This document shows, piece after piece, positions 1-64,000 of a DNA stretch of 64,000 nucleotides (positions are counted from its first letter, which is position 1; every line of letters starts with the position of its first letter). Source of the DNA: Sabulicella rubraurantiaca. GTDB taxonomy: Bacteria; Pseudomonadota; Alphaproteobacteria; Acetobacterales; Acetobacteraceae. A model generated the notes under the pieces. That model saw only the letters and a list, made by a program, of their open reading frames with translations, was not told the DNA's origin and did no database searches. Position numbers and translations under genes: made by a program. The DNA lies in assembly GCF_017355885.1 (NCBI RefSeq), contig NZ_JAFEUU010000005.1, positions 248,001 to 312,000 of the forward strand. The letters run 5' to 3'.

Positions 1-1698
1 AAGCACGAGCACTGGGTCGTCGCAGGCCAGGGCCGCGTTCATCAGACCGACATAGTCCACCGGGTCAGAAGGGGCGACGATGCGCCATCCTGGCGCGGTG
101 GCGAAGATGCCGGCCGGGTCCATGGAATGCTGCGAGCCGTAGCCGGTGCCCATGGCCACCTTGGTGCGCAGGACCAGAGGAACCGCCATGTCCCCGCCGA
201 ACATGTGGCGCGCCTTGCCGACCTGGTTGAACACCTGGTCCGCGGCGACCCACATGAAGTCCGGGTACATGAACTCCACCACCGGGCGGAAGCGCCCATC
301 CATCGCCACGCCGCCCGCGAGGCCGAAGAAGGCGTTCTCGCTGATCGGCGTGCCGAGGACGCGGCCGGGGAAACGCTCGGCGAGGCCGCGCGTGGCGCCG
401 TTGGTGCCGCCCTTCAGCCGGTGCACATCCTCGCCCAGCACGACGATGCGGCTGTCCTGCTCCATGCGGCGAGTCATCACGTCGGCCACCACGTCCACGA
501 AGCGGCGCTCGGTCAGCGGGCCGGGGGGTGCATCGCCCAGCACGGGCTTGCCGCGCAGCTCCGATAGGTCGCCGCGGACGCCCACGTCGCGGAATGCGCG
601 GTCGGGCCAGAGGGTGGAGCGAATGCGGCGCGCATTGCCATCCGGCTCCGTCAGCTCAGCGACGATGCCGGCATGCGTCTCCATCGCGCGGCGGCGGAGC
701 GCCGAAACCTCGTCATCGGTGATAAGGCCGCGCCGGGTCATCTCGCGCGCCACGCGGTCCAGCGGGTCGCGGGCGCGCCACTGCGCCTCTTCTTCCTTGG
801 AGCGATAGCCGAAGGCGCTGCCGGGGAGCGGGCCGTTCTGGTGGAAGAAGCGATAGACCTCGGCCTCGATCAGCGCGGGACCATGGCCGGCGCGGGCATG
901 GGCGAGGGCGCGGTCCATCGCCAGCATCACCGCCACCGGGTCCATGCCGTCCACGCGCCAGGAGGGGATGGCGAAGCCGGGGCCGCGTGCGGAAAGCCGT
1001 GGCTCGGCGGTGGATTCCTCGACGGTGGTGGAAACGGCGTAGCGATTGTTCTCCACGAAGAAGACCAGCGGCAGCTTCCACGCGGCGGCGAGGTTCATCG
1101 TCTCCAGCACGGAGCCGATGTTCATCGCGCCGTCACCGAAGAAGGTGACAGCGACGTCCTGGGTGCCGGCGTGGCGATGCGCCCAGGCAGCGCCAGCCGC
1201 AAGCGGCACGCCGCCGCCGACGATGGCGTTGGTGCCCAGCACCCCTGCCTCAGCCCAGCGAAGATGCATGGAGCCGCCGCGGCCGCGGCAGAAACCGGGG
1301 GCGAGGCCCATGATCTCCGCCATCGCGCCGTGCAGCGTGTGGCGGATCATCCCGTCGAAGGGTGCGTCGGGGTCGAGGGGTTGCGAGGCGGAGACGTGGT
1401 TCAGCGCCTTGGCAAGGAAATGGTGGTGGCCGCGATGCGACCCGTTCACGTGGTCGGTGGAGCGGAGGGGCAGGATCGCGCCGACCGCTCCGCCTTCCTG
1501 GCCGATGGAGGAATGGGCGGGGCCATACACCAGCCCCTCGCCGGCCAACTCCAGCACCGCCTCCTCGAAGGCGCGAATGAGGTGGAGGGAGGTGAGCATC
1601 CGGCGCAGCGCCTCTGGCGGGACCGCATCCCAGTCGTCCTGGGTGGCACGCAGCGCGACCCAGGGCGCGGTGTGGGCGAGGGGGGTCTCTTCAGCCAT
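1..1698 (-). CDS. Fused E1 alpha/beta TPP-dependent 2-oxoacid (or acetoin) dehydrogenase, C-terminus beyond the left edge
   Basis: The gene reads leftwards and runs off the window, so 566 codons are visible and the C-terminal part is missing. Residues about 30-340 form an E1-alpha domain with the thiamine diphosphate motif GDGAMNIGS near residue 188. From about residue 395 an E1-beta domain begins (VVLGEDVHRLKGGTNGATRG). Alpha and beta subunits are separate proteins in pyruvate, branched-chain and acetoin dehydrogenases; here they are one chain. Such fusions are known in the family. No E2 or E3 gene is visible on this side, so the substrate (2-oxoacid or acetoin) cannot be set. The ATG at 1698 is chosen because the protein begins there without an upstream in-frame alternative that fits. 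It is divergent from the GntR gene at 1864, which probably controls it. Confidence 0.85.
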   Translation of the reverse strand, partial: MAEETPLAHTAPWVALRATQDDWDAVPPEALRRMLTSLHLIRAFEEAVLELAGEGLVYGPAHSSIGQEGGAVGAILPLRSTDHVNGSHRGHHHFLAKALNHVSASQPLDPDAPFDGMIRHTLHGAMAEIMGLAPGFCRGRGGSMHLRWAEAGVLGTNAIVGGGVPLAAGAAWAHRHAGTQDVAVTFFGDGAMNIGSVLETMNLAAAWKLPLVFFVENNRYAVSTTVEESTAEPRLSARGPGFAIPSWRVDGMDPVAVMLAMDRALAHARAGHGPALIEAEVYRFFHQNGPLPGSAFGYRSKEEEAQWRARDPLDRVAREMTRRGLITDDEVSALRRRAMETHAGIVAELTEPDGNARRIRSTLWPDRAFRDVGVRGDLSELRGKPVLGDAPPGPLTERRFVDVVADVMTRRMEQDSRIVVLGEDVHRLKGGTNGATRGLAERFPGRVLGTPISENAFFGLAGGVAMDGRFRPVVEFMYPDFMWVAADQVFNQVGKARHMFGGDMAVPLVLRTKVAMGTGYGSQHSMDPAGIFATAPGWRIVAPSDPVDYVGLMNAALACDDPVLVL

Positions 1699-1743
1699 GG
1701 CGTCGTTCCTGGGCCTTCCTCCGACGCATCGGCTTTGACAGTG

Positions 1744-1807
1744 ATTGTATCCAATGACAAGCGTTTTGGTCGCTTTCGGCGCTGCAGACGGCTCCATCGT
1801 ATCCAAT
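1744..1807. promoter_or_regulatory. Pair of GntR-type operator-like sites in a divergent promoter
   Basis: ATTGTATCCAAT (1744-1755) is a near-palindrome of the kind bound by FadR/FCD GntR regulators. A second copy of its core, ATCGTATCCAAT, lies at 1796-1807. The two copies are 52 bp apart, close to five helical turns, between the divergent E1 gene and the GntR gene. Autoregulation and control of both directions is the likely role; this is inference. Confidence 0.5.
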
Positions 1808-1863
1808 CGCCTTGCCTTTCGGGCTTGGCCCATGCCATGAACCTCCGGAGGACGGAGGGCGCG

Positions 1864-2508
1864 ATGCGTGTGGAATCGCTGGTCGGGCGGCGCGTGGCGG
1901 CTTCGCTGCGCGAGGCGATCCTGAGCGGGGCCATGGAGCCGGGCGCCCGCATCCGCCAGGAGGAACTGGCCGAGCGCTTCGGCAGCAGCCGCATCCCAGT
2001 CCGCGAGGCGCTTCGCGTGCTGGAGGCAGAGGGCCTCGTGCGCCTCGTGGCCAATAGCGGCGCCTGGGTCGCCAAGCTGGACCTCGCCGAGTGCATCGAG
2101 ACCTATAAGATGCGCGAGCGGCTGGAGCCGCTGGCCCTCGGCGAAGGCATCCTGGCCCTGACGGAGGAGGAGGTCGCGCGGCTGGAAGCCCTGGCTGCCG
2201 AGATGGAGGCCGCCGAGGATGTAGAGACCTTCCTGCGCCTCGACCGCGTCTTCCACCTCCTGTCCAGCAGCCGATCCGGAATGCCGATGCTGGAGGCCAC
2301 CATCCGTGGCTTCTGGGACCGGACGCAGCATTACCGCCGCGCCTATGCCTCGCTGGTCGGGCGGGAGGGGCAATGGGTGATCCATCACGAACACCGCCTG
2401 CTGGTGGAGGCTCTGCGCCGCCGCAACCGGGTGGATGCCGAAGCGCTGCTGGCGTTGCACATCCGCCGCACGCGCCTCGCCCTCGCCGCGCATCCGGAGA
2501 TCTTCTGA
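1864..2508 (+). CDS. GntR family transcriptional regulator (FCD domain)
   Basis: A 214-residue regulator. Residues 1-70 are the winged-helix domain, with the family-typical stretches REAILSGAMEPGARIRQEEL and RIPVREALRVLEAEGLV. The remaining all-helical FCD ligand domain carries the usual metal/ligand-type residues (DRVFHLLSS, HHEHRLLVEALRRR). The ATG at 1864 gives the normal N-terminus; an in-frame ATG at 1837 is possible but would add nine non-conserved residues. It stands divergent from the E1 dehydrogenase, and the SDR gene follows after one base. It probably represses one or both units in response to a small organic acid. FCD assignment is confident, the ligand unknown. Confidence 0.88.
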   Translation: MRVESLVGRRVAASLREAILSGAMEPGARIRQEELAERFGSSRIPVREALRVLEAEGLVRLVANSGAWVAKLDLAECIETYKMRERLEPLALGEGILALTEEEVARLEALAAEMEAAEDVETFLRLDRVFHLLSSSRSGMPMLEATIRGFWDRTQHYRRAYASLVGREGQWVIHHEHRLLVEALRRRNRVDAEALLALHIRRTRLALAAHPEIF

Positions 2509-2509
2509 G

Positions 2510-3256
2510 ATGGGGCGCACCATGCATGACTTCACGGGGCGCTGCTTGCTGCTGACCGGCGCGGCCGGGGGCATCGGGCGGGAGGTGGCGTGGATCTTCC
2601 ACGAGGCGGGCGCCACACTTTTGCTGGCGGATCGCGACCTGGCGGCGCTGGAGGCGCTGGCATCCACACTGGGCGACGCAGGGCGTGTCGAGGTGATGCG
2701 CCTCGATGCCACATCCGGTGCGGATGCGGAGGAGGCGGTGGCGCGATGCGTGCGGCGCTTCGGCGGCGTGGATTTCCTGATCCCTGCTGCGGGCATCTAC
2801 CCGGGTGACGCCGTCGCGACGATGCGTGACGAGGCATGGCGGCTGGTGATGGAGGTGAACCTGGACGGCGTGTTCCGTCTGTGCCGGGCCGCCATTCCGG
2901 CGCTGCGCGACAACAGCGCCATCGTCCTGCTTTCCTCCGTCGCCGGGCACCGCGGCAGCCGCGACCACGCGCATTACGCCGCGGCCAAGGCCGGGCTGAT
3001 CGGCTTCGCGCGCAGCCTCGCTTGGGAGATCGGGCCGCGCACCCGGGTGAACGCCGTCTCACCCGGCATCATCGAGACGGCCATGACGGAAGGGCTACGC
3101 GAGGCCCGGGGCGAGGCGCTGCGTGCGCAGACGCCCCTGGGCCGGCATGGCAGGCCGGAGGAGGTGGCGAGCGTCGTCGCCTTCCTGTGCAGCGACGCGG
3201 CGGGCTTCGTGAACGGGGAGGCGATCCAGGTGAATGGCGGCCTCCACATGGCATGA
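2510..3256 (+). CDS. Short-chain dehydrogenase/reductase (SDR)
   Basis: A classical SDR of 248 residues. The dinucleotide motif TGAAGGIG is at residues 16-23, the catalytic Ser around 142-143 (LLSSVAG), and the Tyr156-x3-Lys160 pair in HYAAAK. The C-terminal end (FVNGEAIQVNGGL) is typical of the family. The usual NNAG motif is replaced by PAAG at 92-95, a minor departure. Acidic Asp41 after strand 2 (LLADRD) favours NAD over NADP. The start at 2510 is one base after the GntR stop; an in-frame ATG at 2522 would shorten it by four residues. It is probably an alcohol or hydroxy-acid dehydrogenase of the same catabolic unit; substrate unknown. Confidence 0.88.
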   Translation: MGRTMHDFTGRCLLLTGAAGGIGREVAWIFHEAGATLLLADRDLAALEALASTLGDAGRVEVMRLDATSGADAEEAVARCVRRFGGVDFLIPAAGIYPGDAVATMRDEAWRLVMEVNLDGVFRLCRAAIPALRDNSAIVLLSSVAGHRGSRDHAHYAAAKAGLIGFARSLAWEIGPRTRVNAVSPGIIETAMTEGLREARGEALRAQTPLGRHGRPEEVASVVAFLCSDAAGFVNGEAIQVNGGLHMA

Positions 3257-3266
3257 GGGAGACAGC

Positions 3267-3809
3267 ATGAATCAGGCGCGCAAGGGACTGCCGGGGCTGC
3301 GCGGCGGCGACCATGTGGGGCTGACCGTGCCGGACCTGGAGGAGGCGACACACTTCTTCGTCGAGGTGCTTGGGGCAGAGCGCTTCTATGACATTGGCCC
3401 CATCGAGGCAGCGCGTGACGACATGGCGCGTTGCCTGGGCGTGGACCCGGCGGCGCGCGTGCGGATGCTGCGTTTCCTGCGGCTGGGACTAGGGCTGAAC
3501 CTTGAACTCTTCGAGTACGAGGCGCCGGATCAGCGTCGTGACGGGCCACGCAACAGCGATGTGGGTGGGCACCACATCGCCATTTACGTGGACGACATGG
3601 AGGCTGCGCTGGCGCATCTGCGCGCCCATAGCGTCGAGATCATGGGCGAGCCGGTGGTGCGCCACTCCGGACCGAGCGCGGGCCAAAGCTGGGTCTATTT
3701 CCGTGCGCCCTGGGGCCTGCAATTCGAACTGGTGAGCTACCCGGAAGGCAAGGCCTATGCACGCGGCGCCGAGCGCCTGCTGTGGGACCCGCGCGATCCC
3801 GCACGGTGA
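3267..3809 (+). CDS. VOC (glyoxalase/bleomycin-resistance/dioxygenase) family protein
   Basis: A 180-residue protein with two beta-alpha-beta-beta-beta modules. Candidate metal ligands are His in GGDHVGLTVPD, Glu in LNLELFEYE, His in GGHHIAIYVDD and Glu in LQFELVSYP. It starts 10 bases after the SDR stop, behind a GGGAGA ribosome-binding site. Members open rings, isomerise or bind hydrophobic ligands. Its place between an SDR and a flavin monooxygenase suggests a step in degrading the same compound. The exact reaction cannot be read from the sequence. Confidence 0.82.
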   Translation: MNQARKGLPGLRGGDHVGLTVPDLEEATHFFVEVLGAERFYDIGPIEAARDDMARCLGVDPAARVRMLRFLRLGLGLNLELFEYEAPDQRRDGPRNSDVGGHHIAIYVDDMEAALAHLRAHSVEIMGEPVVRHSGPSAGQSWVYFRAPWGLQFELVSYPEGKAYARGAERLLWDPRDPAR

Positions 3810-3988
3810 ACCGCGCGGGGCCTTCGCCGTCGCGCCGATGCTGAGGCATGAAGGAATGCCCTGAGCGGCGCAGGCTTCTGCCGTATGCTGGGCAGGGTGC
3901 CTTCCGGATGGGCAGGGCAGGGCGGGCCTCTTCCGGTTCGGCACGGGATGGGAGTTTACTGCCGGCCGGAACGCCGGAGGATCCTCCC

Positions 3989-5344
3989 ATGCCGCAACGA
4001 CGCCAGATCGCCCTTGCCACGCTGGTCCAGCCCAATGGAACACATCTCGCCTCCTGGCTCGCGCCCGAGGCGCAACCGGATGCGGGGCCCGACATCAACT
4101 GGTACCGGCGCATCGCCCAGCTTGCCGAGAAGGGCAAGTTCGACCTGTTTTTCATCGCCGACACGCCGGCCGTCCGCACCGAGCACCTAAAGATCTGGAG
4201 CCATGGGCCGGTCTTCATGAACGTGCTGGAGCCTGTGACGCTGCTCTCGGCCGTGGCCGGTGCGACCACGCATATTGGGCTGGGGGCGACCGTCTCCACC
4301 TCCTTCAGCGAGCCCTACAACGTCGCGCGCATGTTCGCCTCGCTCGACCACATCACGGGCGGGCGCGCGGCGTGGAATGTCGTCACTTCGGCCAATGATT
4401 TCGCGGCGCGCAATTTCGGCCACGCCAAGCTGCCGCCGCATGGCGAGCGCTACGCGCGCGCGCAGGAATTCGTCGAGGTGGTGCAGCAGCTCTGGGATAC
4501 CTGGGAGGACGATGCCTGGATCTACGACCGGGAGGAAAAGCTCTCCTTCGTGCCGGAGAAGATGCATCCCGTCGCGCATGAGGGGAAGCATTTCCGCGTC
4601 CATGGCGGGCTGAACATCGCCCGCTCGCCGCAGGGCCATCCCGTCATCATCCAGGCCGGCGCCTCGGACACAGGAAAGGAACTGGCAGCCGCGACCGCGG
4701 AGGTGGTGTTCGGCACCGCCGCCACGGTGAAGGGCGCGGTGGAGTTCTACAAGGACCTGAAGGGCCGCATGGCGAAGTATGGGCGCCACCCGGATACGCT
4801 GAAGGTTCTGGGCGGCATCACCTGCATCGTCGGCGACACGGCCGAGGCGGCGGAGGCCAAGAACCGCGAGCTGCAGGAGATGCTGCACCCCGCCGTCGGC
4901 GTCGCGCGTGTCAGCCAGGATCTGGAGGTGGATCTGTCGGACCTGCCGCTGGACGAGCCGGTGCCGCCGCATCGCATTCCCGCCGCCAGCAACCACCACC
5001 AGGCTTATTTCGCCGAGATCGCCGGGATGGTGCGCGAGGGGCTGACGCTGCGGCAGATCGCGCAGCGCTACAACCGCAGCAAGACGACGCTCTGTGGCAC
5101 GCCGAAGCAGATCGCGGACGTGATGGAGGAATGGATGGAGGCCGGGGCCTGCGACGGCTTCATGGTCACCTTCCCCGTCCTGCCCACCTGCCTCACGGAT
5201 TTCGTTGAGAAGGTGGTGCCCGAACTCCAGCGGCGCGGCCTGTACCGCCAGGACTACACCGGCACCTCGCTGCGCGAGCATCTGGGCCTGCCCCGCCCCG
5301 TCAACCGCCACGTCGCGGGCGGCGCCTCCGCCGCCGCTGAATAG
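3989..5344 (+). CDS. LLM class flavin-dependent monooxygenase (NtaA/SnaA/DszA family)
   Basis: A 451-residue enzyme of the FMNH2-dependent bacterial-luciferase-like superfamily, NtaA/SnaA/DszA branch. Visible features are the N-terminal strand with the substrate pocket (THLASWLAPEAQ), the core block GKFDLFFIADT, the family segment ARNFGHAKLPPHGERYARAQEF, and a C-terminal block ending RRGLYRQDYTGTSLREHLG. Family members oxidise nitrilotriacetate, dibenzothiophene sulfone and similar C-N or C-S compounds with reduced flavin from a separate reductase; no reductase gene is adjacent. GGAGG at 3976-3980 supports the ATG at 3989. A Bug receptor follows after 8 bases, which may deliver the substrate. 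A shortened relative lies at 57421-57765. Confidence 0.9.
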   Translation: MPQRRQIALATLVQPNGTHLASWLAPEAQPDAGPDINWYRRIAQLAEKGKFDLFFIADTPAVRTEHLKIWSHGPVFMNVLEPVTLLSAVAGATTHIGLGATVSTSFSEPYNVARMFASLDHITGGRAAWNVVTSANDFAARNFGHAKLPPHGERYARAQEFVEVVQQLWDTWEDDAWIYDREEKLSFVPEKMHPVAHEGKHFRVHGGLNIARSPQGHPVIIQAGASDTGKELAAATAEVVFGTAATVKGAVEFYKDLKGRMAKYGRHPDTLKVLGGITCIVGDTAEAAEAKNRELQEMLHPAVGVARVSQDLEVDLSDLPLDEPVPPHRIPAASNHHQAYFAEIAGMVREGLTLRQIAQRYNRSKTTLCGTPKQIADVMEEWMEAGACDGFMVTFPVLPTCLTDFVEKVVPELQRRGLYRQDYTGTSLREHLGLPRPVNRHVAGGASAAAE

Positions 5345-5352
5345 GAGAGCGC

Positions 5353-6333
5353 ATGACCACCCTGTCCCGCCGCCTCGCCCTTTCGCTGCCGGCCCTAGCC
5401 CTGCCGGGCCTCGCCGCCGCGCAAGGCGCTTGGCCCAACAGGCCCGTCCGCATCGTGATCGCCTTCGCGGCCGGCGGGTCGCTGGACGCGATCGGCCGTT
5501 CCATGGGGCGGCACATGGAGCGCGAGTTCGGCCAGCCCTTCGTGGTGGACAACCGCAGCGGGGCGGGCGGGCGCATCGGCACCACGGCCGTCGCGCGCTC
5601 GCCGGGCGATGGCTACACGCTGATCGTCACCAGCAGCGCCGCGCATGGCGTGGCGCCAGGGCTGTATTCCGACCTGCAGTACCACCCGATGCGCGACTTC
5701 ACCCATATCGGGCTGGTCTGCACAGGGCCGATGGTGCTGCTCGCCAGCGCGGCCGCGCCGTATCGCGACCTTGCGAGACTGGTGGAGACAGTGAAGCGGC
5801 GCGGCACGCCAGCCACATTCGGCTCCGGCGGGATCGGCAGCCTGGGGCATCTGAGCGGGGAACTGGCAGGGCGCACCCTCGGCATCCCGGTGCAGCACAT
5901 CTCCTATCGCGGCTCGGCGCCGGCGCAGACCGACCTGCTGGCGGGGCAGCTGGAGCTGATCTCGGACAACATGTCCTCGCATGGCGGGCAGGTGACGGGT
6001 GGGCGGATGCGCGGCCTGGCCGTCGCCTCGCGCGAGCGCATGGTCGATTATCCGGACATCCCGACCTGGGCGGAGCAGGGCTATCCGGACATGGTGGCGA
6101 ATGCCTGGTACGGGCTTTCGGGCAGTGCCGGCATCCCGGCGGAGATCGTGTCGCGGCTCAATGCCAGCCTCGCGGGCTGGCTGGCGACGCAGGAGGGGCG
6201 CGAACTCCTGCGCGGCATGGCGATGCAACCCGAGGGCAAGATGAGCCCCGCCGAGTACACCGCCTTTGTCCAGAACGAGGTGACGCGCTGGGCCGAGGTG
6301 GTCCGCGTCGCCAACGTGCGCGTCGAGTCCTGA
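5353..6333 (+). CDS. Bug family tripartite tricarboxylate transporter substrate-binding protein
   Basis: A 326-residue periplasmic receptor of the TctC/Bug family. A signal peptide with Arg-Arg and a hydrophobic core ends near AAAQG (about residue 25). The mature start WPNRPVRIVIAFAAGG and the pocket-lining segments VDNRSGAGGRIG and GDGYTLIV are family hallmarks. Bug proteins bind small carboxylates or amides and hand them to TctA/TctB membrane proteins, neither of which lies in this window. It sits 8 bases behind the flavin monooxygenase, so the ligand may be that enzyme's substrate. Confidence 0.92.
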   Translation: MTTLSRRLALSLPALALPGLAAAQGAWPNRPVRIVIAFAAGGSLDAIGRSMGRHMEREFGQPFVVDNRSGAGGRIGTTAVARSPGDGYTLIVTSSAAHGVAPGLYSDLQYHPMRDFTHIGLVCTGPMVLLASAAAPYRDLARLVETVKRRGTPATFGSGGIGSLGHLSGELAGRTLGIPVQHISYRGSAPAQTDLLAGQLELISDNMSSHGGQVTGGRMRGLAVASRERMVDYPDIPTWAEQGYPDMVANAWYGLSGSAGIPAEIVSRLNASLAGWLATQEGRELLRGMAMQPEGKMSPAEYTAFVQNEVTRWAEVVRVANVRVES

Positions 6334-6347
6334 CGCCGCGCTGAGGC

Positions 6348-6370
6348 CCGCGGCGCCCCTTGCGCCGCGG
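6348..6370 (+). terminator. Strong hairpin downstream of the Bug receptor gene
   Basis: A perfect 9-bp GC stem (CCGCGGCGC / GCGCCGCGG) with a 5-base loop lies just after the stop at 6333. No T-tract follows, so it may act as a Rho-assisted terminator or 3'-end stabiliser. It separates this operon from the permease at 6416. Confidence 0.5.
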
Positions 6371-6415
6371 CCAGCCCTGCGTCCCAATCCCCGGCGGAGT
6401 CGAAGGGGGTTTGGG

Positions 6416-7723
6416 ATGCTGCACTGGACGAGGCGCGAGGGCACGGAGGGTGCGCCCATTGCGCCGGATGAGCGGCTGCCCTGGCCGCAGACGATGGCCA
6501 TGGGCGTGCAGCATGTGGTGGCGATGTTCGGCGCCACCGTGCTCGCGCCGCGACTGATGGGGTTCGACGCCAACATCGCGATCCTGATGAGCGGCCTTGG
6601 CACGCTGCTGTTCTTCGTGGTCACGCGCGGCAAGGTGCCGAGCTACCTGGGCTCCTCCTTCGCCTTCATCGCCGTGGTGCTGGCGGCGACGGGATATGCG
6701 GGAAGCGGGCCGAATCCGAGCCTGGCTGTGGCATTGGGCGGCATCGTCGCCTGCGGCGTGCTCTATTCCGCCATCGGCCTGGTCGTCATGTCGGCGGGGA
6801 CCCGCTGGATCGAGCGGCTGATGCCGCCGGTCGTGACGGGGACGGTCGTTGCGGTGATCGGCCTCAACCTTGCGGCGATCCCGGTGAAGAATATGGCGCC
6901 GACCGCCTTCGATGCCTGGATGCAGGGACTGACCTTCCTGGTGCTCGCCCTCGTCGCAGTGTGGACGCGGGGGATGGTGCAGCGCCTGCTGATCCTGTTC
7001 GGGCTGTTCCTGGCCACGATCGCCTATGCGGTGCTGACCAACGGGCTGGGCCTCGGCACGCCGGTGAGCCTGGAAGCGGTGGCGGCCGCCCCATGGTTCG
7101 GGATGCCGGACTTCACCGCGCCGGTCTTCTCCGGCCCCGCGATCCTGCTGATCGCCCCCGTTGCGCTGGTTCTGGTGGCAGAAAATCTCGGCCATCTGAA
7201 GGCGGTGGCGGCGATGACCGGGCGCGACATGGACCCCCATATGGGCCGCGCCTTCCTGGGGGACGGGCTGGCGACGATCATGGCCGGGTCCACCGGCGGC
7301 ACAGGCGTCACGACCTATGCCGAGAATATCGGCGTGATGGCGGCGACGCGGGTCTATTCGACCGCGATCTTCGTGGTGGCGGCGCTGGTGGCGGTGGTGC
7401 TGGGCTTCTCACCCAAGTTCGGGGCGCTGATCCAGGCCATCCCGCTGGCGGTGATGGGTGGCGTGTCCATCGTGGTGTTCGGATTGATCACCGTCGCCGG
7501 TGCGAAGATCTGGGTGGACAACCGTGTGGATTTCTCGCGCCCGGAGAATTTGATGACCGCTGCGATCCCGCTGGTGCTGGGAACGGGCGAGTTCACGCTG
7601 CGGTTCGGCGATTTCGCCCTGGGCGGGATCGGGACCGCGACCTTCGGGGCGATCCTGCTGCATGCGCTGCTGCGGGGAAGGGCGGACCGCGCGACCCATC
7701 ACGGCGGACGCGCAATGCCTTGA
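6416..7723 (+). CDS. NCS2 family uracil/xanthine permease (UraA-like)
   Basis: A 435-residue inner-membrane transporter of the nucleobase-cation symporter-2 family. After a short cytoplasmic tail the first helix reads MGVQHVVAMFGATVLAP, and KVPSYLGSSFAFIAVV follows; both closely match E. coli UraA as remembered. The family signature E-N-x-G-x4-T-R appears as ENIGVMAATR near residue 300, preceded by GGTGVTTYA. About 12-14 hydrophobic segments are visible. It should import uracil or a related oxo-pyrimidine/purine with protons. There is no adjacent pyrimidine-degradation gene. ATG at 6416 is used; an in-frame ATG near 6494 would remove the tail. Confidence 0.88.
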   Translation: MLHWTRREGTEGAPIAPDERLPWPQTMAMGVQHVVAMFGATVLAPRLMGFDANIAILMSGLGTLLFFVVTRGKVPSYLGSSFAFIAVVLAATGYAGSGPNPSLAVALGGIVACGVLYSAIGLVVMSAGTRWIERLMPPVVTGTVVAVIGLNLAAIPVKNMAPTAFDAWMQGLTFLVLALVAVWTRGMVQRLLILFGLFLATIAYAVLTNGLGLGTPVSLEAVAAAPWFGMPDFTAPVFSGPAILLIAPVALVLVAENLGHLKAVAAMTGRDMDPHMGRAFLGDGLATIMAGSTGGTGVTTYAENIGVMAATRVYSTAIFVVAALVAVVLGFSPKFGALIQAIPLAVMGGVSIVVFGLITVAGAKIWVDNRVDFSRPENLMTAAIPLVLGTGEFTLRFGDFALGGIGTATFGAILLHALLRGRADRATHHGGRAMP

Positions 7724-7751
7724 GCAGGATCGCACAGACGGATCCAGGCAG

Positions 7752-7811
7752 ATCATTGCCCTCCCGCCCGAGCTTCAGCGCTTCGTGGATGCCGAGGCTC
7801 GGGAGGGACGG
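7752..7811 (+). pseudogene. Possible ParD/CopG antitoxin remnant
   Basis: Twenty codons read IIALPPELQRFVDAEAREGR, like the N-terminal ribbon and first helix of ParD-type antitoxins (LPxELxxFVxxxVxxGR). The reading frame then loses all similarity and no toxin gene is present. If real, it is a decayed fragment in the gap between the permease and the ATP-grasp gene. A chance match is quite possible. Confidence 0.22.
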
Positions 7812-8119
7812 GGCGGAGTTCGCGCGGGAGGCCAGGCTGCTTCATTCGCGGTGCTGGTGATTTTCGTCGATGGTTGGCCGAACACGGCGGTGTTCAAGCC
7901 TTCGGGGAGCCGGAGCTCCACCTCCTCGGTGGGGCCCTCCACATCCCTCGTCCGCGACCCCCTAATCGCGAAGACGCCAGCACTGCGCAAGAAGCGGGCG
8001 GGGCAGGAAAAGACACTATATAATAGTGGAATAATAGTGGAATTCGCGGCCACTTGTGAAATCCGCAATACGCGACCATACATCGTGCATCCTGAACGGA
8101 CCGTCCGAGGAGCGCCGCG
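7812..8119. other. Intergenic stretch upstream of the ATP-grasp gene
   Basis: No convincing gene on either strand. The left 170 bases are GC-rich with chance open frames. The right part (8010-8060) is unusually AT-rich and carries a TATAAT-like element (8019-8024) and the tandem repeat described separately. It probably holds the promoter for the gene at 8120. Confidence 0.4.
8021..8042 (+). repeat. Perfect tandem 11-bp repeat
   Basis: TAATAGTGGAA occurs twice in immediate succession (8021-8031 and 8032-8042). It overlaps the AT-rich promoter-like region 80 bases before the ATP-grasp gene. An 11-base period places both copies on the same helix face, as expected for a paired regulator site; this role is inferred. 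Confidence 0.6.
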
Positions 8120-9091
8120 ATGAGCCAGATCCACGTCATTCACGAGAACCCGGCTTGGCTGCCGCCACTCGCCGAGGCGCTGGATGCGCAGGGCCTGCCC
8201 TGGACCGAGTGGTTCATGCACGACAAGATCTTCGACCTGTCGGCTCCGCCTCCGGAGGGGGTGTTCTACAACCGCATGAGCGCGTCCTCGCACACGCGGG
8301 ACCACCGATATTCCGCCGAGTTGACGGTCGGCGTACTGGCTTGGCTGACGCGCTGGGGGCGGAAGGTTGTGAACGGTCCGGCGGCGCTCGACCTCGAGAT
8401 CAGCAAGGTGCGGCAATACGCGGCGCTCGAAGCGGCCGGGCTGAGGACGCCGCGCACTGTCATGGTGGCGGGTCGCGACGGCATCGTCGCCGCGGCGCGC
8501 GAGCATTTCGCCGGTAAGCCGGTCATCCTGAAGCCCAATCGCGGCGGCAAGGGCCTGGGCGTGCAGCTTTTCCACACACTCGAGGGTCTGGAGGACTATG
8601 TCCGCAGTGACCGCTACGAGGCGCCGGTGGACGGGATCCAGCTTCTTCAGGCCTATGTGCGGGCGCCGCGCCCCGTGATCACCCGCGCGGAGTTCACCGG
8701 TCGTCGCTTCACCTATGCGGTCGAGGTGGACACGAGCGAGGGGTTCGAGCTTTGCCCGGCGGATGTCTGCGCCATCGGCGATCAGGTCTGCCCGGTGGGC
8801 GAGGAGTCCGGTCGCCCGGCGCATAAGTTCACCGTGGTGGAAGTTCCGGATCGCGCCTTCATCGCCAAGCTCGAGGCGTTCCTGGATGGGGCCGGCGTGG
8901 ATGTGGCCGGGATCGAGTTCATCGTTGGACCGGATGGCCAGAAGCTGGTCTACGACGTGAACACCAACACGAACTACAATCCCGAGGCGGAGGCCCGCGC
9001 CGGCATCGCCGGAACGCAGCGCTCAGGCATGGGTGCGCTGGCCGCTTATCTCGGCGGTCTGCTCGGTGAGACGCAGGTGCGCGCGGCCTAG
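8120..9091 (+). CDS. Orphan ATP-grasp ligase, RimK/glutathione-synthetase-like
   Basis: A 323-residue protein. An N-terminal alpha/beta domain (1-110) precedes an ATP-grasp fold. Lys138 and the glycine loop KPNRGGKGLG (138-147) bind ATP. The C-terminal catalytic segment VYDVNTNTNYNPEAE carries the Asp and Asn residues that hold magnesium. ATP-grasp enzymes join a carboxylate, through an acyl phosphate, to an amine or thiol. No carrier protein, peptide precursor or partner enzyme is adjacent, so the substrates are unknown. The second half contains three Cys in PADVCAIGDQVCPVG. Likely its own transcription unit, from the AT-rich region upstream. Confidence 0.8.
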   Translation: MSQIHVIHENPAWLPPLAEALDAQGLPWTEWFMHDKIFDLSAPPPEGVFYNRMSASSHTRDHRYSAELTVGVLAWLTRWGRKVVNGPAALDLEISKVRQYAALEAAGLRTPRTVMVAGRDGIVAAAREHFAGKPVILKPNRGGKGLGVQLFHTLEGLEDYVRSDRYEAPVDGIQLLQAYVRAPRPVITRAEFTGRRFTYAVEVDTSEGFELCPADVCAIGDQVCPVGEESGRPAHKFTVVEVPDRAFIAKLEAFLDGAGVDVAGIEFIVGPDGQKLVYDVNTNTNYNPEAEARAGIAGTQRSGMGALAAYLGGLLGETQVRAA

Positions 9092-9302
9092 GGCCGGACT
9101 GGCCAGGCGGGAGGCGAAGCGAAAGGGCGCGGGTCGACGGCCCGCTCTTGGCGCTGACAGCCTCCGTTTGGCTGAATAGGCTCTTCCTGCATCAGCGGCA
9201 GCCGTACGCATGCGGCGGGGCTGTCCGGCACGGCCTGACATTCCGCATGCTGGCGGTAGCGCCACCTTTGCGCAGTCCTAAAGGAGCTTGTACGCCTGCA
9301 TT

Positions 9303-9316
9303 TTAGATATATCTAA
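9303..9316. promoter_or_regulatory. Perfect 14-bp palindrome, probable PadR operator
   Basis: TTAGATATATCTAA is an exact inverted repeat 29 bases before the PadR start codon. A further half site (TCTAA) follows at 9323-9327. Such AT-rich palindromes with a central TATA are typical of PadR-type self-regulating operators. Confidence 0.65.
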
Positions 9317-9345
9317 GTCATGTCTAAACACACTCGGGGATAGAC

Positions 9346-9924
9346 ATGCATCACAGACATCATGGTCACCCGCATTCCTGCCACGGTGGCGGACGCCGCT
9401 TCGCACGTGGCGAAGGCGGCCCCGGTTTCGGTCGTCACGGGCGGCATGGCGCAGGCGGGCTGCGGCGCTTCTTCGCCCATGGCGATCTGCGCCTCGTCAT
9501 CCTTCATCTGGTCGCTGAGAAGCCGCGCCATGGCTACGAGATCATCAAGGCGATCGAAGAGCGCGTCGCTGGCGCCTACAGCCCCAGCCCGGGCGTGATC
9601 TACCCGACCCTGACCCTGCTGGAGGAAACGGGCCTCGTCTCCGTCTCAACCGACGGGGCCAGCACGCGCAAGCAGCACGCGATCACAGAGGAGGGGCGCG
9701 CCTTCCTGGAGGCGAACCGCCCCGCGCTGGATGCGCTGCTGGCCCGGATGGAGGAGGCCGGTCGTGCCGGAGGCGGACATGCGGCGCCGCCTGTCCTGCG
9801 GGCCATGGAGAATTTGAAGCTCGCGCTGCGGCTGCGCCTGTCGCGTGGCCCGCTAAGTCCGGCCGAAATCCAGGCCATCGCGGCGGCCCTTGACGAGGCC
9901 GCGACCCGCGTGGAGCGCGCGTGA
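9346..9924 (+). CDS. PadR family regulator with His-rich metal-binding N-terminus (NfeR/YqjI-like)
   Basis: A 192-residue regulator. Residues 1-13 contain seven His and one Cys, followed by a Gly/Arg-rich linker. A PadR winged helix starts near residue 45 (GDLRLVILHLVAEKPRHGYE, then PGVIYPTLTLLEETGLV). The C-terminal helices give dimerisation. E. coli YqjI (NfeR) has the same plan: a His-rich extension that binds nickel or iron in front of a PadR domain, repressing a neighbouring iron-siderophore reductase. Here the downstream gene is a DUF2218 protein, a domain often found with siderophore-interacting proteins. A GGGGA site sits 7 bases before the ATG. Metal sensing is inferred from composition. 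Confidence 0.85.
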   Translation: MHHRHHGHPHSCHGGGRRFARGEGGPGFGRHGRHGAGGLRRFFAHGDLRLVILHLVAEKPRHGYEIIKAIEERVAGAYSPSPGVIYPTLTLLEETGLVSVSTDGASTRKQHAITEEGRAFLEANRPALDALLARMEEAGRAGGGHAAPPVLRAMENLKLALRLRLSRGPLSPAEIQAIAAALDEAATRVERA

Positions 9925-10208
9925 TGAATACCGCCCAGGCCCTGGTCCCGACCGCGACGCCGGGACGCTACCTGCAGCAGCTTTGCAAGCACTTCGCCCA
10001 TAAGCGCCCTGTCACCTTTGATGAGCAGAGGGGCCAAATCGGTTTTACCATCGGCGATTGCCGCTTGGAGGCGGGGGCGGGCGTGCTGAAGCTGTCGGTC
10101 ACCGCACCGGATGCGGCGCAGCTTGCGCAGCTTCAGGACGTAGTTGCCCGCCACCTGGTCCGCTTCGCCTTACGCGAGCCCGTCGTGGTCGAGTGGCGGG
10201 AGGGCTGA
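9924..10208 (+). CDS. DUF2218 domain protein
   Basis: A 94-residue protein with the DUF2218 pattern: RYLQQLCKHFAHKRPVTFDE at the N-terminus, then GDCRLEAGAGVLKLSV and a C-terminal PVVVEW. DUF2218 proteins are short alpha/beta proteins often fused or adjacent to siderophore-interacting flavin reductases. One conserved Cys-x-His pair (CKH) and a second Cys may bind metal. The ATG overlaps the PadR stop (ATGA), so the two are translated together. A GTG three bases upstream is an equivalent start. No reductase gene follows; a Bug receptor converges 9 bases away. Confidence 0.8.
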   Translation: MNTAQALVPTATPGRYLQQLCKHFAHKRPVTFDEQRGQIGFTIGDCRLEAGAGVLKLSVTAPDAAQLAQLQDVVARHLVRFALREPVVVEWREG

Positions 10209-10217
10209 CGCGGCGTC

Positions 10218-11204
10218 CTAGTCGACCGTCGCGCCCGAGGCCTCGACCACCGGGCGCCACTTCTCCACCTCCCGGCGCATGAAGGCGTCGTACTCGGCGG
10301 GGGGAAGGGGCATCGGCTCGGCGCCGAACTCGCGCACGCGCTGGATGATGCCGGGGTCACGCAGCCCCGTGACGATTTCCTGGCCCAGCCGCTCGATGAT
10401 CGGGCGCGGGGTCGAGGCGGGCGCCGCGACGCCGTACCAGCTCGCCACATCGAAATCCGGCACCCCCTGTTCCTGCAGCGTGGCCAGTTCCGGCATGAAG
10501 CTGACGCGCTGCGCCGTGGAAACGCCGAGCGCGCGGAGCATCCCGGCAAGGACCTGCTGGCGGCTGGCGGGGGCGTTGTCGATGGCGAAGAGGACCTCGC
10601 CATTCATGACGGCGGCCATGCTGGGGGCGGTGCCGCGATAGGGAACGTGCTGGACCTCGATGCCCATGCGGAGCCCGAACAGCACGCCCGAAAGATGCGA
10701 GGAGGTGCCGGCCCCGGCAGAGGCGAAGTTGGACTGACGCGGATTCGCCTTGATGAAGCGCACCAGGTCCTGGACCGTGTTGATGCCGCGGTCGGGCTTG
10801 ACGATCAGCACGTTGGGGAGCTGCGCGATGCGTGCGACGCCCGGTAGGTCGCGCAACGGATCGAAGCTGAGCCTCGTGCGATACAGGGTCGGCCCGATGC
10901 CGTGGCTGGCAATGTGGTTGACGAAGAAGGTGTGGTTGTCCGGCGTGGCGCGGGCCGTGATCTCCGCGGCGACCATGCCGCCCGCGCCGGGGCGATTGTC
11001 GAGCCAGAGCGGCTGGCCCAGGCGTTCACGCAGGTGGTTCTCCAGGATGCGCATGAAGATGTCGCTTGCCCCGCCCGCCGCGCCGCCGACGAGGTAGCGC
11101 ATTGGCTTCTCCGGCCAGGAGGCGGCCGTGGACTGGGCGTGGGACCGGGGCGCGCCGAAAGCGGGCAGCGCGAGCGCAGCCGCAAGGGTGCGACGCTTGA
11201 GCAT
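10218..11204 (-). CDS. Bug family tripartite tricarboxylate transporter substrate-binding protein
   Basis: A 328-residue periplasmic receptor. The signal peptide MLKRRTLAAALALPAFG ends near SHAQS. The mature protein has the Bug motifs WPEKPMRYLVGGAAGG, LDNRPGAGGMVAAE and the loop VPYRGTAPSMAAVMNG. The start at 11204 is preceded by GGAGG; a longer frame to 11249 lacks a plausible signal. It lies 140 bases behind the TPP enzyme gene on the same strand and probably shares its transcript, suggesting it imports a 2-oxoacid or the precursor of one. Confidence 0.9.
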   Translation of the reverse strand: MLKRRTLAAALALPAFGAPRSHAQSTAASWPEKPMRYLVGGAAGGASDIFMRILENHLRERLGQPLWLDNRPGAGGMVAAEITARATPDNHTFFVNHIASHGIGPTLYRTRLSFDPLRDLPGVARIAQLPNVLIVKPDRGINTVQDLVRFIKANPRQSNFASAGAGTSSHLSGVLFGLRMGIEVQHVPYRGTAPSMAAVMNGEVLFAIDNAPASRQQVLAGMLRALGVSTAQRVSFMPELATLQEQGVPDFDVASWYGVAAPASTPRPIIERLGQEIVTGLRDPGIIQRVREFGAEPMPLPPAEYDAFMRREVEKWRPVVEASGATVD

Positions 11205-11344
11205 CTGGAATCCTCCCTGGCCGCGCCCTTTTCCCGGCGCGTGCGTCATCGTCTTCGCGCGGTGTGCTCCGGGACGGCCGGTGCTGCGCGCGGCGATCCG
11301 ACCACAAGGGTCGGAGGCGCCGCAAGGAATGATTCGGGTGCGGC

Positions 11345-12985
11345 TCAGCTGGCCTTGCGCGCCTGGTTGTAGGGCGCGTAGGGCGGGTGCTCGCCGATGG
11401 TCGCCATGTCGATCTCGAGCAGGACAGGACCCTTCGTCGCAAAGGCCTTTTCCAGCGTCGGGCCGAATTCCTCCACGGCGGAGACGCGCATTCCGGGCAA
11501 CCCAGCCAGCGCCGCCAGCTGCATCAGATCCGGCCCTTGGAGGTCATGGAAGAAGCGGCGGCCCGCGGCATGGTCCTGGATGTGGCGGATGACGCCATAG
11601 CCCTTGTCGTTCATCACCATGATGACGAGCTCGGCCTGTTCCTGCACCGCAGTCCACAGCTCGGGCAGGTTCAGGGCGAAGCCGCCATCCCCCACCATCG
11701 CGATGGTCTTGCGTCCCTTGCCCGCCATCGCCGCGCCGATGCCGAGCGGCAGGCCCGGCCCGATGGCCGCACCCACCGGGTGTACGGCGTCGCGGGGCCC
11801 CAGGACCGGCATGATGCGGTTGCCCCAGGCGGAGTTGCTGATGGTGATGTCACGCACCCAAAGCGCCTCGCGCGGCATGGTGGCGCGCAGCGTGGCGGGA
11901 AAGCTCTCATAGGGGCCGAGGCCACGGGCGTATTCCGCCACGGCGCGCGGCTTCAGCGCGGCGAGGTCGCGCTGGAGGCCGTCGGGGCGGGTTCCCAGCG
12001 CATCGGCGACTGCATGCATCGTCAGAGCCGCGTCGCCCTGCACGAAGATGTCAGGCTGGTAGGTGCGGCCATTGGCGGCCGGGTCGATATCCACGTGAAT
12101 CAGCGGGCGCGGCAGCTTCAGCGCGAACTCCATCGTCTCGTGCCCGCGCAGGCGGCTGCCGACGACCAGCATGGCGTCGCATGTCCCAAAGAACTCCGCG
12201 ACGGGCGGCGAGCCCGCGCCATGGAGCCCGCCCAGGGTGCGCGGGTCGTCTTCCGCCACAATGCCGCGCCCGTTCCACGAGGACACGGCGCCGAAGCCGA
12301 GGTCGAGCAAGCGCAGCGCCGCGTCCCGCGCGCCCTTGGCGCCATTGCCGAGCCACAGCATGGGCCGCTTCGCCTGCCGCAGCGCAGCGATGGCGGCCGA
12401 GAGGGCGAGGGGCTCGGGCGGCAGGGCAGGGGGGATGGAGAGCGCGATGGAGGACCAGTCGGGGCGCTGCACCTCCATGCGCTGGATGTCGATCGGGACC
12501 TCGACGCTCACCGGGCCCATGGGCGGCGTCAGCGCGGCGGTGGCGGCGGCCATCAGCGTCGCCAGGGCCTCCTGCGGTGCGCGGATGCGGAAGGCCCGCT
12601 TGCAGACGCTGGCGAGCATCTCCGTCTGCCCGGGAACGTCATGCACCGTGCCCATGTCGCGGTCGAGGAAGCGCGTGGCGGTCTGGCCGGTGATGTGCAG
12701 CACGGGGCTGCCGGCGAAGCGGGCCTCGACGAGGCCGGGCACGGCATTGGCGGCGCCAGGGCCGGTAGAGGTGAAGATGACGCCGAGATGCCCCGACACC
12801 CGGGCATAGGCATCGGCCATGTGCGCGCCGCCCATTTCGCCGCGCGCCATCACGTAGCGAACGGCGTTGCGCTGGCTCAGCGCGTCCAGCATCGGGATAT
12901 TGTGGACGGAAACGATGCCGAAGGCGGTGTCCACCCCCACCGCCGGCAGAAACTCGGCGACGAGTTCGCCCACCGTATAAGCCAT
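11345..12985 (-). CDS. Thiamine pyrophosphate enzyme, acetolactate synthase/benzoylformate decarboxylase-like
   Basis: A 546-residue homolog of the acetohydroxyacid synthase superfamily. The N-terminal Pyr domain has the cofactor-activating Glu50 (ARGEMGGAHMADAYARV). A central domain occupies about 190-330, and the C-terminal PP domain has the thiamine motif GDGGFALNLPELWTAV near residue 432. No small regulatory subunit is adjacent, which argues against a biosynthetic IlvB role. Many such catabolic paralogues decarboxylate or condense 2-oxoacids. The downstream Bug receptor supports a catabolic role. ATG at 12985 gives the standard N-terminus (MAYTVGELVAEFL) behind a GGAAG site. Confidence 0.87.
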   Translation of the reverse strand: MAYTVGELVAEFLPAVGVDTAFGIVSVHNIPMLDALSQRNAVRYVMARGEMGGAHMADAYARVSGHLGVIFTSTGPGAANAVPGLVEARFAGSPVLHITGQTATRFLDRDMGTVHDVPGQTEMLASVCKRAFRIRAPQEALATLMAAATAALTPPMGPVSVEVPIDIQRMEVQRPDWSSIALSIPPALPPEPLALSAAIAALRQAKRPMLWLGNGAKGARDAALRLLDLGFGAVSSWNGRGIVAEDDPRTLGGLHGAGSPPVAEFFGTCDAMLVVGSRLRGHETMEFALKLPRPLIHVDIDPAANGRTYQPDIFVQGDAALTMHAVADALGTRPDGLQRDLAALKPRAVAEYARGLGPYESFPATLRATMPREALWVRDITISNSAWGNRIMPVLGPRDAVHPVGAAIGPGLPLGIGAAMAGKGRKTIAMVGDGGFALNLPELWTAVQEQAELVIMVMNDKGYGVIRHIQDHAAGRRFFHDLQGPDLMQLAALAGLPGMRVSAVEEFGPTLEKAFATKGPVLLEIDMATIGEHPPYAPYNQARKAS

Positions 12986-13206
12986 GACGTTTCCTTCCCG
13001 CTGTCGTAGTCGCGAGCATGCGCTGGGATGCGCCCCATGGAAACCCGGCCGCCTCCCGGAAGAAAACGATGCGGGCTTGCGCGGCATTGAAGGAATGGTG
13101 CTGCGGTTTCACTCGGCGAGGCCTGCGGCTATTGGCTGCCGCACGCGACGCGGCTGCGCCGACGGGGCGCCGGGCCGCAGATGGTTCTCAGGAGATCGAG
13201 ACGACG

Positions 13207-13413
13207 ATGAGCAAGCGGGGATTCTGGGTCGTGTGGGGTGGCGTATTCAAGGACACGGATTTCGAGGAACTGGAACCCGGAACCGAGGAGCTGCATGGCC
13301 CCTTCCACAGCGAGGCCGTGGCCAATCGCGTCTGGCAGGACGAGATGCGCCGAAAGGTGGATATCGCGACGCATCGGCTCTTCGTGATGCGGGCACAGCC
13401 CGTCAGCGGCTGA
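13207..13413 (+). CDS. Small DUF4170-like protein
   Basis: A 68-residue protein beginning MSKRGFWVVWGGVFKDTDF and continuing with ELEPGTEELHGPFHS and a C-terminal HRLFVMRAQPV. The Trp-Val-Val-x-Gly-Gly start and the GPF segment match the DUF4170 family of alphaproteobacteria. It is probably a cytoplasmic single-domain protein with no assigned function. A GGAG sequence lies about 10 bases before the ATG. The neighbours are unrelated, and it appears monocistronic. Confidence 0.65.
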   Translation: MSKRGFWVVWGGVFKDTDFEELEPGTEELHGPFHSEAVANRVWQDEMRRKVDIATHRLFVMRAQPVSG

Positions 13414-13801
13414 ACGATTCGGTAGGCACGCGCGGGGCATCCTGCCTTCGCGTGTGCCCACATGGCCAACGTGAGCTGGCTTCATCGGGGCGAGTGCCGC
13501 TCTGAGGTCATGCTCCACACTGCTGGTGGCGCGGCGGACGACCTGCCCCGCTGCGCTTAGGCGGAGAAGCCGTTCCATCCATCCCGCGCCCGCGACGTTT
13601 CGCAGGCGGTCCTATGCTTCCCAAACCGGTCAAAGCTGCGCCGCCGATGTTGGGGCGCAAAACGCAAGATTTGGTTGCCTAAAGCAGCCATGAACACCAT
13701 ATGTGGTTTCGCTGGAGGCTTCTTTCTACCGGCCTGGGTGGTGCCCCACCGTAATCTGGAGGGCGCCGTCTGCTTGGTGTTCATGATTGCGGAGTGTCCT
13801 G
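13414..13801. other. 388-bp leader before the ribonucleotide reductase, no gene seen
   Basis: No convincing coding sequence. It contains two clear hairpins: GCGCC/GGCGC around 13646-13666 and GGTGG/CCACC at 13737-13750. A CCATATGTGG near-palindrome lies at 13697-13706. Because the next gene needs coenzyme B12, a cobalamin riboswitch was sought, but the GCCACTG box was not found. The length and structure still suggest a regulated leader. Confidence 0.4.
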
Positions 13802-16234
13802 ATGGATGGTTTCCATCCCCTTTTCCAAGACCCGGTTGAGCGGCAGGCGGCGAGTTCTGTCGTCGGCGCCAGCTTCGGCGTGGCGCCGCTTACCGCGCGG
13901 CCGCTGGATGGGGGAATGGGAGTTGCGGTCGGCCGCCGCACCATCTTCCGGCCCGAGGATGCGGAGGATTTTGGCCGCGTGGCGGATCGGGTCGCGGCCG
14001 GCAATATGAGCCTCGTGCCGCGGGCCGATGCGGGGGAGCAGGCACGGCTGCGCAACGCCATCGCAACGGGGGCGCTGCTGACCTCCGGGCGACACCTGCA
14101 GCACGGCGATTCCGGGCAGGCCGCGCGCAACATGGAGGTCTTCACCAACTGCGCGACGGCCATCGCCTGCTTTGCTGAATTCTATCTCCTGCTGAATGGC
14201 TCGGGCGTCGGGCGGGCCTATGATGACGAGCTTTGTCTGGTGGACTGGGGGCAGGCGCCAACCCTCCTGCTGCATCTGGGGACCTCCCATCCCGACTATC
14301 CGGCTGGGCGGGACGGACTCCGGCGTTTCGGGATCGAGATGGGCATCCTGCCTTGGGGCATGGACGAGGCCGGCTTCGACGCAGAGGCCGAGGCGCAGGT
14401 GCGGCGTTTCCTGGCGACGGAGCTGCTGCCCGACCTTGCCGCGGCGCCGGAAGGCGCGGTGATCCACCGCGTGGCGGATAGCCGCGAGGGCTGGGCCAAG
14501 GCGGTCGAGCTTCTGGAATCGATGGCCTTCGCGGGCGCGCGGGACCGCGTGCTGGTGCTCGACCTGTCCGAGATCCGCCCCGCGGGCAGCCCGATCCGGG
14601 GCATGCAGGAGCGGCCTTCCTCCGGGCCGGTGTCGCTGCTGCGGGGACTTCTGAACATCCGGCGCGAGGTGCTGGTGCCCGCGCTGGACCGCGACCCGAA
14701 GGGCGAGGCGTTGCAGCCCTGGGAGCAGGCGCTGCTGGTGGACCATCACCTCTCGGTCGAGGTGCAGGTGGGCGGGGCACGGCGCGCGGCCCGCATGGCC
14801 ACCAAGTCTTGGCGCGACGCAGGTGTGCTGCGCTTCGTGCGCGCGAAATCCGAAGGCGGGCTCTGGACCGCGAACAACTCGGTGATGGTGGATGCGGAGT
14901 TCTGGAGCCGGGTGCGTGCGCCGGAAGCCGACCGGGACGCGCTGACCCTGCACGCCAAGGCGGTCTTCGCCGAGGTGACGCGCTGCGCCTACATCAACGG
15001 CGAGCCCGGATTCATCAATGGCGACCGGCTGGAGGACCACCGCAGCGGCGGCGCCTGGGCCAAGCCAGTCTACGAGGATGGGCGCGACTTCCGCAGCGCC
15101 CGCTACCAGGTGGACCATGCCGCCGCATTGCTGGCCAAGGCGTCGCGCCGTGCCGCCGGCGCGCGCTTCCCGGTCACAACCAACCCGTGCGGCGAGATCA
15201 CGCTGCATGTCACCGGCGGCTACTGCGTGATCGCGGATTTCGCGCCGTTGCTCGCCTGCCCGGTCGGATTCGACTCACTCGTTCCGGGTGCGGTGCCTGC
15301 GGAAATTGCCGCGCTCTGGGACCGCCGCGTGGAAGACAGCGTACGGCTCGGCGTGCGCTTCCTGATCCGCGCGAACCGGATGGACGCGCTGTATGGCGAG
15401 GAGGTGGCGCGCACCAACCGCATCGGCATCGGCCCCACCGGCCTGCACGAATGGGCCTGGATGCGCTTCGGCCTGGGCTTCCACGACCTGCTGGACGAGG
15501 AGCGTTCGCGCCCCTTCTGGCAGGCGCTGGAGCGGCTCTCCGACGCCGCGAAGGAGGAGGCGGATGCCTACGCCGCGAGCCTGGGCATGGCGCGGCCGGC
15601 GACGGTGACGACGGTGAAGCCCGCCGGCACCACGAGCAAGCTTTTCGGCCTGACCGAGGGCGCGCATCTTCCGGCGCGGCGGCAATACCTGCGCTGGGTG
15701 CAGTTCAAGGGTGTGAAGGACGAGGCGACCGGTGCATGGCAGCCGGGGTCCGACCCGCTGCTGGCCGAATATGAGGCGCGCGGCTACCCAGTTAGGGCGC
15801 TGCGCAGCTTCCCGGGGATGAGCATCGTCGGCTTTCCCACCGTGCCGCTGGCACTGCGCCTCGGCCTGGGGGCGAGGCTGGTGACCGCGCCCGAAGCTTC
15901 GCCGGAGGAGCAATATGCGTGGCTGCGCCTGCTGGAGCGGCACTGGATCGGCGAGCTTCAGGGCAACCAGGTGAGCTACACCCTCAAGGTCTTCACCGAC
16001 CGCGTGGGGCTGGACGCGTTCCGCGACATCGTGCGGGAGGAGCAGCCGCGTGTGCGCTGCTGCTCCGTCCTGCCGAGCCGCCCCGATGCCGAACTGGGCT
16101 ACGAATACCTGCCGGAGGAGGAGGTCTCGGCCGGGCGCTTTGCCGCGATCGTGGAAGGCATCCGCGATGGCGCAATGCAGGAGGCCGTGGACTGGGCACA
16201 CCTGCAATGCGCGAGCGGGGTCTGCCCGATCTAA
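13802..16234 (+). CDS. nrdJ: Adenosylcobalamin-dependent (class II) ribonucleotide reductase, monomeric RTPR type
   Basis: An 810-residue enzyme that makes deoxyribonucleotides with a B12-generated thiyl radical and so needs no oxygen. All catalytic residues are visible. Cys117 (FTNCATA) and Cys475 (GGYCVIADF) form the redox pair. Cys463 in NPCGE (461-465) is the thiyl cysteine between Asn461 and Glu465. Cys803 and Cys808 in CASGVCPI are the C-terminal shuttle pair, with the same five-residue spacing as the Lactobacillus enzyme. The segment VKPAGTTSKLFGLTEGAH is also typical. It is about 70 residues longer than the Lactobacillus enzyme. The ATG at 13802 follows CGGAG by seven bases; an in-frame TTG at 13787 is less likely. 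Confidence 0.93.
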   Translation: MDGFHPLFQDPVERQAASSVVGASFGVAPLTARPLDGGMGVAVGRRTIFRPEDAEDFGRVADRVAAGNMSLVPRADAGEQARLRNAIATGALLTSGRHLQHGDSGQAARNMEVFTNCATAIACFAEFYLLLNGSGVGRAYDDELCLVDWGQAPTLLLHLGTSHPDYPAGRDGLRRFGIEMGILPWGMDEAGFDAEAEAQVRRFLATELLPDLAAAPEGAVIHRVADSREGWAKAVELLESMAFAGARDRVLVLDLSEIRPAGSPIRGMQERPSSGPVSLLRGLLNIRREVLVPALDRDPKGEALQPWEQALLVDHHLSVEVQVGGARRAARMATKSWRDAGVLRFVRAKSEGGLWTANNSVMVDAEFWSRVRAPEADRDALTLHAKAVFAEVTRCAYINGEPGFINGDRLEDHRSGGAWAKPVYEDGRDFRSARYQVDHAAALLAKASRRAAGARFPVTTNPCGEITLHVTGGYCVIADFAPLLACPVGFDSLVPGAVPAEIAALWDRRVEDSVRLGVRFLIRANRMDALYGEEVARTNRIGIGPTGLHEWAWMRFGLGFHDLLDEERSRPFWQALERLSDAAKEEADAYAASLGMARPATVTTVKPAGTTSKLFGLTEGAHLPARRQYLRWVQFKGVKDEATGAWQPGSDPLLAEYEARGYPVRALRSFPGMSIVGFPTVPLALRLGLGARLVTAPEASPEEQYAWLRLLERHWIGELQGNQVSYTLKVFTDRVGLDAFRDIVREEQPRVRCCSVLPSRPDAELGYEYLPEEEVSAGRFAAIVEGIRDGAMQEAVDWAHLQCASGVCPI

Positions 16235-16246
16235 GCGGCACGCCGG

Positions 16247-17221
16247 TCAGCGCATCTCAAGAGAGATGCCGTTGGCCTGGATGACGCGCCGCCACTTCTC
16301 GCGCTCCTCGGCGATGCGGGCCTCGATGGCGCTTTCCTCCATCGGGCCGGGCAGCGTCATTCCGGCCTCGGTGAAGCGGCGGATGAAGGCCTCGTCGCGC
16401 TGCACATGCGCGAGCGCCTCCCGCAGCCGCGCCACGGCGGCATCCGGCGCCGCGCGATGGGTGGCGAGGCCGAACCACGTATCGGCCGAGTAGTCCGGGA
16501 AGCCGCTTTCGGCCAGGGTCGGCACGTCGGGCAGCATGGGGTGGCGGGTCTTCGAGGCGACGGCAAGCGGGCGCATCACCCCGTCGCGGATCTGCGGCAT
16601 GGCGTTGCCAAGCACGTCGAACATCATATGCGCCTCGCCGCGCTGGAGCGCGAGATGCGAGGGCGCGCTGCCATTGTAGACGACGCCCTGCATCTCGATG
16701 CCCGCCGCCATGCGGAACATCTCCGCCGCCAGCTCCAGCGGGTTGCCGCGCCCGACCGAAGCGTAGTTCAGGCCGCCGCGCCTTTGCCGCGCCCCTTCGA
16801 CGAAATCCTGCACGGTTCGCGCGGGGAAGTCGCGATGGACGATCATCACGAAGGGCGTCTCGGCCACGATGCCGAAGACGCGAAGGTCGCGCTGCGCGTC
16901 GAAGGGCATGTTGCGATAGAGCAGCGGGTTGGTGACGTAGCCCGCACCGCTGGTGAAGACCATCGTGTGCCCATCCGGCGGTGCTTGCGCCGTCTGCTGA
17001 TGGCCGATGATGGTTGCGGCGCCGGGGCGGCTTTCGGGCACGACGGGCTGGCCCAGCACGTCGCCCATGCCCTGGGCCATGATGCGGCTCATGATGTCGG
17101 CGAGGCCGCCGGGCGCATAGGGAATCACCAGCCGCACCGGACGCTGTGGGAAGCCCTGGGCGCGCAGGGGAGCAGGTGGAGCGAGCAGGGCGCCGAGCGC
17201 CAGGGTGCGGCGGGCGATCAT
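16247..17221 (-). CDS. Bug family tripartite tricarboxylate transporter substrate-binding protein
   Basis: A 324-residue receptor with a signal peptide (MIARRTLALGALLAPPAPL, cleavage near RAQG). Bug motifs are FPQRPVRLVIPYAPGG, PESRPGAATIIG and a pocket loop VVYNGSAPSHLALQRGE. It converges with the ribonucleotide reductase gene, 12 bases apart, and is divergent from the flavin oxidoreductase-ligase pair at 17312. The 90-bp shared promoter region suggests the ligand feeds that pair. GAGGACCCC before the ATG at 17221 acts as the ribosome-binding site. Confidence 0.9.
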   Translation of the reverse strand: MIARRTLALGALLAPPAPLRAQGFPQRPVRLVIPYAPGGLADIMSRIMAQGMGDVLGQPVVPESRPGAATIIGHQQTAQAPPDGHTMVFTSGAGYVTNPLLYRNMPFDAQRDLRVFGIVAETPFVMIVHRDFPARTVQDFVEGARQRRGGLNYASVGRGNPLELAAEMFRMAAGIEMQGVVYNGSAPSHLALQRGEAHMMFDVLGNAMPQIRDGVMRPLAVASKTRHPMLPDVPTLAESGFPDYSADTWFGLATHRAAPDAAVARLREALAHVQRDEAFIRRFTEAGMTLPGPMEESAIEARIAEEREKWRRVIQANGISLEMR

Positions 17222-17311
17222 GGGGTCCTCCGATATCGTTGAGACGATGGTGCGATTGCCGCGCGTCCCGAGTCCAGACAGCATGGCGCAGAGATCGAGG
17301 GAGTGGACCGC

Positions 17312-18238
17312 ATGTTCGAGGGGCGCCTCGCCCTGCCGCTGATCGCGGCGCCGATGTTCCGCGTGTCGGGACCGGACCTCGTCATTGCGGCCTGCCGCGC
17401 TGGCGTGATCGGCGCCTTCCCGGGGGCGAATTGCCGCTCGCCGGAAGAGCTGGACGGATGGCTCACGCGTATCGGCGGCGCGGTGACGCCGCGCGACGCG
17501 CCCTGGTGCCTCAACCTCATCATGCGGCGCGTCACGCTGCGCGAGGAATTGGCTGTGCTGCTGCGCCATCGGCCGGAGATCGTCATCACCTCCGTCGGCG
17601 CCCCCGACCCGGTGATCGCGCCGCTGCATGATGCGGGCTGCCTGGTGCTGGCCGATGTCGCCTCGTTGCGCCATGCCGAGAAGGCGCTGCGCGCGGGGGC
17701 GGACGGGCTCATCCTGCTGACGGCGGGTGCGGGCGGGCAGACGGGCTGGGCCAATGGCTTCGCCTTCGCCCGCGCGGTTCGCGCCATGACCGACAAGCCT
17801 TTGGTGATGGCGGGCGGCATCAGCGACGGCGCGGCGCTGCTGGCGGCGCGCGCGCTCGGCTGCGAGCTCGGCTACATGGGCACGAAGTTCATCGCCACCG
17901 AAGAAAGCATCGCCGACCCGGCCTATAAGCGCATGCTGGTGGAGAGCACCCTGGACGACATCCTGCTCTCCAAGGCCTTCACCGGGCTAGAGACGAACAC
18001 GCTGATCCCCTCCATTCGCGCCGCCGGGCTCGACCCCGCGCAACTGCCGGCCGACATGACGGAGGAGCGCGCGGGCGCGCTCTATGGCAGCGGCGGCAGC
18101 AGGGGCATCCGCCGCTGGAAGGATGTGTGGAGCGCGGGTCACTCCGTCTCCGGCGTCCGCGCAATCCCGAGCGTGGCAGAGATGGTGGCGGAGACGCAGC
18201 GCGAGTACGAGGCGGCACGGGGAGCGCTGGCGGCATGA
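17312..18238 (+). CDS. Nitronate monooxygenase-like FMN oxidoreductase
   Basis: A 308-residue TIM-barrel flavoprotein. N-terminal PLIAAPMFRVSGPDLVIAA and the phosphate-binding segments VMAGGISDGAAL and GYMGTKFIATEES are typical of the nitronate monooxygenase/2-nitropropane dioxygenase family. Canonical class I enzymes have AGGHxG with a catalytic His; here it is AGAGGQTGW, with Gln in that place. The reaction may therefore be an enoyl reduction or other FMN chemistry rather than nitronate oxidation. The gene ends in an ATGA overlap with an acyl-CoA synthetase, so both likely act on the same acid. The ATG at 17312 has GAGGGA about 10 bases upstream. Confidence 0.85.
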   Translation: MFEGRLALPLIAAPMFRVSGPDLVIAACRAGVIGAFPGANCRSPEELDGWLTRIGGAVTPRDAPWCLNLIMRRVTLREELAVLLRHRPEIVITSVGAPDPVIAPLHDAGCLVLADVASLRHAEKALRAGADGLILLTAGAGGQTGWANGFAFARAVRAMTDKPLVMAGGISDGAALLAARALGCELGYMGTKFIATEESIADPAYKRMLVESTLDDILLSKAFTGLETNTLIPSIRAAGLDPAQLPADMTEERAGALYGSGGSRGIRRWKDVWSAGHSVSGVRAIPSVAEMVAETQREYEAARGALAA

Positions 18239-19782
18239 ACACGGGCCCGACCTTTCCCTCGCTGGCTCTGCGCGCGCTGCGGCGGCGGCCGGACCGTGCC
18301 TGCTTCGTCGAGGGTGGCGCAGAAGTGAGCGGAGGCGCGGCGTCCGATTTCATCGGGCGCGTCCAGACGGTGCTGGCAGCGCAGGGGCTGGGCGCGGGGG
18401 ACCGTATCGCGCTGCTTTCGCCCAATCGCTGGGAGGCCTGGTGCGTCGGCGTTGCCGCGCAGGCGCTGGGAGCCGCGACGACCTGGCTGCATCCGCTCGG
18501 TGCGGCGGAGGCGCATCGCTTCCAGATCGAGGATAGCGGAGCGAAGCACCTCGTCGTGGACGCGGCTTCCTATGGCGCGCGCGGGGCGGAGCTCGCGGCC
18601 TCCCTGCCTGGGCTGAATCTGCTCACCGTCGGTGCGCATGAGGCGGGGTTGGACCTGATCCGCGCCGCGGAGGAGGCGGGTTCGCGAACGGCGCGGGACG
18701 TGTCGAAGCCCGAGGACCTTGCGGCGTTGAACTACACCGGCGGAACGACCGGGCGGCCCAAGGGGGTGATGCGCGCCTCGGGTGGGTTGGCGCAGATGGC
18801 GGTGACGGTGATGGCGGAGTTCGAGTGGGCGGCACGGCCGCGCTTCCTCGCCGTCGCGCCCATCTCCCACGTCGCGGGGACCAATGTCGTGCCTGTGTTG
18901 CTGCGCGGTGGCAGCGTCCACCTGCTGGGCCGCTTCGAGCCGGAGGAGTTGCTGCGCGCCATCGAAGCCGCACGCATCACCACGACGCTGATGGTGCCGA
19001 GCATGATCTACCGGCTGCTCGACCATCCGCGCCTGGGCGAGTTCGACCTTTCGTCACTCGACCTGCTGCTCTATGGCGCATCGCCCATGGCACCCACGCG
19101 CCTCGCCGAGGGGCTGGAGCGCATCGGTCCGGTCTTCTCCCAGCTTTACGGGCAGAGCGAGTGCTATCCGATCGCGAGCCTGCCGCGCGAGGACCATGAC
19201 CCGGCGCGGCCCGAGCTGCTGGCCGCCTGCGGCTTCCCGGCCGCGGCGAGCGAGGTGGCGCTGCTGGATGGCGACGGCAACGAAGTGCCGGTCGGTGCGG
19301 CGGGCGAGATCTGCGTCCGCTCGCCCTGCGTGATGCAGGGCTATTGGCGACAGCCCGAGCAGACGGCGGATGCCTTCGCCGGCGGCTGGCTGCATACAGG
19401 TGACATCGCCACGCGAGACGAGGTGGGGCGCCTCACCATCGTGGACCGCAAGAAGGACATGGTGGTGAGTGGCGGCTTCAACGTCTATCCGCGCGAGGTG
19501 GAGGACGTGCTGGCCACCCATCCAGCCGTCGCCATGGCGGCGGTGATCGGCGTGCCCGACCCGCAATGGGGCGAGGCGGTGAAAGCCGTGGTGGTGCTGC
19601 GCGACGGCCAGCGCGCGACGGCGACCGAACTCGTGGAGCTGGTGCGCGCCCGCAAGGGCAGGCTGCACGCGCCCAAACAGGTGGAGTTCGCGGAATCCCT
19701 GCCGCTGACGCCGCTGGGCAAGCTGGACAAGAAGGCGCTGCGCGCGCGGCATTGGGAGGGCGAGGGCAGGGGGGTGGCCTAG
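18235..19782 (+). CDS. AMP-dependent acyl-CoA synthetase/ligase
   Basis: A 515-residue member of the ANL superfamily, which activates a carboxylic acid to the acyl-adenylate and then the CoA thioester. Motifs seen: P-loop YTGGTTGRPKGV (about 164-175), substrate/ATP block LYGQSECYP, hinge block GWLHTGDIATRDEVGRL with DRKKDMVVSGGFNVYP, and the C-terminal adenylation Lys in TPLGKLDKKAL. It overlaps the preceding gene by four bases. The chain-length preference cannot be told. Together with the FMN oxidoreductase and the divergent Bug receptor it may form a three-gene uptake-activation-reduction unit. Confidence 0.9.
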   Translation: MNTGPTFPSLALRALRRRPDRACFVEGGAEVSGGAASDFIGRVQTVLAAQGLGAGDRIALLSPNRWEAWCVGVAAQALGAATTWLHPLGAAEAHRFQIEDSGAKHLVVDAASYGARGAELAASLPGLNLLTVGAHEAGLDLIRAAEEAGSRTARDVSKPEDLAALNYTGGTTGRPKGVMRASGGLAQMAVTVMAEFEWAARPRFLAVAPISHVAGTNVVPVLLRGGSVHLLGRFEPEELLRAIEAARITTTLMVPSMIYRLLDHPRLGEFDLSSLDLLLYGASPMAPTRLAEGLERIGPVFSQLYGQSECYPIASLPREDHDPARPELLAACGFPAAASEVALLDGDGNEVPVGAAGEICVRSPCVMQGYWRQPEQTADAFAGGWLHTGDIATRDEVGRLTIVDRKKDMVVSGGFNVYPREVEDVLATHPAVAMAAVIGVPDPQWGEAVKAVVVLRDGQRATATELVELVRARKGRLHAPKQVEFAESLPLTPLGKLDKKALRARHWEGEGRGVA

Positions 19783-19788
19783 GCGAGG

Positions 19789-19820
19789 CCACGCGGCGTC
19801 TCCCCTGCTTAGGCGCGTGG
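19789..19820. terminator. Hairpin between convergent genes
   Basis: CCACGCG (19789-19795) pairs with CGCGTGG (19814-19820) across an 18-base loop, between the ligase stop and the kinase stop. There is no T-tract. It could serve both converging transcripts. Confidence 0.3.
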
Positions 19821-19823
19821 AGG

Positions 19824-21923
19824 CTACTCAGCGTCGGCGGGCGCCTTCTGCCCCTCTGAGCCTTGCGGTGGGCGCGGGGTCCCAGGCTTCCCAGGGGCGC
19901 TGCCGAACCCCATGGTCACGACACAGGAGAAGCCATCGGCCGCCCAATGCCGCTCCACCGACCCATCGCGCTGCGCTTCCACCAGCCGGTTGATGACGCG
20001 GGTGCCGAAGCCCTGCCGCTTGGGTGCCTCAGCCGGCGGCCCGTTCCGCTCGGTCCAGCGCAGGCACAGCAGCCCCGCCGCGTCATCCCGCTCCCAGCTG
20101 ACCTCGACCGTGCCGCCTGGAACCGAGAGGGCGCCATACTTCGTCGCGTTGGTCGCCAGCTCATGCAGCAGGAGCGAGATGGTCTGGGCTGCCTCCGCCG
20201 CCACGACGAGCGGAGGCCCTGATAGGCGCGCGCGAGGCTGCGGCCCGCCCGACGGAGCCAGGAAGGGTGCAAGCTCCCCCTCCACGAGGGCCTGGAGGTC
20301 GGCGCCGGTCCAGCGCGCGTCGGCCAGAAGGGCATGCGTGCGGGCAAGCGCAGCCACGCGTCCCTCGATGGCCCGGGCATAGGCTTCCACCTCTGTCTTG
20401 GGGGTTAGGCGGACCGCGGCCAGCACGACGGCCAGCGCATTCTTGGCGCGGTGATCAACCTCCCCCGCGAGCAGGGCGCGGGCCTCTTCGGCCTGCCGAC
20501 GCTCAGTGATGTCCTGCAGGATGGTCAGGATGCGCAGCGGCCGCCCGGTTCCGCGTTCGAGGATCACGGAGGCGCTGGCCCGGACCCAGGTCAGCTTGCG
20601 ATCTGGCCGCATCACGCGGCCTTCGACCTGGATCGCGCGGCGCTTCCGGCGGGCGAGCGTCGCCGGTGTCCGTCCCCGATCCTCGGGATGCACGAGATCG
20701 TCGGGGACGAGATGGCCGACCAGCTCCGCCTCCTCGCGCCCGACGATCTCGCAGAAGCGGCGATTGACCCTCACGTATCGCAGCGTCGCGGCATCAACCT
20801 CGGCAACGCCCGCGGCCGCCGTGTCGAAGATGGCCTGATATTCCAGCGCGCGTGCCTCCAGCGCCATCTCCGCGCGCTCGGTGGCGTGTTGGAGACGTTC
20901 GAATTCCAGCACGCCGGTGATGATGGCGGGCGGAGAGGGTCGCTCTTCGCGGTCTGGCCGGTCCGCCACGGCGTCGGCGTGTCGCATCATCGCCTGGACC
21001 GGGCGCGTGATGCGGTTCGCGACCCAGGCTGCCGCCGCCACGCCGAGCAGGACCGCCGCCAGACCACCCGCAATCAGCGTGAGAAGGGGAGTGAGCCAGC
21101 TGGCGCGGTAGCCGGCATGCGGCTCGGCGACGACGATGGTCCAGCCGGGCAAATTCGCGATGTGCTGGCCCGAGAAGATTGCGCGTCCACCGTCGCTGGC
21201 CGCCGCCTCGAAGACACGCTGGCTGCGTGCCGTCTCCGGCACCGCGCGGCTGGGCGGGAGGACCCCCAGAAGCTGTTCGTAATTGCGCGACCGCGCGACG
21301 ATCCTTCCGCCGCTATCGGCGACGGAGGCGAAGGTTTCCCCGCCCGGTGCGCGGGCGTGCAGCCTTTCCGAGAGCCGCACCAAGTCGACCGCCACGCTGA
21401 CGATGCGTGTGACCTCTCCGTTGCGGATGACGGGTGCGGCGACCACGACGATCGGCCGGCCCGTCACGCCGCCGATAATGAAGTCGGAGACGGCCACCCG
21501 CCGCGTCTCGAGCGCCTGGCCCAAGGCGCGGAAGGTCAGCGGCCCCGGGCCGGTCGCCAGCACCGCATCATCGGCGGTGGCGGTGTTCAGCAGGCGCCGG
21601 ATCGTGGGCTGCATCTCGTGCACGACGACCCAGCTGCCGAGCGGTGCCGTGAGGCTGCGGGCCCATTCCCGGAAGGCGGAAAGATCCTCGCCCTCGACCA
21701 TGGGCGAAAGGGCGAGGGAGTTTGCGATGGTGCGGTAGGTTTCGATCTCGCTTTCCACGAAGAGCGCGAGGGCGCTGGCGGTGTCCTGCAGGCGCTCCTC
21801 GAAGGCTTCGCGGTAGGAGGAGGCGAGGCGCCAAGCGGCGGTGCCGCCGGCGATCAGCGACGGCACGAGCACCGCTGCGACGAGACCCATCAGGTGGAGC
21901 CGCAGGCTGAAGGAGCGTCGCAC
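19824..21923 (-). CDS. Membrane HWE-type sensor histidine kinase with extracellular sensor and PAS domain
   Basis: A 699-residue kinase. TM1 lies near residues 10-32 (GLVAAVLVPSLIAGG) and an extracytoplasmic Cache-like domain about 35-280. TM2 is about 288-315 (LLTLIAGGLAAVLLGVAAA), followed by HAMP-like RITRPVQAMMRHADAV and a PAS domain (about 355-480). The H-box has His491 in EVDHRAKNAL and the ATP-binding N-box begins HELATNATKYGAL at 587, as in the HWE family. No response regulator is adjacent, which is common for HWE kinases in this group. The GTG at 21923 is preferred because a longer frame would run into the divergent YaiI gene; a start at the internal ATG (MGLVAA) would cut TM1. Confidence 0.85.
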   Translation of the reverse strand: MRRSFSLRLHLMGLVAAVLVPSLIAGGTAAWRLASSYREAFEERLQDTASALALFVESEIETYRTIANSLALSPMVEGEDLSAFREWARSLTAPLGSWVVVHEMQPTIRRLLNTATADDAVLATGPGPLTFRALGQALETRRVAVSDFIIGGVTGRPIVVVAAPVIRNGEVTRIVSVAVDLVRLSERLHARAPGGETFASVADSGGRIVARSRNYEQLLGVLPPSRAVPETARSQRVFEAAASDGGRAIFSGQHIANLPGWTIVVAEPHAGYRASWLTPLLTLIAGGLAAVLLGVAAAAWVANRITRPVQAMMRHADAVADRPDREERPSPPAIITGVLEFERLQHATERAEMALEARALEYQAIFDTAAAGVAEVDAATLRYVRVNRRFCEIVGREEAELVGHLVPDDLVHPEDRGRTPATLARRKRRAIQVEGRVMRPDRKLTWVRASASVILERGTGRPLRILTILQDITERRQAEEARALLAGEVDHRAKNALAVVLAAVRLTPKTEVEAYARAIEGRVAALARTHALLADARWTGADLQALVEGELAPFLAPSGGPQPRARLSGPPLVVAAEAAQTISLLLHELATNATKYGALSVPGGTVEVSWERDDAAGLLCLRWTERNGPPAEAPKRQGFGTRVINRLVEAQRDGSVERHWAADGFSCVVTMGFGSAPGKPGTPRPPQGSEGQKAPADAE

Positions 21924-22041
21924 GTGTTGGGGTCCCCGTTCAGCGAACCCATACGACGGTGAGATGCCTCGTGACCAGAGGCATGTCTTGGCGAGGGGAC
22001 CATGCTTGCGGCGGCGCTGCCGGCCGCGCATGGTCCGGACC

Positions 22042-22536
22042 ATGACGACACTCTACGTGGATGGAGACGCCTGCCCGGTGCGAGAGGAGGTGTTTCGCGT
22101 GGCCACGCGCCGCGACCTGCCCGTGGTGGTGGTGAGCAACGGAGCCCGTGCCGCCCGCCCCTCCGGCCTGCCGAATGTGCGCGATGTGCTGGTCGCGGAG
22201 GGCGCGGATGCCGCGGATGACTGGATCGTCGAGCACATCGCCCGAGGCGATGTCTGCATCACGGCCGATATCCCGCTGGCCGCGCGATGCCTGGAGCGAA
22301 GCGCGCGGGCGCTCTCCCCGCGCGGCCGGCCCTGGACCACGGACAATATCGGCGGGGCGCTTGCCGGGCGGGAGATCGCGCAGAGCCGGCGCGATGCCGG
22401 CCTGATGGCGGGCGGTCCTTCGCCGCTGACCCGCGAGGACCGGTCCCGGTTCCTGGCGGCGCTGGACGCGGCGGTGGAGGCGGCACGGAGGGACCTCCTG
22501 GCCCCGCCGTCCCGGCCCTGGGTGTCATTCGAGTAG
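22042..22536 (+). CDS. YaiI/YqxD (UPF0178, DUF188) family protein
   Basis: A 164-residue cytoplasmic protein. It opens with LYVDGDACPVREEVFRVA and has the later family blocks ADDWIVEHIARGDVCITADIPLA and RPWTTDNIGGALAGRE. The conserved Asp residues resemble a PIN-like metal site, but the biochemical role of the family is unknown. It is divergent from the HWE kinase and its end overlaps the convergent AraC gene by 12 bases. Confidence 0.88.
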   Translation: MTTLYVDGDACPVREEVFRVATRRDLPVVVVSNGARAARPSGLPNVRDVLVAEGADAADDWIVEHIARGDVCITADIPLAARCLERSARALSPRGRPWTTDNIGGALAGREIAQSRRDAGLMAGGPSPLTREDRSRFLAALDAAVEAARRDLLAPPSRPWVSFE

Positions 22537-23349
22537 CGAAGCATTCCGGGCCGCGCCGGCCCGCCGCTCGGCCATCGCGCCCCGCATATAGGCCTGCGGG
22601 CTGCAGCCCATCTCGGTGCGGAACGCGTAGACGAAGGCCGAGGCCGAGCCATAACCGAGTGCCATTGCCGTCTGCGTCACGCCCAGGCCGCCGCCCAGTA
22701 GCTCGATCGCCTTGAAAAGCCGCAGGCGCCGCCGCCAGGAGCGCAGGCTCATGCCCAGCTCCGCCTCGAAGCGCCGCGCCAGCGTCCGCTCCGACATGCC
22801 GAGTTCACGCCCCCATGCCTCCGGCCCGCGCTCGTCCGCCGGGTTGGCGTAGAGCGCTTGGCACAGCGTGACCAGGGAAGCGTCGCGCGGCCAGGGGAGG
22901 GCACCGGGCAGGGGCTGCGCACGCCGCAACTGGTCAAGGATGAGTGCCGTGACACGCCCCATATAGCCGTCATCCTCGCCCTGGCCTTCGATCTCTGCGG
23001 CCTCGATGATCAGCGCCTGCAGCAGGGGGGAGACGCCGAACACCGTCGGACTCGCAGGCAGGCCCTCGCCAGCCTCCTCCGCGATCCACAGGCTGCGGAA
23101 CTCCGCACCTAGCAGGGACCCGACCCGGTGACGCAGGCCGGTCGGCAGCCAGACCGCCTGCTCTGTCGAGATCGCGAAGGACTGCCCCTCGACCGCCACC
23201 GTCAGCACGCCGGAGATCGCGTAGACGACCTGGTGCCAAGCATGAGCATGCTCAGGGAAATAATGCCGCGCCGGGATGGACTGCGCCCGGACCGTCATGG
23301 GACGGGGCGGCTTGGCCCCGGGCGGCGCGGCAAGGGTTTCCCAGCGCAC
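22525..23349 (-). CDS. AraC family transcriptional regulator with N-terminal cupin
   Basis: A 274-residue regulator. Residues about 20-95 are a cupin sensor (HYFPEHAHAWHQVVYAISG with paired His). The last 110 residues contain two helix-turn-helix units: WGRELGMSERTLARRFEAEL, and then TQTAMALGYGSASAFVYAFR. It is divergent from the TPR-MFS-YdhR operon with a 109-bp gap and most likely controls it. The family usually activates export or degradation genes upon binding a small molecule. The 3' end overlaps the YaiI gene by 12 bases. Confidence 0.88.
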   Translation of the reverse strand: MRWETLAAPPGAKPPRPMTVRAQSIPARHYFPEHAHAWHQVVYAISGVLTVAVEGQSFAISTEQAVWLPTGLRHRVGSLLGAEFRSLWIAEEAGEGLPASPTVFGVSPLLQALIIEAAEIEGQGEDDGYMGRVTALILDQLRRAQPLPGALPWPRDASLVTLCQALYANPADERGPEAWGRELGMSERTLARRFEAELGMSLRSWRRRLRLFKAIELLGGGLGVTQTAMALGYGSASAFVYAFRTEMGCSPQAYMRGAMAERRAGAARNASLLE

Positions 23350-23458
23350 TGTGTGGTTCCGCTTTGGCGTCTATTCTACATGAATTGGCGGTCCGTCGAA
23401 AGACGGCCACGGGGCCGTGGCTTATAGAGAAGCCAGTCCCAGGAATGAGGGAAATGCC

Positions 23459-24778
23459 ATGGCTCGCCTCGACCGCCGCGGCTTGCCGCTCTCGACGACA
23501 TCGGACCGCGCCGCCGAGCGCTATCGGGAGGGCGTGGATCTTCTCCTGTCCGCCTGGCCAGGCGCGGCCGAGGCGCTGGAGGAGGCGTTCGCCACCGATC
23601 CCGACTTCGCCCTCGCCCATGCCGCGCGCGCCCGCCTCCACGCCATCCGCGCCGAACCGGCCGAAGCGCGTGCGAGCATTGCGAAGGCGACGGAACTCGT
23701 CCGGCGGAACGGGACGGAGCGGGAGCGCAGCCATGTGGAGGTGCTGTCGCTTGCCATCAACGGCCAGTCGAGGCTGGCGCTGGAGCGCTCGCTCGCGCAC
23801 GCCGATGCGTGGCCGCTCGACGCGCTGATCCTGTCACTGCCGCTCGGCGCCTTCGGGCTTTTCGCCTTTTCCGGCATGGTGGACCACGACCAGGCGCGCG
23901 TGGATTTCTGCGAGCGTCACGCATCGCATTACGCGGCGGATGACTGGTGGTTCCTCACCTATCGTGGCTGGTCCCATGCCGAGAACGGCGCGGCCGAGCG
24001 CGGCCGTGCCCTGGTCGAGCGCGGCTTCAACCTGCGGCGGGAGAACGCCAACGCCGCCCATGCGCTCTCCCACGCGATGCACGAGGCCGGGGCGGGCGAG
24101 GAAGCCGAGAGGCTGATCGAAGCCTGGCTGCCCGGCTATGACCGCAGTGGCACGCTGCACGGCCACATCGCCTGGCACGCGACGCTAGGCGCGCTGGAGC
24201 GCGGCGACACGGAGCGGGCGCTCGGCATCTACGGACAGTATGTGCGGCCCGCGGTCTCGGCCGGGCTGCCGATCAACGTGGTGACGGACACGGCGTCGTT
24301 CCTGTGGCGGCTTCAGGCCTATGGCCATGTGGTTCCCGAGGGTCTGTGGCAGGAGGCGGCTTCCTATGCGAAGCCGGCCTTCGGTCAGCCCGGCCTCGCC
24401 TTCGCCGATACCCACATGGCCATCCTCGAGGCTGCCATGGGGGATCGCGAGGCGGTTGGGCGCCGCACCGACGCGGTGACGCGCCTTGTCGAGGCGGGGA
24501 GCTACGCCGCGGGGCCGGTGGTGCCGGCGATTTGCCGCGCGGCGCTGGCCTTCGCCGAAGGGGATTACGCGGGTTGCGCGCGCATCCTGGAGCCGGTCGC
24601 GGCCGAGGTCGCGCGCATCGGCGGCAGCGGCGCCCAGCGCGAGATGCTGGAGGACATGCTCCTTCTCGCCGAGCTGCGCGGCGGCGAGGCCGCGAAGGCC
24701 CGCGCGTTGCTCGATCGCCGACTGCACCGCCGCCCGTCGCCGCGGGACACGCGTTGGCTCGGCCTGCTGACCGCCTGA
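23459..24778 (+). CDS. Tetratricopeptide-repeat protein, TTC38-like
   Basis: A 439-residue all-helical protein. It has the pattern of the TTC38 family: a basal TPR array (EALEEAFATDPDFALAHAAR), the segment DDWWFLTYRGWSHAENGA, then NAAHALSHAMHEAGAGEEAE and HGHIAWHATLGALERGD. No signal peptide or catalytic motif is seen; family members are presumed scaffolds of unknown role. It is the first gene of an operon with an MFS transporter 14 bases downstream and is divergent from an AraC regulator. An export or stress-response role with the transporter is inferred only from this arrangement. Confidence 0.78.
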   Translation: MARLDRRGLPLSTTSDRAAERYREGVDLLLSAWPGAAEALEEAFATDPDFALAHAARARLHAIRAEPAEARASIAKATELVRRNGTERERSHVEVLSLAINGQSRLALERSLAHADAWPLDALILSLPLGAFGLFAFSGMVDHDQARVDFCERHASHYAADDWWFLTYRGWSHAENGAAERGRALVERGFNLRRENANAAHALSHAMHEAGAGEEAERLIEAWLPGYDRSGTLHGHIAWHATLGALERGDTERALGIYGQYVRPAVSAGLPINVVTDTASFLWRLQAYGHVVPEGLWQEAASYAKPAFGQPGLAFADTHMAILEAAMGDREAVGRRTDAVTRLVEAGSYAAGPVVPAICRAALAFAEGDYAGCARILEPVAAEVARIGGSGAQREMLEDMLLLAELRGGEAAKARALLDRRLHRRPSPRDTRWLGLLTA

Positions 24779-24792
24779 AGGAAAACACGAAG

Positions 24793-26007
24793 ATGTCTAC
24801 TGCCGAGGCTGCGTCCCCGCATGAGGTGGGCAATGTCGCGCGCCTCGCCATTGCGCAGGCACTGGCCGGTGCGAATGCGACGATCGTCTATGCGACGGGT
24901 GCGATCGTTGGGAACACCCTTGCGCCCGACAAGGCGCTGGCGACCCTGCCCATCTCCATCTTCGTGGTTGGCATGGCGGCTTGCACGCTGCCGGCCGGCG
25001 CGATCGCGCGGCGGCATGGGCGCCGGGCGGCCTTCCTGGCCGGGACCGGTTGCGGCGTGCTGGTCGGGCTGCTTGCGGCGCTCGCGGTCGTGCTGGGGTC
25101 CTTCTTGCTGTTCTGCCTGGCGACCTTCTTTGGCGGCGCCTATGCGGCGGTGGTGCTGTCCTTCCGCTTCGCGGCGGCCGATGGCGTGGCGCCGGAGCGC
25201 CGTCCGCGCGCGCTGTCGCTGGTCATGGCGGGAGGGATCTTCGCCGGGGTGATCGGCCCGCAGATCGTCACCTACACGATGGATCTGTGGCCGCCCTACC
25301 TCTTTGCCGCGACCTTCCTGGCGCAGGCGGGGGTGGCGGCGCTCTGCGCCCTCATCCTGGCGGGGATCCGCCTTCCCAGGCCAACGGCCGCCGAGGTGGC
25401 GGGCGGGCGGCCGCTCTCTGTCATTGCGCGCCAGCCGCGCTTCGTCGTCGCCGTGACCTGCGGCGTCGTCTCCTACCTCCTGATGAACTTCCTGATGACC
25501 GCCGCGCCGCTGGCGATGAGGCTCTGCGGCTTGTCGCAGGAGGCCGCCAATCTCGGCCTGCAATGGCATGTCATCGCCATGTATGCGCCGAGCTTCTTCA
25601 CTGGGCGGCTGATCACGCGCTTCGGCGCGCCGCGGGTCATGGCGGCCGGGCTGGTGCTGACGGGCGCGGCCGCGGTGGCCGGACTTCTCGGCCAGGAGGT
25701 CGCGCATTTCTGGTGGAGCCTGACCATGCTCGGCCTAGGCTGGAATTTCGGCTTCGTCGGCGCCTCCGCGATGGTCCTGGAATGCCACCGGCCGGAGGAG
25801 CGCACGCGCGTGCAGTCGCTCAACGACTTCATCGTCTTCGGGGTGATGGCGGTGGGTTCCTTCGCGTCTGGCGGGGTGCTGACCGCCTATGGCTGGGACA
25901 CGGTGCTCTGGGTGTCGTTCGGGCCGCTCGTGCTGGCTGTGGCGGCGTTGGCGGCCGGCGCAGCGTCGCGCCGCAGGGTGAGGGAGATTTCCGTTCCATC
26001 GTCCTGA
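24793..26007 (+). CDS. MFS transporter
   Basis: A 404-residue inner-membrane protein with about 12 hydrophobic segments. Between helices 2 and 3 it has GAIARRHGRRAAFLAG, the MFS loop motif. A central cytoplasmic loop (GIRLPRPTAAEVAGGRPLS) separates the two six-helix halves. It lies between a TPR protein and a YdhR-like protein in one transcription unit under a probable AraC activator. Direction and substrate are unknown; drug or metabolite efflux is the usual role of such operons. Confidence 0.88.
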   Translation: MSTAEAASPHEVGNVARLAIAQALAGANATIVYATGAIVGNTLAPDKALATLPISIFVVGMAACTLPAGAIARRHGRRAAFLAGTGCGVLVGLLAALAVVLGSFLLFCLATFFGGAYAAVVLSFRFAAADGVAPERRPRALSLVMAGGIFAGVIGPQIVTYTMDLWPPYLFAATFLAQAGVAALCALILAGIRLPRPTAAEVAGGRPLSVIARQPRFVVAVTCGVVSYLLMNFLMTAAPLAMRLCGLSQEAANLGLQWHVIAMYAPSFFTGRLITRFGAPRVMAAGLVLTGAAAVAGLLGQEVAHFWWSLTMLGLGWNFGFVGASAMVLECHRPEERTRVQSLNDFIVFGVMAVGSFASGGVLTAYGWDTVLWVSFGPLVLAVAALAAGAASRRRVREISVPSS

Positions 26008-26034
26008 TAAGCGAGAAGGAGGGAGGAATTGCCC

Positions 26035-26367
26035 ATGATCACGGAAATCGTCACGTTTGGAGTGCCTGACGGGATGACGCGGGAGGAGGTCGTGGCGAAT
26101 TTCCGCCGCAGCGCGCCGAGCTGGCGCGCCAATCCTGAGCTGATCCGCAAGAACTACCTTTTCGACCCGGGGACCCGCCGCGCCGGCGGCGTCTATCTGT
26201 GGCGCAGCATGGAAGCGGCGCGGCAGGCACGCGACGCCGCTTGGCTCGATAGGGTGCGCCGCACCTATGGCAGCGAGCCCACGGTGCAGTATTTCCAGAC
26301 GCCGCTCATCGCTGATAACGCGCTGGGCCAGACGATCGACGAGGCAGACGGCAGCGTCGCGACATAG
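26035..26367 (+). CDS. YdhR-like putative mono-oxygenase (dimeric alpha-beta barrel)
   Basis: A 110-residue protein. It begins ITEIVTFGVPDGMTREEVV and has GLIRKNYLF-type and RRAGGVYLWRSMEAARQA segments that parallel the AGGIYLF core of E. coli YdhR. Such ferredoxin-like barrels act as cofactor-free mono-oxygenases or ligand-binding proteins. It starts behind a clear GGAGG site, 27 bases after the MFS stop, and completes the operon. A catalytic role is not proven by the sequence. Confidence 0.65.
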   Translation: MITEIVTFGVPDGMTREEVVANFRRSAPSWRANPELIRKNYLFDPGTRRAGGVYLWRSMEAARQARDAAWLDRVRRTYGSEPTVQYFQTPLIADNALGQTIDEADGSVAT

Positions 26368-26612
26368 GCCTCACGCAGGGCGAGTGTGGAGCCGGTGACT
26401 GGGTAAAGAGCTTGATTGCGTGAGCGAACAAGTTTCGCCTTGCCGCGTTTTGACGCGGTGACGGCCCGACTCCCCTTGTTCCCCATCGGCAAGAAGCCGC
26501 CAGTGCTCCGCTCGGGTGCAGGAAGGCACCGAGCCTTACAGGGTGCCGATCTGGGGCGATCACCTGCGTCACCACCCAAGCAGCGCGAACCATAACCCGG
26601 AAGGCACGCTTC

Positions 26613-27680
26613 ATGCGCTACGAGTCCCTGAGTTTCCTGAAGCGAATCATCGCCGCCGCTTCGCCGAGTGGAAGCGAGGAGCAGGTGGCCCAGCTATACA
26701 GGGACTATGTCGGACCCTTTGCGGATGAGGTGCGGACCGATCTCCATGGAAACGTCACCGCGGCCCTGAACCCCACTGCCTCCGCGAAGATCATGCTTGC
26801 CGGCCACATGGACGAGATCGGCTTCATCATCCACCACATCGCGGATGATGGACTGCTCTATTTCAACGCCATCGGAGGCCATGACAGTGCGGTGCCCGTC
26901 GGCCAATTGGTCTGGGTGTATGGGCGTGAGCGGATCACCGGCGTCATTGGACGCAAGGCACCGCACCTCCTTGGCCCGGAGGAGGCCGGAAGCAAGCCGA
27001 AGCTCGGGGAGTTGTGGATCGACATCGGCGCCGCGTCACGAGACGAGGCGGAGGAGGTGGTCGAGGTCGGCGACCTGGCCACCTATCAATACGAGTTTCG
27101 GCCGCTGCTGGGAGACCGGGCGGCGGCAAGAGGCTTCGACAACAAGGCAGGCCTGTTCATCGTGGCCGAGGCGCTGCGCCACCTCAAGGAGGAGGGCGGG
27201 CTTCATGAGGATGTCGGTGTCTTCGCGGTCGGCACGGTGCAGGAGGAGATCGGCTCGCGTGGCGCCTGGACCGCTGCGGCGGCGCTTGGCGCAAGGACGG
27301 GCATCGCGGTCGACATGGAGCATGCCATCGACCTGCCCGGCCTGAGCCAGACCCAGTTCGGCAAGCTCGATATGGGCAAGGGGCCCAGCATCTCGCGCGG
27401 CGCCAACACCAACCCGGTCGTGTTCAGGCTGCTCCGAAAGGCCGCGATCGAGGCTGGCCTCCCGTTCCAGGTGCGCGTCGCGCCTGGGACCACGCCGACG
27501 GATGCGAAGGCGATGCAGATCAGCGGCCACGGGATGGCAACAGGCTTGGTCGGAATTCCGCTGCGCTACATGCACACGCCCAGCGAGGTCCTGAGCCTTT
27601 CGGACGTGGGGAATTGCAGCCGGCTTGTGGCGGCGTATTGCCGTCAGATCCAGCCGGATACCGACTTCACGCCACGCTGA
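26613..27680 (+). CDS. M42 family metallo-aminopeptidase
   Basis: A 355-residue zinc peptidase of the M42 (glutamyl aminopeptidase/FrvX/endoglucanase-like) family. The metal-binding and catalytic residues are visible: His65 and Asp67 in AGHMDEIGF, bridging Asp176 in GFDNKAG, catalytic Glu211-Glu212 in VQEEIGSRG, Asp234 in VDMEH and His321 in YMHTPSEV. It is cytoplasmic, with no signal peptide, and forms large oligomers in known relatives. It trims short peptides. It stands alone; the 245 bases before it hold only a CCGCGT/ACGCGG hairpin (26443-26458). Confidence 0.92.
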   Translation: MRYESLSFLKRIIAAASPSGSEEQVAQLYRDYVGPFADEVRTDLHGNVTAALNPTASAKIMLAGHMDEIGFIIHHIADDGLLYFNAIGGHDSAVPVGQLVWVYGRERITGVIGRKAPHLLGPEEAGSKPKLGELWIDIGAASRDEAEEVVEVGDLATYQYEFRPLLGDRAAARGFDNKAGLFIVAEALRHLKEEGGLHEDVGVFAVGTVQEEIGSRGAWTAAAALGARTGIAVDMEHAIDLPGLSQTQFGKLDMGKGPSISRGANTNPVVFRLLRKAAIEAGLPFQVRVAPGTTPTDAKAMQISGHGMATGLVGIPLRYMHTPSEVLSLSDVGNCSRLVAAYCRQIQPDTDFTPR

Positions 27681-27703
27681 CGTCGTGATTCCTTAGCGGC
27701 AGT

Positions 27704-28684
27704 TCAGTCTGCGGTGATGCCGCCGGCCTGGATCACGCGACGCCAGCGGGCGATCTCGCCTTCCTGGAAGGACGCGAACTCCTCGGGCGAGCTTGCCACC
27801 ACCTCGAAACCCTGCTCGGCGAAGCGCGCGGCCGTTTCGCTCTGGCGCAGCGCGGCGGCGGCTGCGGCGTGGATGCGCTGAAGCAGCGGACCCTCGATCC
27901 CTGCGGGACCGCCCAGGCCCTGCCAGGAATAGACGACGAAGTCGCGCAGGCCTGCCTCGGCGGCGGTCGGCACGTTGGGAAGCAGCGAGCTGCGCTGCTC
28001 GGAGGTGACGAGGATTGGCTTGACGCGGCCCGCTGCGATCTGCGGCGTGATCGAGCCGAGATTCTGGAAGGAGAGCTGCACGTCGCCGGAGAGCAGCGCC
28101 GTCGTCGCTGGCGATCCCCCGTTGAACGGCACGTGCGTGATCTCCGCCCCCGTCGCCTGCTTGAACATCTCGGCCGTCAGGTGGTCGGAGGAGCCGTTGC
28201 CGCTGCTGGAATAGGCGGCATCCCTCGTCCGCTTCGCCCACTCCACCACGCCGGCGAGGTCATTGGCCTGGATGCGCTGCGGGTTCACCACCAGCACGTT
28301 GGGCGTGCGCACCGTCTGCATGATCCGGGTGAGCTGCGTCACCGGGTCGTAGCCGAGGCGCGGGCGGAGCGGCACGTTGATCGCCCAGGTGCTGATCGGC
28401 GCGTGCATCAGCGTGTGGCCGTCGGGCGCCGAGCGGATGACGGTGCGCGCGCCGATCTCTCCGCCCGCACCGGGGCGGTTCTCCACCACCACCGGCCGTC
28501 CGAGAGCCTGCTGCATGTTCTGCGCCATGGCACGGGCGATGATGTCGGACGACCCGCCGGGGGTGAACGGCACGACGATGGTGACCGGGCGCGATGGCCA
28601 GGCCTCCTGGGCCCGCGCAGATCCGATGATGGATGGTGCCAGAAACGGAGTCCCGGCCAGCAGAGTGCGACGCTTCATGGACAT
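27704..28684 (-). CDS. Bug family tripartite tricarboxylate transporter substrate-binding protein
   Basis: A 326-residue receptor with signal peptide MSMKRRTLLAGTPFLAPS (cleavage near ARAQE). Bug motifs: WPSRPVTIVVPFTPGG, VENRPGAGGEIGAR and the ligand loop VPFNGGSPATTALLSGD. It lies 98 bases behind the amidase gene, which itself follows another Bug gene; the three are probably one minus-strand operon. GGAGG is five bases before the ATG at 28684, though an ATG at 28678 is also possible. Two different receptors bracketing one amidase is unusual. Confidence 0.9.
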   Translation of the reverse strand: MSMKRRTLLAGTPFLAPSIIGSARAQEAWPSRPVTIVVPFTPGGSSDIIARAMAQNMQQALGRPVVVENRPGAGGEIGARTVIRSAPDGHTLMHAPISTWAINVPLRPRLGYDPVTQLTRIMQTVRTPNVLVVNPQRIQANDLAGVVEWAKRTRDAAYSSSGNGSSDHLTAEMFKQATGAEITHVPFNGGSPATTALLSGDVQLSFQNLGSITPQIAAGRVKPILVTSEQRSSLLPNVPTAAEAGLRDFVVYSWQGLGGPAGIEGPLLQRIHAAAAAALRQSETAARFAEQGFEVVASSPEEFASFQEGEIARWRRVIQAGGITAD

Positions 28685-28782
28685 CTCATCCTCCTTCAGC
28701 GGCGCTTATCCGAACGCCATTCCCGGAACACCGGCTGGCTCGCCTCGCATGTGCGGGGATGCGCGGTCAAGCCGAACCGATC

Positions 28783-30417
28783 CTACGCCCGGAACACTGC
28801 GGCGGGCTCATCGGCGAAGGCGGTTGGCCGGTGCAGCCGGGCCAGCGCCTCCCGCACATGCGGCACCACCGAGCAGAGGTGCCGGAAGGCGCGCTCCCCG
28901 GGGCTGATCCCGGCGCGCTTGAGCAGATCGCGCAATTCGCCCTGCTCGGCGGAGGACAGGGTGGAGGCTTCCGGCTCCGGCACGGGCGGCAAGGGTGGCA
29001 CGGAAGCGAGCGGGTCGAAGGATGGGCGGATTTCGCGCCCGCCTGTCGCCTTCTCGTAGGCATGGGCGACGCGCAGCACCGTCGCCTCCTCGAAGGGCCG
29101 GCCCGCGACCTGGAAAGAGAGTGGCAGCCCGTCCGCGAAGCCGATGCACTGCACCAGCGCCGGCGCGCCCGTAACGTTGAAGACCGGTACGTGCGAGCCA
29201 TGGCCGCGCCAGAAATTCGCCGGACGCCATGCGGAAAGCAGCGGCGCCGGCCCGGGCGCCGCGGTGACGAGCACGTCCACCTCGCGGTGCAGCGCCTCGA
29301 TCTCGCGGGTCATGATGGTGCGCAGGCGGTTGGCCTGCACGTAGTCCGCGCCGCGGATCGTCACGGCCGGCAGGATGCGCGTGAGGAAATCCTCGCCGAA
29401 CGCGTCTGGCTGCTGCCGCAACGCATGCTCGTGCACGGCGAAGATCTCGCTCTCCGCCGCGATGATCTTGCATTCGGAATAGTCGCGCGAGGGGCGGATG
29501 CGTACGTCCCGCAACTCGGCGCCCAGGGAGCGCAGCACTGCGAAGGCCTGCTCCAGCGCCGCCGACACGGCGGGAGAGGCGGGAAGGTCCTCCTCGAAGA
29601 AATGGCGCAGCACGCCGATGCGGAGGCCGCGCAGATCGCCGGTCAACGCCACCCGGTAGTCCGGAACTTCGACCCGGGCGCTGGCGGGGTCCCCCGGGTC
29701 GTGCCCGGCCAGGACCTGCAACGCCAGGGCGCAATCCTCCACCGTCCAGGTCATAGGGCCGACATGGTCCCAGCCAAAGGCATTGGGCATGACGCCCCGG
29801 CGGCTGATCAGGCCATAGGTGGGCTTGAGACCGACGAGGCCGCACAGCGCCGCCGGGTTGCGGATGGAGCCGCCCGTGTCGGAGCCGAGGGCGAGCGGCA
29901 TCAGCCCCGCCGCGACCGCCGCGCCGGAGCCAGAGGAGGAACCCCCGGTGAAGCGCGCAGTGTCCCAGGGATTGCGCGCAGGCGGCGCGAAGAGGTCGAA
30001 GGAGGGGCCGCCATGCGCGCATTCATGCGTCGTGAGCTTGCCGAGCAAGACCGCCCCTGCCTCGCGCAGGCGACGCGTCACCTCGCTGTCCTCCCGCGCC
30101 ACCTGGCTGGCATAGACGCGCGACTGGCCAGTGGTCGGCAACCCCGCCACGTCGAAGATGTCCTTGAGACCGAAGGGCACGCCATGCAGCGGGCCGCGCG
30201 GCCCGTTCGAGGCGATGTCGCTCTCCGCTGCCTGTGCTTCTTCGAGCGCGCTGTCGAAGTTGGGCCGCAGGTAGCTGCAGATCTGCCCGTCCAGCGCCTC
30301 CGCGCGCGCGATCAGGGCGCGGGTGAGTTCGACCGGGGAAAGCCGCTTCGTCGCGATGAGCCGCGCTGCCTGGGCGATGCCGAGAAAGCAGGGATCGGTA
30401 GGGATGGTGTCTGGCAT
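28783..30417 (-). CDS. Amidase (amidase-signature family)
   Basis: A 544-residue hydrolase. The Ser-cisSer-Lys triad is visible: Lys85 (PFGLKDIFDVAG), the cis-Ser in GGSSSGSG (158-165) and the nucleophile Ser184 in DTGGSIRNPA. It is longer than many amidases because of a C-terminal helical extension (from about residue 470) resembling that of allophanate-hydrolase-type or 'AtzF-like' members, with a Pro-rich hinge (PPLPPVPEPE). It should release ammonia or an amine from an amide in the cytoplasm. It sits between two Bug receptors on the same strand; they may import the amide. ATG at 30417 avoids overlap with the upstream gene. Confidence 0.88.
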   Translation of the reverse strand: MPDTIPTDPCFLGIAQAARLIATKRLSPVELTRALIARAEALDGQICSYLRPNFDSALEEAQAAESDIASNGPRGPLHGVPFGLKDIFDVAGLPTTGQSRVYASQVAREDSEVTRRLREAGAVLLGKLTTHECAHGGPSFDLFAPPARNPWDTARFTGGSSSGSGAAVAAGLMPLALGSDTGGSIRNPAALCGLVGLKPTYGLISRRGVMPNAFGWDHVGPMTWTVEDCALALQVLAGHDPGDPASARVEVPDYRVALTGDLRGLRIGVLRHFFEEDLPASPAVSAALEQAFAVLRSLGAELRDVRIRPSRDYSECKIIAAESEIFAVHEHALRQQPDAFGEDFLTRILPAVTIRGADYVQANRLRTIMTREIEALHREVDVLVTAAPGPAPLLSAWRPANFWRGHGSHVPVFNVTGAPALVQCIGFADGLPLSFQVAGRPFEEATVLRVAHAYEKATGGREIRPSFDPLASVPPLPPVPEPEASTLSSAEQGELRDLLKRAGISPGERAFRHLCSVVPHVREALARLHRPTAFADEPAAVFRA

Positions 30418-30427
30418 GGGTGTTGCC

Positions 30428-31393
30428 TCAGTCGAGGGTGATGCCGGCGGCACGGATCACCGTGCCCCACTTGTCGCGCTCCGCCAGCACGAAGCGGCCG
30501 AATTCCTGGCCCACCTTGTCGCCGGCGCGGGCCCCCTGCGCCGACAACTGGGCGATGACGGATGGGTCGGCCAGCAGCCGGGCCAACTCGCGGTTCAGCC
30601 GGTCAAGGATGGGGGCAGGGGTTGCCGCCGGCGCGAAGAGGGCGAACCAGCCCTCGGCCTCGTAGCCCGGCAAGGCGGCTTCGGCGACTGTGGGTATCTC
30701 CGGAAGCACAGGGCTGCGCTCCGCGGAAGTGACGGCGAGGGCCCGCAGCCGCCCGGCGCGGATATGGGGAAGGCTGGTGGGAAGCCCGTCGAACATCAGG
30801 TCCACGCGTCCCGACAGCAGGTCTGGCAGCGCGGCGGCGCCGCCGTTGTAAGGCACGTGGACCATGTCCAGCCCGGCCAGGCTCCTGAACAGCTCGCCCG
30901 AAAGGTGGATGCTTCCTCCCGCCCCGCCCGAAGCGAAGGAAAGCGGGCGGGTGCGCGCAAGGGCGATCAGCTCCGCGACGCTGGTGACGGGAAGGCTGGG
31001 CGGCACCACCAGCACGTTGGTGACCGACCCGACCAGCGCGACGGGTGCGAAGTCGCGGATCGGGTCGAAGCGCAGCGAGCGGTAGAGGCTTGGGTTGATG
31101 GCGTTGGTGCTGGCGGCGCCCATCAGCAGCGTATAGCCGTCCGCGGGTGCCCGTGCCGCGGCCTCCGTACCGATATTGCCGCCGGCCCCGGGGCGGTTCT
31201 CCACCACCACTGTCTGACCGAGCGCGTCTCCCAGGCGCTGTGCCACCAGTCGGCCCAACAGATCCGTGGTGCTGCCGGCGCCGAAGGGCACGATGATCCG
31301 CAGCGGCCGGCTAGGCCAGGAGGTGGCGTCCTGCGCCGAGGCGCCGGAGCCGGCGAGCAGAGGCAGGGCGGAAAGCAGCGCGCGGCGGTGCAT
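30428..31393 (-). CDS. Bug family tripartite tricarboxylate transporter substrate-binding protein
   Basis: A 321-residue receptor, first gene of the minus-strand Bug-amidase-Bug unit. Signal peptide MHRRALLSALPLLAGSG is cleaved near ASAQD. Motifs: WPSRPLRIIVPFGAGS, VENRPGAGGNIGTE and VPYNGGAAALPDLLSG. Its stop is 10 bases before the amidase start. It is divergent from the GntR gene at 31537, with an operator-like palindrome between them. The open frame extends further upstream but only the ATG at 31393 gives a signal peptide. Confidence 0.9.
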   Translation of the reverse strand: MHRRALLSALPLLAGSGASAQDATSWPSRPLRIIVPFGAGSTTDLLGRLVAQRLGDALGQTVVVENRPGAGGNIGTEAAARAPADGYTLLMGAASTNAINPSLYRSLRFDPIRDFAPVALVGSVTNVLVVPPSLPVTSVAELIALARTRPLSFASGGAGGSIHLSGELFRSLAGLDMVHVPYNGGAAALPDLLSGRVDLMFDGLPTSLPHIRAGRLRALAVTSAERSPVLPEIPTVAEAALPGYEAEGWFALFAPAATPAPILDRLNRELARLLADPSVIAQLSAQGARAGDKVGQEFGRFVLAERDKWGTVIRAAGITLD

Positions 31394-31506
31394 GGCCGGG
31401 GTCCTTGGAGTGGCCTCCGCACCGTGAAGGAAACCGGTGCGGCGTCCAACCCAGGGGTGCGTCACTGCAGAACCGGCGCTTGACTCGCCGCCGCGAAGTT
31501 CGACTA

Positions 31507-31519
31507 ATTGTATAACAAT
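31507..31519. promoter_or_regulatory. GntR-type operator palindrome in a divergent promoter
   Basis: ATTGTATAACAAT has perfect 5-bp arms around ATA. It lies 17 bases before the GntR start and 113 bases from the divergent Bug start. It resembles the TTGTATACAA class bound by FCD-type GntR proteins, so autoregulation and control of both operons is likely. Confidence 0.6.
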
Positions 31520-31536
31520 CATCGGATCGCGAGGAA

Positions 31537-32250
31537 ATGTCCGTTTCAGTGGCGCGCAAGCCCTTTGCGCGGCCGGACAGCCTGCCCGAGCGGCTGGCTT
31601 TGTGGCTGCGCGAGGAGATCCTCGAGGAGCGGATCGCGCCCGGTTCCCGGCTGGTGGAAAGCGAACTTGCTTCACGCTGCGGCGTCAGCCGCGTGCCGTT
31701 GCGCGAGGCCTTCCGCATCCTGGCGCAGGAGGGGCTGATCGAGCTGTCCCTGCACAAGGGGGCGGCGGTGCGTCCCCTTTCTGCGACGGAGCTGCGCGAA
31801 CTCTTCGGCGTCCGCTCGGCGATCGAGGCCTTCGCGGCTGGTGCCGCGGCGCGCAACCCCGCATCGGCGGAACCGCTTGCGGCACTCGTGGACCAGATGC
31901 GGGAGGCGGTCGGCAATCGCGACGTCTCTGGCTACCGGCGCCTCGCCGCCGCGTTCCACGAGGCGCTGGTGGCGGCGGGCGGCAACGAACTCCTGGCCGG
32001 GATGTATTCCCAGATCCGGACCCGGCTCCGCCGCTACCAGGCGGCGATGGCGCGCCTTCCCGACCTGCCGGGGACATCCATCGCCGAGCATGACGCCATC
32101 GTGGCCGCCATTGCAGCGGGCGATGTGGCCCGCGCCTCCTCCCTCGCGACCGCGCATCTCGACAGCCTTGTCGATCAGCTTCCGCTTCCCGGCGAGCAGC
32201 AGGTCAAGCCGCTTGAGCCGACCAACGCCAGAAAGAAAAGAACCGCATGA
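31537..32250 (+). CDS. GntR family transcriptional regulator (FCD domain)
   Basis: A 237-residue regulator heading a six-gene catabolic operon. The winged helix covers residues 15-80 (LREEILEERIAPGSRLVESE, then SRVPLREAFRILAQEGLI). The FCD domain follows, with candidate metal or ligand residues in AAFHEALVAAGG and AEHDAIVAAIAAGD. Its stop overlaps the next ATG (ATGA). The palindrome at 31507-31519 is its likely operator, which would also control the divergent amidase operon. The inducer is unknown, probably an intermediate of the pathway encoded downstream. Confidence 0.88.
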   Translation: MSVSVARKPFARPDSLPERLALWLREEILEERIAPGSRLVESELASRCGVSRVPLREAFRILAQEGLIELSLHKGAAVRPLSATELRELFGVRSAIEAFAAGAAARNPASAEPLAALVDQMREAVGNRDVSGYRRLAAAFHEALVAAGGNELLAGMYSQIRTRLRRYQAAMARLPDLPGTSIAEHDAIVAAIAAGDVARASSLATAHLDSLVDQLPLPGEQQVKPLEPTNARKKRTA

Positions 32251-33155
32251 CCTCTCGCTCCCTCGCCTATGTGGCTCTTGCTACCAGGGACGTCGCAGGC
32301 GCCGCGCGTGTGCTGGGTGATCTGCTCGGCCTCCCGCGGCAGGATCTGCGCTTCGGATCGAGCAGCGCCCCGGTCTTCGCCATTGGCGAGACGGCGCTTG
32401 CGCTCTTCGCCCCGGAGGATGCGTTCCTGGGCGAAGGCGCGAAGCCCGGCGTCCACCACATCGCCTTTGCCGCCGAGGACCCGGGCACGGCGGGTGCACG
32501 GCTCTCCGAAGCCGGGTTCCGTATCTCCGACGCACCCGGTGGCGCCGTCGCGCTGGAGCCGATGCAGTCCGCCGGCGTGCGGATCCGCCTTTCCCCGGCG
32601 CTCGGCTTCGGTGTCGGGTGTTCGGACCATGTGGAGCGGATCGACCACATCGGCATCGCCAGCGCGGACAACCAGGCGGCCATCGCCACCTTCAGCGGAA
32701 AGCTCGGCTGCCGGGTCGAGAGCCAGCAGACCGACATGGAGGTGCAGATCGCGGTGGAAAGCTTCACCTCCGACCGATACGGCGTCGTCTATCACACCCG
32801 CCCGCCGGTCCCAGTCGGTGGGCTTCGCGTGGCCTTCCTCACCGCAGGCGATTGCGAGCTGGAGTTCCTGCAGAATTTTGACCCGAACCAAGCCGGTCAG
32901 GTGGCCCATGGCAGCGCCGGCAACACGCGCCAGGACCAGGGGGCCATCGCGCGCTTCGTCGCGTCGCGCGGGGCGGGGCTGCACCACATCGCCTTCAAGG
33001 CGAGGGACATCGACCGCACCCTGGCCCATCTTCGCGCGGCCGGCGTGCCGCTGATCGACCACAAGGGACGGCCGGGATCGCGCCGCGCCCGCATCGGCTT
33101 CTGCCATCCTGACGCCATGGGCGGCGTCCTGATCCACGCGGTGGAACGTGACTGA
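32247..33155 (+). CDS. Two-domain VOC family protein (dioxygenase/HPPD-like)
   Basis: A 302-residue protein with two VOC modules (about 5-120 and 130-300). Possible iron ligands are His in KPGVHHIAFAAED, His in RIDHIGIASADN, His in GLHHIAFKARDID and the C-terminal pattern GGVLIHAVE. The two-module size and HHIAF blocks resemble hydroxyphenylpyruvate dioxygenase and methylmalonyl-CoA epimerase-like proteins. It shares overlaps with both neighbours (GntR and enoyl-CoA hydratase). A ring-cleavage or epimerase step at the start of the pathway is plausible, not shown. Confidence 0.78.
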   Translation: MTSRSLAYVALATRDVAGAARVLGDLLGLPRQDLRFGSSSAPVFAIGETALALFAPEDAFLGEGAKPGVHHIAFAAEDPGTAGARLSEAGFRISDAPGGAVALEPMQSAGVRIRLSPALGFGVGCSDHVERIDHIGIASADNQAAIATFSGKLGCRVESQQTDMEVQIAVESFTSDRYGVVYHTRPPVPVGGLRVAFLTAGDCELEFLQNFDPNQAGQVAHGSAGNTRQDQGAIARFVASRGAGLHHIAFKARDIDRTLAHLRAAGVPLIDHKGRPGSRRARIGFCHPDAMGGVLIHAVERD

Positions 33156-33921
33156 GGGGCCAGTCCGAGAGGAACGCGAAGGCGGCACGCTGATCCTCGC
33201 GATTGACCGGCCCGAGGCTGGCAACGCCCTCGACGCGGCGACCATCGCCGCGCTGCGCACACGGCTGGACGCAGCGGCGGAGGATACGACGCTGCGCTCG
33301 GTCATCCTGACCGGCACGGGCCGCTTCTTCTGCGCCGGCGGAGACCTGAAGGCTTATCGTGCGCTGGAGGACCGTGAGGCGCTGGAGACGGTGTTCGGCT
33401 CCGCGCGTGCTTTGCTGGACGCGATCGAGGCGCACCCATTGCCCGTCATCGCCGCGATTGACGGCTTCGCCATCGGCGGCGGCGCCGAGCTGGCAATGGC
33501 CTGCGATGTGCGCGTGGCCGGGGAGGGGGCGCGGATCGGCTTTCCGCAGCTGCGGCTGGGCATCATCCCCGGATGGGATGGGCTGGAGCGGCTGACGCGC
33601 CTGATCGGTCCCGGTAGGGCAATGGCCCTCCTCCTCTCCGGCAAGAGGCTGGAGGCCGAGGAGGCGCGCGGGGCGGGGATCGTGGAGATGGCGGCGCCTG
33701 TCGCCCTCCCGGCGGCGCGGGAGCTCGCGGCGGCGCTGGAGCGCGCGGCGCCGCTCGCCATCCGGGGCGTGAAGGAAGCGATGCGTGCGCTGAGAGAGAC
33801 GCGTCCGGAAGCGCGCCAAGTGGCAGCCGAGGTTTTCGCCCGCCTGTGGTTCACTGCTGACCACCGCGAGGCGGAGCAGGCTTTCGCGGAGAAGCGGGAG
33901 GCAAAATTCCATGGCCGGTGA
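33148..33921 (+). CDS. Enoyl-CoA hydratase/isomerase family protein
   Basis: A 257-residue crotonase-fold enzyme. Oxyanion-hole segments are FFCAGGDLKAY and AIGGGAELAMACDVRVAGEG. The latter contains Glu at the usual first catalytic position; the second catalytic position is GIIPGWDG, so the full two-Glu hydratase pair may not be present. It starts with GTG at 33148, overlapping the VOC gene by 8 bases, and its end overlaps the GST gene by 11. It acts on an acyl-CoA, consistent with the CoA transferase two genes on. Hydration, isomerisation or C-C cleavage cannot be separated. Confidence 0.87.
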   Translation: MTEGPVREEREGGTLILAIDRPEAGNALDAATIAALRTRLDAAAEDTTLRSVILTGTGRFFCAGGDLKAYRALEDREALETVFGSARALLDAIEAHPLPVIAAIDGFAIGGGAELAMACDVRVAGEGARIGFPQLRLGIIPGWDGLERLTRLIGPGRAMALLLSGKRLEAEEARGAGIVEMAAPVALPAARELAAALERAAPLAIRGVKEAMRALRETRPEARQVAAEVFARLWFTADHREAEQAFAEKREAKFHGR

Positions 33922-34549
33922 GACGCTGCGCATCCTGGGCCGCGCGAATTCCTTCAACGTCCGCAAGGTCCTCTGGCTCTGCGACGAGATCGCGCTGCCC
34001 TTCGCGCGGGAGGATTGGGGACGCGGCTTCACCTCGACCTCGACGCCGGAATTTCTTCGGCTCAACCCCGTCGCGCAGATCCCGGTGGTGATCGACGGCG
34101 ACCTCGTCCTGCGCGAGTCCAACGCGATCCTCCGCTATCTCTGCCTGAAGCATGGGGCGGAGACGCTGTATCCCTCGCCGCCGGGGAGGCGTGTGCGGGT
34201 GGAGCAGTGGATGGATTGGGTCGCCTATGACCTCACCCACGCCATGCGCGGCGCCTTCCTGGGAGGGCAGCTTGGGGAGGCGCCCTGGAACAATCCCTGG
34301 TTCGTCGCGCAGGGGCGCCAGGATTTCACCCACAGCATGCGCCTGCTCGACGCGGAGCTTTCCGACGGGCGTGCCTATGCCTGCGGGCAGGATTTCACCC
34401 TGGCGGACATCCCGCTCGGCCTCGTGGTGAATCGCTGGTTCGCGGTTCAGGGATTCGAGAAGCCCGAGCTTCCGCATGTGGCTGATTATTTCGAGCGGCT
34501 GTCGGAACGTCCCGCCTTCTGGCGGCACGGAAGGAACGGCCTGCCCTGA
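33911..34549 (+). CDS. Glutathione S-transferase family protein
   Basis: A 212-residue two-domain protein. The N-terminal thioredoxin fold begins TLRILGRANSFNVRKVLWLC, with Ser or Asn as candidate glutathione-activating residue. It has the cis-Pro motif AQIPVVIDGDL and the glutathione-binding ESNAILRYL. The C-terminal helical domain ends near residue 205. In catabolic operons such proteins often isomerise maleyl-type ring-cleavage products or remove halogens. It overlaps the hydratase gene by 11 bases, and a Bug receptor follows after 35 bases. Confidence 0.88.
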   Translation: MAGETLRILGRANSFNVRKVLWLCDEIALPFAREDWGRGFTSTSTPEFLRLNPVAQIPVVIDGDLVLRESNAILRYLCLKHGAETLYPSPPGRRVRVEQWMDWVAYDLTHAMRGAFLGGQLGEAPWNNPWFVAQGRQDFTHSMRLLDAELSDGRAYACGQDFTLADIPLGLVVNRWFAVQGFEKPELPHVADYFERLSERPAFWRHGRNGLP

Positions 34550-34584
34550 CGGGACGGAAAAAGACTCAAGGGAGGAAAAGGACG

Positions 34585-35553
34585 ATGACCGCGACAAGAC
34601 GGATTTTTCTCGCCGCATGCGGTGCCCTGCCGCTCGCCGCCCCGGCGCTGGCTCAGTCCTTCCCGGACCGGCCGATCCGCCTCGTGATTCCCTATGCGCC
34701 GGGCGGAGGCACGGATGCGACGCTGCGCGTGCTGGTCGGCCCGATGGGAGAGATCCTTGGCCAGCCCTTCGTGATCGAGAACCGTACCGGCGGCGCCGGC
34801 AGCATCGGCGCGGCCGTCGTCGCGCAGGCCAGGCCCGATGGCTACACGCTGCTGGCCGACCCCTCGGCCCACGCGCTGAACCACTTCCTGCTCCGCAACC
34901 TGCCCTTCAGCTACGAGCGGGACTTCACCCCCGTCGCCCGGCTCTCCGTTATGCCGCTCATCATGATCGTGCCGGCCAGCGAGCGCGCCCCCGACCTCCG
35001 AAGCTACATCGAGTGGGCGAAGGAGCAGGGCGGCCGAATCTCCTGGGCCAGCGCGGGGGTCGGCACGGCCTCGCACCTGTCGGGTTTCCTCTTCGTGCAG
35101 CGCGCGGGAATCGCGGGCGTCCATGCCCCGTATCGGGGCGGCAGCCAGGGGGCGCAGGCGGTTCTCGCCGGGGACACGCATTTCAACTTCGCGACCGCGC
35201 CCTCGGCCGTGGGGCTGGTCCAGGCAGGGCGGCTCAGGGCCCTTGCCGTGTCGAGCGCCACCCGCATGGCGGCGCTGCCCGACGTGCCGACCGTCGCCGA
35301 GACTGCGCTGCCCGGCTTCGAGCTTGTGGAGTGGATCGGCCTCTGGGCGCCCGCGGGAACGCCGCCCGCCATCGTGGAGCGCGTGCAGGACGCCGCCCGG
35401 CGCACCCTCGCCATGCCCGATGTCCAGGCGCGCCTCGCGACGCTCGGAATGGAGGGGGCGTTCCAGCCCCATGACGCCTTCGGGCGCTTCCTGGCCGATC
35501 AGCGCAGCCTGCTGACGCAGATCGCGAACGATGCCGGGCTGCGCCCCGAATGA
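34585..35553 (+). CDS. Bug family tripartite tricarboxylate transporter substrate-binding protein
   Basis: A 322-residue receptor. Signal peptide MTATRRIFLAACGALPLAAP is cleaved near ALAQS. Motifs: FPDRPIRLVIPYAPGGG, IENRTGGAGSIGAA and PDGYTLLADP. A GGGAGG site precedes the ATG. It is embedded in the GntR operon, and its stop overlaps the CoA transferase start (ATGA), so receptor and transferase are made together. The ligand is expected to be the acid that the transferase activates. Confidence 0.92.
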   Translation: MTATRRIFLAACGALPLAAPALAQSFPDRPIRLVIPYAPGGGTDATLRVLVGPMGEILGQPFVIENRTGGAGSIGAAVVAQARPDGYTLLADPSAHALNHFLLRNLPFSYERDFTPVARLSVMPLIMIVPASERAPDLRSYIEWAKEQGGRISWASAGVGTASHLSGFLFVQRAGIAGVHAPYRGGSQGAQAVLAGDTHFNFATAPSAVGLVQAGRLRALAVSSATRMAALPDVPTVAETALPGFELVEWIGLWAPAGTPPAIVERVQDAARRTLAMPDVQARLATLGMEGAFQPHDAFGRFLADQRSLLTQIANDAGLRPE

Positions 35554-36722
35554 GCGACGCGCCCGCGCTGGACGGGATCCTCGTCCTCGACCTCACGACG
35601 TTCCTTTCGGGACCCTACTGCACAATGATGCTGGGCGACCTCGGCGCCGAGGTCATCAAGGTCGAACGCCCCGAAGGCGACGAGGCGCGACGGATGCCGC
35701 CCTTTGTCGAGGGGCGTTCGCAGCCCTTCGCGCTGTGGAATCGCAACAAGCGCTCCATCGCGCTCGACCTCAAGAACGTGGCGGAGCGGGACGTGCTCTG
35801 GCAATTGGTCGCGCGGGCGGACGTGCTGGTGGAAAATTTCCGTCCCGGCGCGCTGGCGCGTGCCGGCTTCGGGGCCGAGGCGCTGCTGGCCGCCAATCCG
35901 CGCCTCGTGGTCGCATCCATCTCGGGCTTCGGACAGACCGGTCCCTGGGCGCAGCATGGTGGCTTCGACATGATGGCCCAGGGCATGTCGGGCCTCATGG
36001 CCGGGAACGGGCCGCCGGATGGCGAACCCTACCGCCTGCCGGTCGCCATCACGGATCTGGCGGCTGGCATGTTCACCACCTCCTCCATCCTCGCTGCGCT
36101 GATGGCGCGCGAGCGGACGGGGAAAGGGCAACATATCGACCAGTCGCTCTTCGAGGCGGGGCTGGCGCTTGGCGTTTATGAGGCTGCCCATGTCTTCACC
36201 CATGGCACAAGGCCCGAGCGCATGGGTCAGCTGCACCGCGGGAACTCGCCTTACCGAGTCTTCCGCACGAGGGATGGCTGGATCACCATCGGCGCCAACA
36301 AGGATGCGTTCTGGCGGGCGCTCTGCGCGATGATCGGCCAGGTGGAACTGGCCGACGACCCGCGCTTCGCCACCAATGCAGACCGCGTCCGCAACAACGA
36401 CGCGCTGGTCCCGATCCTGCAGGCGGCGCTGGAGAAAAAGGACAGCGCGCATTGGCTGGAGGCGCTCGGGCAGGCCGGCATCCCGGGAGAGCCGGTGCTG
36501 GCCTATGACGAAGCACTCACGCACCCGCAGGCCGTCTCGCGCAGCGTGACGCAGGAGATCCCATCCCCGGACCGTGGCCCGATCCGGACCCTCGCTTCGC
36601 CGCTACGTCTGATGGGGACGCCGCCATCCTTGCGGAGGCGCGCGCCCGACCTGGACGAGCATGGGGCCGAGATCAGGGCTTGGCTGGGACAGGGGGAGAA
36701 GGCCGCGGCTTCGTCGGGGTGA
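35550..36722 (+). CDS. CaiB/BaiF (class III) CoA transferase
   Basis: A 390-residue enzyme that moves CoA between carboxylates through an Asp-anhydride. The nucleophile is Asp169 in VAITDLAAGM, the same number as in formyl-CoA transferase. The N-terminal block GPYCTMMLGDLGAEVIKVER and the segment NRNKRSIALDLK are diagnostic. It is the last gene of the GntR-VOC-hydratase-GST-Bug operon. Its 3' end overlaps the convergent LysR gene by 50 bases. A second paralogue lies at 38443. Confidence 0.92.
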   Translation: MSDAPALDGILVLDLTTFLSGPYCTMMLGDLGAEVIKVERPEGDEARRMPPFVEGRSQPFALWNRNKRSIALDLKNVAERDVLWQLVARADVLVENFRPGALARAGFGAEALLAANPRLVVASISGFGQTGPWAQHGGFDMMAQGMSGLMAGNGPPDGEPYRLPVAITDLAAGMFTTSSILAALMARERTGKGQHIDQSLFEAGLALGVYEAAHVFTHGTRPERMGQLHRGNSPYRVFRTRDGWITIGANKDAFWRALCAMIGQVELADDPRFATNADRVRNNDALVPILQAALEKKDSAHWLEALGQAGIPGEPVLAYDEALTHPQAVSRSVTQEIPSPDRGPIRTLASPLRLMGTPPSLRRRAPDLDEHGAEIRAWLGQGEKAAASSG

Positions 36723-37647
36723 CCGACGACGCCCGGGACCGGGGAGTGCCGATCGCGCGCATTACGAGGCCGCGGAGCCAGGCGTGCTGGGCGCTACCTT
36801 CGTGCCGCCGGTGCCAGTAGAGCGCCCATTCGAAGGCGGTTTCCGGTAGCGGCAGGTCGCGCCGTGCGAACCCGTCCGCTTCCCGGGCCAGAACGTCCGC
36901 CAGCCTCTCCGGCATCACCGCGACGAGGTCCGTGGCCCGCAGCACCTCGGGTACGACCAGCCAGTGCGGCACGTTCGCGGCCACGCGCCGGCTGCGGCCC
37001 ATCCGCGTGAGCGCGTCATCGACGAAGCGGCTATCCACCGGGCTGATGGACACCCGCAGGTGCTGCAGCGCCAGGAGGCGCTCCAGATCGAGTCGGCCAC
37101 GCGCGGATGGATGAGCCTGACGCATCACGCAGACCATGCGGTCGGGCAGCAACGCCTGCCGGGCAATCGAGCCGCCATGGGCAAGCCCCATGCTGAGGGC
37201 GAGGTCGCAACCATCGGCCTCCAGCGCCTGGACCGTCTGTGCCGGCGAGAGGTGGACGACTTCCAAGGCGGCGAGCGGCGCCTCGTGCAGGAGGGCGCGC
37301 GCGATGGCGGGCAGGAACAACAGGCTCAGCAGGTCCGACATGCGCAGCACGAAGCGGTGCTCGCATCGCGACGGGTTGAAGCCGGAGTCGGGGGTCAGCA
37401 CCCGCTCAACCTGGCGCAGCACCTGCCGCACCTGATCCGCCAGTTCCAGGCCGCGTGTGGTGGGTTCCATGCCACGCGGCGTGCGCACCAGCAGGTCGTC
37501 GCCAAAGGTCGCGCGCAGCCGGGCCAGGGCGTTGCTCATCGCGGGCTGGCTCAGCCCGACGCGCAGGGCGGCGCGGCTCACATGCCGCTCCTCAAGCAGG
37601 GCGTTGAGCGCCACCAGAAGGTTCAGATCGACGGAGCGCAGTCGCAT
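36673..37647 (-). CDS. LysR family transcriptional regulator
   Basis: A 324-residue regulator. The helix-turn-helix is at residues 5-65: LNLLVALNALLEERHVSRAA, then LSQPAMSNALARLRATFGDD. It continues with the co-inducer domain (ALEVVHLSPAQTVQALEADG) and has an extended basic, Pro-rich tail. The tail-coding part overlaps the CoA transferase gene by 50 bases on the opposite strand. It is divergent from the HAD-CoA transferase-thioesterase-Bug operon with a 104-bp gap containing two ATATCG repeats. It most likely activates that operon. ATG at 37647 gives the standard N-terminus. Confidence 0.88.
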   Translation of the reverse strand: MRLRSVDLNLLVALNALLEERHVSRAALRVGLSQPAMSNALARLRATFGDDLLVRTPRGMEPTTRGLELADQVRQVLRQVERVLTPDSGFNPSRCEHRFVLRMSDLLSLLFLPAIARALLHEAPLAALEVVHLSPAQTVQALEADGCDLALSMGLAHGGSIARQALLPDRMVCVMRQAHPSARGRLDLERLLALQHLRVSISPVDSRFVDDALTRMGRSRRVAANVPHWLVVPEVLRATDLVAVMPERLADVLAREADGFARRDLPLPETAFEWALYWHRRHEGSAQHAWLRGLVMRAIGTPRSRASSVTPTKPRPSPPVPAKP

Positions 37648-37751
37648 GGTGGGGATATCGATACGGTGAATATCGCTAGAACAACAATCCATTTCCCCGA
37701 TGATGGCTGGAATGCCAGCGTCACCCGGCGATGACGAGGGAGGACGCGGCC

Positions 37752-38456
37752 ATGGCCGATGCCGAGGCGCTGAAGCGCAAGATCAAGATCTGCATGTTCG
37801 ACCAGTACGGCACGGTCGTGGACATGCAGACGGGGCTTTGGGAAGTCGCGGTGGACTTCCTCAAGGCCAAGGGCTGGAAGGGCAATGCCTATGAGTTCGT
37901 CACCTGGTGGCGGCGGACGCATTTCGAGAATTCGATGATCGACGCGCTGCTGCAGCGCGAGCACATGCCCTATCGGGAGATCGGCCACCTCTCGGTGCGC
38001 CACGTCCTGACCCGCGCGCGCATCGAGCACACCGAGGAGGAGGTGCGCTGGCTCGTCTCCTGCATCGAGCGGCTGAAGTGCTTCCCTGAGGTGCCGGAGG
38101 CGCTCGCGCGGCTGCAGACCAAGTACAAGATCGTCGTGCTCTCGAACGGCGACCCCGATATGCTGGAGGAAGCGAAGAAGCACCACGGCGTGCCCTTCGA
38201 TGCGGTGATCAGCGTCGCCGAGGCCAATGCCTTCAAGCCGCACCGCGCTACCTATGAGATGGCGGCGAGGAAGATGGGCGTGGCGATGGACGAGGTGCTT
38301 TTCGTCGCCAACCACGAATTCGATTGCGTCGGCGCCAAGGCGGCCGGCATGCACACGGCCTTCATCGACCGCCGCAAGCGCCCCTTCGCTAAGTGGCCCC
38401 ATCAGCCCGACCTGCTGCTGCCCAGCATGACGGCGCTCGCCGATGCCATGGTCTGA
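37752..38456 (+). CDS. HAD superfamily hydrolase, haloacid dehalogenase type II-like
   Basis: A 234-residue HAD hydrolase. The nucleophile is Asp17 in MFDQYGTVVD; Ser121-Asn122 (VVLSNGD), Lys162 (AFKPH) and Asp191 (NHEFDCVGAKAAG) complete the active site with spacing like L-2-haloacid dehalogenases. The final loop reads VANHEFDCVGA where dehalogenases commonly have a Ser-Asn-Ala-type loop. The substrate may therefore be another 2-substituted acid or a phosphate ester. It is the first gene of an operon with a CoA transferase and thioesterase, divergent from LysR. GGAGG before 37752 supports this start over 37731. Its end overlaps the next gene by 14 bases. Confidence 0.85.
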   Translation: MADAEALKRKIKICMFDQYGTVVDMQTGLWEVAVDFLKAKGWKGNAYEFVTWWRRTHFENSMIDALLQREHMPYREIGHLSVRHVLTRARIEHTEEEVRWLVSCIERLKCFPEVPEALARLQTKYKIVVLSNGDPDMLEEAKKHHGVPFDAVISVAEANAFKPHRATYEMAARKMGVAMDEVLFVANHEFDCVGAKAAGMHTAFIDRRKRPFAKWPHQPDLLLPSMTALADAMV

Positions 38457-39621
38457 CGCCTCCGCCGCGCCCCGCCCCCTGGCCGGGGTGCGCGTGCTCG
38501 ATCTGACGCGCGTCGTCTCGGGGCCGTTCTGCACCATGCTCCTCGGCGATCTGGGGGCGGACGTGGTGAAGGTGGAGGAGCCCGGCCGGGGCGATGAGAG
38601 CCGGACCTACGGCCCGCCCTTCCAGGGCGGGGAGAGCGCCTATTTCCTCTCGGTCAACCGCAACAAGCGGGGCATCGCCCTCGACCTGAAGTCGGAGGAG
38701 GGGCGGGCGACGGCCCTGGCGCTGGCGGCTCAGGCCGATGTGGTCGTTGAGAACTTCCGCCCCGGTGCGCTGGACCGGCTAGGCCTCGGCTGGGAAGCGC
38801 TGCGCGCATCCAATCCGCGCGTGGTGCTGTGCTCCATCAGCGGCTTCGGAGCTGAGGGACCGGATGCGGACCGCCCTGGCTACGACCTGATCGTGCAGGG
38901 AGAGGCAGGCATCATGGGCATCACCGGCCAGCCGGACGGCCCGCCCACCAAGGTCGGCACCTCGATCGCCGATCTCGTCACCGGGCTTTACGCCAGCCAG
39001 GCCGTGCTGGCCGCCCTGCGCCTCCGCGACACGACCGGCGAAGGGCAGCGTGTGGAGGTGGCGATGCTCGACGCGCTCGCGTCGCTGCTGACCTTCAATG
39101 CCGGGATCTTCTTCGCCACCGGGCGCGATCCGGTGCGTCGGGGCAATTCGCACGCCACCATCGTCCCCTACGAGACCTTCAAGGCCTCCGATGGCTGGGT
39201 GAATATCGGCGTCGCCAATGACAAGTTCTGGGCGCTGTTCTGCGCGGTCGCTGCCTGTCCGGAATTGCGCGACGACCCCCGGTTCGCCCGGGCCAGCCTC
39301 CGGGTGGAGAACCGGGCGGCGCTCATGGCCGAGCTGGTCCCAGTCATCCGTGCCCGCAGGCGCGACGAGTGGGTGGAAGCCTTGTCCGCGGCCGGCGTGC
39401 CTTGCGGGGCGATCCGCAGCGTCGGCGAGGTATGCGAGGCGCCGCAGCTCACGGCGCGCGGCATGGTGCTGGAATCGGCGCATCCCGCCGCAGGCACGAC
39501 ACGCAGCATCGCCTCCCCCGCACGCTTTGGCGGGGCGCCACCGCCATCGCCGCGTCCGGCGCCCATGCTGGGGCAGCACCAAGCGGAGGTGATGGGAGAT
39601 TGGCTCGGAGGGAGGATGTGA
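38443..39621 (+). CDS. CaiB/BaiF (class III) CoA transferase
   Basis: A 392-residue enzyme with the nucleophile Asp177 in GTSIADLVTG, N-terminal GPFCTMLLGDLGADVVKVEE and NRNKRGIALDLK. It is a clear paralogue of the transferase at 35550. It overlaps the HAD gene by 14 bases and the thioesterase gene by one (ATGA). A HAD hydrolase, CoA transferase and thioesterase in sequence suggests activation of an organic acid, a CoA-dependent change carried out elsewhere, and release. The donor and acceptor acids are not known. Confidence 0.92.
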   Translation: MPWSDASAAPRPLAGVRVLDLTRVVSGPFCTMLLGDLGADVVKVEEPGRGDESRTYGPPFQGGESAYFLSVNRNKRGIALDLKSEEGRATALALAAQADVVVENFRPGALDRLGLGWEALRASNPRVVLCSISGFGAEGPDADRPGYDLIVQGEAGIMGITGQPDGPPTKVGTSIADLVTGLYASQAVLAALRLRDTTGEGQRVEVAMLDALASLLTFNAGIFFATGRDPVRRGNSHATIVPYETFKASDGWVNIGVANDKFWALFCAVAACPELRDDPRFARASLRVENRAALMAELVPVIRARRRDEWVEALSAAGVPCGAIRSVGEVCEAPQLTARGMVLESAHPAAGTTRSIASPARFGGAPPPSPRPAPMLGQHQAEVMGDWLGGRM

Positions 39622-40085
39622 TGCGCAAAGTCGATCTCAACCAGGCCCGAACCGCCTTCGACCGGGCTGCCGTGGGAAAAGGGGAGGCCTTCGGCGACTT
39701 CTTTCTCTCGCGATTCCTTGGCCTCCAAATCACCTATCCCAGCGACGCCTGTGAGGTCGCCTTCGAGGCGCAGGACCACCTGTTCAACCCGCAGGGCACG
39801 CTGCATGGCGGCGTGCTGGCGACCGCTCTCGACATCGCCATGGGCCATCTCATCCATCGACATGCGGGAGCAGGCACGACACTCGAGATGAAGGTGCAGT
39901 TCCTCGCCCCTGTCCGGGGCGGGCGCGTGACCTGTCGCGGCGAGGCATTGCGCCGTGGCGGCACGTGGTTCCTCCGTGCCGAGGCACGCGACGATGCGGG
40001 ACAGTTGGTCGCCTACGCCACCTCGACCTGGAAGCTGCTCAAGACGGCCGATCGGGCCGCGACACCCAAGGAGGCATCCGCATGA
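39621..40085 (+). CDS. PaaI-type hotdog-fold acyl-CoA thioesterase
   Basis: A 154-residue hotdog protein. The motif NPQGTLHGGVLATALDIAMG (around residues 53-72) has the HGG turn and the Asp of PaaI-like thioesterases; the later strand TTLEMKVQFLAPVRGG is also typical. It should hydrolyse an acyl-CoA made by the adjacent transferase or relieve CoA trapping. Translation is coupled at both ends by ATGA overlaps with the CoA transferase and the Bug receptor. Confidence 0.87.
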   Translation: MRKVDLNQARTAFDRAAVGKGEAFGDFFLSRFLGLQITYPSDACEVAFEAQDHLFNPQGTLHGGVLATALDIAMGHLIHRHAGAGTTLEMKVQFLAPVRGGRVTCRGEALRRGGTWFLRAEARDDAGQLVAYATSTWKLLKTADRAATPKEASA

Positions 40086-41044
40086 TCCGCCGCTTCGTCC
40101 TCGCCGCAGCGCTCGGCATGGCCGCGCCCGCCCTCGCCCAGGCACCGGCCTGGCCGGAGAGGCCCATCCGCATCGTTGTGCCCTACGGGCCGGGCGGCGG
40201 GGTGGACAGCTTCACCCGGCCCATCGCGGCGCAGCTTCAGGGGCAGCTCGGCCAGAGCGTGGTGGTGGACAATCGTGCCGGGGCAGGGGGCACCATCGGC
40301 GTCCTGAACGTCGCCCGCTCACCGGCCGATGGCTACACCCTCCTCTCAGGGGGCGTGCACCAGCCTATGGCGGAGGCGCTGTACCCGCAGCGCGGCTACC
40401 GTATCGATGCCGATTTCGTGCCGGTCGCGATCACCGCCGTCGTGCCCAATGTGCTGGTGGTGAACCCATCCTCGGGACTGACGGATCTGCGGACGCTGAT
40501 GGACCGCGCCCGTGCGGCCCCGGGTGGCCTGACCTACTGCTCCTCCGGGAGCGGGACCTCGCAGCACATCATCGCCGAGATGTTCCTGCGTGAGACGGGA
40601 TTGCGCATGGTCCATGTGCCCTATCGCGGGACGGCGCCGGCCATGAATGACCTCCTCGCCGGGGTTTGCCCGATGATGTTCGACGGGATGGGTACGTCTG
40701 CCCCGCAGATCCAGGGACAGCGGCTGCGCCCGATTGCCCTGACCGTCGCGCGCCGCTCCACCCTCTTCCCCGAGATCCCCACCATGGCGGAGGCGGGCGG
40801 CCCGGGAATGGACGCCGGGACATGGTATGCGCTCTGGGCGCCGGCCGGCACGCCCGCACCCATCCTGGCGAGGCTGCGTGCGGAGCTGCGCACGGCGCTG
40901 GCCTCGCCTGCGGTGCAGCGCACCTGGCAGCAGCAGGGTGCGGAGCCCTCCACCATTCCCGAGGAGCGGCTTGCGGAGCATGTTCGCGAGGAGGCGCGCC
41001 GGTGGAGCTCGCTGGTGACGGAACTCGGACTGCGGGCGGAGTAG
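40082..41044 (+). CDS. Bug family tripartite tricarboxylate transporter substrate-binding protein
   Basis: A 320-residue receptor with signal peptide MIRRFVLAAALGMAAPA (cleavage near ALAQA). Motifs: WPERPIRIVVPYGPGGG, VDNRAGAGGTIGVL, PADGYTLLSG and VPYRGTAPAMNDLLAG. It ends the LysR-controlled HAD-CoA transferase-thioesterase operon through a 4-base overlap with the thioesterase. The mature protein has two Cys (TYCSSGSG and GVCPMM), rare among the receptors here. Confidence 0.92.
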   Translation: MIRRFVLAAALGMAAPALAQAPAWPERPIRIVVPYGPGGGVDSFTRPIAAQLQGQLGQSVVVDNRAGAGGTIGVLNVARSPADGYTLLSGGVHQPMAEALYPQRGYRIDADFVPVAITAVVPNVLVVNPSSGLTDLRTLMDRARAAPGGLTYCSSGSGTSQHIIAEMFLRETGLRMVHVPYRGTAPAMNDLLAGVCPMMFDGMGTSAPQIQGQRLRPIALTVARRSTLFPEIPTMAEAGGPGMDAGTWYALWAPAGTPAPILARLRAELRTALASPAVQRTWQQQGAEPSTIPEERLAEHVREEARRWSSLVTELGLRAE

Positions 41045-41468
41045 GGGACGGGCAGGCTCTACGTCTTCGATCCAGCCGCGGCGGTTGGCCGGTTTCGAAC
41101 ACGGGACTGGCGCGAGCGTAAGTCACGTCACGTGGCCGAGAGATAAGTCTACCGGAGCTTCCGAATGATGGACGGAAATACTGATCTGCACCGAAATTGG
41201 AAATGCCTACCAAACTCTTTTGATTGATATGAATAGAGGAGTATCGGTGCATATCAGCTACAGTCCAGGCTGAAAGCCTCTACCGTCGTCCTAGTATTTC
41301 TTTGCGCTGATCTGCGCCCGAGCGCGCTTCGGTCCTGGGCCGGGCCCACAAGTTGGCGATTCTAGCTTCAGTGGTCCAGCGAGGTTGGCCTCATGCTGCG
41401 CCAGTAAGTCGATTCACGATGAGATCACGATCGGGCTGCAAGTTGATCCGACGGATCGGAGCACGAAG
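41045..41468. other. Intergenic region, AT-rich, before the heme peroxidase gene
   Basis: No gene is visible. The stretch 41140-41310 is markedly richer in A and T than the surroundings and contains the inverted repeat listed separately. It probably holds the promoter for the peroxidase gene. The composition break marks the start of the peroxidase-YcaO locus. Confidence 0.45.
41181..41257. repeat. 14-bp inverted repeat with one mismatch, 49-bp spacer
   Basis: CTGATCTGCACCGA (41181-41194) is repeated as the inverted TCGGTGCATATCAG (41244-41257), matching at 13 of 14 positions. The 77-bp element could be a regulator site pair, a DNA hairpin, or the relic of a very small mobile element. No target duplication was seen. 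Confidence 0.6.
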
Positions 41469-43217
41469 ATGTCCTCACGACATGGATCGGGCGTAGCTGC
41501 CGCCGCAGCCTGTCAGGGCTTCCGCAAGCCCCGCCCATCGCCAGGACCACGCCAGATTCTGCGCGGGTACCGGCATATCTTCCGTGATCCGGAGCCCGAG
41601 CAGAGATTCGGGAATGGTCGTGCTCCCGAGGAGGTGATCCGGCTGCTCGGCGTGCTCAACAAGCGGCTGGAGAACTTCGACGAGGTTCCCGAGGATGTCT
41701 CGGAGTTCGAGAATCCGAACATCCCGAGCGGCTACACCTATGTGCTGCAACTCATCGCGCATGACTGCGTCCGAACCTCGACACCGTTCTGGGCGGTGCC
41801 CGATGCGCTTCCCATCTCGCGCAACACGCGCCTCGCGCGGCTGCAACTCGACACCTTGTACGGGGAAGGGCCGTCGGCGTGCCCCCATGCCTATGCACCG
41901 GACGACGCTGAAGACACCTCGCGGACGCGGCTGGGCATTGGCCGGATGCGGGCAGCGCCTGACAGACCTGCTGATGGGGGCTTCTTCCGGGACATTCCGC
42001 GCGCTGGGGTGATCCGGGCGGGGAATGGACCAGCGAAGCCTAACCCGGCCGATCCGCTGATCGCCGACCCCCGAAATGAGGACAACGCCTTGGTCGCGCA
42101 GGTGACGACGTTGTTCTGCATGCTGCACAACGTGATCGTCGACATGCTTTCGGGTCTGAACGGCAGGGATGCGCGCGCCATCGAGAAGCGCTTCGTTTGC
42201 GCGCGGGCGGCAACGACGATGATCTACCGTCATATCCTGTGCCACGACGTGCTGCGCCGCATCCTCGATTGTGACGTCCGCGAGGCCTACGAAGCCAAGG
42301 TTCTGGCCGCCGACGACCCCTCCATGCTGCTGCATCGTGAAGATGGCCAGGAGGACGGCTTCGTCTCGGTGCCGCTGGAATTCTCGCATGGCGCGTTCCG
42401 CTTTGCCCACTCCATGGTGCGGCCCCTCTACCGCACTAATGGTTCCACGCGGGTGCCCGTCACGTCAGCGCTGATGGCGACGAGCGCCAGGCGCCCTGCC
42501 GCCATGCCTCTCGGCGAAGCGTGGATCCTCCGTTGGAGCAACTTCTTCGAGTTGCCGGAGGTCGAAGGATCTAAGCCCAATTTCAGCCTCCGGGTCGGTC
42601 CGCGCTACACGAAGGGCATGTTCAACACCACGCTATTCCCATCGCCTTTCACCGAGGATGACACCGGAGCGGGCGAGCGCCGGCACGGCGTGGCGTTCCT
42701 GGATCTGTTGAGCGCGGAGCGCGCCGGACTCTGGTCGGTGAATGCGCTGTATGAGGAAGCGCGCATCCGCATGACGAAGCGTGGATGGCCTGATGTATTC
42801 GCCAAGTCCGGGATGGCGACGCCGGAGGCGAGGCGGGACGCGGTAAAGAAGTTCCTTCTTCGCGAGCGGCCGCTTTCCGACGTGCCGTGCGAGGAGGATA
42901 TCAAAGCCCTTTCCGAGGATCCGCCACTGCCGTTCTACGTTCAGCTCGAAGCTGAACTGGACGGCAAGGGAGAGCGGCTTGGACCGCTCGGTTCGATCCT
43001 GGTTGGCGAGGTGATTTACGACGCGCTGATGGAGCATCGCTTGCCGGGCGAGGACCACGGCCAGCCGCTGGGAGAGAAGCTGGGCGCATTGCTGCGGCAA
43101 TTCAGGCAACCGCCGGAGGTGCTATCTGACGCTGCCAGGGTTTGCGACATGGCGGCGCTGGTCTCCTTCGTCCATCGCAACCGCGTGCCTGAGGAAGGCG
43201 AACCCAAGTTCCTTTGA
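41469..43217 (+). CDS. Animal-type heme peroxidase (peroxidase-cyclooxygenase superfamily)
   Basis: A 582-residue protein. The distal catalytic pair His98-Asp99 lies in LIAHDCVRT, the likely catalytic Arg in RAATTMIYRHIL, and the proximal heme His314 in FRFAHSMVRPLY, matching the family FxFxHSxxRP block. No signal peptide is seen, so it is probably cytoplasmic or exported by another route. Bacterial relatives oxidise halides, tyrosines or fatty acids with peroxide. A 128-residue unknown protein follows after 30 bases, and a BTAD regulator and YcaO enzyme converge from the right. The ATG at 41469 follows an AAG-rich stretch; the frame is open upstream to 41385. Confidence 0.85.
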   Translation: MSSRHGSGVAAAAACQGFRKPRPSPGPRQILRGYRHIFRDPEPEQRFGNGRAPEEVIRLLGVLNKRLENFDEVPEDVSEFENPNIPSGYTYVLQLIAHDCVRTSTPFWAVPDALPISRNTRLARLQLDTLYGEGPSACPHAYAPDDAEDTSRTRLGIGRMRAAPDRPADGGFFRDIPRAGVIRAGNGPAKPNPADPLIADPRNEDNALVAQVTTLFCMLHNVIVDMLSGLNGRDARAIEKRFVCARAATTMIYRHILCHDVLRRILDCDVREAYEAKVLAADDPSMLLHREDGQEDGFVSVPLEFSHGAFRFAHSMVRPLYRTNGSTRVPVTSALMATSARRPAAMPLGEAWILRWSNFFELPEVEGSKPNFSLRVGPRYTKGMFNTTLFPSPFTEDDTGAGERRHGVAFLDLLSAERAGLWSVNALYEEARIRMTKRGWPDVFAKSGMATPEARRDAVKKFLLRERPLSDVPCEEDIKALSEDPPLPFYVQLEAELDGKGERLGPLGSILVGEVIYDALMEHRLPGEDHGQPLGEKLGALLRQFRQPPEVLSDAARVCDMAALVSFVHRNRVPEEGEPKFL

Positions 43218-43247
43218 TTCCAACATGGCAGAAGGAAGGAGAAGACC

Positions 43248-43634
43248 ATGCCGAAGCCGATGACAGTCCAGAACCACGGCAATCTTGGGCGCCTGATACA
43301 GAAATGGGTCCTCGATCCCACCTCACGGCCGAAGGAAGGCGACTTGGTCGAGCTGAAGCGGCAACTGAACGATGCCGATGTCAGCGCCATGATCGACCCG
43401 GCCGTCACCACCTTCCGCTTCGCTACGCATAAGTCCGATGAACTCGTGCTCCGTCTGCCGCCGAAGGACATGTGGGAGGAGCATCGCAAACGGCTGGAAA
43501 CGGAAGACTACAACCTGCCGCCCTTCTATCGCGAGGTCTCGGCTCCAGGCGCCCAGCCGCACGCATCGGTGGACGACAAGCTGGCTTTCGATGAGGAGCG
43601 GCTTGGCGACTACACCATCGCCAACTGCGCCTGA
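43248..43634 (+). CDS. Unknown 128-residue protein downstream of the heme peroxidase
   Basis: Not recognised. The predicted protein is hydrophilic with no signal peptide or membrane segment. It has a helical N-terminal half with Trp and Asp-Pro (IQKWVLDP), a beta-like segment FRFATHKSDELVLRLPPK near residues 54-71, and the C-terminal end GDYTIANCA with the only Cys. A good GAAGGAGA-type site precedes the ATG. The 30-base gap to the peroxidase gene implies one transcript. It could be a substrate, chaperone or assembly partner of the peroxidase. A faint resemblance to nitrile-hydratase-like leader regions is discussed under findings and is not relied on here. Confidence 0.75.
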   Translation: MPKPMTVQNHGNLGRLIQKWVLDPTSRPKEGDLVELKRQLNDADVSAMIDPAVTTFRFATHKSDELVLRLPPKDMWEEHRKRLETEDYNLPPFYREVSAPGAQPHASVDDKLAFDEERLGDYTIANCA

Positions 43635-43644
43635 TGCTGCGGCG

Positions 43645-45675
43645 TCACCAGTCACCGAAGGAAAGGCCGGCAGCCTCTATGCCGGCGCCAGCGACACCGT
43701 GGCGGAGGCGTTCCCAGGTCTCCGCGCGGCTGATTGGATAGAGGTGCAGCAGCCAGCGCGCCATGCTGGCTTCGGTGGCGTCCTCCTGGCCGCGCCAAGC
43801 AGGCCGCACCAGTTCAAAGAACTGCGCGGCCGAGCGCCTGGCGCCTTCGATGTCACCGAGATTGAATAGCGCCGCGGCCCGCCAGGCCGGCAGCGCCCGG
43901 ATGCAATCCTCCGCGCGGTCGCAAGCCTCGACCGTCGCTTGGTCGTCGCCACGGAGATAGGCGATGGTGACCTGGTAGCCCCAATGCGTGCGTCCGGCGG
44001 AGAGCGTCATTTCGAGCGATTCCGCTGCCAGCCGTGCGGCTTCGGCGTGGTTGCCGCAGAACGCGTGGAACAGCGCGGCGGAGATCAGCGTCCAGGTGTC
44101 ATAGGGGTTCAGCTCGCAAGCCAGGGCCATCGGCGTGGTGGCGCGGTCGTGTTGCCGTGCCATCGCCAGCGACCATCCAAGGCAAAGCTGCGCGCGGCTG
44201 TCCATCGGATCGAGCTGGACGGCGCGTCGCGCCATCACAAGGGATCGCTCCTCGCGCGCGCGGTCCCTCCAGATGCCGGGGTTGACGATGTGCTCGACAT
44301 TGTCGAGCTGCGCGAGGCTGCTATAGGCCGGCGAGAAATTCGCGTCTTCTGCGATGGCCTCCCGGAACAGGGTCCGCGCACGCTCCCAGTGTTCCGGGCT
44401 GAAGCCGCGGATGATGCTCTGTCCGAGCAGCCATCGGTCATGTGCAGCGAGGGAGACCTCCGTGCCGCCGCTGATGCAGGACATCCGCGCCGACGAGATC
44501 TGGCCGTTCAACGACATCGCGATGCCGCGTACGAGACGAGTCTGCGCCTCGAACCAGGTTTCCAGGTCGAGGCCCATCTTCTCGCTCCACACCACGACGC
44601 CGCTTTCGGTGTCGCTCAGTGTCAGGACGAGGCTGACCCGTGTGCCGGCCTGGAAGGCTGTGCCGTCGATAGCGTAGCGGCTGGAAACCCGGCCCGCGAT
44701 TGCCGCTTCGGTTGGCGTGGTGGAGCCATCCAGCACGAACCATTCGCGGAACCGGGCGAGGCAGCCCATCAAATCGTGGCGGAAGCCCTGCACCAGGTGC
44801 TCCCGCCCTTCCGGCACGCCATGCGCAGCGAAGGGGCAGACGCGCAGCAGCATCCGGGTGCGCCCGGTGGCAGGCTGGGCAGGCCTCGCGGCGGGAGGGG
44901 GCGGAGCCGGCCGAGGCGACGCAAGCTCGAGGCTGCCGGACTTGATCGCCGCCACCAGCTCCTGCGTAGCCGGCGAGGGCTCCATGTCGAAATCCTCGCC
45001 CAGGAGGTTCCACAGGGATTCGTAGAGACGGAGGGCCCCGGCGATGTCGCCGTCGGCGACGGCGGCCTGCATGGCCCGCCGGCAGGCCTCCTCATGGGTG
45101 GGATCAAGGTTCAGCAGCGCGCGAGCGGCTTGGCGGCGGACTGCCGTGTCCGTCGCGTCCAGCAGTGCCTCCAGCCGCCGCGCGAAGGCATCGTGGAGGG
45201 ATTGCCGCTTCGCGAGCAGCCAGACATTGAAGGCTGGGTCGAGATCCTCATGCCCCTGGAGCAGCTCTTCGGTCAGGCTCGCTCGCTCCAGCAGCAGCAA
45301 TGGAACTTCCCCGGCGGCCAGCGCGGCATTCACGCCTTCCACATCCGAGGTGAGGCCACGCAGGTCGAGCACGAGGCTCAATCGTTCCGCCGCGAGCAGC
45401 CCAGGCGGCAGGGCCTCGCGCAGCTCGTGCACCACCTGACGCAGAGAGGCCCGTCCCTTCTCCTCGCTGGATTCGCTCCACAGCAGGCCGACGAGGCGTT
45501 CCCGCGTTTCCTCCCCTGTCGCCGACAGCGCCAGATAGGAGAGCACCGCGCGGGTCTTGCGATTGCGAAGCCGGATCTCGTGACCATCCAGGACCAACCT
45601 GAAGCCGCCAAGCAGCGACAGAGACAGGGACGCTGTCTGTGGTAGTCGCGCAGGCGCGGACAGGGTTGCCGACAT
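43645..45675 (-). CDS. BTAD-domain (SARP/AfsR-like) transcriptional regulator with TPR repeats
   Basis: A 676-residue regulator. Residues about 15-100 form an OmpR-like DNA-binding domain (LSLLGGFRLVLDGHEIRLR and SLRQVVHELREALP). A BTAD helical domain follows to about 255 (NLDPTHEEACRRAMQAAVAD). After a Pro/Ala linker, a FlgO/TolB-N-like module (about 275-390) precedes C-terminal TPR helices. SARP-type regulators control antibiotic clusters in actinomycetes; proteobacterial versions are less studied. It lies 72 bases behind the YcaO gene on the same strand and converges with the peroxidase pair, 10 bases apart. It is a likely regulator of this locus; its signal is unknown. Confidence 0.85.
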   Translation of the reverse strand: MSATLSAPARLPQTASLSLSLLGGFRLVLDGHEIRLRNRKTRAVLSYLALSATGEETRERLVGLLWSESSEEKGRASLRQVVHELREALPPGLLAAERLSLVLDLRGLTSDVEGVNAALAAGEVPLLLLERASLTEELLQGHEDLDPAFNVWLLAKRQSLHDAFARRLEALLDATDTAVRRQAARALLNLDPTHEEACRRAMQAAVADGDIAGALRLYESLWNLLGEDFDMEPSPATQELVAAIKSGSLELASPRPAPPPPAARPAQPATGRTRMLLRVCPFAAHGVPEGREHLVQGFRHDLMGCLARFREWFVLDGSTTPTEAAIAGRVSSRYAIDGTAFQAGTRVSLVLTLSDTESGVVVWSEKMGLDLETWFEAQTRLVRGIAMSLNGQISSARMSCISGGTEVSLAAHDRWLLGQSIIRGFSPEHWERARTLFREAIAEDANFSPAYSSLAQLDNVEHIVNPGIWRDRAREERSLVMARRAVQLDPMDSRAQLCLGWSLAMARQHDRATTPMALACELNPYDTWTLISAALFHAFCGNHAEAARLAAESLEMTLSAGRTHWGYQVTIAYLRGDDQATVEACDRAEDCIRALPAWRAAALFNLGDIEGARRSAAQFFELVRPAWRGQEDATEASMARWLLHLYPISRAETWERLRHGVAGAGIEAAGLSFGDW

Positions 45676-45747
45676 GGTGTCCCACCCAGAGGAGGGTTTC
45701 AGAACTTTCGTGGGCAGCTTCGAGCCTGAATATTCGCCTGCATAGAT

Positions 45748-46971
45748 TCAGGCGTGCAACATTATTCCGCGCCGTTGGCCCGGTCCCCCACCGGTTTTGG
45801 CGATGGCGGCCAGCAGGCGTGGCGGCACGCTCGTGGAAGGCGTGCAGGCCAAGCTGTCACAAATAGCGCGCCAAACCGGAACCGGATCCGCCGCGTGCTC
45901 GACGAACCACAGGTCGAATCCCGCGGTGGCGAGCCGCCTGGCGATCTCTGTGAGCAGCTGCGCCGCCGAGCCGTGGAGGGCCTCGTCGGGGCCTGCTGCG
46001 CCCTTTGGATGCAAAAGCCATTCGGCGTTTGGCCTTACCCTACGCTTCCGTTCCAGAGTGGCGCGATCGCGCTTGTCCAGGCCCTCATCGCCGCGTTCCG
46101 CTGCCCTCGCCGCCACGATGCGCTGTCCCAGTTCGTTCTGGCAAAGTTCACGCAGCGCGGCCTCGGCGGCCGCTTGCAGCGTTGCGCGCGCCGCTGTCCC
46201 GCAGCAGAAGCCCGTCCCGTCGGCGGCGAAGGAGATTGCCGCAGCCGCCGGCACTCCCAGATCTGTCGTGATGTCGATGGCCCAGGTGACGCGACCTGTC
46301 TTACGCGCGCGCCAAGCGGCGAGGGTCGCAGCGGCGGTGGCTTCCAGGGCGGGAGGGAGCGGTCGTCCAGCCCGCCCGCCGATCCACCACAAGGCGACAG
46401 CGTCGCGCTCAATGAGTTCGAGCACGGCTCGCAGCCGCGCCTCGGCCGCAGTGGGCGCCGCGGCGCAGCCGATCGAGAGCGGCCTGGGTGCCGGCTGGGT
46501 AACCCGGGCTGGCGCCCTCCGGTAGCAATGGTCGAAGGGCAGGGGGTGAAGCCCATCGCCTGACCAATGTCGGGCAAGCACCGTGTCGCCACGGCGCATG
46601 GCCCTCGCCGCCGGGGTCTCGACCTGCGCGGCGAACTCCACCGCCTCGCCGATGCAGGCCGCGAAGGCGGCTCCGGCCGCTTCCGCGAGGCCGGACGTGC
46701 CCAGGACCTGCAGCCCCGGCTCGCCCGCAATCTCCGCCAGATCGATCTCGGCGCCGAAGCAGTACAGCCGCGGCGCGTCCCGCACGCGCAGCCGGAACAC
46801 GCGCCGGCACGATGCCGCCACCTTCAGCAGCGCCGCGCGGTTGGCGCGCAAATCAGGCGGCGCATCCAGATCCCACTGGAGGAAGCCGAGCAGTTCGCGG
46901 GCCGCCTCATTCGGTGCGTCGCCGGTCTGTGCCGCCGCCGCGGCGAGCAGCGTCGCCGGCTCTAGGGCCAT
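45748..46971 (-). CDS. Stand-alone YcaO-family enzyme
   Basis: A 407-residue protein with the three ATP-binding blocks of the YcaO fold. The first is TSGLAEAAGAAFAACIGEAV with Glu109 and Glu112, the second EARLRAVLELIERDAVALWW with Glu185, Glu188 and Arg189, and the third AAEAALRELCQNELGQR with Glu270, Glu275 and Gln278. YcaO enzymes use ATP to activate peptide amides, forming azolines, thioamides or amidines. The C-terminal PxPxP tail of azoline-forming members is absent; it ends GQRRGIMLHA. No ThiF-like partner, TfuA, dehydrogenase or clear precursor peptide is adjacent. A GGGAG site is five bases before the ATG. The BTAD regulator follows in the same transcript. Confidence 0.85.
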   Translation of the reverse strand: MALEPATLLAAAAAQTGDAPNEAARELLGFLQWDLDAPPDLRANRAALLKVAASCRRVFRLRVRDAPRLYCFGAEIDLAEIAGEPGLQVLGTSGLAEAAGAAFAACIGEAVEFAAQVETPAARAMRRGDTVLARHWSGDGLHPLPFDHCYRRAPARVTQPAPRPLSIGCAAAPTAAEARLRAVLELIERDAVALWWIGGRAGRPLPPALEATAAATLAAWRARKTGRVTWAIDITTDLGVPAAAAISFAADGTGFCCGTAARATLQAAAEAALRELCQNELGQRIVAARAAERGDEGLDKRDRATLERKRRVRPNAEWLLHPKGAAGPDEALHGSAAQLLTEIARRLATAGFDLWFVEHAADPVPVWRAICDSLACTPSTSVPPRLLAAIAKTGGGPGQRRGIMLHA

Positions 46972-47709
46972 GGCACTCCCCTGTCCTGATGCCGCAATTC
47001 ACGTATGCCTCACGGCAGGGTGGCGGAGGCGGGGGCCGGGATGGAAGCGCGCTGAGGACCTAAGGCTTCGTCACCGCCTCCCTCAGCGTGGCGCAGCATC
47101 TCCCCGCCGGCAGCAGCGCAGTCCGGCGTCGCCAGGTCCGTTCTCCCGCGCTCGCGCCCTGCGGGGAAGCTGCTGCTGATCGGCTGGGCAGGGTCGAGGC
47201 ATGCGAAAAGCCTGGTCTTTGCTGGGCTTTCCGGGGGCCCGCCTTGTCGATGCCATGGATGCGGTTCGCCTTTCCTGTGCCACCGTACCCTGCGGCCGGT
47301 CGGCCAGTTGCGGCCGAGGAACGGCGACGCTGGGTCACGGGTGGACTAGCCGCTTTTGCGCCTCGCCCTGCGCCTGGAGGGGGCGCGCACTTGGATCGTC
47401 GCGAAAGAGAATTGGTCTTGCTTCGGCGCGGTGATGTGAGGATCACGCTGGTCTGACGAAGGCTTGATGCCCCCCCGTGCAGTCTCCTTTCGCGCCTCGA
47501 TGGCGCACCAGGAAAGGAGACCGGACATGCTGCCGAAATTCTTCATCAGAGCAGGCTGCGCGATCGCAATGCCGGTCGCGCAAGCCGGATGCACCAGCCA
47601 CCCCATGGCCGACACCTGGCCTGTCGCGATGTCGGAGCGTCACCAGCGGTTCGCCGCTCTGCCGGCTGCCGCGGTGCTTGACCAAGACACAATCGAGAGG
47701 AGCATTCCC
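46972..47709. other. Intergenic region between the YcaO gene and the small secreted protein gene
   Basis: Several short open frames on both strands cover this stretch, but none combines a ribosome-binding site with the strong third-position GC bias of real genes here. The in-frame stretch from 47527 encodes a lipobox-like MPVAQAGC ahead of the true start at 47710. A 24-codon Gly-rich frame at 46989-47063 is listed separately. The promoter of the YcaO-BTAD unit must lie at the left end. Confidence 0.4.
46989..47063 (+). CDS. Possible 24-residue Gly-rich peptide, divergent from YcaO
   Basis: An ATG-TAA frame encoding a peptide with six consecutive Gly in its middle (RQGGGGGGRDG) and Ser, Thr, Tyr residues on both sides. 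It begins 17 bases from the YcaO start, divergent. Short Gly/Ser-rich peptides are common substrates of YcaO enzymes, which is the only reason to note it. There is no good ribosome-binding site, and chance occurrence in GC-rich DNA is likely. Confidence 0.15.
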   Translation: MPQFTYASRQGGGGGGRDGSALRT

Positions 47710-48102
47710 ATGACCAAGATCCGCAACACCCTCGCCCTTTTCGCTGTCGCCGCCGCCATTCTCGGCTCGGGCGCGGCAGGCGCGCAGTCCTGCCCGTGCA
47801 TGACCCGTGGTGCCGAGGATTCGAGCATCGACTACGGTTCGGCAGCGCCTAACAACGTCGTCGGCGGCGGCAACCTAGTCGCCCGCTTCGAGGAGGAAAA
47901 CCGCACCTTCACCTACCTTGAGCCGCGGTTCGAGCAGCAGGCTCAGACCGGTCTGGTGCCCCATGTCTTCACCTCGGGTGACGGACGGGCCGAGGTGGTG
48001 TGGGTGCCTTCGGGCACGCTGCCCAGCGCCCTGGCCACGATGGGTGGTGACGGTAGCCTGCTCCGGCAGCGTGGCCTCCAGCGGCGCCTCGCCAGCCGGT
48101 GA
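47710..48102 (+). CDS. Small secreted protein of unknown function
   Basis: A 130-residue protein with a clear signal peptide (MTKIRNTLALFAVAAAILGS, cleavage near GAAGAQS). The mature protein of about 105 residues starts SCPCMTRG, with the only two Cys close together, then acidic and Gly-rich stretches and a basic C-terminus (RQRGLQRRLASR). GAGAGGAG about 9 bases before the ATG supports this start. Not recognised. The N-terminal Cys-x-Cys could bind metal or form a disulfide. A stable hairpin 40 bases downstream suggests a single-gene transcript. Confidence 0.65.
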   Translation: MTKIRNTLALFAVAAAILGSGAAGAQSCPCMTRGAEDSSIDYGSAAPNNVVGGGNLVARFEEENRTFTYLEPRFEQQAQTGLVPHVFTSGDGRAEVVWVPSGTLPSALATMGGDGSLLRQRGLQRRLASR

Positions 48103-48141
48103 GACATGACAAGCCCGGGCCGCCCCGCAGCGACCCGGGCC

Positions 48142-48172
48142 CTCTCCAGGACGAGGTGCGTCCTCAGGAGAG
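48142..48172 (+). terminator. 12-bp hairpin after the secreted-protein gene
   Basis: CTCTCC/GGAGAG and AGGACG/CGTCCT stack into one stem with a 5-base loop and a 2-base bulge. No T-run follows. It is likely a terminator or 3' stabiliser for the gene ending at 48102. Confidence 0.45.
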
Positions 48173-48333
48173 TCGCCGCGTAAACTCCGCGGCTGATCTG
48201 TATCCGGCCCGGACTCCGATGATGGCGCTGTCCTCGTCCTGCGGAAGCTGACGGCGGCGGGATCATCGGGGCCCGGGCCTTCAATTTGCATCATTGCTCA
48301 CCCTCAAGGGGGTCGCCATTGCCGCCAGAAGGA

Positions 48334-48648
48334 TCAGAGCGCCTCGTTCACCTGGACGATTGGCTGGACATCGGTGAACCGAGGGATGTCGGAGAAGATC
48401 TCAGCGCCGTGTGCTGCAACAGCCTGCTGAAGAGCGTCAGCAGTGGAGAAGTTGAGCAGCGCGATGACCTGATAAGGGGCCGGCCTGCCGTCCGGCGTGC
48501 CGATCCCGCGCAGGAACCGGGCGTCCTTCAGGCCTATGGGTTCCCAGCGTTGCCGCACCAGGGCGGCGTGCCGCTCCATGTAGTAGCCATGGTCAAAGCG
48601 GGACCCCTCTTGGTTGGGGTAGAGCACGGTCACAAGAACCACGATCAT
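48334..48648 (-). CDS. EthD family protein
   Basis: A 104-residue dimeric alpha-beta-barrel protein. The EthD pattern is visible: MIVVLVTVLYPNQEGSRFD, then HGYYMERHAALVRQRWEPIG with the conserved His-Tyr-Tyr and HxxLV. EthD proteins accompany oxygenase systems or degrade small aromatics without cofactors. A GGGAGGACATG start region is visible on the minus strand. Neighbours are unrelated, so it is probably monocistronic. Confidence 0.8.
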   Translation of the reverse strand: MIVVLVTVLYPNQEGSRFDHGYYMERHAALVRQRWEPIGLKDARFLRGIGTPDGRPAPYQVIALLNFSTADALQQAVAAHGAEIFSDIPRFTDVQPIVQVNEAL

Positions 48649-48882
48649 GTCCTCCCTTTTGCGATGCTAGGCTAAGCCCCTTCGCAGAGCACATGCCATC
48701 ACGAATGTGTCGTCGCGCCATCATCCATGGGAGTACTGGGCGCAGCGGTTACGGCCGAGGCGGCCCAAGGATGGCGCCGTCATAGCCAAGGGTGCGCAGC
48801 AAACTGCGCTTGTTTCGCGCCGGCACTGAGCCCTAGGCTTTTCCCCGCACTGGAAAACAAGAGCACATCAGGGAGGAGTGCC

Positions 48883-49293
48883 ATGTCTCATATGGAAACC
48901 GCGAAGGCTTTCTTTGAAGCCTGCGAGGCCGGTCGGGGCTGGGAGGCGTGCCGTCCGCACTGTGCGCCCGATGCATCCTTCTCGGCGCAAGCTGGGGCTC
49001 TCGCTGATGTGCGGACGTTGGAGCAATACGTCGAGTGGATGAAGGGCATCCTCACGGTTTTGACCGATGGAAGCTACGAACTGCATGCCTTTGCCGAGGA
49101 CCGCGAGCGCGGACAGGTTTGCGCCTTCGCCACCTTCATCGGCACGCACAAGGCGGGAGGCCCGGTCCCACCCACCGGGAAGACCACGCGCACGGACTAC
49201 GTCTACGTGATGCGATTCCGCGACGGGAAGATCGCGCACATGACCAAGATCTGGAATGACGGCTACGCGCTCAAGGAGCTTGGCTGGGCCTGA
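48883..49293 (+). CDS. SnoaL-like/NTF2-fold protein (ester cyclase-like)
   Basis: A 136-residue cone-fold protein. It begins with helices (METAKAFFEACEAGRGWEAC), then CAPDASFSAQAGALADVRTL, EQYVEWMKGIL and the sheet strands YVYVMRFRDGKIAHMTKIWND typical of SnoaL/NTF2-like proteins. The fold binds small hydrophobic ligands and can isomerise or hydrolyse them. GGGAGGAG before the ATG at 48883 fixes the start. A Bug receptor follows 155 bases downstream on the same strand and may be co-transcribed. Confidence 0.8.
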   Translation: MSHMETAKAFFEACEAGRGWEACRPHCAPDASFSAQAGALADVRTLEQYVEWMKGILTVLTDGSYELHAFAEDRERGQVCAFATFIGTHKAGGPVPPTGKTTRTDYVYVMRFRDGKIAHMTKIWNDGYALKELGWA

Positions 49294-49448
49294 TCCTTCA
49301 CCAATCCTTCCGCAATTCCTTCGCCGGGGCTGGCCGGGCTGCTCATTGCGCGTGGTGTCGGGATCCCACGCGGCAAGGTCAGCACCGGAGTGCATGGTTT
49401 GGTAGCTTGCTCCCGGCTTCGGCACGCAAGGATGGAGCGAACTGGGCC

Positions 49449-50417
49449 ATGAAACGACGCACCGCCGTTCTGACTGCCCTCGGCCTTGGCGCCATGCGCG
49501 GCGCTTCTGCGCAGGAGCCCTGGCCCAACCGCCCCATCCGGATGATCGTGCCTTATCCGCCAGGCGGTGGAACGGATGTGATCTCGCGTGAGTTGGCGTT
49601 GCGCCTGGCCACGCTCACCGGCTGGACCATCGTCGCGGAGAACCGGCCCAGCGCTGGCGGCAATGTCGGGATCGACGCTGTCGCCAAGGCGACGGATGGC
49701 CACACCATCGGCATGGGGCAGACTTCCAACCTCGCGATCAATCCGACGCTCTACGGCGCCAACATCCCCTATCAGCCGCTTCGGGATCTGGCGCTCGTCT
49801 CGCTGGTCGCGTCGCAGCCGAATGTCTTCGTGGTGGCGCGGACCGCGCCCTACCGGAGCTTGCAGGACGTGGTTGCAGCCGCCGGCGCGGGGCCGGGCCG
49901 GCTGACGGCCGGCCATCCCGGCAACGGCACGGTCGGCCACCTGAGCACCGAGATGATCGCCCTTGCCGCGCGGGTAGAGCTGACGGTCGTGCCGTATCGC
50001 GGTGCTGCGCAACTCGTCACCGACCTGTTGGCAGGCCGGCTGGACCTTTATTCCGCCAACCCGCTGGCGGTGAAGGGGATGATGGATTCCGGCGAGCTGC
50101 GCCCGATCGCCGTCACATCCGCCCGGCGAATGCGCATCCTGCCGGAGGTGCCGACGGTCGCGGAGTCCGGGTTCCCTGGCTTTGACGCGGTGAATTGGAC
50201 CGGCATTGTCGCCCCCGCCCGCACGCCACCTTCCATCCTGATGCAATTGAAGGGCGCGGTGGTGCGCGCCCTGCGGCAGGAGGAGGTGGTGGCACGGCTG
50301 GAGGGGGAGGGCAGCGAGTCCACGCCCTCCACGCCCGAGCAGTTCCGGACCTTTCTTTCCGCCGAGATCGAGAAATGGGGCCGCGTGGTCCGGGAGGCGC
50401 GGGTTCAGGCGGATTGA
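49449..50417 (+). CDS. Bug family tripartite tricarboxylate transporter substrate-binding protein
   Basis: A 322-residue receptor. Signal peptide MKRRTAVLTALGLGAMRG is cleaved near ASAQE. Motifs: WPNRPIRMIVPYPPGGG, AENRPSAGGNVGID and VPYRGAAQLVTDLLAG. It follows the NTF2-like gene and has no catabolic enzyme directly downstream; small minus-strand genes converge on it. Confidence 0.92.
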   Translation: MKRRTAVLTALGLGAMRGASAQEPWPNRPIRMIVPYPPGGGTDVISRELALRLATLTGWTIVAENRPSAGGNVGIDAVAKATDGHTIGMGQTSNLAINPTLYGANIPYQPLRDLALVSLVASQPNVFVVARTAPYRSLQDVVAAAGAGPGRLTAGHPGNGTVGHLSTEMIALAARVELTVVPYRGAAQLVTDLLAGRLDLYSANPLAVKGMMDSGELRPIAVTSARRMRILPEVPTVAESGFPGFDAVNWTGIVAPARTPPSILMQLKGAVVRALRQEEVVARLEGEGSESTPSTPEQFRTFLSAEIEKWGRVVREARVQAD

Positions 50418-50522
50418 TCAGGCGGTGGGGATGACGGCACCGTCGAAGGTCTGTTCCGCGAACTCGCGCACCTCGGGATAGGCATAGCCGGCAGCAAGGC
50501 GCCGCGCCCAGGGCCCGTTCTC
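50418..50522 (-). pseudogene. C-terminal fragment of an unknown gene
   Basis: The last 34 codons before a stop at 50418 read like a real protein end (NGPWARRLAAGYAYPEVREF with mixed hydrophobic and charged residues). Upstream the frame becomes Pro/Ser-rich shadow sequence with no start. It may be the remnant of a deleted gene. The parent family was not recognised. Confidence 0.22.
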
Positions 50523-50523
50523 G

Positions 50524-50613
50524 TCAGGGCGCCGCGATTGTGAGGCCTGCGAGGACGAGGGCGCCGTAGGTGACGGTGAGGGCCAAGGCGGCACGACCGG
50601 CGAGGTCAAGCAT
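50524..50613 (-). CDS. Possible 29-residue membrane peptide
   Basis: A short frame encoding one hydrophobic helix (LALTVTYGALVLAGLTIAAP) after a short polar start (MLDLAGRAA). Its ATG overlaps the stop of the 67-residue gene by eight bases, so translation could be coupled. Single-helix membrane peptides of this size exist in many bacteria. Evidence is limited to position and hydrophobicity. Confidence 0.3.
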   Translation of the reverse strand: MLDLAGRAALALTVTYGALVLAGLTIAAP

Positions 50614-50809
50614 GGCCGGCGGCCCGGGTGGGCGATTGGCGGAACATGTAGGCGCGGACGACGCGCTCCGCGGTGGCGGCGTCGCTGAAGTTCGCGCGGT
50701 CGAGTTCCTCAATGCGTGTGTCCAGCGCGATCACGAACCAGCCGAGATCGCCCTGGGCGACGACGCCGACGAGGGAGCCTCCGTCAACGAGGGGGATGGA
50801 TTGGCGCAT
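50606..50809 (-). CDS. Small hypothetical protein, 67 residues
   Basis: A plausible small cytoplasmic protein. It starts MRQSIPLVDGGSLVGVVAQG, continues with FVIALDTRIEELDRANF and ends in a helix (ATAERVVRAYMFRQ). AAGGA seven bases before the ATG is a good ribosome-binding site. The frame extends upstream to 50926 but only as a Pro-rich sequence without a start signal. Not recognised. It overlaps the membrane-peptide frame, suggesting a two-gene unit. Confidence 0.5.
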   Translation of the reverse strand: MRQSIPLVDGGSLVGVVAQGDLGWFVIALDTRIEELDRANFSDAATAERVVRAYMFRQSPTRAAGHA

Positions 50810-50930
50810 AGGTTGTCCTTTCGCGTCCGCGTGCGCGCGAGGCGGCGTCGTTTCGGTGGGGGCGGCGGTGGTTGGGTCCGGGGCGACAGGGACAGGGGGC
50901 GGCGGCGGCATCAGGGGCGGCGCCACCCGG

Positions 50931-50960
50931 AAAAAGAGACTGGGGCACGGGGCCCCAGTC
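50931..50960 (-). terminator. Rho-independent terminator on the minus strand
   Basis: Read on the minus strand, a perfect 9-bp stem (GACTGGGGC / GCCCCAGTC, loop of 5) is followed by TCTTTTT. This is the clearest intrinsic terminator in the window. No minus-strand gene was recognised just upstream of it (right side), so it may end a small RNA or a very small gene. Confidence 0.75.
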
Positions 50961-51550
50961 CAAGTTCAGGGAGGAAATGCCAGTCACGGTGCCGCCTTTC
51001 GACCATCCCGGGAGATGGCCCCGCTGGCGGCGGACGGATCGGAGGGCGTAGGTCACGCCGGTCCAAAGGGAATGGCTATGGGGGGCGATGGCTGCCGCAG
51101 AGCCAGATCCACGATGCCTGATCGGAGATTGACGGCGAGGGTGCATGGTCAGAGCACTCCGCCTGCCTACAACACCGCCTGCTCGATCTCAGCCGGCAGG
51201 GGTGGCGAAAGGACCTGCAAGGTTGCGCCGAGCAAAGCCGCGAGAAAGGCCGCGGTCAGCGGGAAGCCCAGGGTCGGCGCGACAATTGCAGCAGCCCACC
51301 GTCAATGGCCTCTCGATGTAGGGAGCGGCGCCTGTCGTCCAGCACAGTGAAAGGACTTCATGACCATGGCGCCATTAAGCACCCTGAAAGATCGTTGGTC
51401 AATCGAAAAACACTTGCGTGAATCGTTTAAACTCCGACCATGCGAGGCATGGAACACCGATTTCACGTCGTGGAAACGATGACCGGATGGCGAGGGCGAT
51501 GTCGGGGCGATGCCGTGCCCCCGTCCAACCGCCCTTTCAGGAGAGTTTCC
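50961..51550. other. Intergenic region with no recognised gene
   Basis: Open frames are short and lack ribosome-binding sites. The minus-strand transcript ending at the terminator (50931-50960) must begin in this stretch. The segment 51360-51440 is AT-richer and probably holds the promoter for the Bug gene at 51551. Confidence 0.4.
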
Positions 51551-52513
51551 ATGATCCGACGTCGAGCCTTCCTCACCTCGCTGCCAGCCCTAGCGGCGCC
51601 CCTCCCACTTCACGCCCAACTCCAGAGGCCGCTTCGCCTCGTGGTATCCTCCGCCCCTGGCGCCAGCCTCGACGCGCTCGCACGCATCTTGTCCCCGTCG
51701 CTCTCCGCTCGGCTCGGTGTGCCGGTGGTGGTGGAGAACCAAGGCGGCGCCAATGGCCTGCTGGCCGCGCAGGCCGTGCTGCGCGCCGAGCCGGATGGCA
51801 GCACCCTGCTCCTGACCGGGGACGCGATCCTGCTCGCGGGGCTCGCACAGCCCCAGGCCGGCGTGTCGCTGGAGCGCTTCGCCCCTGCCATCCAGGCCGT
51901 ATCGGCGGCGCAGATCATTGCCACCCACCCGGGCGCCTCCTTCACCGACATCGAAGGCTATGTCGCGGCGGTGCGGGCGCGGCCTGGTGCATTGAACGTC
52001 GCGATCCCAGCGCAGGGCGGGATCGCGCAGGTGGTGCACGCGCTGCTGGCACGCCAGCTCGGCGGCCTCTCCGTGGAGTTCCTTTCCTTCCGCGGTGGTG
52101 GCCCGGCCATGCACAGCCTGCTGGCGCGCGACGTGGACGCGCTGGTGATCACCCTGCCGGCGATCACGGAGCAGGTGCGCAACGGCGCGATCCGGCCTCT
52201 CGCCGTCACCACGGCGCAGCGGGACGAGGCGCTGCCGGAGGTGCCGACCCTGGCCGAAACCGTCGCGCCCGGCTTCGACGTGGATTCCTGGCAGGGCGTG
52301 CTGGCGCCGCCGGGAACCCCGGAGCTCCTTATCCGGTCCCTGCACGACGCCCTCGCCGGAACACTGGCGGAGCCGGCCGTGGCCGCGCGGCTGCGCGGCC
52401 TGGGCTTCCGCGTCACCGCCCTGGCACCCGAAGCCTTCCGGGAGCGCGCTGCGGGAGCGGCAGGGACCTTCGGTCCTGTGATCCGTGACCTCTTCACCTT
52501 GGCACAGGGCTGA
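51551..52513 (+). CDS. Bug family substrate-binding protein, divergent member
   Basis: A 320-residue receptor with signal peptide MIRRRAFLTSLPALAAPLPL (cleavage near HAQL). Bug landmarks are looser than in the other copies: LRLVVSSAPGASLDALARIL replaces the usual PYxPGG, and VENQGGANGLLAAQ replaces ENRxGAGG. This suggests a different ligand. It lies 145 bases before the YeeE/YedE sulfur transporter on the same strand. A link to sulfur compounds is only positional. Confidence 0.85.
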   Translation: MIRRRAFLTSLPALAAPLPLHAQLQRPLRLVVSSAPGASLDALARILSPSLSARLGVPVVVENQGGANGLLAAQAVLRAEPDGSTLLLTGDAILLAGLAQPQAGVSLERFAPAIQAVSAAQIIATHPGASFTDIEGYVAAVRARPGALNVAIPAQGGIAQVVHALLARQLGGLSVEFLSFRGGGPAMHSLLARDVDALVITLPAITEQVRNGAIRPLAVTTAQRDEALPEVPTLAETVAPGFDVDSWQGVLAPPGTPELLIRSLHDALAGTLAEPAVAARLRGLGFRVTALAPEAFRERAAGAAGTFGPVIRDLFTLAQG

Positions 52514-52658
52514 ACCCGCCATGCCAATCCACCACCCCGGCGCGGCACCAATCGGGACATTCGCCCGCGCAACGGTTGAGCCGGATGACGGCGCCCGCCG
52601 CGCGTTGACCAAGCATCTCCGACGAATAGATTGCCGCGCCTCCGAGGATGTTTTGCGC

Positions 52659-53855
52659 ATGCATCTTTTCCGCCCCGCCACGATCATCGCCGTGATCCTG
52701 CTGATCGGTGGTGCCGCGCTGCTTGGGGTTCGGCACAGCGCGATGCAGGCGTCGCTGTTCCTTCTCGGTGGCGCGCTGGGCGTTGCGCTGCTTCACGCGA
52801 GCTTCGGCTTCGCCGGCGCGTTCCGGCGCTTGCTGGCGGAGGGGCGAGGCGCGGGGCTGCGGGCGCAGATGGTCATGCTGGCCGTCGCGGTGGTGCTGTT
52901 CCTCCCGGTGCTCGCGGAAGGGAGTTTCTGGGGACAGCCCGTGCGCGGCTTCGTGTTTCCGGTCGGGCTTTCCTTGCTGCTTGGCGCCTTCCTGTTCGGT
53001 GTCGGCATGCAGATCGGCGGCGGCTGCGCCTCCGGAACGCTCTATACCGCGGCGGGCGGGCAGGGGGCTCGGATGTGGCTTACCCTCGCGAGCTTCGTCG
53101 CCGGAGCGACGCTTGCAGCTTACGGGGCGGAGCACTGGGAGGACTGGCCGAGCCTGCCGCCGCTCTCCCTGCCGGGGATGATCGGAACCCTGCCGGCCAT
53201 CGGTGTCTCGCTCGTGGTCTTCGCCCTTGTCTGGTTCGGGTCCATTTGGCTGGAGCGCAGGCGTCAGGGTTCGGTGGAGGTTTTGTCGTGGCGCGGAGGA
53301 GACTTCCTCCGCGGGCCGTGGCCGCTGCTATGGGGCGCGGTGGCGCTGGCGCTGCTGAACTTCGCCACACTTCTGCTGGCGGGGCGCCCCTGGGCGATCA
53401 CCGCCGCCTTTCCGCTCTGGGGGTCGCGGCTGGTCGAATTGCTTGGGTGGGATGTGCCGGCCTTCTGGCTCTACTGGGAAGACCCGACCCGGACCGAGGC
53501 ATTGCTGCGCCCCCTGCTGGCCGACCGGACGACGGTGATGGATCTCGGCCTGATGGCAGGAGCCTTCGGCGCTGCCGCGCTCGCCGGGCACCGCGCCGAC
53601 TGGCGATGGCCCCGCCCTCAGGAAGCTCTGGCGTCGCTGTTCGGTGGGATCCTGCTCGGCATTGGGGCCGTGATGGCCTTCGGCTGCAACATAAGCGCGT
53701 ATTTCAGCGGCATTGCGTCAGGCAGCCTGCACGGGTGGGCATGGATCGGGCCGGCGCTTCTCGGCAACTGGGTCGGGCTGAAAATACGGCCGCTATTCAG
53801 CCTCGACCGTGGAAACAATGAAATGAAATTGACAGAAATGCGGGGTGCAATGTAA
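52659..53855 (+). CDS. YeeE/YedE (TsuA-type) thiosulfate/sulfur-compound transporter
   Basis: A 398-residue membrane protein with about 9-10 hydrophobic helices. Two conserved cysteines are visible in family motifs: Cys123 in GGGCASGTLYTAAGG and Cys343 in AFGCNISAYFSGIASGS. In characterised TsuA (YeeE) such cysteines relay thiosulfate through the membrane. The last 18 residues (NNEMKLTEMRGAM end) are encoded by AT-richer DNA than the rest. It heads the sulfur-oxidation genes fccAB-soxYZ, so it likely moves sulfur between cytoplasm and periplasm. The ATG at 52659 is used; an in-frame TTG at 52653 has better spacing to GAGG. Confidence 0.87.
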   Translation: MHLFRPATIIAVILLIGGAALLGVRHSAMQASLFLLGGALGVALLHASFGFAGAFRRLLAEGRGAGLRAQMVMLAVAVVLFLPVLAEGSFWGQPVRGFVFPVGLSLLLGAFLFGVGMQIGGGCASGTLYTAAGGQGARMWLTLASFVAGATLAAYGAEHWEDWPSLPPLSLPGMIGTLPAIGVSLVVFALVWFGSIWLERRRQGSVEVLSWRGGDFLRGPWPLLWGAVALALLNFATLLLAGRPWAITAAFPLWGSRLVELLGWDVPAFWLYWEDPTRTEALLRPLLADRTTVMDLGLMAGAFGAAALAGHRADWRWPRPQEALASLFGGILLGIGAVMAFGCNISAYFSGIASGSLHGWAWIGPALLGNWVGLKIRPLFSLDRGNNEMKLTEMRGAM

Positions 53856-53859
53856 TTAT

Positions 53860-53870
53860 CCCATAATGGG
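53860..53870. promoter_or_regulatory. Short palindrome before the cytochrome c gene
   Basis: CCCATAATGGG has perfect 5-bp arms around a central A. It sits between the transporter stop and the cytochrome c start in an AT-rich 48-bp gap. It may be an operator for an ArsR-type or similar sulfur-responsive regulator; none is encoded in the window. Confidence 0.3.
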
Positions 53871-53903
53871 TCAGTGGAATGCATTGGGCCCGATGGGGAT
53901 CAT

Positions 53904-54209
53904 ATGAGCCTTCGCCTCCTTGCCCTTCCTGCCATCCTGCTCCTCGCAGGTGCCGCCACCGCACAGGAAGCGCAGTCGCCCGCGCCGCTCGCCGCCCAGG
54001 GGTGCTTGGGATGCCATGGCCAGAGCGGGCACGGGGCGGGCGGCATCCCAGGCATCGCCGGACGTGAGGCGCGCGAATTGCAGGCGCAGATGATGGCGTT
54101 CCGCGCCAATGAGCGCCCGGCGACGATCATGGGCCGCATCGCCCGTGGCTACACGGAGGCGGAGATCGCCGCGCTCGCGCAGCATTTCGCCCAAATTCCC
54201 GCCCGCTGA
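53904..54209 (+). CDS. fccA: Monoheme cytochrome c, FccA-like subunit of sulfide dehydrogenase
   Basis: A 101-residue periplasmic protein. After a signal peptide (MSLRLLALPAILLLAGAATA) the heme motif CLGCH has Cys34, Cys37 and His38. The sixth ligand is probably Met73 or Met74 in AQMMAFRANE. Ala-Gln-Gly-Cys-Leu-Gly-Cys-His plus the GREARELQAQMMAF block resembles the small cytochrome partner of flavocytochrome c. It precedes the flavoprotein subunit by 11 bases. It should accept electrons from sulfide oxidation and pass them to the respiratory chain. SoxE is the alternative name. Confidence 0.82.
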   Translation: MSLRLLALPAILLLAGAATAQEAQSPAPLAAQGCLGCHGQSGHGAGGIPGIAGREARELQAQMMAFRANERPATIMGRIARGYTEAEIAALAQHFAQIPAR

Positions 54210-54220
54210 GGAGCCGCACC

Positions 54221-55492
54221 ATGAACGCCACCCGCCGCGCCCTCCTGGCCGCTTCCGCCCTGCTTGCTGCCCCCGTCAGCCTGCGCGCCCAGTCGCAGGG
54301 CCGCATCCTTGTCATCGGCGGCGGCTTTGGCGGCGCTTCCGCCGCCTCCTTCCTTCGTCGCGAACACCCGGAGATCGAGGTGACACTGGTCGAGCCGCGC
54401 CAGCGCTTCGTCACCTGCCCCTACGGCAACCTCGTCCTCGCCGGGCTGCGGCAGATCGGCGACATCACCCATTCCTATGACAGGCTGCGGGCGCGCGGAG
54501 TCCGCGTCATCCACGACCGCGCCGCTGGCATCGACGCCGCTGCGCGTCGTGTCCGCCTCGCGGGCGGCGAGACGCTGAGCTTCGACCGGATGATCCTCTC
54601 GCCTGGCATCGCCCTGCGCTGGAACGCCATCGAGGGCTATGATGAGGCGGCGAGCGAGGCGATGCCCCATGCCTGGGTGCCCGGCGACGGTACGCAGACC
54701 TTGCTACTGCGCCGCCAGCTGGAGGCGATGCCCGATGGCGGCGTGGTCGGGATCGCGATTCCGGCCAACCCGTTCCGCTGCCCGCCCGGACCTTATGAGC
54801 GCATCTCGATGATCGCTTCCTATCTGAAGCGTCACAAGCCGCGTTCCAAGATCCTGGCGCTGGATGCCAAGGACGCCTTCTCGAAGCAGGGCCTGTTCCA
54901 GGACGGGTGGAACGCCCTCTACCCCGGCTTGGTCGAATGGGTGCCCGCCAACCGCGACGGCCGGGTCGTGCGTGTGGATGTGCGGGAGAAGGTTCTGGAG
55001 ACGGAGTTCGGCACGCGCCACAAGGTGGACGTCGCCAACATCATCCCGCCGCAATCCGCCGCCGCCATCGCGCGGGAGGCCGGGCTTGCCAACGACGCGG
55101 GCTGGGTGCCCGTGAACCCGGTCACTTTCGAGGCCCAAGCTGCTCCCGGCGTTCACGTCGTCGGCGATGCGAACATCCCGGGTCCCATGCCGAAATCGGG
55201 CTTCATCGCCAACTCCACGGCGAAGCAGGCCGCGGCCAGCGCTGTCGCCGCGATGCGCGGGCGGGAGGCGCCGCGCCCCGTTTATTTTAACACCTGCTAC
55301 TCCCATGTGGGGGACGAGTACGGCATTTCCGTCGTCAACGTGTACCGGCCCAATGCCGAGGGCACGGCCCTGGTGGAAGTGCCGAACAGCGGCGGCGTGT
55401 CGCCGCGCGGCGACTTGCCGGAGCAGCGCCGCCTTGAGGCGATCTACGCCGACGCTTGGTACGAGAGCATTACGCGGGACATGTTTGCATGA
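54221..55492 (+). CDS. fccB: Flavocytochrome c sulfide dehydrogenase flavoprotein (FccB/SoxF)
   Basis: A 423-residue periplasmic flavoprotein. A Tat-type leader (NATRRALLAASALLAA) is followed by the FAD fingerprint ILVIGGGFGG (29-38). Cys66 in VTCPYGN matches the cysteine that binds FAD covalently in purple sulfur bacteria. Cys187 (FRCPPGPYER) and Cys359 (FNTCYSHVG) match the active-site disulfide. The enzyme oxidises sulfide to sulfur or polysulfide and reduces the cytochrome subunit. It is coupled to soxY by an ATGA overlap. All expected catalytic residues are present. Confidence 0.93.
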   Translation: MNATRRALLAASALLAAPVSLRAQSQGRILVIGGGFGGASAASFLRREHPEIEVTLVEPRQRFVTCPYGNLVLAGLRQIGDITHSYDRLRARGVRVIHDRAAGIDAAARRVRLAGGETLSFDRMILSPGIALRWNAIEGYDEAASEAMPHAWVPGDGTQTLLLRRQLEAMPDGGVVGIAIPANPFRCPPGPYERISMIASYLKRHKPRSKILALDAKDAFSKQGLFQDGWNALYPGLVEWVPANRDGRVVRVDVREKVLETEFGTRHKVDVANIIPPQSAAAIAREAGLANDAGWVPVNPVTFEAQAAPGVHVVGDANIPGPMPKSGFIANSTAKQAAASAVAAMRGREAPRPVYFNTCYSHVGDEYGISVVNVYRPNAEGTALVEVPNSGGVSPRGDLPEQRRLEAIYADAWYESITRDMFA

Positions 55493-55917
55493 GGCGACGC
55501 GCCGCACTGGCCCTTTCACTGACCCTGCTGCCTCTGGGCACCGCGCGCGCCCAGGATGCGACGCTGGAAGAGGCGATCCGCGCCCAGATCGGCGACCGCA
55601 CGACGCAGGAGGGCGGCATCGCCCTTCGTGCTCCGGTGGTGGCTGAGAATGGCGGACAGGTGCCCGTCACCGTTTCCGTCGACAGTCCACAGACCGCGGA
55701 AAGCCACGTCACCGCAATTCATCTTTTTGCCACGCGGAACCCGACCCCTGGCATCGCCTCGTTCCGCCTCACGCCGCTTCTGGCGCGGGCTGAGGTGCAG
55801 ACGCGCATTCGGCTGGCCGAGGGGCAGGTCGTTGTCGCGGTCGCGCAGCTCAGTGACGGCACCGCGCGCCGCGTGTCGGCCGAGATCCGCGTCACCACCG
55901 GAGGGTGCCTGTCATGA
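55489..55917 (+). CDS. soxY: Thiosulfate-oxidation carrier protein SoxY
   Basis: A 142-residue periplasmic protein with an Arg-rich signal peptide (MRRRAALALSLTLLPLG, cleavage near ARAQD). It follows the SoxY plan of an Ig-like fold ending in a flexible Cys arm. The end is TTGGCLS, with Cys140, where canonical SoxY has GGCGG. The substrate-carrying Cys is kept but the last two Gly are replaced by Leu-Ser. It overlaps fccB and soxZ by four bases each. It should carry sulfur intermediates as the SoxYZ complex. Confidence 0.87.
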   Translation: MRRRAALALSLTLLPLGTARAQDATLEEAIRAQIGDRTTQEGGIALRAPVVAENGGQVPVTVSVDSPQTAESHVTAIHLFATRNPTPGIASFRLTPLLARAEVQTRIRLAEGQVVVAVAQLSDGTARRVSAEIRVTTGGCLS

Positions 55918-56243
55918 GCGGAAGCTTCGGTACGCCACGCATCCGCGCTCCCCGCACGGCCCGGCCCGGTGAGGCCGTGGAGATCCGCACGCTGATCGAG
56001 CACCCGATGGAAACCGGGCTGCGCCAGGAGGGCGGGCGCACTGTCCCGCGCGACTTCCTGAATCGCCTCGTCGTGCGGGTCAATGGTGAGGTGGCGCTGG
56101 AGGCGGAGCTGCGCAACGGCACCTCCACCAACCCCTACCACGTCTTCTTCCTCAAGCTGGACCGCACCAGCGAAATCGAGTTCGTCTGGACGGATGAAGG
56201 CGGACGCTTTGCGCGCGCCACGGCCCGCATCGCCGTTGCGTGA
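55914..56243 (+). CDS. soxZ: Thiosulfate-oxidation protein SoxZ
   Basis: A 109-residue immunoglobulin-like protein without a signal peptide; SoxZ is co-exported with SoxY. It contains ARPGEAVEIRTLIEHPMETG and TSTNPYHVFFLKLDRTSEIE, typical of SoxZ. It starts by ATGA overlap with soxY, so the two are made together. The genes for SoxA, SoxX, SoxB, SoxC and SoxD are not in this window. A strong bidirectional terminator follows at 56399. Confidence 0.92.
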   Translation: MSGSFGTPRIRAPRTARPGEAVEIRTLIEHPMETGLRQEGGRTVPRDFLNRLVVRVNGEVALEAELRNGTSTNPYHVFFLKLDRTSEIEFVWTDEGGRFARATARIAVA

Positions 56244-56398
56244 GAAGCGGAAGCGCTATCGTCCTTCGTGAGCTGAACTCCGTGCGCCATCCGGCCGGAC
56301 CGGGGACTGATCGCCGGCCGCGCCTGCGGCAAGTCCCGGTCTCGGGTGGAGCCGGAGCGGCGCGGCGTCGCCGCACGCGCTCCCTGCACCGATAGAAG

Positions 56399-56419
56399 GC
56401 GGGGAGCCTTGCTCCCCGC
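56399..56419. terminator. Bidirectional terminator between soxZ and a convergent Bug gene
   Basis: A perfect 9-bp stem, GCGGGGAGC / GCTCCCCGC, with loop CTT. On the plus strand AGATTTTC follows. It lies 6 bases from the convergent stop at 56426 and can terminate both transcripts. Confidence 0.75.
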
Positions 56420-56425
56420 AGATTT

Positions 56426-57406
56426 TCAGCCCTTTGCTTGTGTCACGGCCTCTCGCGTGAAGGCGCGGCGTTCCGTGAGGTCGCGTGATAGCCGGGCCGT
56501 GGCTTCGGCTCCGCGCAGCAGGACGGCACGGTTGCCATTGCCGTCAGTGATGGCGCGGAAGGCCTCGCTGCGAGTGGCCTCGACCAGCGCCGCGTCCAAC
56601 CCTGCCAGCACCGGCGCCGGCACGCCTGCCGGGGCGAAGAGCCCATTCCAGATGGTGAAGTCCGGCTCTGTCAGGCCAATCTCGGCGAAGCTGGGCACAT
56701 CCGGCAGCTCGGGCAGGCGGCGCGGGCCGATCACCAGCAGCGGGCGCAGGCGTCCCTCCCGGAGATGCCCCGATGCGGTCGGGTAGTCCACGCCGCCGAT
56801 CTGCACATGGCCGGCCACCAAATCGGTCAGCTGCGGCGCGGTTCCGCGATAGGGTACCTTCACCAGATCCAGCCCGAAATGCCGCGCCAGCAGTTCCACC
56901 GACTGCTCGGAAACCGAGCCGCCGCCGGTGGTGCCGAAATACAGGCGTAGCTGTCGGGCGTCGCGCGCCCGCGTCAGCAGGCCGGGCAGGTCGGAAACGC
57001 CAAGCGAGGGATGCGCGAAGATGATGCTGGAGGCCTCGGTGAAGAGGCCCAGCGGCGCGAAGTCGCGCAGCGGGTCGAACTGCACGGCCTCGCCCAGCGC
57101 CACCACGCTGCCGATCAGCGCGGTGACATTGGCCACCAGCAGCACATGGCCATCGGCCGGGGCGCGGGCGACGTGCTGCACGCCGATGGTGCCGGTGGCC
57201 CCGGTGCGGTTCTCGACCACCACGGGCTGCGGGAAGAGCGGCGCAAACTCCCGCGCCAGGGCTCGGGCGTAGGTGTCGGTCGGCCCGCCGGCCGGCCACG
57301 GGACGACAAGGCGCAGCGGACGGCTTGGCCATTCGGGCTGCGCCACGGCGGCGTTAGCGAGGAGCAGCGCCGGGGCGGCGCCGAACAAGGTGCGGCGAGT
57401 GGTCAT
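56426..57406 (-). CDS. Bug family tripartite tricarboxylate transporter substrate-binding protein
   Basis: A 326-residue receptor with signal peptide MTTRRTLFGAAPALLLANAA (cleavage near AVAQP). Motifs: WPSRPLRLVVPWPAGG, VENRTGATGTIGVQ, PADGHVLLVA and VPYRGTAPQLTDLVAG. It lies 14 bases behind the internally deleted flavin monooxygenase, the same gene order as the intact pair at 3989-6333. Its ligand was probably the substrate of that lost enzyme. Confidence 0.92.
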   Translation of the reverse strand: MTTRRTLFGAAPALLLANAAVAQPEWPSRPLRLVVPWPAGGPTDTYARALAREFAPLFPQPVVVENRTGATGTIGVQHVARAPADGHVLLVANVTALIGSVVALGEAVQFDPLRDFAPLGLFTEASSIIFAHPSLGVSDLPGLLTRARDARQLRLYFGTTGGGSVSEQSVELLARHFGLDLVKVPYRGTAPQLTDLVAGHVQIGGVDYPTASGHLREGRLRPLLVIGPRRLPELPDVPSFAEIGLTEPDFTIWNGLFAPAGVPAPVLAGLDAALVEATRSEAFRAITDGNGNRAVLLRGAEATARLSRDLTERRAFTREAVTQAKG

Positions 57407-57420
57407 GATGCGGTGATCCC

Positions 57421-57765
57421 TCAGGAGGCGAGGCGGCGCTGGGCCGCGGCGAAGAGGCTTTCGGGGCGCGGCAGGCCCAGGTGGTCTCGCAGCGTGGTGC
57501 CCGCGTATTCCTCGCGGAACAGGCCGCGGCGCCGCAGGATGGGCACCACTTCGTCCGCGAAGATTTTGAAGCCGCCGGGCAGCCAGGGCGGCATGACGTT
57601 GAAGCCATCCGCCGCGCCCTGGGTGGACCAAGCCTTGATCTGGTCGGCTTGGTACCAGGACAGGTCGGTGATGCGCTCAGGCTCGGAGGCGGGGTGACGC
57701 CAGGCGGCCTCGTGGTGGCCGTCTGGATAGATGAAGAGGTTGAGGTTCAGCGTCCGGATGCTCAT
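57421..57765 (-). pseudogene. LLM flavin monooxygenase with a large in-frame internal deletion
   Basis: The 114-codon frame joins the first 39 residues of an NtaA/SnaA/DszA-type monooxygenase (IYPDGHHEAAWRHPASEPER to LSWYQ) to its last 75 (ADQIKAW to RDHLGLPRPESLF). Compared with the intact 451-residue relative at 3989, about 330 residues (roughly 1 kb) are missing between positions equal to INWYR and ADVMEEW. The join is near 57648. The barrel core and flavin site are gone, so it cannot be an active enzyme, though start, frame and stop are kept. The Bug gene still follows it. Confidence 0.88.
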
Positions 57766-58208
57766 GGCGGGTCTTTCGCGAAGGTGGGGAGAGGGATCAG
57801 CCGGGCCGCGGCCGACATCGCCCGCGCGGCGCCATGAAGGGACAAGCCTGGGGCCGGATAGCTCGCATGTTGCGATGAAATCACTATTATAGAACGTGAG
57901 TCTACCCTATTACCGGAGCAAATATGTGAAAAACGGTAGAATCAGTTTTACAACGAGGAAGGGTCGTGGATTCGGGGAGGCCGCTACCGTTCCGGAAGGG
58001 CGGTCAAGTAAGCCCAGGAACCGCGCAGGATCAGGCGCGTTACGACGCGCGACGCCCCTTGGCTTTCGCTCCTCGGCCTCTCGCCGGCTGAAGGCAGAAG
58101 CGAGGCTCACGGGCCAATGGCGCCGCTAGTCGACGGAGGCGCCCGAAAAACACTCTTGCAGGAAGCGCAAAGGAGTGAAACGCTTTGATATAGCGTGAAT
58201 AAGGGAAT
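57766..58208. other. Intergenic region without a recognised gene
   Basis: The part around 57870-57960 is AT-rich with TATTAT- and CCTATTACC-like elements, suggesting promoters for the minus-strand remnant or the genes to the right. Open frames are short and lack coding bias. Confidence 0.4.
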
Positions 58209-58412
58209 ATGCCTGTGACCAACCGCGCAATGACCGGGTCCTGGCCGCCGGCCGCTCCCATCAATGCTCGTGCCGGCGTGGCGGCGAGGGATTGCGACGG
58301 CGGCCAGGAGGATCCCCTCCTCGGTGAGGAGGACCAGCGCCCGGCCTGGGCCGTTGCGGCGGCTACTGCCCTGGCCCTCACGGCTGTCGCCGTGGCCGCT
58401 TTGCTGATTTAA
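58209..58412 (+). CDS. Possible 67-residue tail-anchored membrane protein
   Basis: A frame with a polar, acidic N-terminal part (DCDGGQEDPLLGEEDQRP) and one C-terminal hydrophobic helix (WAVAAATALALTAVAVAALL). AAGGGA lies close before the ATG. GC bias at third positions is moderate. No family recognised. It precedes the sulfate-binding protein gene by 80 bases but need not be part of that operon. Confidence 0.35.
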   Translation: MPVTNRAMTGSWPPAAPINARAGVAARDCDGGQEDPLLGEEDQRPAWAVAAATALALTAVAVAALLI

Positions 58413-58492
58413 GGCGCGGCCGCTTCGCCTCCTGTTTCGCACTTGCGTAATGCCGGCCCCATCCACCACCCTTCCGCCCGGAGGCACGACGT

Positions 58493-59512
58493 ATGAATGC
58501 TTCGATCCTCTCCCGTCGTGTGCTGGTCGCGGCGGCTCCCGCTCTTGTCGCGACCCAGGCCGCCGGCCAGGGTGCGGCACAGACGCTGCTCAACGTCTCC
58601 TATGATCCGACGCGCGAGTTCTATCGCGAGTTCAATGCATCCTTCGCTGCTGCATGGGCCACGCGCGGGCAGGCGCGCCCGAACATCAGCACTTCGCATG
58701 GCGGCTCGGGCCGGCAGGCACGTGCCGTGATCGACGGGCTGCAGGCAGACGTAGTGACGCTCGCCCTTGCCTATGACATCGATGAGATCGCCGAGCGCGG
58801 GATCATCGCGCGCGACTGGCAACGGCGCCTGCCGAACAACAGCGCGCCCTACACCTCCACCGTTGTCCTGCTGGTGCGGCGGGGCAACCCGAAGCAGATC
58901 CGTGACTGGGGCGACCTGCTGCGGACCGGCGTTTCGGTCGTCACGCCCAACCCCAAGACTTCCGGCGGGGCGCGCTGGAACTACCTCGCGCTCTGGGCCT
59001 GGGCGCTTCGCCAGCAGGGGGGCTCCCCGCAAGCTGCCGAACAGGCGGTGACGCAGCTCTACCGGCAGGTGCCCGTGCTCGACACCGGAGCGCGCGGCTC
59101 GACCACGACCTTCGTCCAGCGCGGCGTCGGCGACGTGTTCCTGTCCTGGGAGAACGAGGCACATCTTGCTCTCCAGGAGTTCCCGCAATCGGGACTGGAG
59201 ATCATCTATCCCAGCCTGTCGATCCTGGCCGAGCCACCGGTGGCCGTGGTGGACGCGAATGTGGACCGACGCGGCACGCGCGCGCTGGCCGAGGCCTATC
59301 TGCAGCATCTCTACACGGAGGATGGGCAACGCCTGGCCGCGAAGCATCATTACCGCCCACGTGACGCTGCGATCCTGTCCGCCAACGCATCGCGATTCCC
59401 CGGCATGGAGCTGGCGACCGTGGACGATGTCTTCGGCGGATGGGCAAACGCCCAGCGCACGCATTTCGCCGATGGCGGCGTGTTCGACCGCATCTACAGG
59501 CCAAGGCGTTGA
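58493..59512 (+). CDS. sbp: Periplasmic sulfate-binding protein of the sulfate ABC transporter
   Basis: A 339-residue binding protein with a signal peptide ([16 protein letters not shown], cleavage near AAGQG). It follows E. coli Sbp closely: [62 protein letters not shown] and [16 protein letters not shown]. These segments hold the sulfate by backbone and Ser/Trp hydrogen bonds. It heads the complete operon with cysT, cysW and cysA, each overlapping the next by four bases. The operon provides sulfate or thiosulfate for assimilation. Confidence 0.95.
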
Positions 59513-60354
59513 GTGCGACGGCAAGCCTGTCGCGACCTAGCCGAAGGGCGCTGCCGGGATTCGGCTTGTCGCTCGGGCTGGCGCTGATCTGGCTCGGCCT
59601 CATCGTGATCATCCCGCTCGGCGCGCTGGCGCTGAAACCCTGGGAACTTGGGCCGGGCGGCGTGGTGGAGGTGCTGCTGGAGGGTCGCACCCTCGCGGCG
59701 CTGCGGCTTTCCTTCGGGGCGGCGTTATTGGCAGCGGGGCTGGCCGTGCCGCTGGGCCTTCTCTTCGCTTGGGTGGTGGTGCGTTATCGCTTTCCCGGGC
59801 GAAGGCTCCTGGACGCAGCGGTGGACCTCCCCTTTGCCCTGCCAACGGCGGTGGCGGGCCTCGCCCTCACCGCCCTGTTTGCGCCGAATGGTTGGCTGGG
59901 CGCACCGCTGGAGGCCTGGTTCGGCTGGAAGGTCGCATTCACCCCCGCGGGCATCGTCGTCGCCCTGGTGTTCGTCGCGCTGCCCTTCGCCGCACGTACC
60001 GTGGAGCCCGTGCTGCGCGACCTGCCCCCCGACATGGAGGAGGCGGCCGCGACCTTGGGAGCGACTCGCGCACAGGCGCTCTGGAGGGTTGTCCTTCCGT
60101 CGCTTCTTCCGGCGATGGTGACCGGCTTCGCCCTCGGCTTCGCGCGTGCCGTCGGCGAGTATGGCAGCGTGATCTTCATCGCCGGCAACATGCCGATGGT
60201 GAGCGAGATCGCCCCGCTCCTGATCCTCGTGAAGCTGGAGCAGTTCGACTATGCGGCGGCGGCGGCCGTCGGCCTCGCGATGCTGCTGCTGTCTTTCGTC
60301 ATCCTGCTGGCCCTCAACCTCCTGCAACGCCGGCTGCGGCGTGCCGCCGCATGA
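59509..60354 (+). CDS. cysT: Sulfate ABC transporter permease CysT (CysU)
   Basis: A 281-residue inner-membrane permease with six hydrophobic segments. The family core [20 protein letters not shown] and the ATPase-coupling loop [21 protein letters not shown] (in the last third) are clear. No ATG fits; the TTG at 59509 overlaps the sbp stop (TTGA), which keeps the four-base coupling pattern of the operon. It forms the channel with CysW. Confidence 0.92.
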
Positions 60355-61184
60355 GGCACGCGGCTACAGATTCGCCTTTGATGCGGTGGGGCCTGCCGGT
60401 GCTGGCGCTGGCACTTGCCGCGGTGCTCTTGCTGCTCCCCCTCGCGGCCGTGTTCACGGAGGCGCTGCGCAGGGGCTGGGAGGTCGCGGTGGCTGCCATT
60501 GCAGAACCGGATGCGCTCGCCGCAATCCGACTCACCTTGCTTGTCGCGGCGATCTCGGTCCCGGTGAACACGATTGGCGGCATCGCGGCCGCCTGGGCCG
60601 TAACCAAGCATGACTTCCCCGGCAAGCGCGTGCTGGTGACCTGGATCGAGATCCCCTTTTCCGTCTCGCCGGTCATTTCGGGCCTGGTCTTCGTCCTGCT
60701 CTTCGGGGCGCAAGGCTATTTTGGCCCTTGGCTCCGTGAGAGGGACATCCAGATCATCTTCGCCCTCCCAGGGCTTGTCCTCGCAACGGTCTTCGTCACC
60801 TTTCCCTTCGTCGCGCGCACCCTCATCCCGCTGATGCAGGAGCAGGGCCGGGACGAGGAGGAAGCGGCGGCCACGCTAGGCGCGTCCGGGTGGCAGACCT
60901 TCCTGCGGGTCACACTGCCCAATGTGAAATGGGCGCTGCTGGCGGGCGTCCTGCTCTGCAACGCACGTGCCATGGGGGAGTTCGGGGCTGTGTCCGTCGT
61001 GTCAGGGCATATCCGCGGGCAGACCAACACCATGCCACTTCATGTCGAGATCCTCTATAACGAGTATATGTTCGCGGGCGCCTTCGCGGTGTCGGCGCTG
61101 CTCGCCCTGCTGGGCCTCGTCACCCTGGCCGCGAAGGCGGTTCTCGAACGGCTGTCTGATCGGCGGCTGGGGAGCAAGGCATGA
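60351..61184 (+). CDS. cysW: Sulfate ABC transporter permease CysW
   Basis: A 277-residue permease with six membrane segments. Diagnostic parts are [40 protein letters not shown] and the coupling loop [39 protein letters not shown] is the CysW-specific stretch. It overlaps cysT and cysA by four bases each (ATGA). Confidence 0.94.
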
Positions 61185-62251
61185 CGGTCGAGCTGCGGGG
61201 AGTCACGCGGCGCTTCGGCGACATTGCCGCGCTTCAGGACGTCACTCTCGCCGCGGCCCCGGGCGAGTTCCTCGCGCTTCTCGGGCCATCGGGCTCCGGC
61301 AAGACGACACTCCTGCGGATCCTGGCGGGTCTGGATTTCCCGGATGAGGGCGAGGTGCTGATCGCGGGGCGCGACGTCGCGCGGGTGCCGGCGCGGGAGC
61401 GGGGCGTCGGCGTCGTGCTGCAGCATTACGCGCTGTTCCGTCACATGACCGTGTTCGAGAATGTCGCCTTCGGGTTGCGCGTGCGGCCACGGCGGACGCG
61501 CCCTTCTGAAGACGAGATCATGCGGCGCGTCGGGAGGCTGCTGGATCTGGTTCAGATTCCCGAGCTTTCAGAGCGGTGGCCAGACCAGCTTTCCGGAGGG
61601 CAGCGTCAGCGCGTGGCATTGGCGCGTGCCCTCGCCATCGAACCACCGCTTCTGCTCCTGGATGAGCCCTTTGCCGCGCTCGACGCGCTGGTGCGCAAGG
61701 AGGTGCGGCGATGGGTGAGGGGCCTCCATGACCGCGTCGGCCTCACCTCGGTCCTCGTCACGCACGACCAGGAGGAGGCGATGGAGATGGCCGACCGCGT
61801 CGCAGTGATGGACCAGGGGCGGATCGTGCAGTGCGCCGAGCCGGACGAGTTGCTGGCGCAGCCGGCCTCGCCTTTCGTCGCCGGCTTCCTGGGGGAGACG
61901 AACCGCCTGCGGGGAGAGGTGCGGGCAGGGTGGCTGCACCTTCCTGGGATCGGGAGGGCAGGGCCGCTCGACCTTGCGGATGGCGAGGCTGAGGCCTTTG
62001 TCCGGCCGGGTGACTTGCAGGTCCGGGCCGCGACAGAGGGGGCCGCGCGGGTGCGCGCCTGCCGGCCATCGCCTGCGGGCGGGAACCGTGTCCTCCTGGA
62101 GACCGACAGCGCCCTGCTGGAGGGGGTGTCACCGGAACGACTGGATCGCGGCAGCCCCTGCGAGGCGGTGATCGCGGCGGCCATCGTCTTCGGCGCCAAT
62201 GGCGACCGCGTGCTGTTCAGCGCGGTCCAGAACACGGTGCCGGCGGGTTGA
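61181..62251 (+). CDS. cysA: Sulfate/thiosulfate ABC transporter ATP-binding protein CysA
   Basis: A 356-residue ATPase. Walker A is GPSGSGKTT (35-43), the Q-loop Gln is in [14 protein letters not shown], the signature is LSGGQRQR, Walker B is [12 protein letters not shown], and the switch His is in [16 protein letters not shown]-terminal TOBE-like domain (about 245-356) begins [13 protein letters not shown], typical of CysA. It powers uptake through CysT-CysW and ends the operon. Confidence 0.95.
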
Positions 62252-62487
62252 GGGCGGTGACACTGCAAGGTTCGCGTGGGGACGCCTTGGCAGCCTGATT
62301 TCTGAACGCAAGATCGCTTCCGGGTCGTTCAGGCAGTTCCAGCGCGCCAACAGTGGGGTCAGTCCTCTGCGCGAGGCGCTGCAAGGGCCGGAAGCCGAAA
62401 TCTCGACAGCGGGCCTCGCTTTCGCGCTAGCAAGGCCAGGCTGATGGATCTCGCGCCCAGGTCACTTGGCCCTCTGGCACCGGCGCG

Positions 62488-62999
62488 ATGGCCGTCCTCA
62501 TTCGGGCCCAGAACTGGGCGGCGACACCGCCCGGCCTAATCGAGCGCTGGCAGGTGAGACTGCGGATGGCTGTGGGACTGATGCTGGCCACCCCACAGCC
62601 CGCCTGCATTGCCTGGGGACCTGCACTGACCACCCTCTACAATGATGCCTGCATTGCCCTGCTCGGAACGAAGCATCCGGAGGTGCTGGACCGGCCCTGC
62701 GCCTCTGCCTGGCCGGAGGCGTTCGCCATGCCTCGCCGGGCGATCGATGCGATGATGGCAGGGGAAGTGCAGGTCGTCGCGGACCAGGAGGTCACGCTCG
62801 CCGGGACTGCTGATAACCCGGCGCGCTGGTTCACCTTCGCATTGGACCCCCCTCCGCGACGATGACGGTCGCGTTGTCGAGTTTCACGGCGCCGTTGCCG
62901 AGACGACCGGGCAAGTGATGGCGTAGCGCCGGCTCGCCGACGCCGAGGCGGCGCTGCGCGAGAGCGAAACGCAGCTCCAGCTGGTTCGGCCATCATGCG
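62488..62999 (+). pseudogene. Decayed N-terminal part of a PAS sensor kinase
   Basis: The frame from 62488 encodes a PAS-like N-terminus (NWAATPPGLIERWQVRLR, ACIAWGPALTTLYNDACI, ARWFTFALD) and stops at 62865. In another frame the sequence continues with LRDDDGRVVEFHGAVAETTG, an in-frame TAG, then RRLADAEAALRESETQLQLV, the usual linker before the next PAS or kinase domain. The frame change falls at a run of six C near 62847. At least one frameshift and one stop are present, and similarity ends near 63000 with no kinase domain. A related kinase gene starts at 63219. Confidence 0.8.
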
Positions 63000-63218
63000 A
63001 CATGTCCCTTTCGGGCCATCATCCTAGCCAACGCGCCGTCCGAGCGCCGGTGTCTGGGGTTGGCGTGCGGGCAAACTCGCGCACCGCGCCATCCTTGCCC
63101 GAATGGCCGGCCGGTCGTGCGCCCATGAAACCAAGGACGCCTTCCACGTGCTGTTCGGCCAATAGTGCCGTCGTGCCATCATGCTAGGCTAGGGCAGGCA
63201 AGACACCAGGGCAGGGGT

Positions 63219-64000
63219 ATGGCACGGGACAGCGCGCCGGAACCGGGCAGCACCAGACCGCCATCGGCCGAGCTCGAGGCCGAGCTGGAGCAGGCCCTTG
63301 TCACGCTGGAGGATGCCCGCGAGGAGGCGGCTGCCCTAGCCCGGCAACGAGACGATTTGTGGCGTGAGAACCTTGCCCTCAGGAGCGAGCTCTCGGCGGA
63401 GCGAGGGCGCAGGACGCTGCGCGAGGCCGCGGCCGAGGAGGTGCGCCGGAGGTACGACGAAACCGCCGCAACGCTGGCGGGGCAGGTCGAAGAGGCCGCC
63501 ACACGCGAGGAACTCGCGGTCTCCCTTGAAGAGTTGCGGATCACGACGGAGGCGCTGGAGGAGGCGAACACGTCCCTCACCAGCCTCAACGAGGGGCTGC
63601 AGGAAGCCGTCGCCGCGCGCACCTCGGAACTCGAGGCGGCCAACGCGGCGCTTCGCGAGCGCGAGGAGTGGCTGCGGCTGATCTTCGAGGGCGCGACCGA
63701 CTACGCCATCTTCGCCATGGACGCCGAAGGGCGGGTGGCGGAGTGGAATAGCGGCGCCGAGCGGCTGCTCGGCTTCCGGGCCGATGAGGTGTTGGGCCGA
63801 AAGCCGGTGGGAATGTGGACGCCCGAGGACAGGGCCACGCGCCAGCCTGAACTGGAGATGTGCAGTGCCGTGGAAGTGGGGCGAGCGGAGGATAACCGCT
63901 GGCACCTGCGGCAGGATGGCTCGCGCTTCTGGGCGGTGGGGGTGATGACGCCGCTCTTCGATCATGACGGGCAGTTGCGGGGCTTCCTGAAGATCCTGCG
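63219..64000 (+). CDS. PAS-domain sensor protein, probably histidine kinase, cut by the right edge
   Basis: The first 260 codons are in the window. Residues about 17-150 form a long coiled coil rich in Glu, Ala and Arg (ELEAELEQALVTLEDAREEA). A PAS domain starts near 150: WLRLIFEGATDYAIFAMDAE, then EWNSGAERLLGFRADEVLGR and WAVGVMTPLFDHDGQLRGFL. A soluble sensor kinase or PAS-guided regulator is likely; the catalytic part lies beyond the edge. The promoter-like ATGCTAGGCTA at 63181 is 38 bases before the ATG. The preceding region holds a decayed relative. Confidence 0.82.
   Translation, partial: MARDSAPEPGSTRPPSAELEAELEQALVTLEDAREEAAALARQRDDLWRENLALRSELSAERGRRTLREAAAEEVRRRYDETAATLAGQVEEAATREELAVSLEELRITTEALEEANTSLTSLNEGLQEAVAARTSELEAANAALREREEWLRLIFEGATDYAIFAMDAEGRVAEWNSGAERLLGFRADEVLGRKPVGMWTPEDRATRQPELEMCSAVEVGRAEDNRWHLRQDGSRFWAVGVMTPLFDHDGQLRGFLKIL

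What the first reader, a model, noticed from the sequence alone, without database searches (positions are those of the whole stretch)
41181..47063. Orphan YcaO enzyme with a BTAD regulator, converging on a heme peroxidase and an unknown 128-residue protein
Seen: a protein with all three YcaO ATP-binding Glu blocks but no PxPxP tail, followed by a BTAD/SARP-like regulator; converging from the left, an animal-type heme peroxidase with distal His98 and proximal His314 plus a co-transcribed unknown protein. Known: YcaO enzymes modify peptide backbones in RiPP pathways, usually with a ThiF-like or TfuA partner, and SARP-type regulators often control natural-product genes. Neither partner is here. 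Inference: the four genes may form a minimal peptide- or protein-modifying system in which the 128-residue protein is the substrate and the peroxidase a tailoring enzyme. The alternative is two unrelated units.
Basis: partly seen in the sequence, partly recalled or inferred. Interest (0 to 1): 0.75.

Follow-up and report, generated by a model that had tools for sequence, protein, structure and literature searches.

The report
YcaO–peroxidase cassette with C-terminal cysteine tag
Several groups of Alphaproteobacteria share a small set of genes in which a backbone-modifying enzyme, a heme peroxidase and a regulator accompany a small protein of unknown function that ends in the same short tail, with a cysteine next to its last residue; the tail is probably what gets chemically altered, though this has not been tested.

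Summary
Window genes: MPO-type heme peroxidase (41469-43217 +), 128-residue orphan U128 (43248-43634 +), BTAD/TPR regulator (43645-45675 -), stand-alone YcaO (45748-46971 -). The set recurs in Acetobacteraceae, Bradyrhizobium and Hyphomicrobium relatives: peroxidase, BTAD and YcaO all lie in the fetched stretch for 50 of 65 distinct intact U128 genes; 5 of the other 15 are cut by a contig end. In 249 Acetobacteraceae genomes U128 and the cassette-type peroxidase occur in the same 18, and the cassette YcaO in 17 of these and in no other.

New: all 65 intact U128s end R-x-x-[DE]-Y-[ST]-x-x-x-C-x-stop; in 50 of 65 that penultimate Cys is the only Cys. The U128 model has no PDB fold match. Best reading: U128 is a structured substrate whose tail YcaO activates (thiazoline at the Cys is the simplest guess), with the peroxidase as oxidative partner. 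Chemistry and product are inferred. I found no description of such a system in the papers searched.

The parts
41469..43217 (+). Animal-type (MPO-type) heme peroxidase, 582 aa from the ATG (ORF open from TTG 41385). Q122, H126, D127, R230, R339, H342 (610-aa numbering) invariant.
   Evidence: Pfam PF03098 E 9e-10; alignments A3, A6; distal/proximal roles assigned by motif recalled from myeloperoxidase
43248..43634 (+). U128: 128-aa orphan protein, proposed substrate/carrier
   Evidence: AF2 model mean pLDDT 89.4; no fold match with E <= 0.001
43599..43631 (+). C-terminal tail R-L-G-D-Y-T-I-A-N-C-A (residues 118-128), proposed modification site; Cys127 is the only Cys in the window protein
   Evidence: motif in 65 of 65 intact distinct homologues
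43645..45675 (-). BTAD/TPR SARP-like regulator, 676 aa, convergent with U128 (10-nt gap)
   Evidence: Pfam PF03704 E 6e-10; homologue in 16 of 16 further Acetobacteraceae loci
45748..46971 (-). Stand-alone YcaO, 407 aa, ATP motifs intact, no PxPxP tail
   Evidence: Pfam PF02624 E 1e-30; alignments A2, A5; AF2 mean pLDDT 92.9; Foldseek to LynD and MjYcaO
47131..47433 (+). Probable remnant of a fifth cassette gene (M192 family), divergent from YcaO, with one in-frame TAG; intact copies exist in relatives
   Evidence: weak match (E 0.019) at the expected place; family found

Best explanation
The locus encodes a compact protein-modifying cassette. U128 is a small folded protein whose body serves as a structured leader or scaffold and whose C-terminal tail (R-x-x-[DE]-Y-[ST]-x-x-x-C-x-COOH) is presented to the enzymes. 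YcaO binds U128 and uses ATP to activate the backbone amide before the penultimate Cys, most simply giving a thiazoline there. The heme peroxidase, probably co-transcribed with U128, performs an oxidative step on the same tail (thiazoline to thiazole, or oxidation or coupling at the invariant Tyr). The BTAD/TPR protein controls expression. The end product is either a modified protein or a short peptide released from it. Shown: conservation, linkage, co-occurrence, catalytic residues, invariance of the tail, a confident model of most of the U128 body. Inferred: substrate identity, order of steps, chemistry, regulation, fate of the product.
For: Linkage: 16 of 16 further Acetobacteraceae loci with the YcaO carry peroxidase, U128 and BTAD; peroxidase, BTAD and YcaO are in the fetched stretch of 50 of 65 intact distinct U128 genes, 5 more are cut by contig ends. 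Genome level: cassette YcaO in 28 of 30 U128-positive Acetobacteraceae and in 36 of 36 U128-positive genomes of a Bradyrhizobium genus sample (in two of them, G812 and G833, in two pieces) against 0 of 20 tested of its 110 U128-negative genomes. U128 is the hub: it stays with YcaO where the peroxidase is missing (L164, L166) and with the peroxidase where YcaO is not adjacent (L078, L081, L110, L113, L120, L126). Tail: R, Y and Cys invariant in 65 of 65, with 5, 2 and 2 codons used; tail Cys the only Cys of the homologous region in 50 of 65. YcaO and peroxidase catalytic motifs invariant. U128 model: pLDDT 85-97 in 11 of 13 ten-residue blocks, 79 in one, 70 in the last (residues 121-128). Precedent: the YcaO MprC modifies long folded NHLP precursors (PMC12455567, part 1 of 2 of its main section).
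Against: No experiment. The supposed core is the best conserved part, unlike most RiPP cores (general knowledge), so a released antibiotic-like peptide is unlikely, and a docking or catalytic role of the tail is possible. The helix of the U128 model runs to residue 124 and so includes the Tyr. No flavin dehydrogenase turned up among 10 recurring neighbour families scanned in Pfam; a trypsin-like/PDZ protease recurs in 10 Bradyrhizobium stretches only. L164 and L166 lack a peroxidase, L167 has only a distant one (128 bits), and G868 has no cassette-type one. In 8 of the 60 U128 genes not cut by a contig end YcaO is not intact beside U128: for L078, L081, L110, L113, L120, L126 and L179 a cassette YcaO is elsewhere in the genome (for L081 only a piece at a contig end beside a BTAD gene), for L178 it lies in two pieces and no other copy was listed. 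G035 (contig ends 95 bp after U128), G342 (U128 broken) and the 2.2-Mb MAG G779 gave no cassette YcaO. The 44 loci were picked by a pattern AxRIGDY[TS][IM][AS], so part of the motif's uniformity there is ascertainment; the Cys, the stop and the profile-found members are not.
Confidence: 0.55

Rival explanations
1. U128 is a small subunit, chaperone or redox mediator of the peroxidase; its tail and Cys dock into the peroxidase. YcaO modifies U128 or the peroxidase only as a stabilising protein modification, as for McrA (recalled) or uL16.
For: Peroxidase and U128 are the pair that stays adjacent when BTAD and YcaO are elsewhere (L078, L081). The U128 body has invariant residues too (G14, Y88, Y94), more than a mere leader seems to need. 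E. coli YcaO modifies a large protein, uL16, and E. coli encodes no TfuA (PMC13063428, passages seen).
Against: L164 and L166 keep U128 with YcaO without a peroxidase in the stretch, and G868 lacks a cassette peroxidase. Presence of YcaO tracks U128 almost perfectly.
Confidence: 0.22
2. YcaO thioamidates a backbone amide in U128 (mass +16) rather than making an azoline.
For: No PxPxP and no E1-like gene among the 8 window ORFs scanned; E. coli YcaO thioamidates uL16 without TfuA (PMC13063428). The AF2 model matches the archaeal MjYcaO about as well as LynD.
Against: An invariant Cys is not needed for thioamidation. No TfuA in the genome. The best sequence matches in the PDB are the cyclodehydratases LynD and TruD and, in NCBIfam, the SagD-type profile, below its cut-off.
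Confidence: 0.15
3. Two unrelated units that happen to converge in this genome.
For: The genes face each other, so they are at least two transcripts.
Against: Same arrangement in 16 of 16 further loci and the genome-level co-occurrence; Fisher p 2e-25 and 9e-28 without correction for kinship.
Confidence: 0.02
4. The YcaO is the housekeeping uL16-thioamidating enzyme and its position is incidental.
For: It is the only YcaO of the genome, and uL16-modifying YcaO enzymes are reported as widespread in Pseudomonadota (PMC13063428, passages).
Against: Relatives at E <= 1e-10 in only 17 of 249 family genomes, tied to U128; pI median 5.6 over 29 rows, window 8.6, against 4.4 reported for EcYcaO.
Confidence: 0.02

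Closest known systems
NHLP-type RiPP system with YcaO MprC and flavin oxidase MprD (PMC12455567, part 1 of its main section read)
   Same: A long folded precursor body presents a C-terminal segment with Cys to a YcaO; an oxidative partner enzyme follows.
   Different: U128 matches no NHLP/nitrile hydratase model and has no fold match; here one Cys at a fixed C-terminal position, and a heme peroxidase where the known system has a flavin oxidase. MprC has an RRE; no RRE was recognised by Pfam in this YcaO, but none was looked for specially.
Stand-alone YcaO protein modifiers: E. coli YcaO on uL16 (PMC13063428, passages), McrA thioamidation in methanogens (recalled)
   Same: YcaO without an E1/PxPxP partner; for E. 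coli also without TfuA; folded protein substrate.
   Different: Dedicated, linked, otherwise unknown substrate candidate; extra peroxidase and regulator; not strongly acidic.
Stand-alone YcaO RiPPs such as streptamidine (PMC8442711, passages seen)
   Same: One YcaO clade tied to one family of small genes found by neighbourhood.
   Different: Those precursors are 31-89 residues and mostly actinobacterial; U128 and relatives are about 128-180 residues, predicted folded, alphaproteobacterial; the word peroxidase does not occur in that paper's main text.
PQQ and mycofactocin maturation (recalled)
   Same: Precursor whose invariant residues sit at or near the C-terminus and become a redox cofactor.
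   Different: No radical SAM or PqqD-like family among the four flanking window ORFs or the 10 recurring neighbours scanned in Pfam; precursor much larger.

Membership tests
YcaO superfamily | YcaO fold and ATP/Mg-binding Glu motifs | tested here: met
   PF02624 E 1e-30; invariant E109/E112, E185/E188, E275/Q278/E280; Foldseek LynD, MjYcaO
TOMM (azoline) cyclodehydratase pairs | PxPxP C-terminus (recalled as the mark of this group) | tested here: not met
   C-terminus ends mostly GGGxxxTGGIxL without PxPxP in 16 rows; SagD-type profile matched only below its cut-off
TOMM (azoline) cyclodehydratase pairs | E1/ocin-ThiF partner nearby | tested here: not met
   None among the 8 window ORFs scanned, four of them flanking; no whole-genome search for it was made
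TfuA-dependent thioamidation | TfuA encoded with YcaO | tested here: not met
   PF07812: 0 matches in the whole genome
E. coli-type uL16 YcaO | Strongly acidic, broadly distributed | tested here: not met
   pI 5.0-8.8 over 29 rows, 17 of 249 genomes, linked to U128
RiPP precursor | Linked small protein with leader and a C-terminal core that is modified | tested here: inconclusive
   Linkage and invariant Cys-containing C-terminus shown; modification not testable here
NHLP / Nif11 leader peptides | Match to curated leader families | tested here: not met
   No such match in 17 of 17 members in Pfam and NCBIfam
Animal heme peroxidases (PF03098) | Distal Q-x3-H-D and R, proximal R-x2-H (motif recalled) | tested here: met
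   E 9e-10 for the window, invariant residues in 26 rows; a Bradyrhizobium member scores below the Pfam cut-off (20.5 vs 25)
Animal heme peroxidases (PF03098) | Heme binding and peroxidase activity | not testable with these tools
   none
BTAD/SARP-type regulator | BTAD domain after a winged-helix DNA-binding domain | tested here: inconclusive
   BTAD E 6e-10 over cut-off; Trans_reg_C E 0.014 under cut-off

The most novel reading that the evidence does not exclude
The invariant Tyr and penultimate Cys of U128 are turned by YcaO and the heme peroxidase into a new protein-borne or peptide-derived redox cofactor or tag (for example a thiazole- or Tyr-Cys-based group at the C-terminus), a functional counterpart of PQQ or mycofactocin made without radical SAM chemistry.
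Probability: 0.2. Interest if true: 0.9.

Novelty: new variant of a known kind. Interest (0 to 1): 0.74.

Why it matters
It gives a linked pair of an orphan YcaO and an orphan candidate substrate with a fixed, testable modification site in bacteria that include cultured Bradyrhizobium and Roseomonas relatives. It would add a new folded substrate class for YcaO enzymes and, if the peroxidase acts on the same tail, a heme peroxidase partner for which I found no description with YcaO. The near-invariant end suggests a conserved physiological role rather than a variable antibiotic.

Tried and rejected
Genome-contig scan with the window YcaO alone found nothing; the U128 alignment worked. Plasmid collection: no match for U128 from Bradyrhizobium or the window. 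U128 against Pfam, NCBIfam, PHROGs, PDB sequences and PDB folds: noise only. Peroxidase profile against PDB sequences: none. Weak PADLOC hit (OloA, E 2e-5) of the BTAD protein: not followed, no defence system claimed. Phylum sample: 6 of 398 genomes, the window's included, all of the same class; class sample 3 of 385, the window's included. Recurring neighbours other than the cassette: 10 families scanned in Pfam gave a trypsin/PDZ protease, DHDPS, HTH, molybdopterin enzyme, a weak methyltransferase, phosphoglucomutase, GFO/IDH, TctC and two without a match; none was as widespread over the stretches as M192.

Papers: YcaO+heme peroxidase 0; YcaO+Bradyrhizobium+precursor peptide 2, one opened for passages; YcaO+peroxidase+RiPP 5, listing only, none on this system by title; BTAD+YcaO 1, where BTAD is only part of DOI strings; YcaO+C-terminal cysteine 2, listing only; YcaO with standalone YcaO or thiazoline 28, 15 listed, 3 opened; animal heme peroxidase+Bradyrhizobium+gene cluster 0.

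Rows dropped: the broken U128 of L124 is left out of the 65; identical sequences were counted once; frames running off a contig end were skipped. Counted in: L160 counts twice (two U128 genes), L167 has only a distant peroxidase (128 bits), L037's peroxidase is cut by a contig end, L178's YcaO is in two pieces.

Considered and rejected: chance convergence (co-occurrence); DNA-level constraint on the tail from the convergent gene (the motif persists where BTAD is 1.2 kb away or not beside it, L087, L078, L081, and several synonymous codons are used); housekeeping uL16 enzyme.
Full report
What is there. The window carries, in order, a heme peroxidase and an orphan 128-residue protein (U128) on the plus strand, meeting a BTAD/TPR regulator and a YcaO on the minus strand. 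The YcaO keeps the ATP-binding Glu residues and has no PxPxP end; it is the only PF02624 match of the genome and the genome has no TfuA match.

The cassette is real. The window YcaO has relatives (E <= 1e-10) in 17 of 249 genomes of its family, the window's own included. I call the family Acetobacteraceae because several of these contigs reappear, by length, under that name. The 16 other loci all carry the peroxidase, the BTAD protein and, counting one divergent copy found by reading the gap (L034), U128, in the same convergent layout. A profile of U128 found 30 of 397 genomes of the family, 3 of 385 in a class sample, 36 of 146 in the genus of G781, the genome of a record named Bradyrhizobium, 6 of 398 in a phylum sample, all of the same class, and 44 named loci, among them Belnapia, Falsiroseomonas, Rhodovarius, Roseomonas, Bradyrhizobium and Hyphomicrobium. 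include the window's own genome.

Over the fetched stretches there are 66 distinct complete U128 frames, one of them broken (L124). Of the 65 intact ones (64 stretches), 63 have a peroxidase, 61 a BTAD protein, 53 a YcaO and 41 an M192 in the same stretch; 50 have the first three together. Five of the other 15 are cut by a contig end (L075, L083, L085, L092, L098). Ten deviate: L078 and L081 (peroxidase only), L110, L113, L120, L126 (no YcaO in the stretch), L179 (adjacent YcaO broken), L161 (no BTAD), L164 and L166 (no peroxidase). Within the 50, L167 has only a distant peroxidase (128 bits) and L178 a YcaO in two pieces.

Genome-level test. In the 249 genomes, U128 is in 18, the cassette-type peroxidase in the same 18 (17 at 434 bits or more, plus one cut by a contig end at 187; other heme peroxidases score 183 or less), and YcaO in 17 of the 18 and in none of the other 231. 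The exception, G035, has a contig ending 95 bp after U128. Among all 30 U128-positive genomes of the family, YcaO was found in 28: 17, 7 (one only as a piece at a contig end), 4 (for G305 a piece at a contig end); the two without are G035 and G342 (broken U128). All 36 U128-positive Bradyrhizobium genomes have it (G781; G803, G815, G868, G882, G925; 30), in G812 and G833 in two pieces. Of the 110 U128-negative ones 20 were tested and none has it; five show only weak matches (77-87 bits) in frames of 757-795 aa, another YcaO type. The other two U128-positive genomes (G1162, G1174) also have it. Fisher values ignore kinship and are only descriptive. L126 has its YcaO 13 kb away on the same contig.

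The tail. All 65 intact U128 proteins end R-x-x-[DE]-Y-[ST]-x-x-x-C-x. R, Y and Cys are invariant, with 5, 2 and 2 codons used. The last residue varies. In 50 of 65 the tail Cys is the only Cys of the homologous region; the last 12 columns have a mean top-residue frequency of 0.74 against 0.51 for the rest. A caution: the 44 loci were chosen by a pattern holding RIGDY and its neighbours, but not the Cys or the stop; members found by profile show the same end, with variants such as RIGEYTLNNCM, RVGDYSVGSCM, RVADYTISVCS and RIGEYSVNECC. The AF2 model (35 sequences, mean pLDDT 89.4, pTM 0.72) has a helix at 108-124, which includes the Tyr, and a less certain end; no PDB fold matches.

Other parts. 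A fifth family, M192 (no Pfam match in three members), stands next to YcaO or upstream of the peroxidase. The window keeps only a weak remnant with an in-frame stop at 47131-47433 (E 0.019; a weak match elsewhere in the genome, E 0.003, was not followed). One Bradyrhizobium locus has two U128 genes in tandem with the same tail (L160).

Mechanism. U128 is the hub: it is kept with YcaO where the peroxidase is absent, and with the peroxidase where YcaO is elsewhere. A single fixed Cys preceded by variable residues is what a cyclodehydratase would need, and YcaO sequence matches in the PDB are best to LynD and TruD; fold matches include both LynD and the archaeal MjYcaO, so thioamidation stays open. 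A folded precursor recognised by a YcaO has a precedent (PMC12455567; outline and part 1 of 2 of the main section). The peroxidase retains distal and proximal residues expected for activity (roles recalled from myeloperoxidase). Which step it performs, and whether the product stays on U128, is not known.

Known or new. It belongs to the YcaO superfamily but fails the tests made here for TOMM pairs, TfuA thioamidation, NHLP precursors and the uL16 enzyme (membership table). I found no description of a YcaO with a heme peroxidase in the open-access library searched (most subscription papers are not held). The survey of thioamidated clusters opened for passages (PMC8120280) mentions Bradyrhizobium twice, both for its TfuA-related cluster families, and peroxidase not at all.

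Noticed in passing
47131-47433 (+): Weak remnant of the M192 gene with one in-frame TAG, at the place where close relatives have an intact divergent gene.
   Followed up: partly
L160 7411-8312 (-): Two tandem U128 genes with identical tails next to one YcaO-BTAD and one peroxidase.
   Followed up: partly
L166 5645-9566: Divergent second cassette in one Bradyrhizobium genome: YcaO, U128 ending in Cys-Cys, BTAD, no peroxidase in the stretch; the genome's other U128 lies by a cassette-type peroxidase.
   Followed up: partly
L167 4666-6390 (+): A second cassette copy lies next to a more distant heme peroxidase (128 bits).
   Followed up: no
47704-48102 (+): Small protein with a signal-peptide-like start and a CPC motif, upstream of the YcaO side; its longer ORF has no Pfam match, and it was not matched by tblastn in the 16 loci.
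   Followed up: no
43645-45675 (-): Weak PADLOC match (OloA, E 2e-5) of the BTAD/TPR protein, probably only a shared domain.
   Followed up: no
G788, G791, G798, G801, G808 and others: A different YcaO type in frames of about 750-800 aa occurs in Bradyrhizobium independently of the cassette.
   Followed up: no
L085 358-1455 (-) and 9 other Bradyrhizobium stretches: Trypsin-like protease with PDZ domain upstream of the cassette; the cluster holds no Acetobacteraceae stretch.
   Followed up: partly
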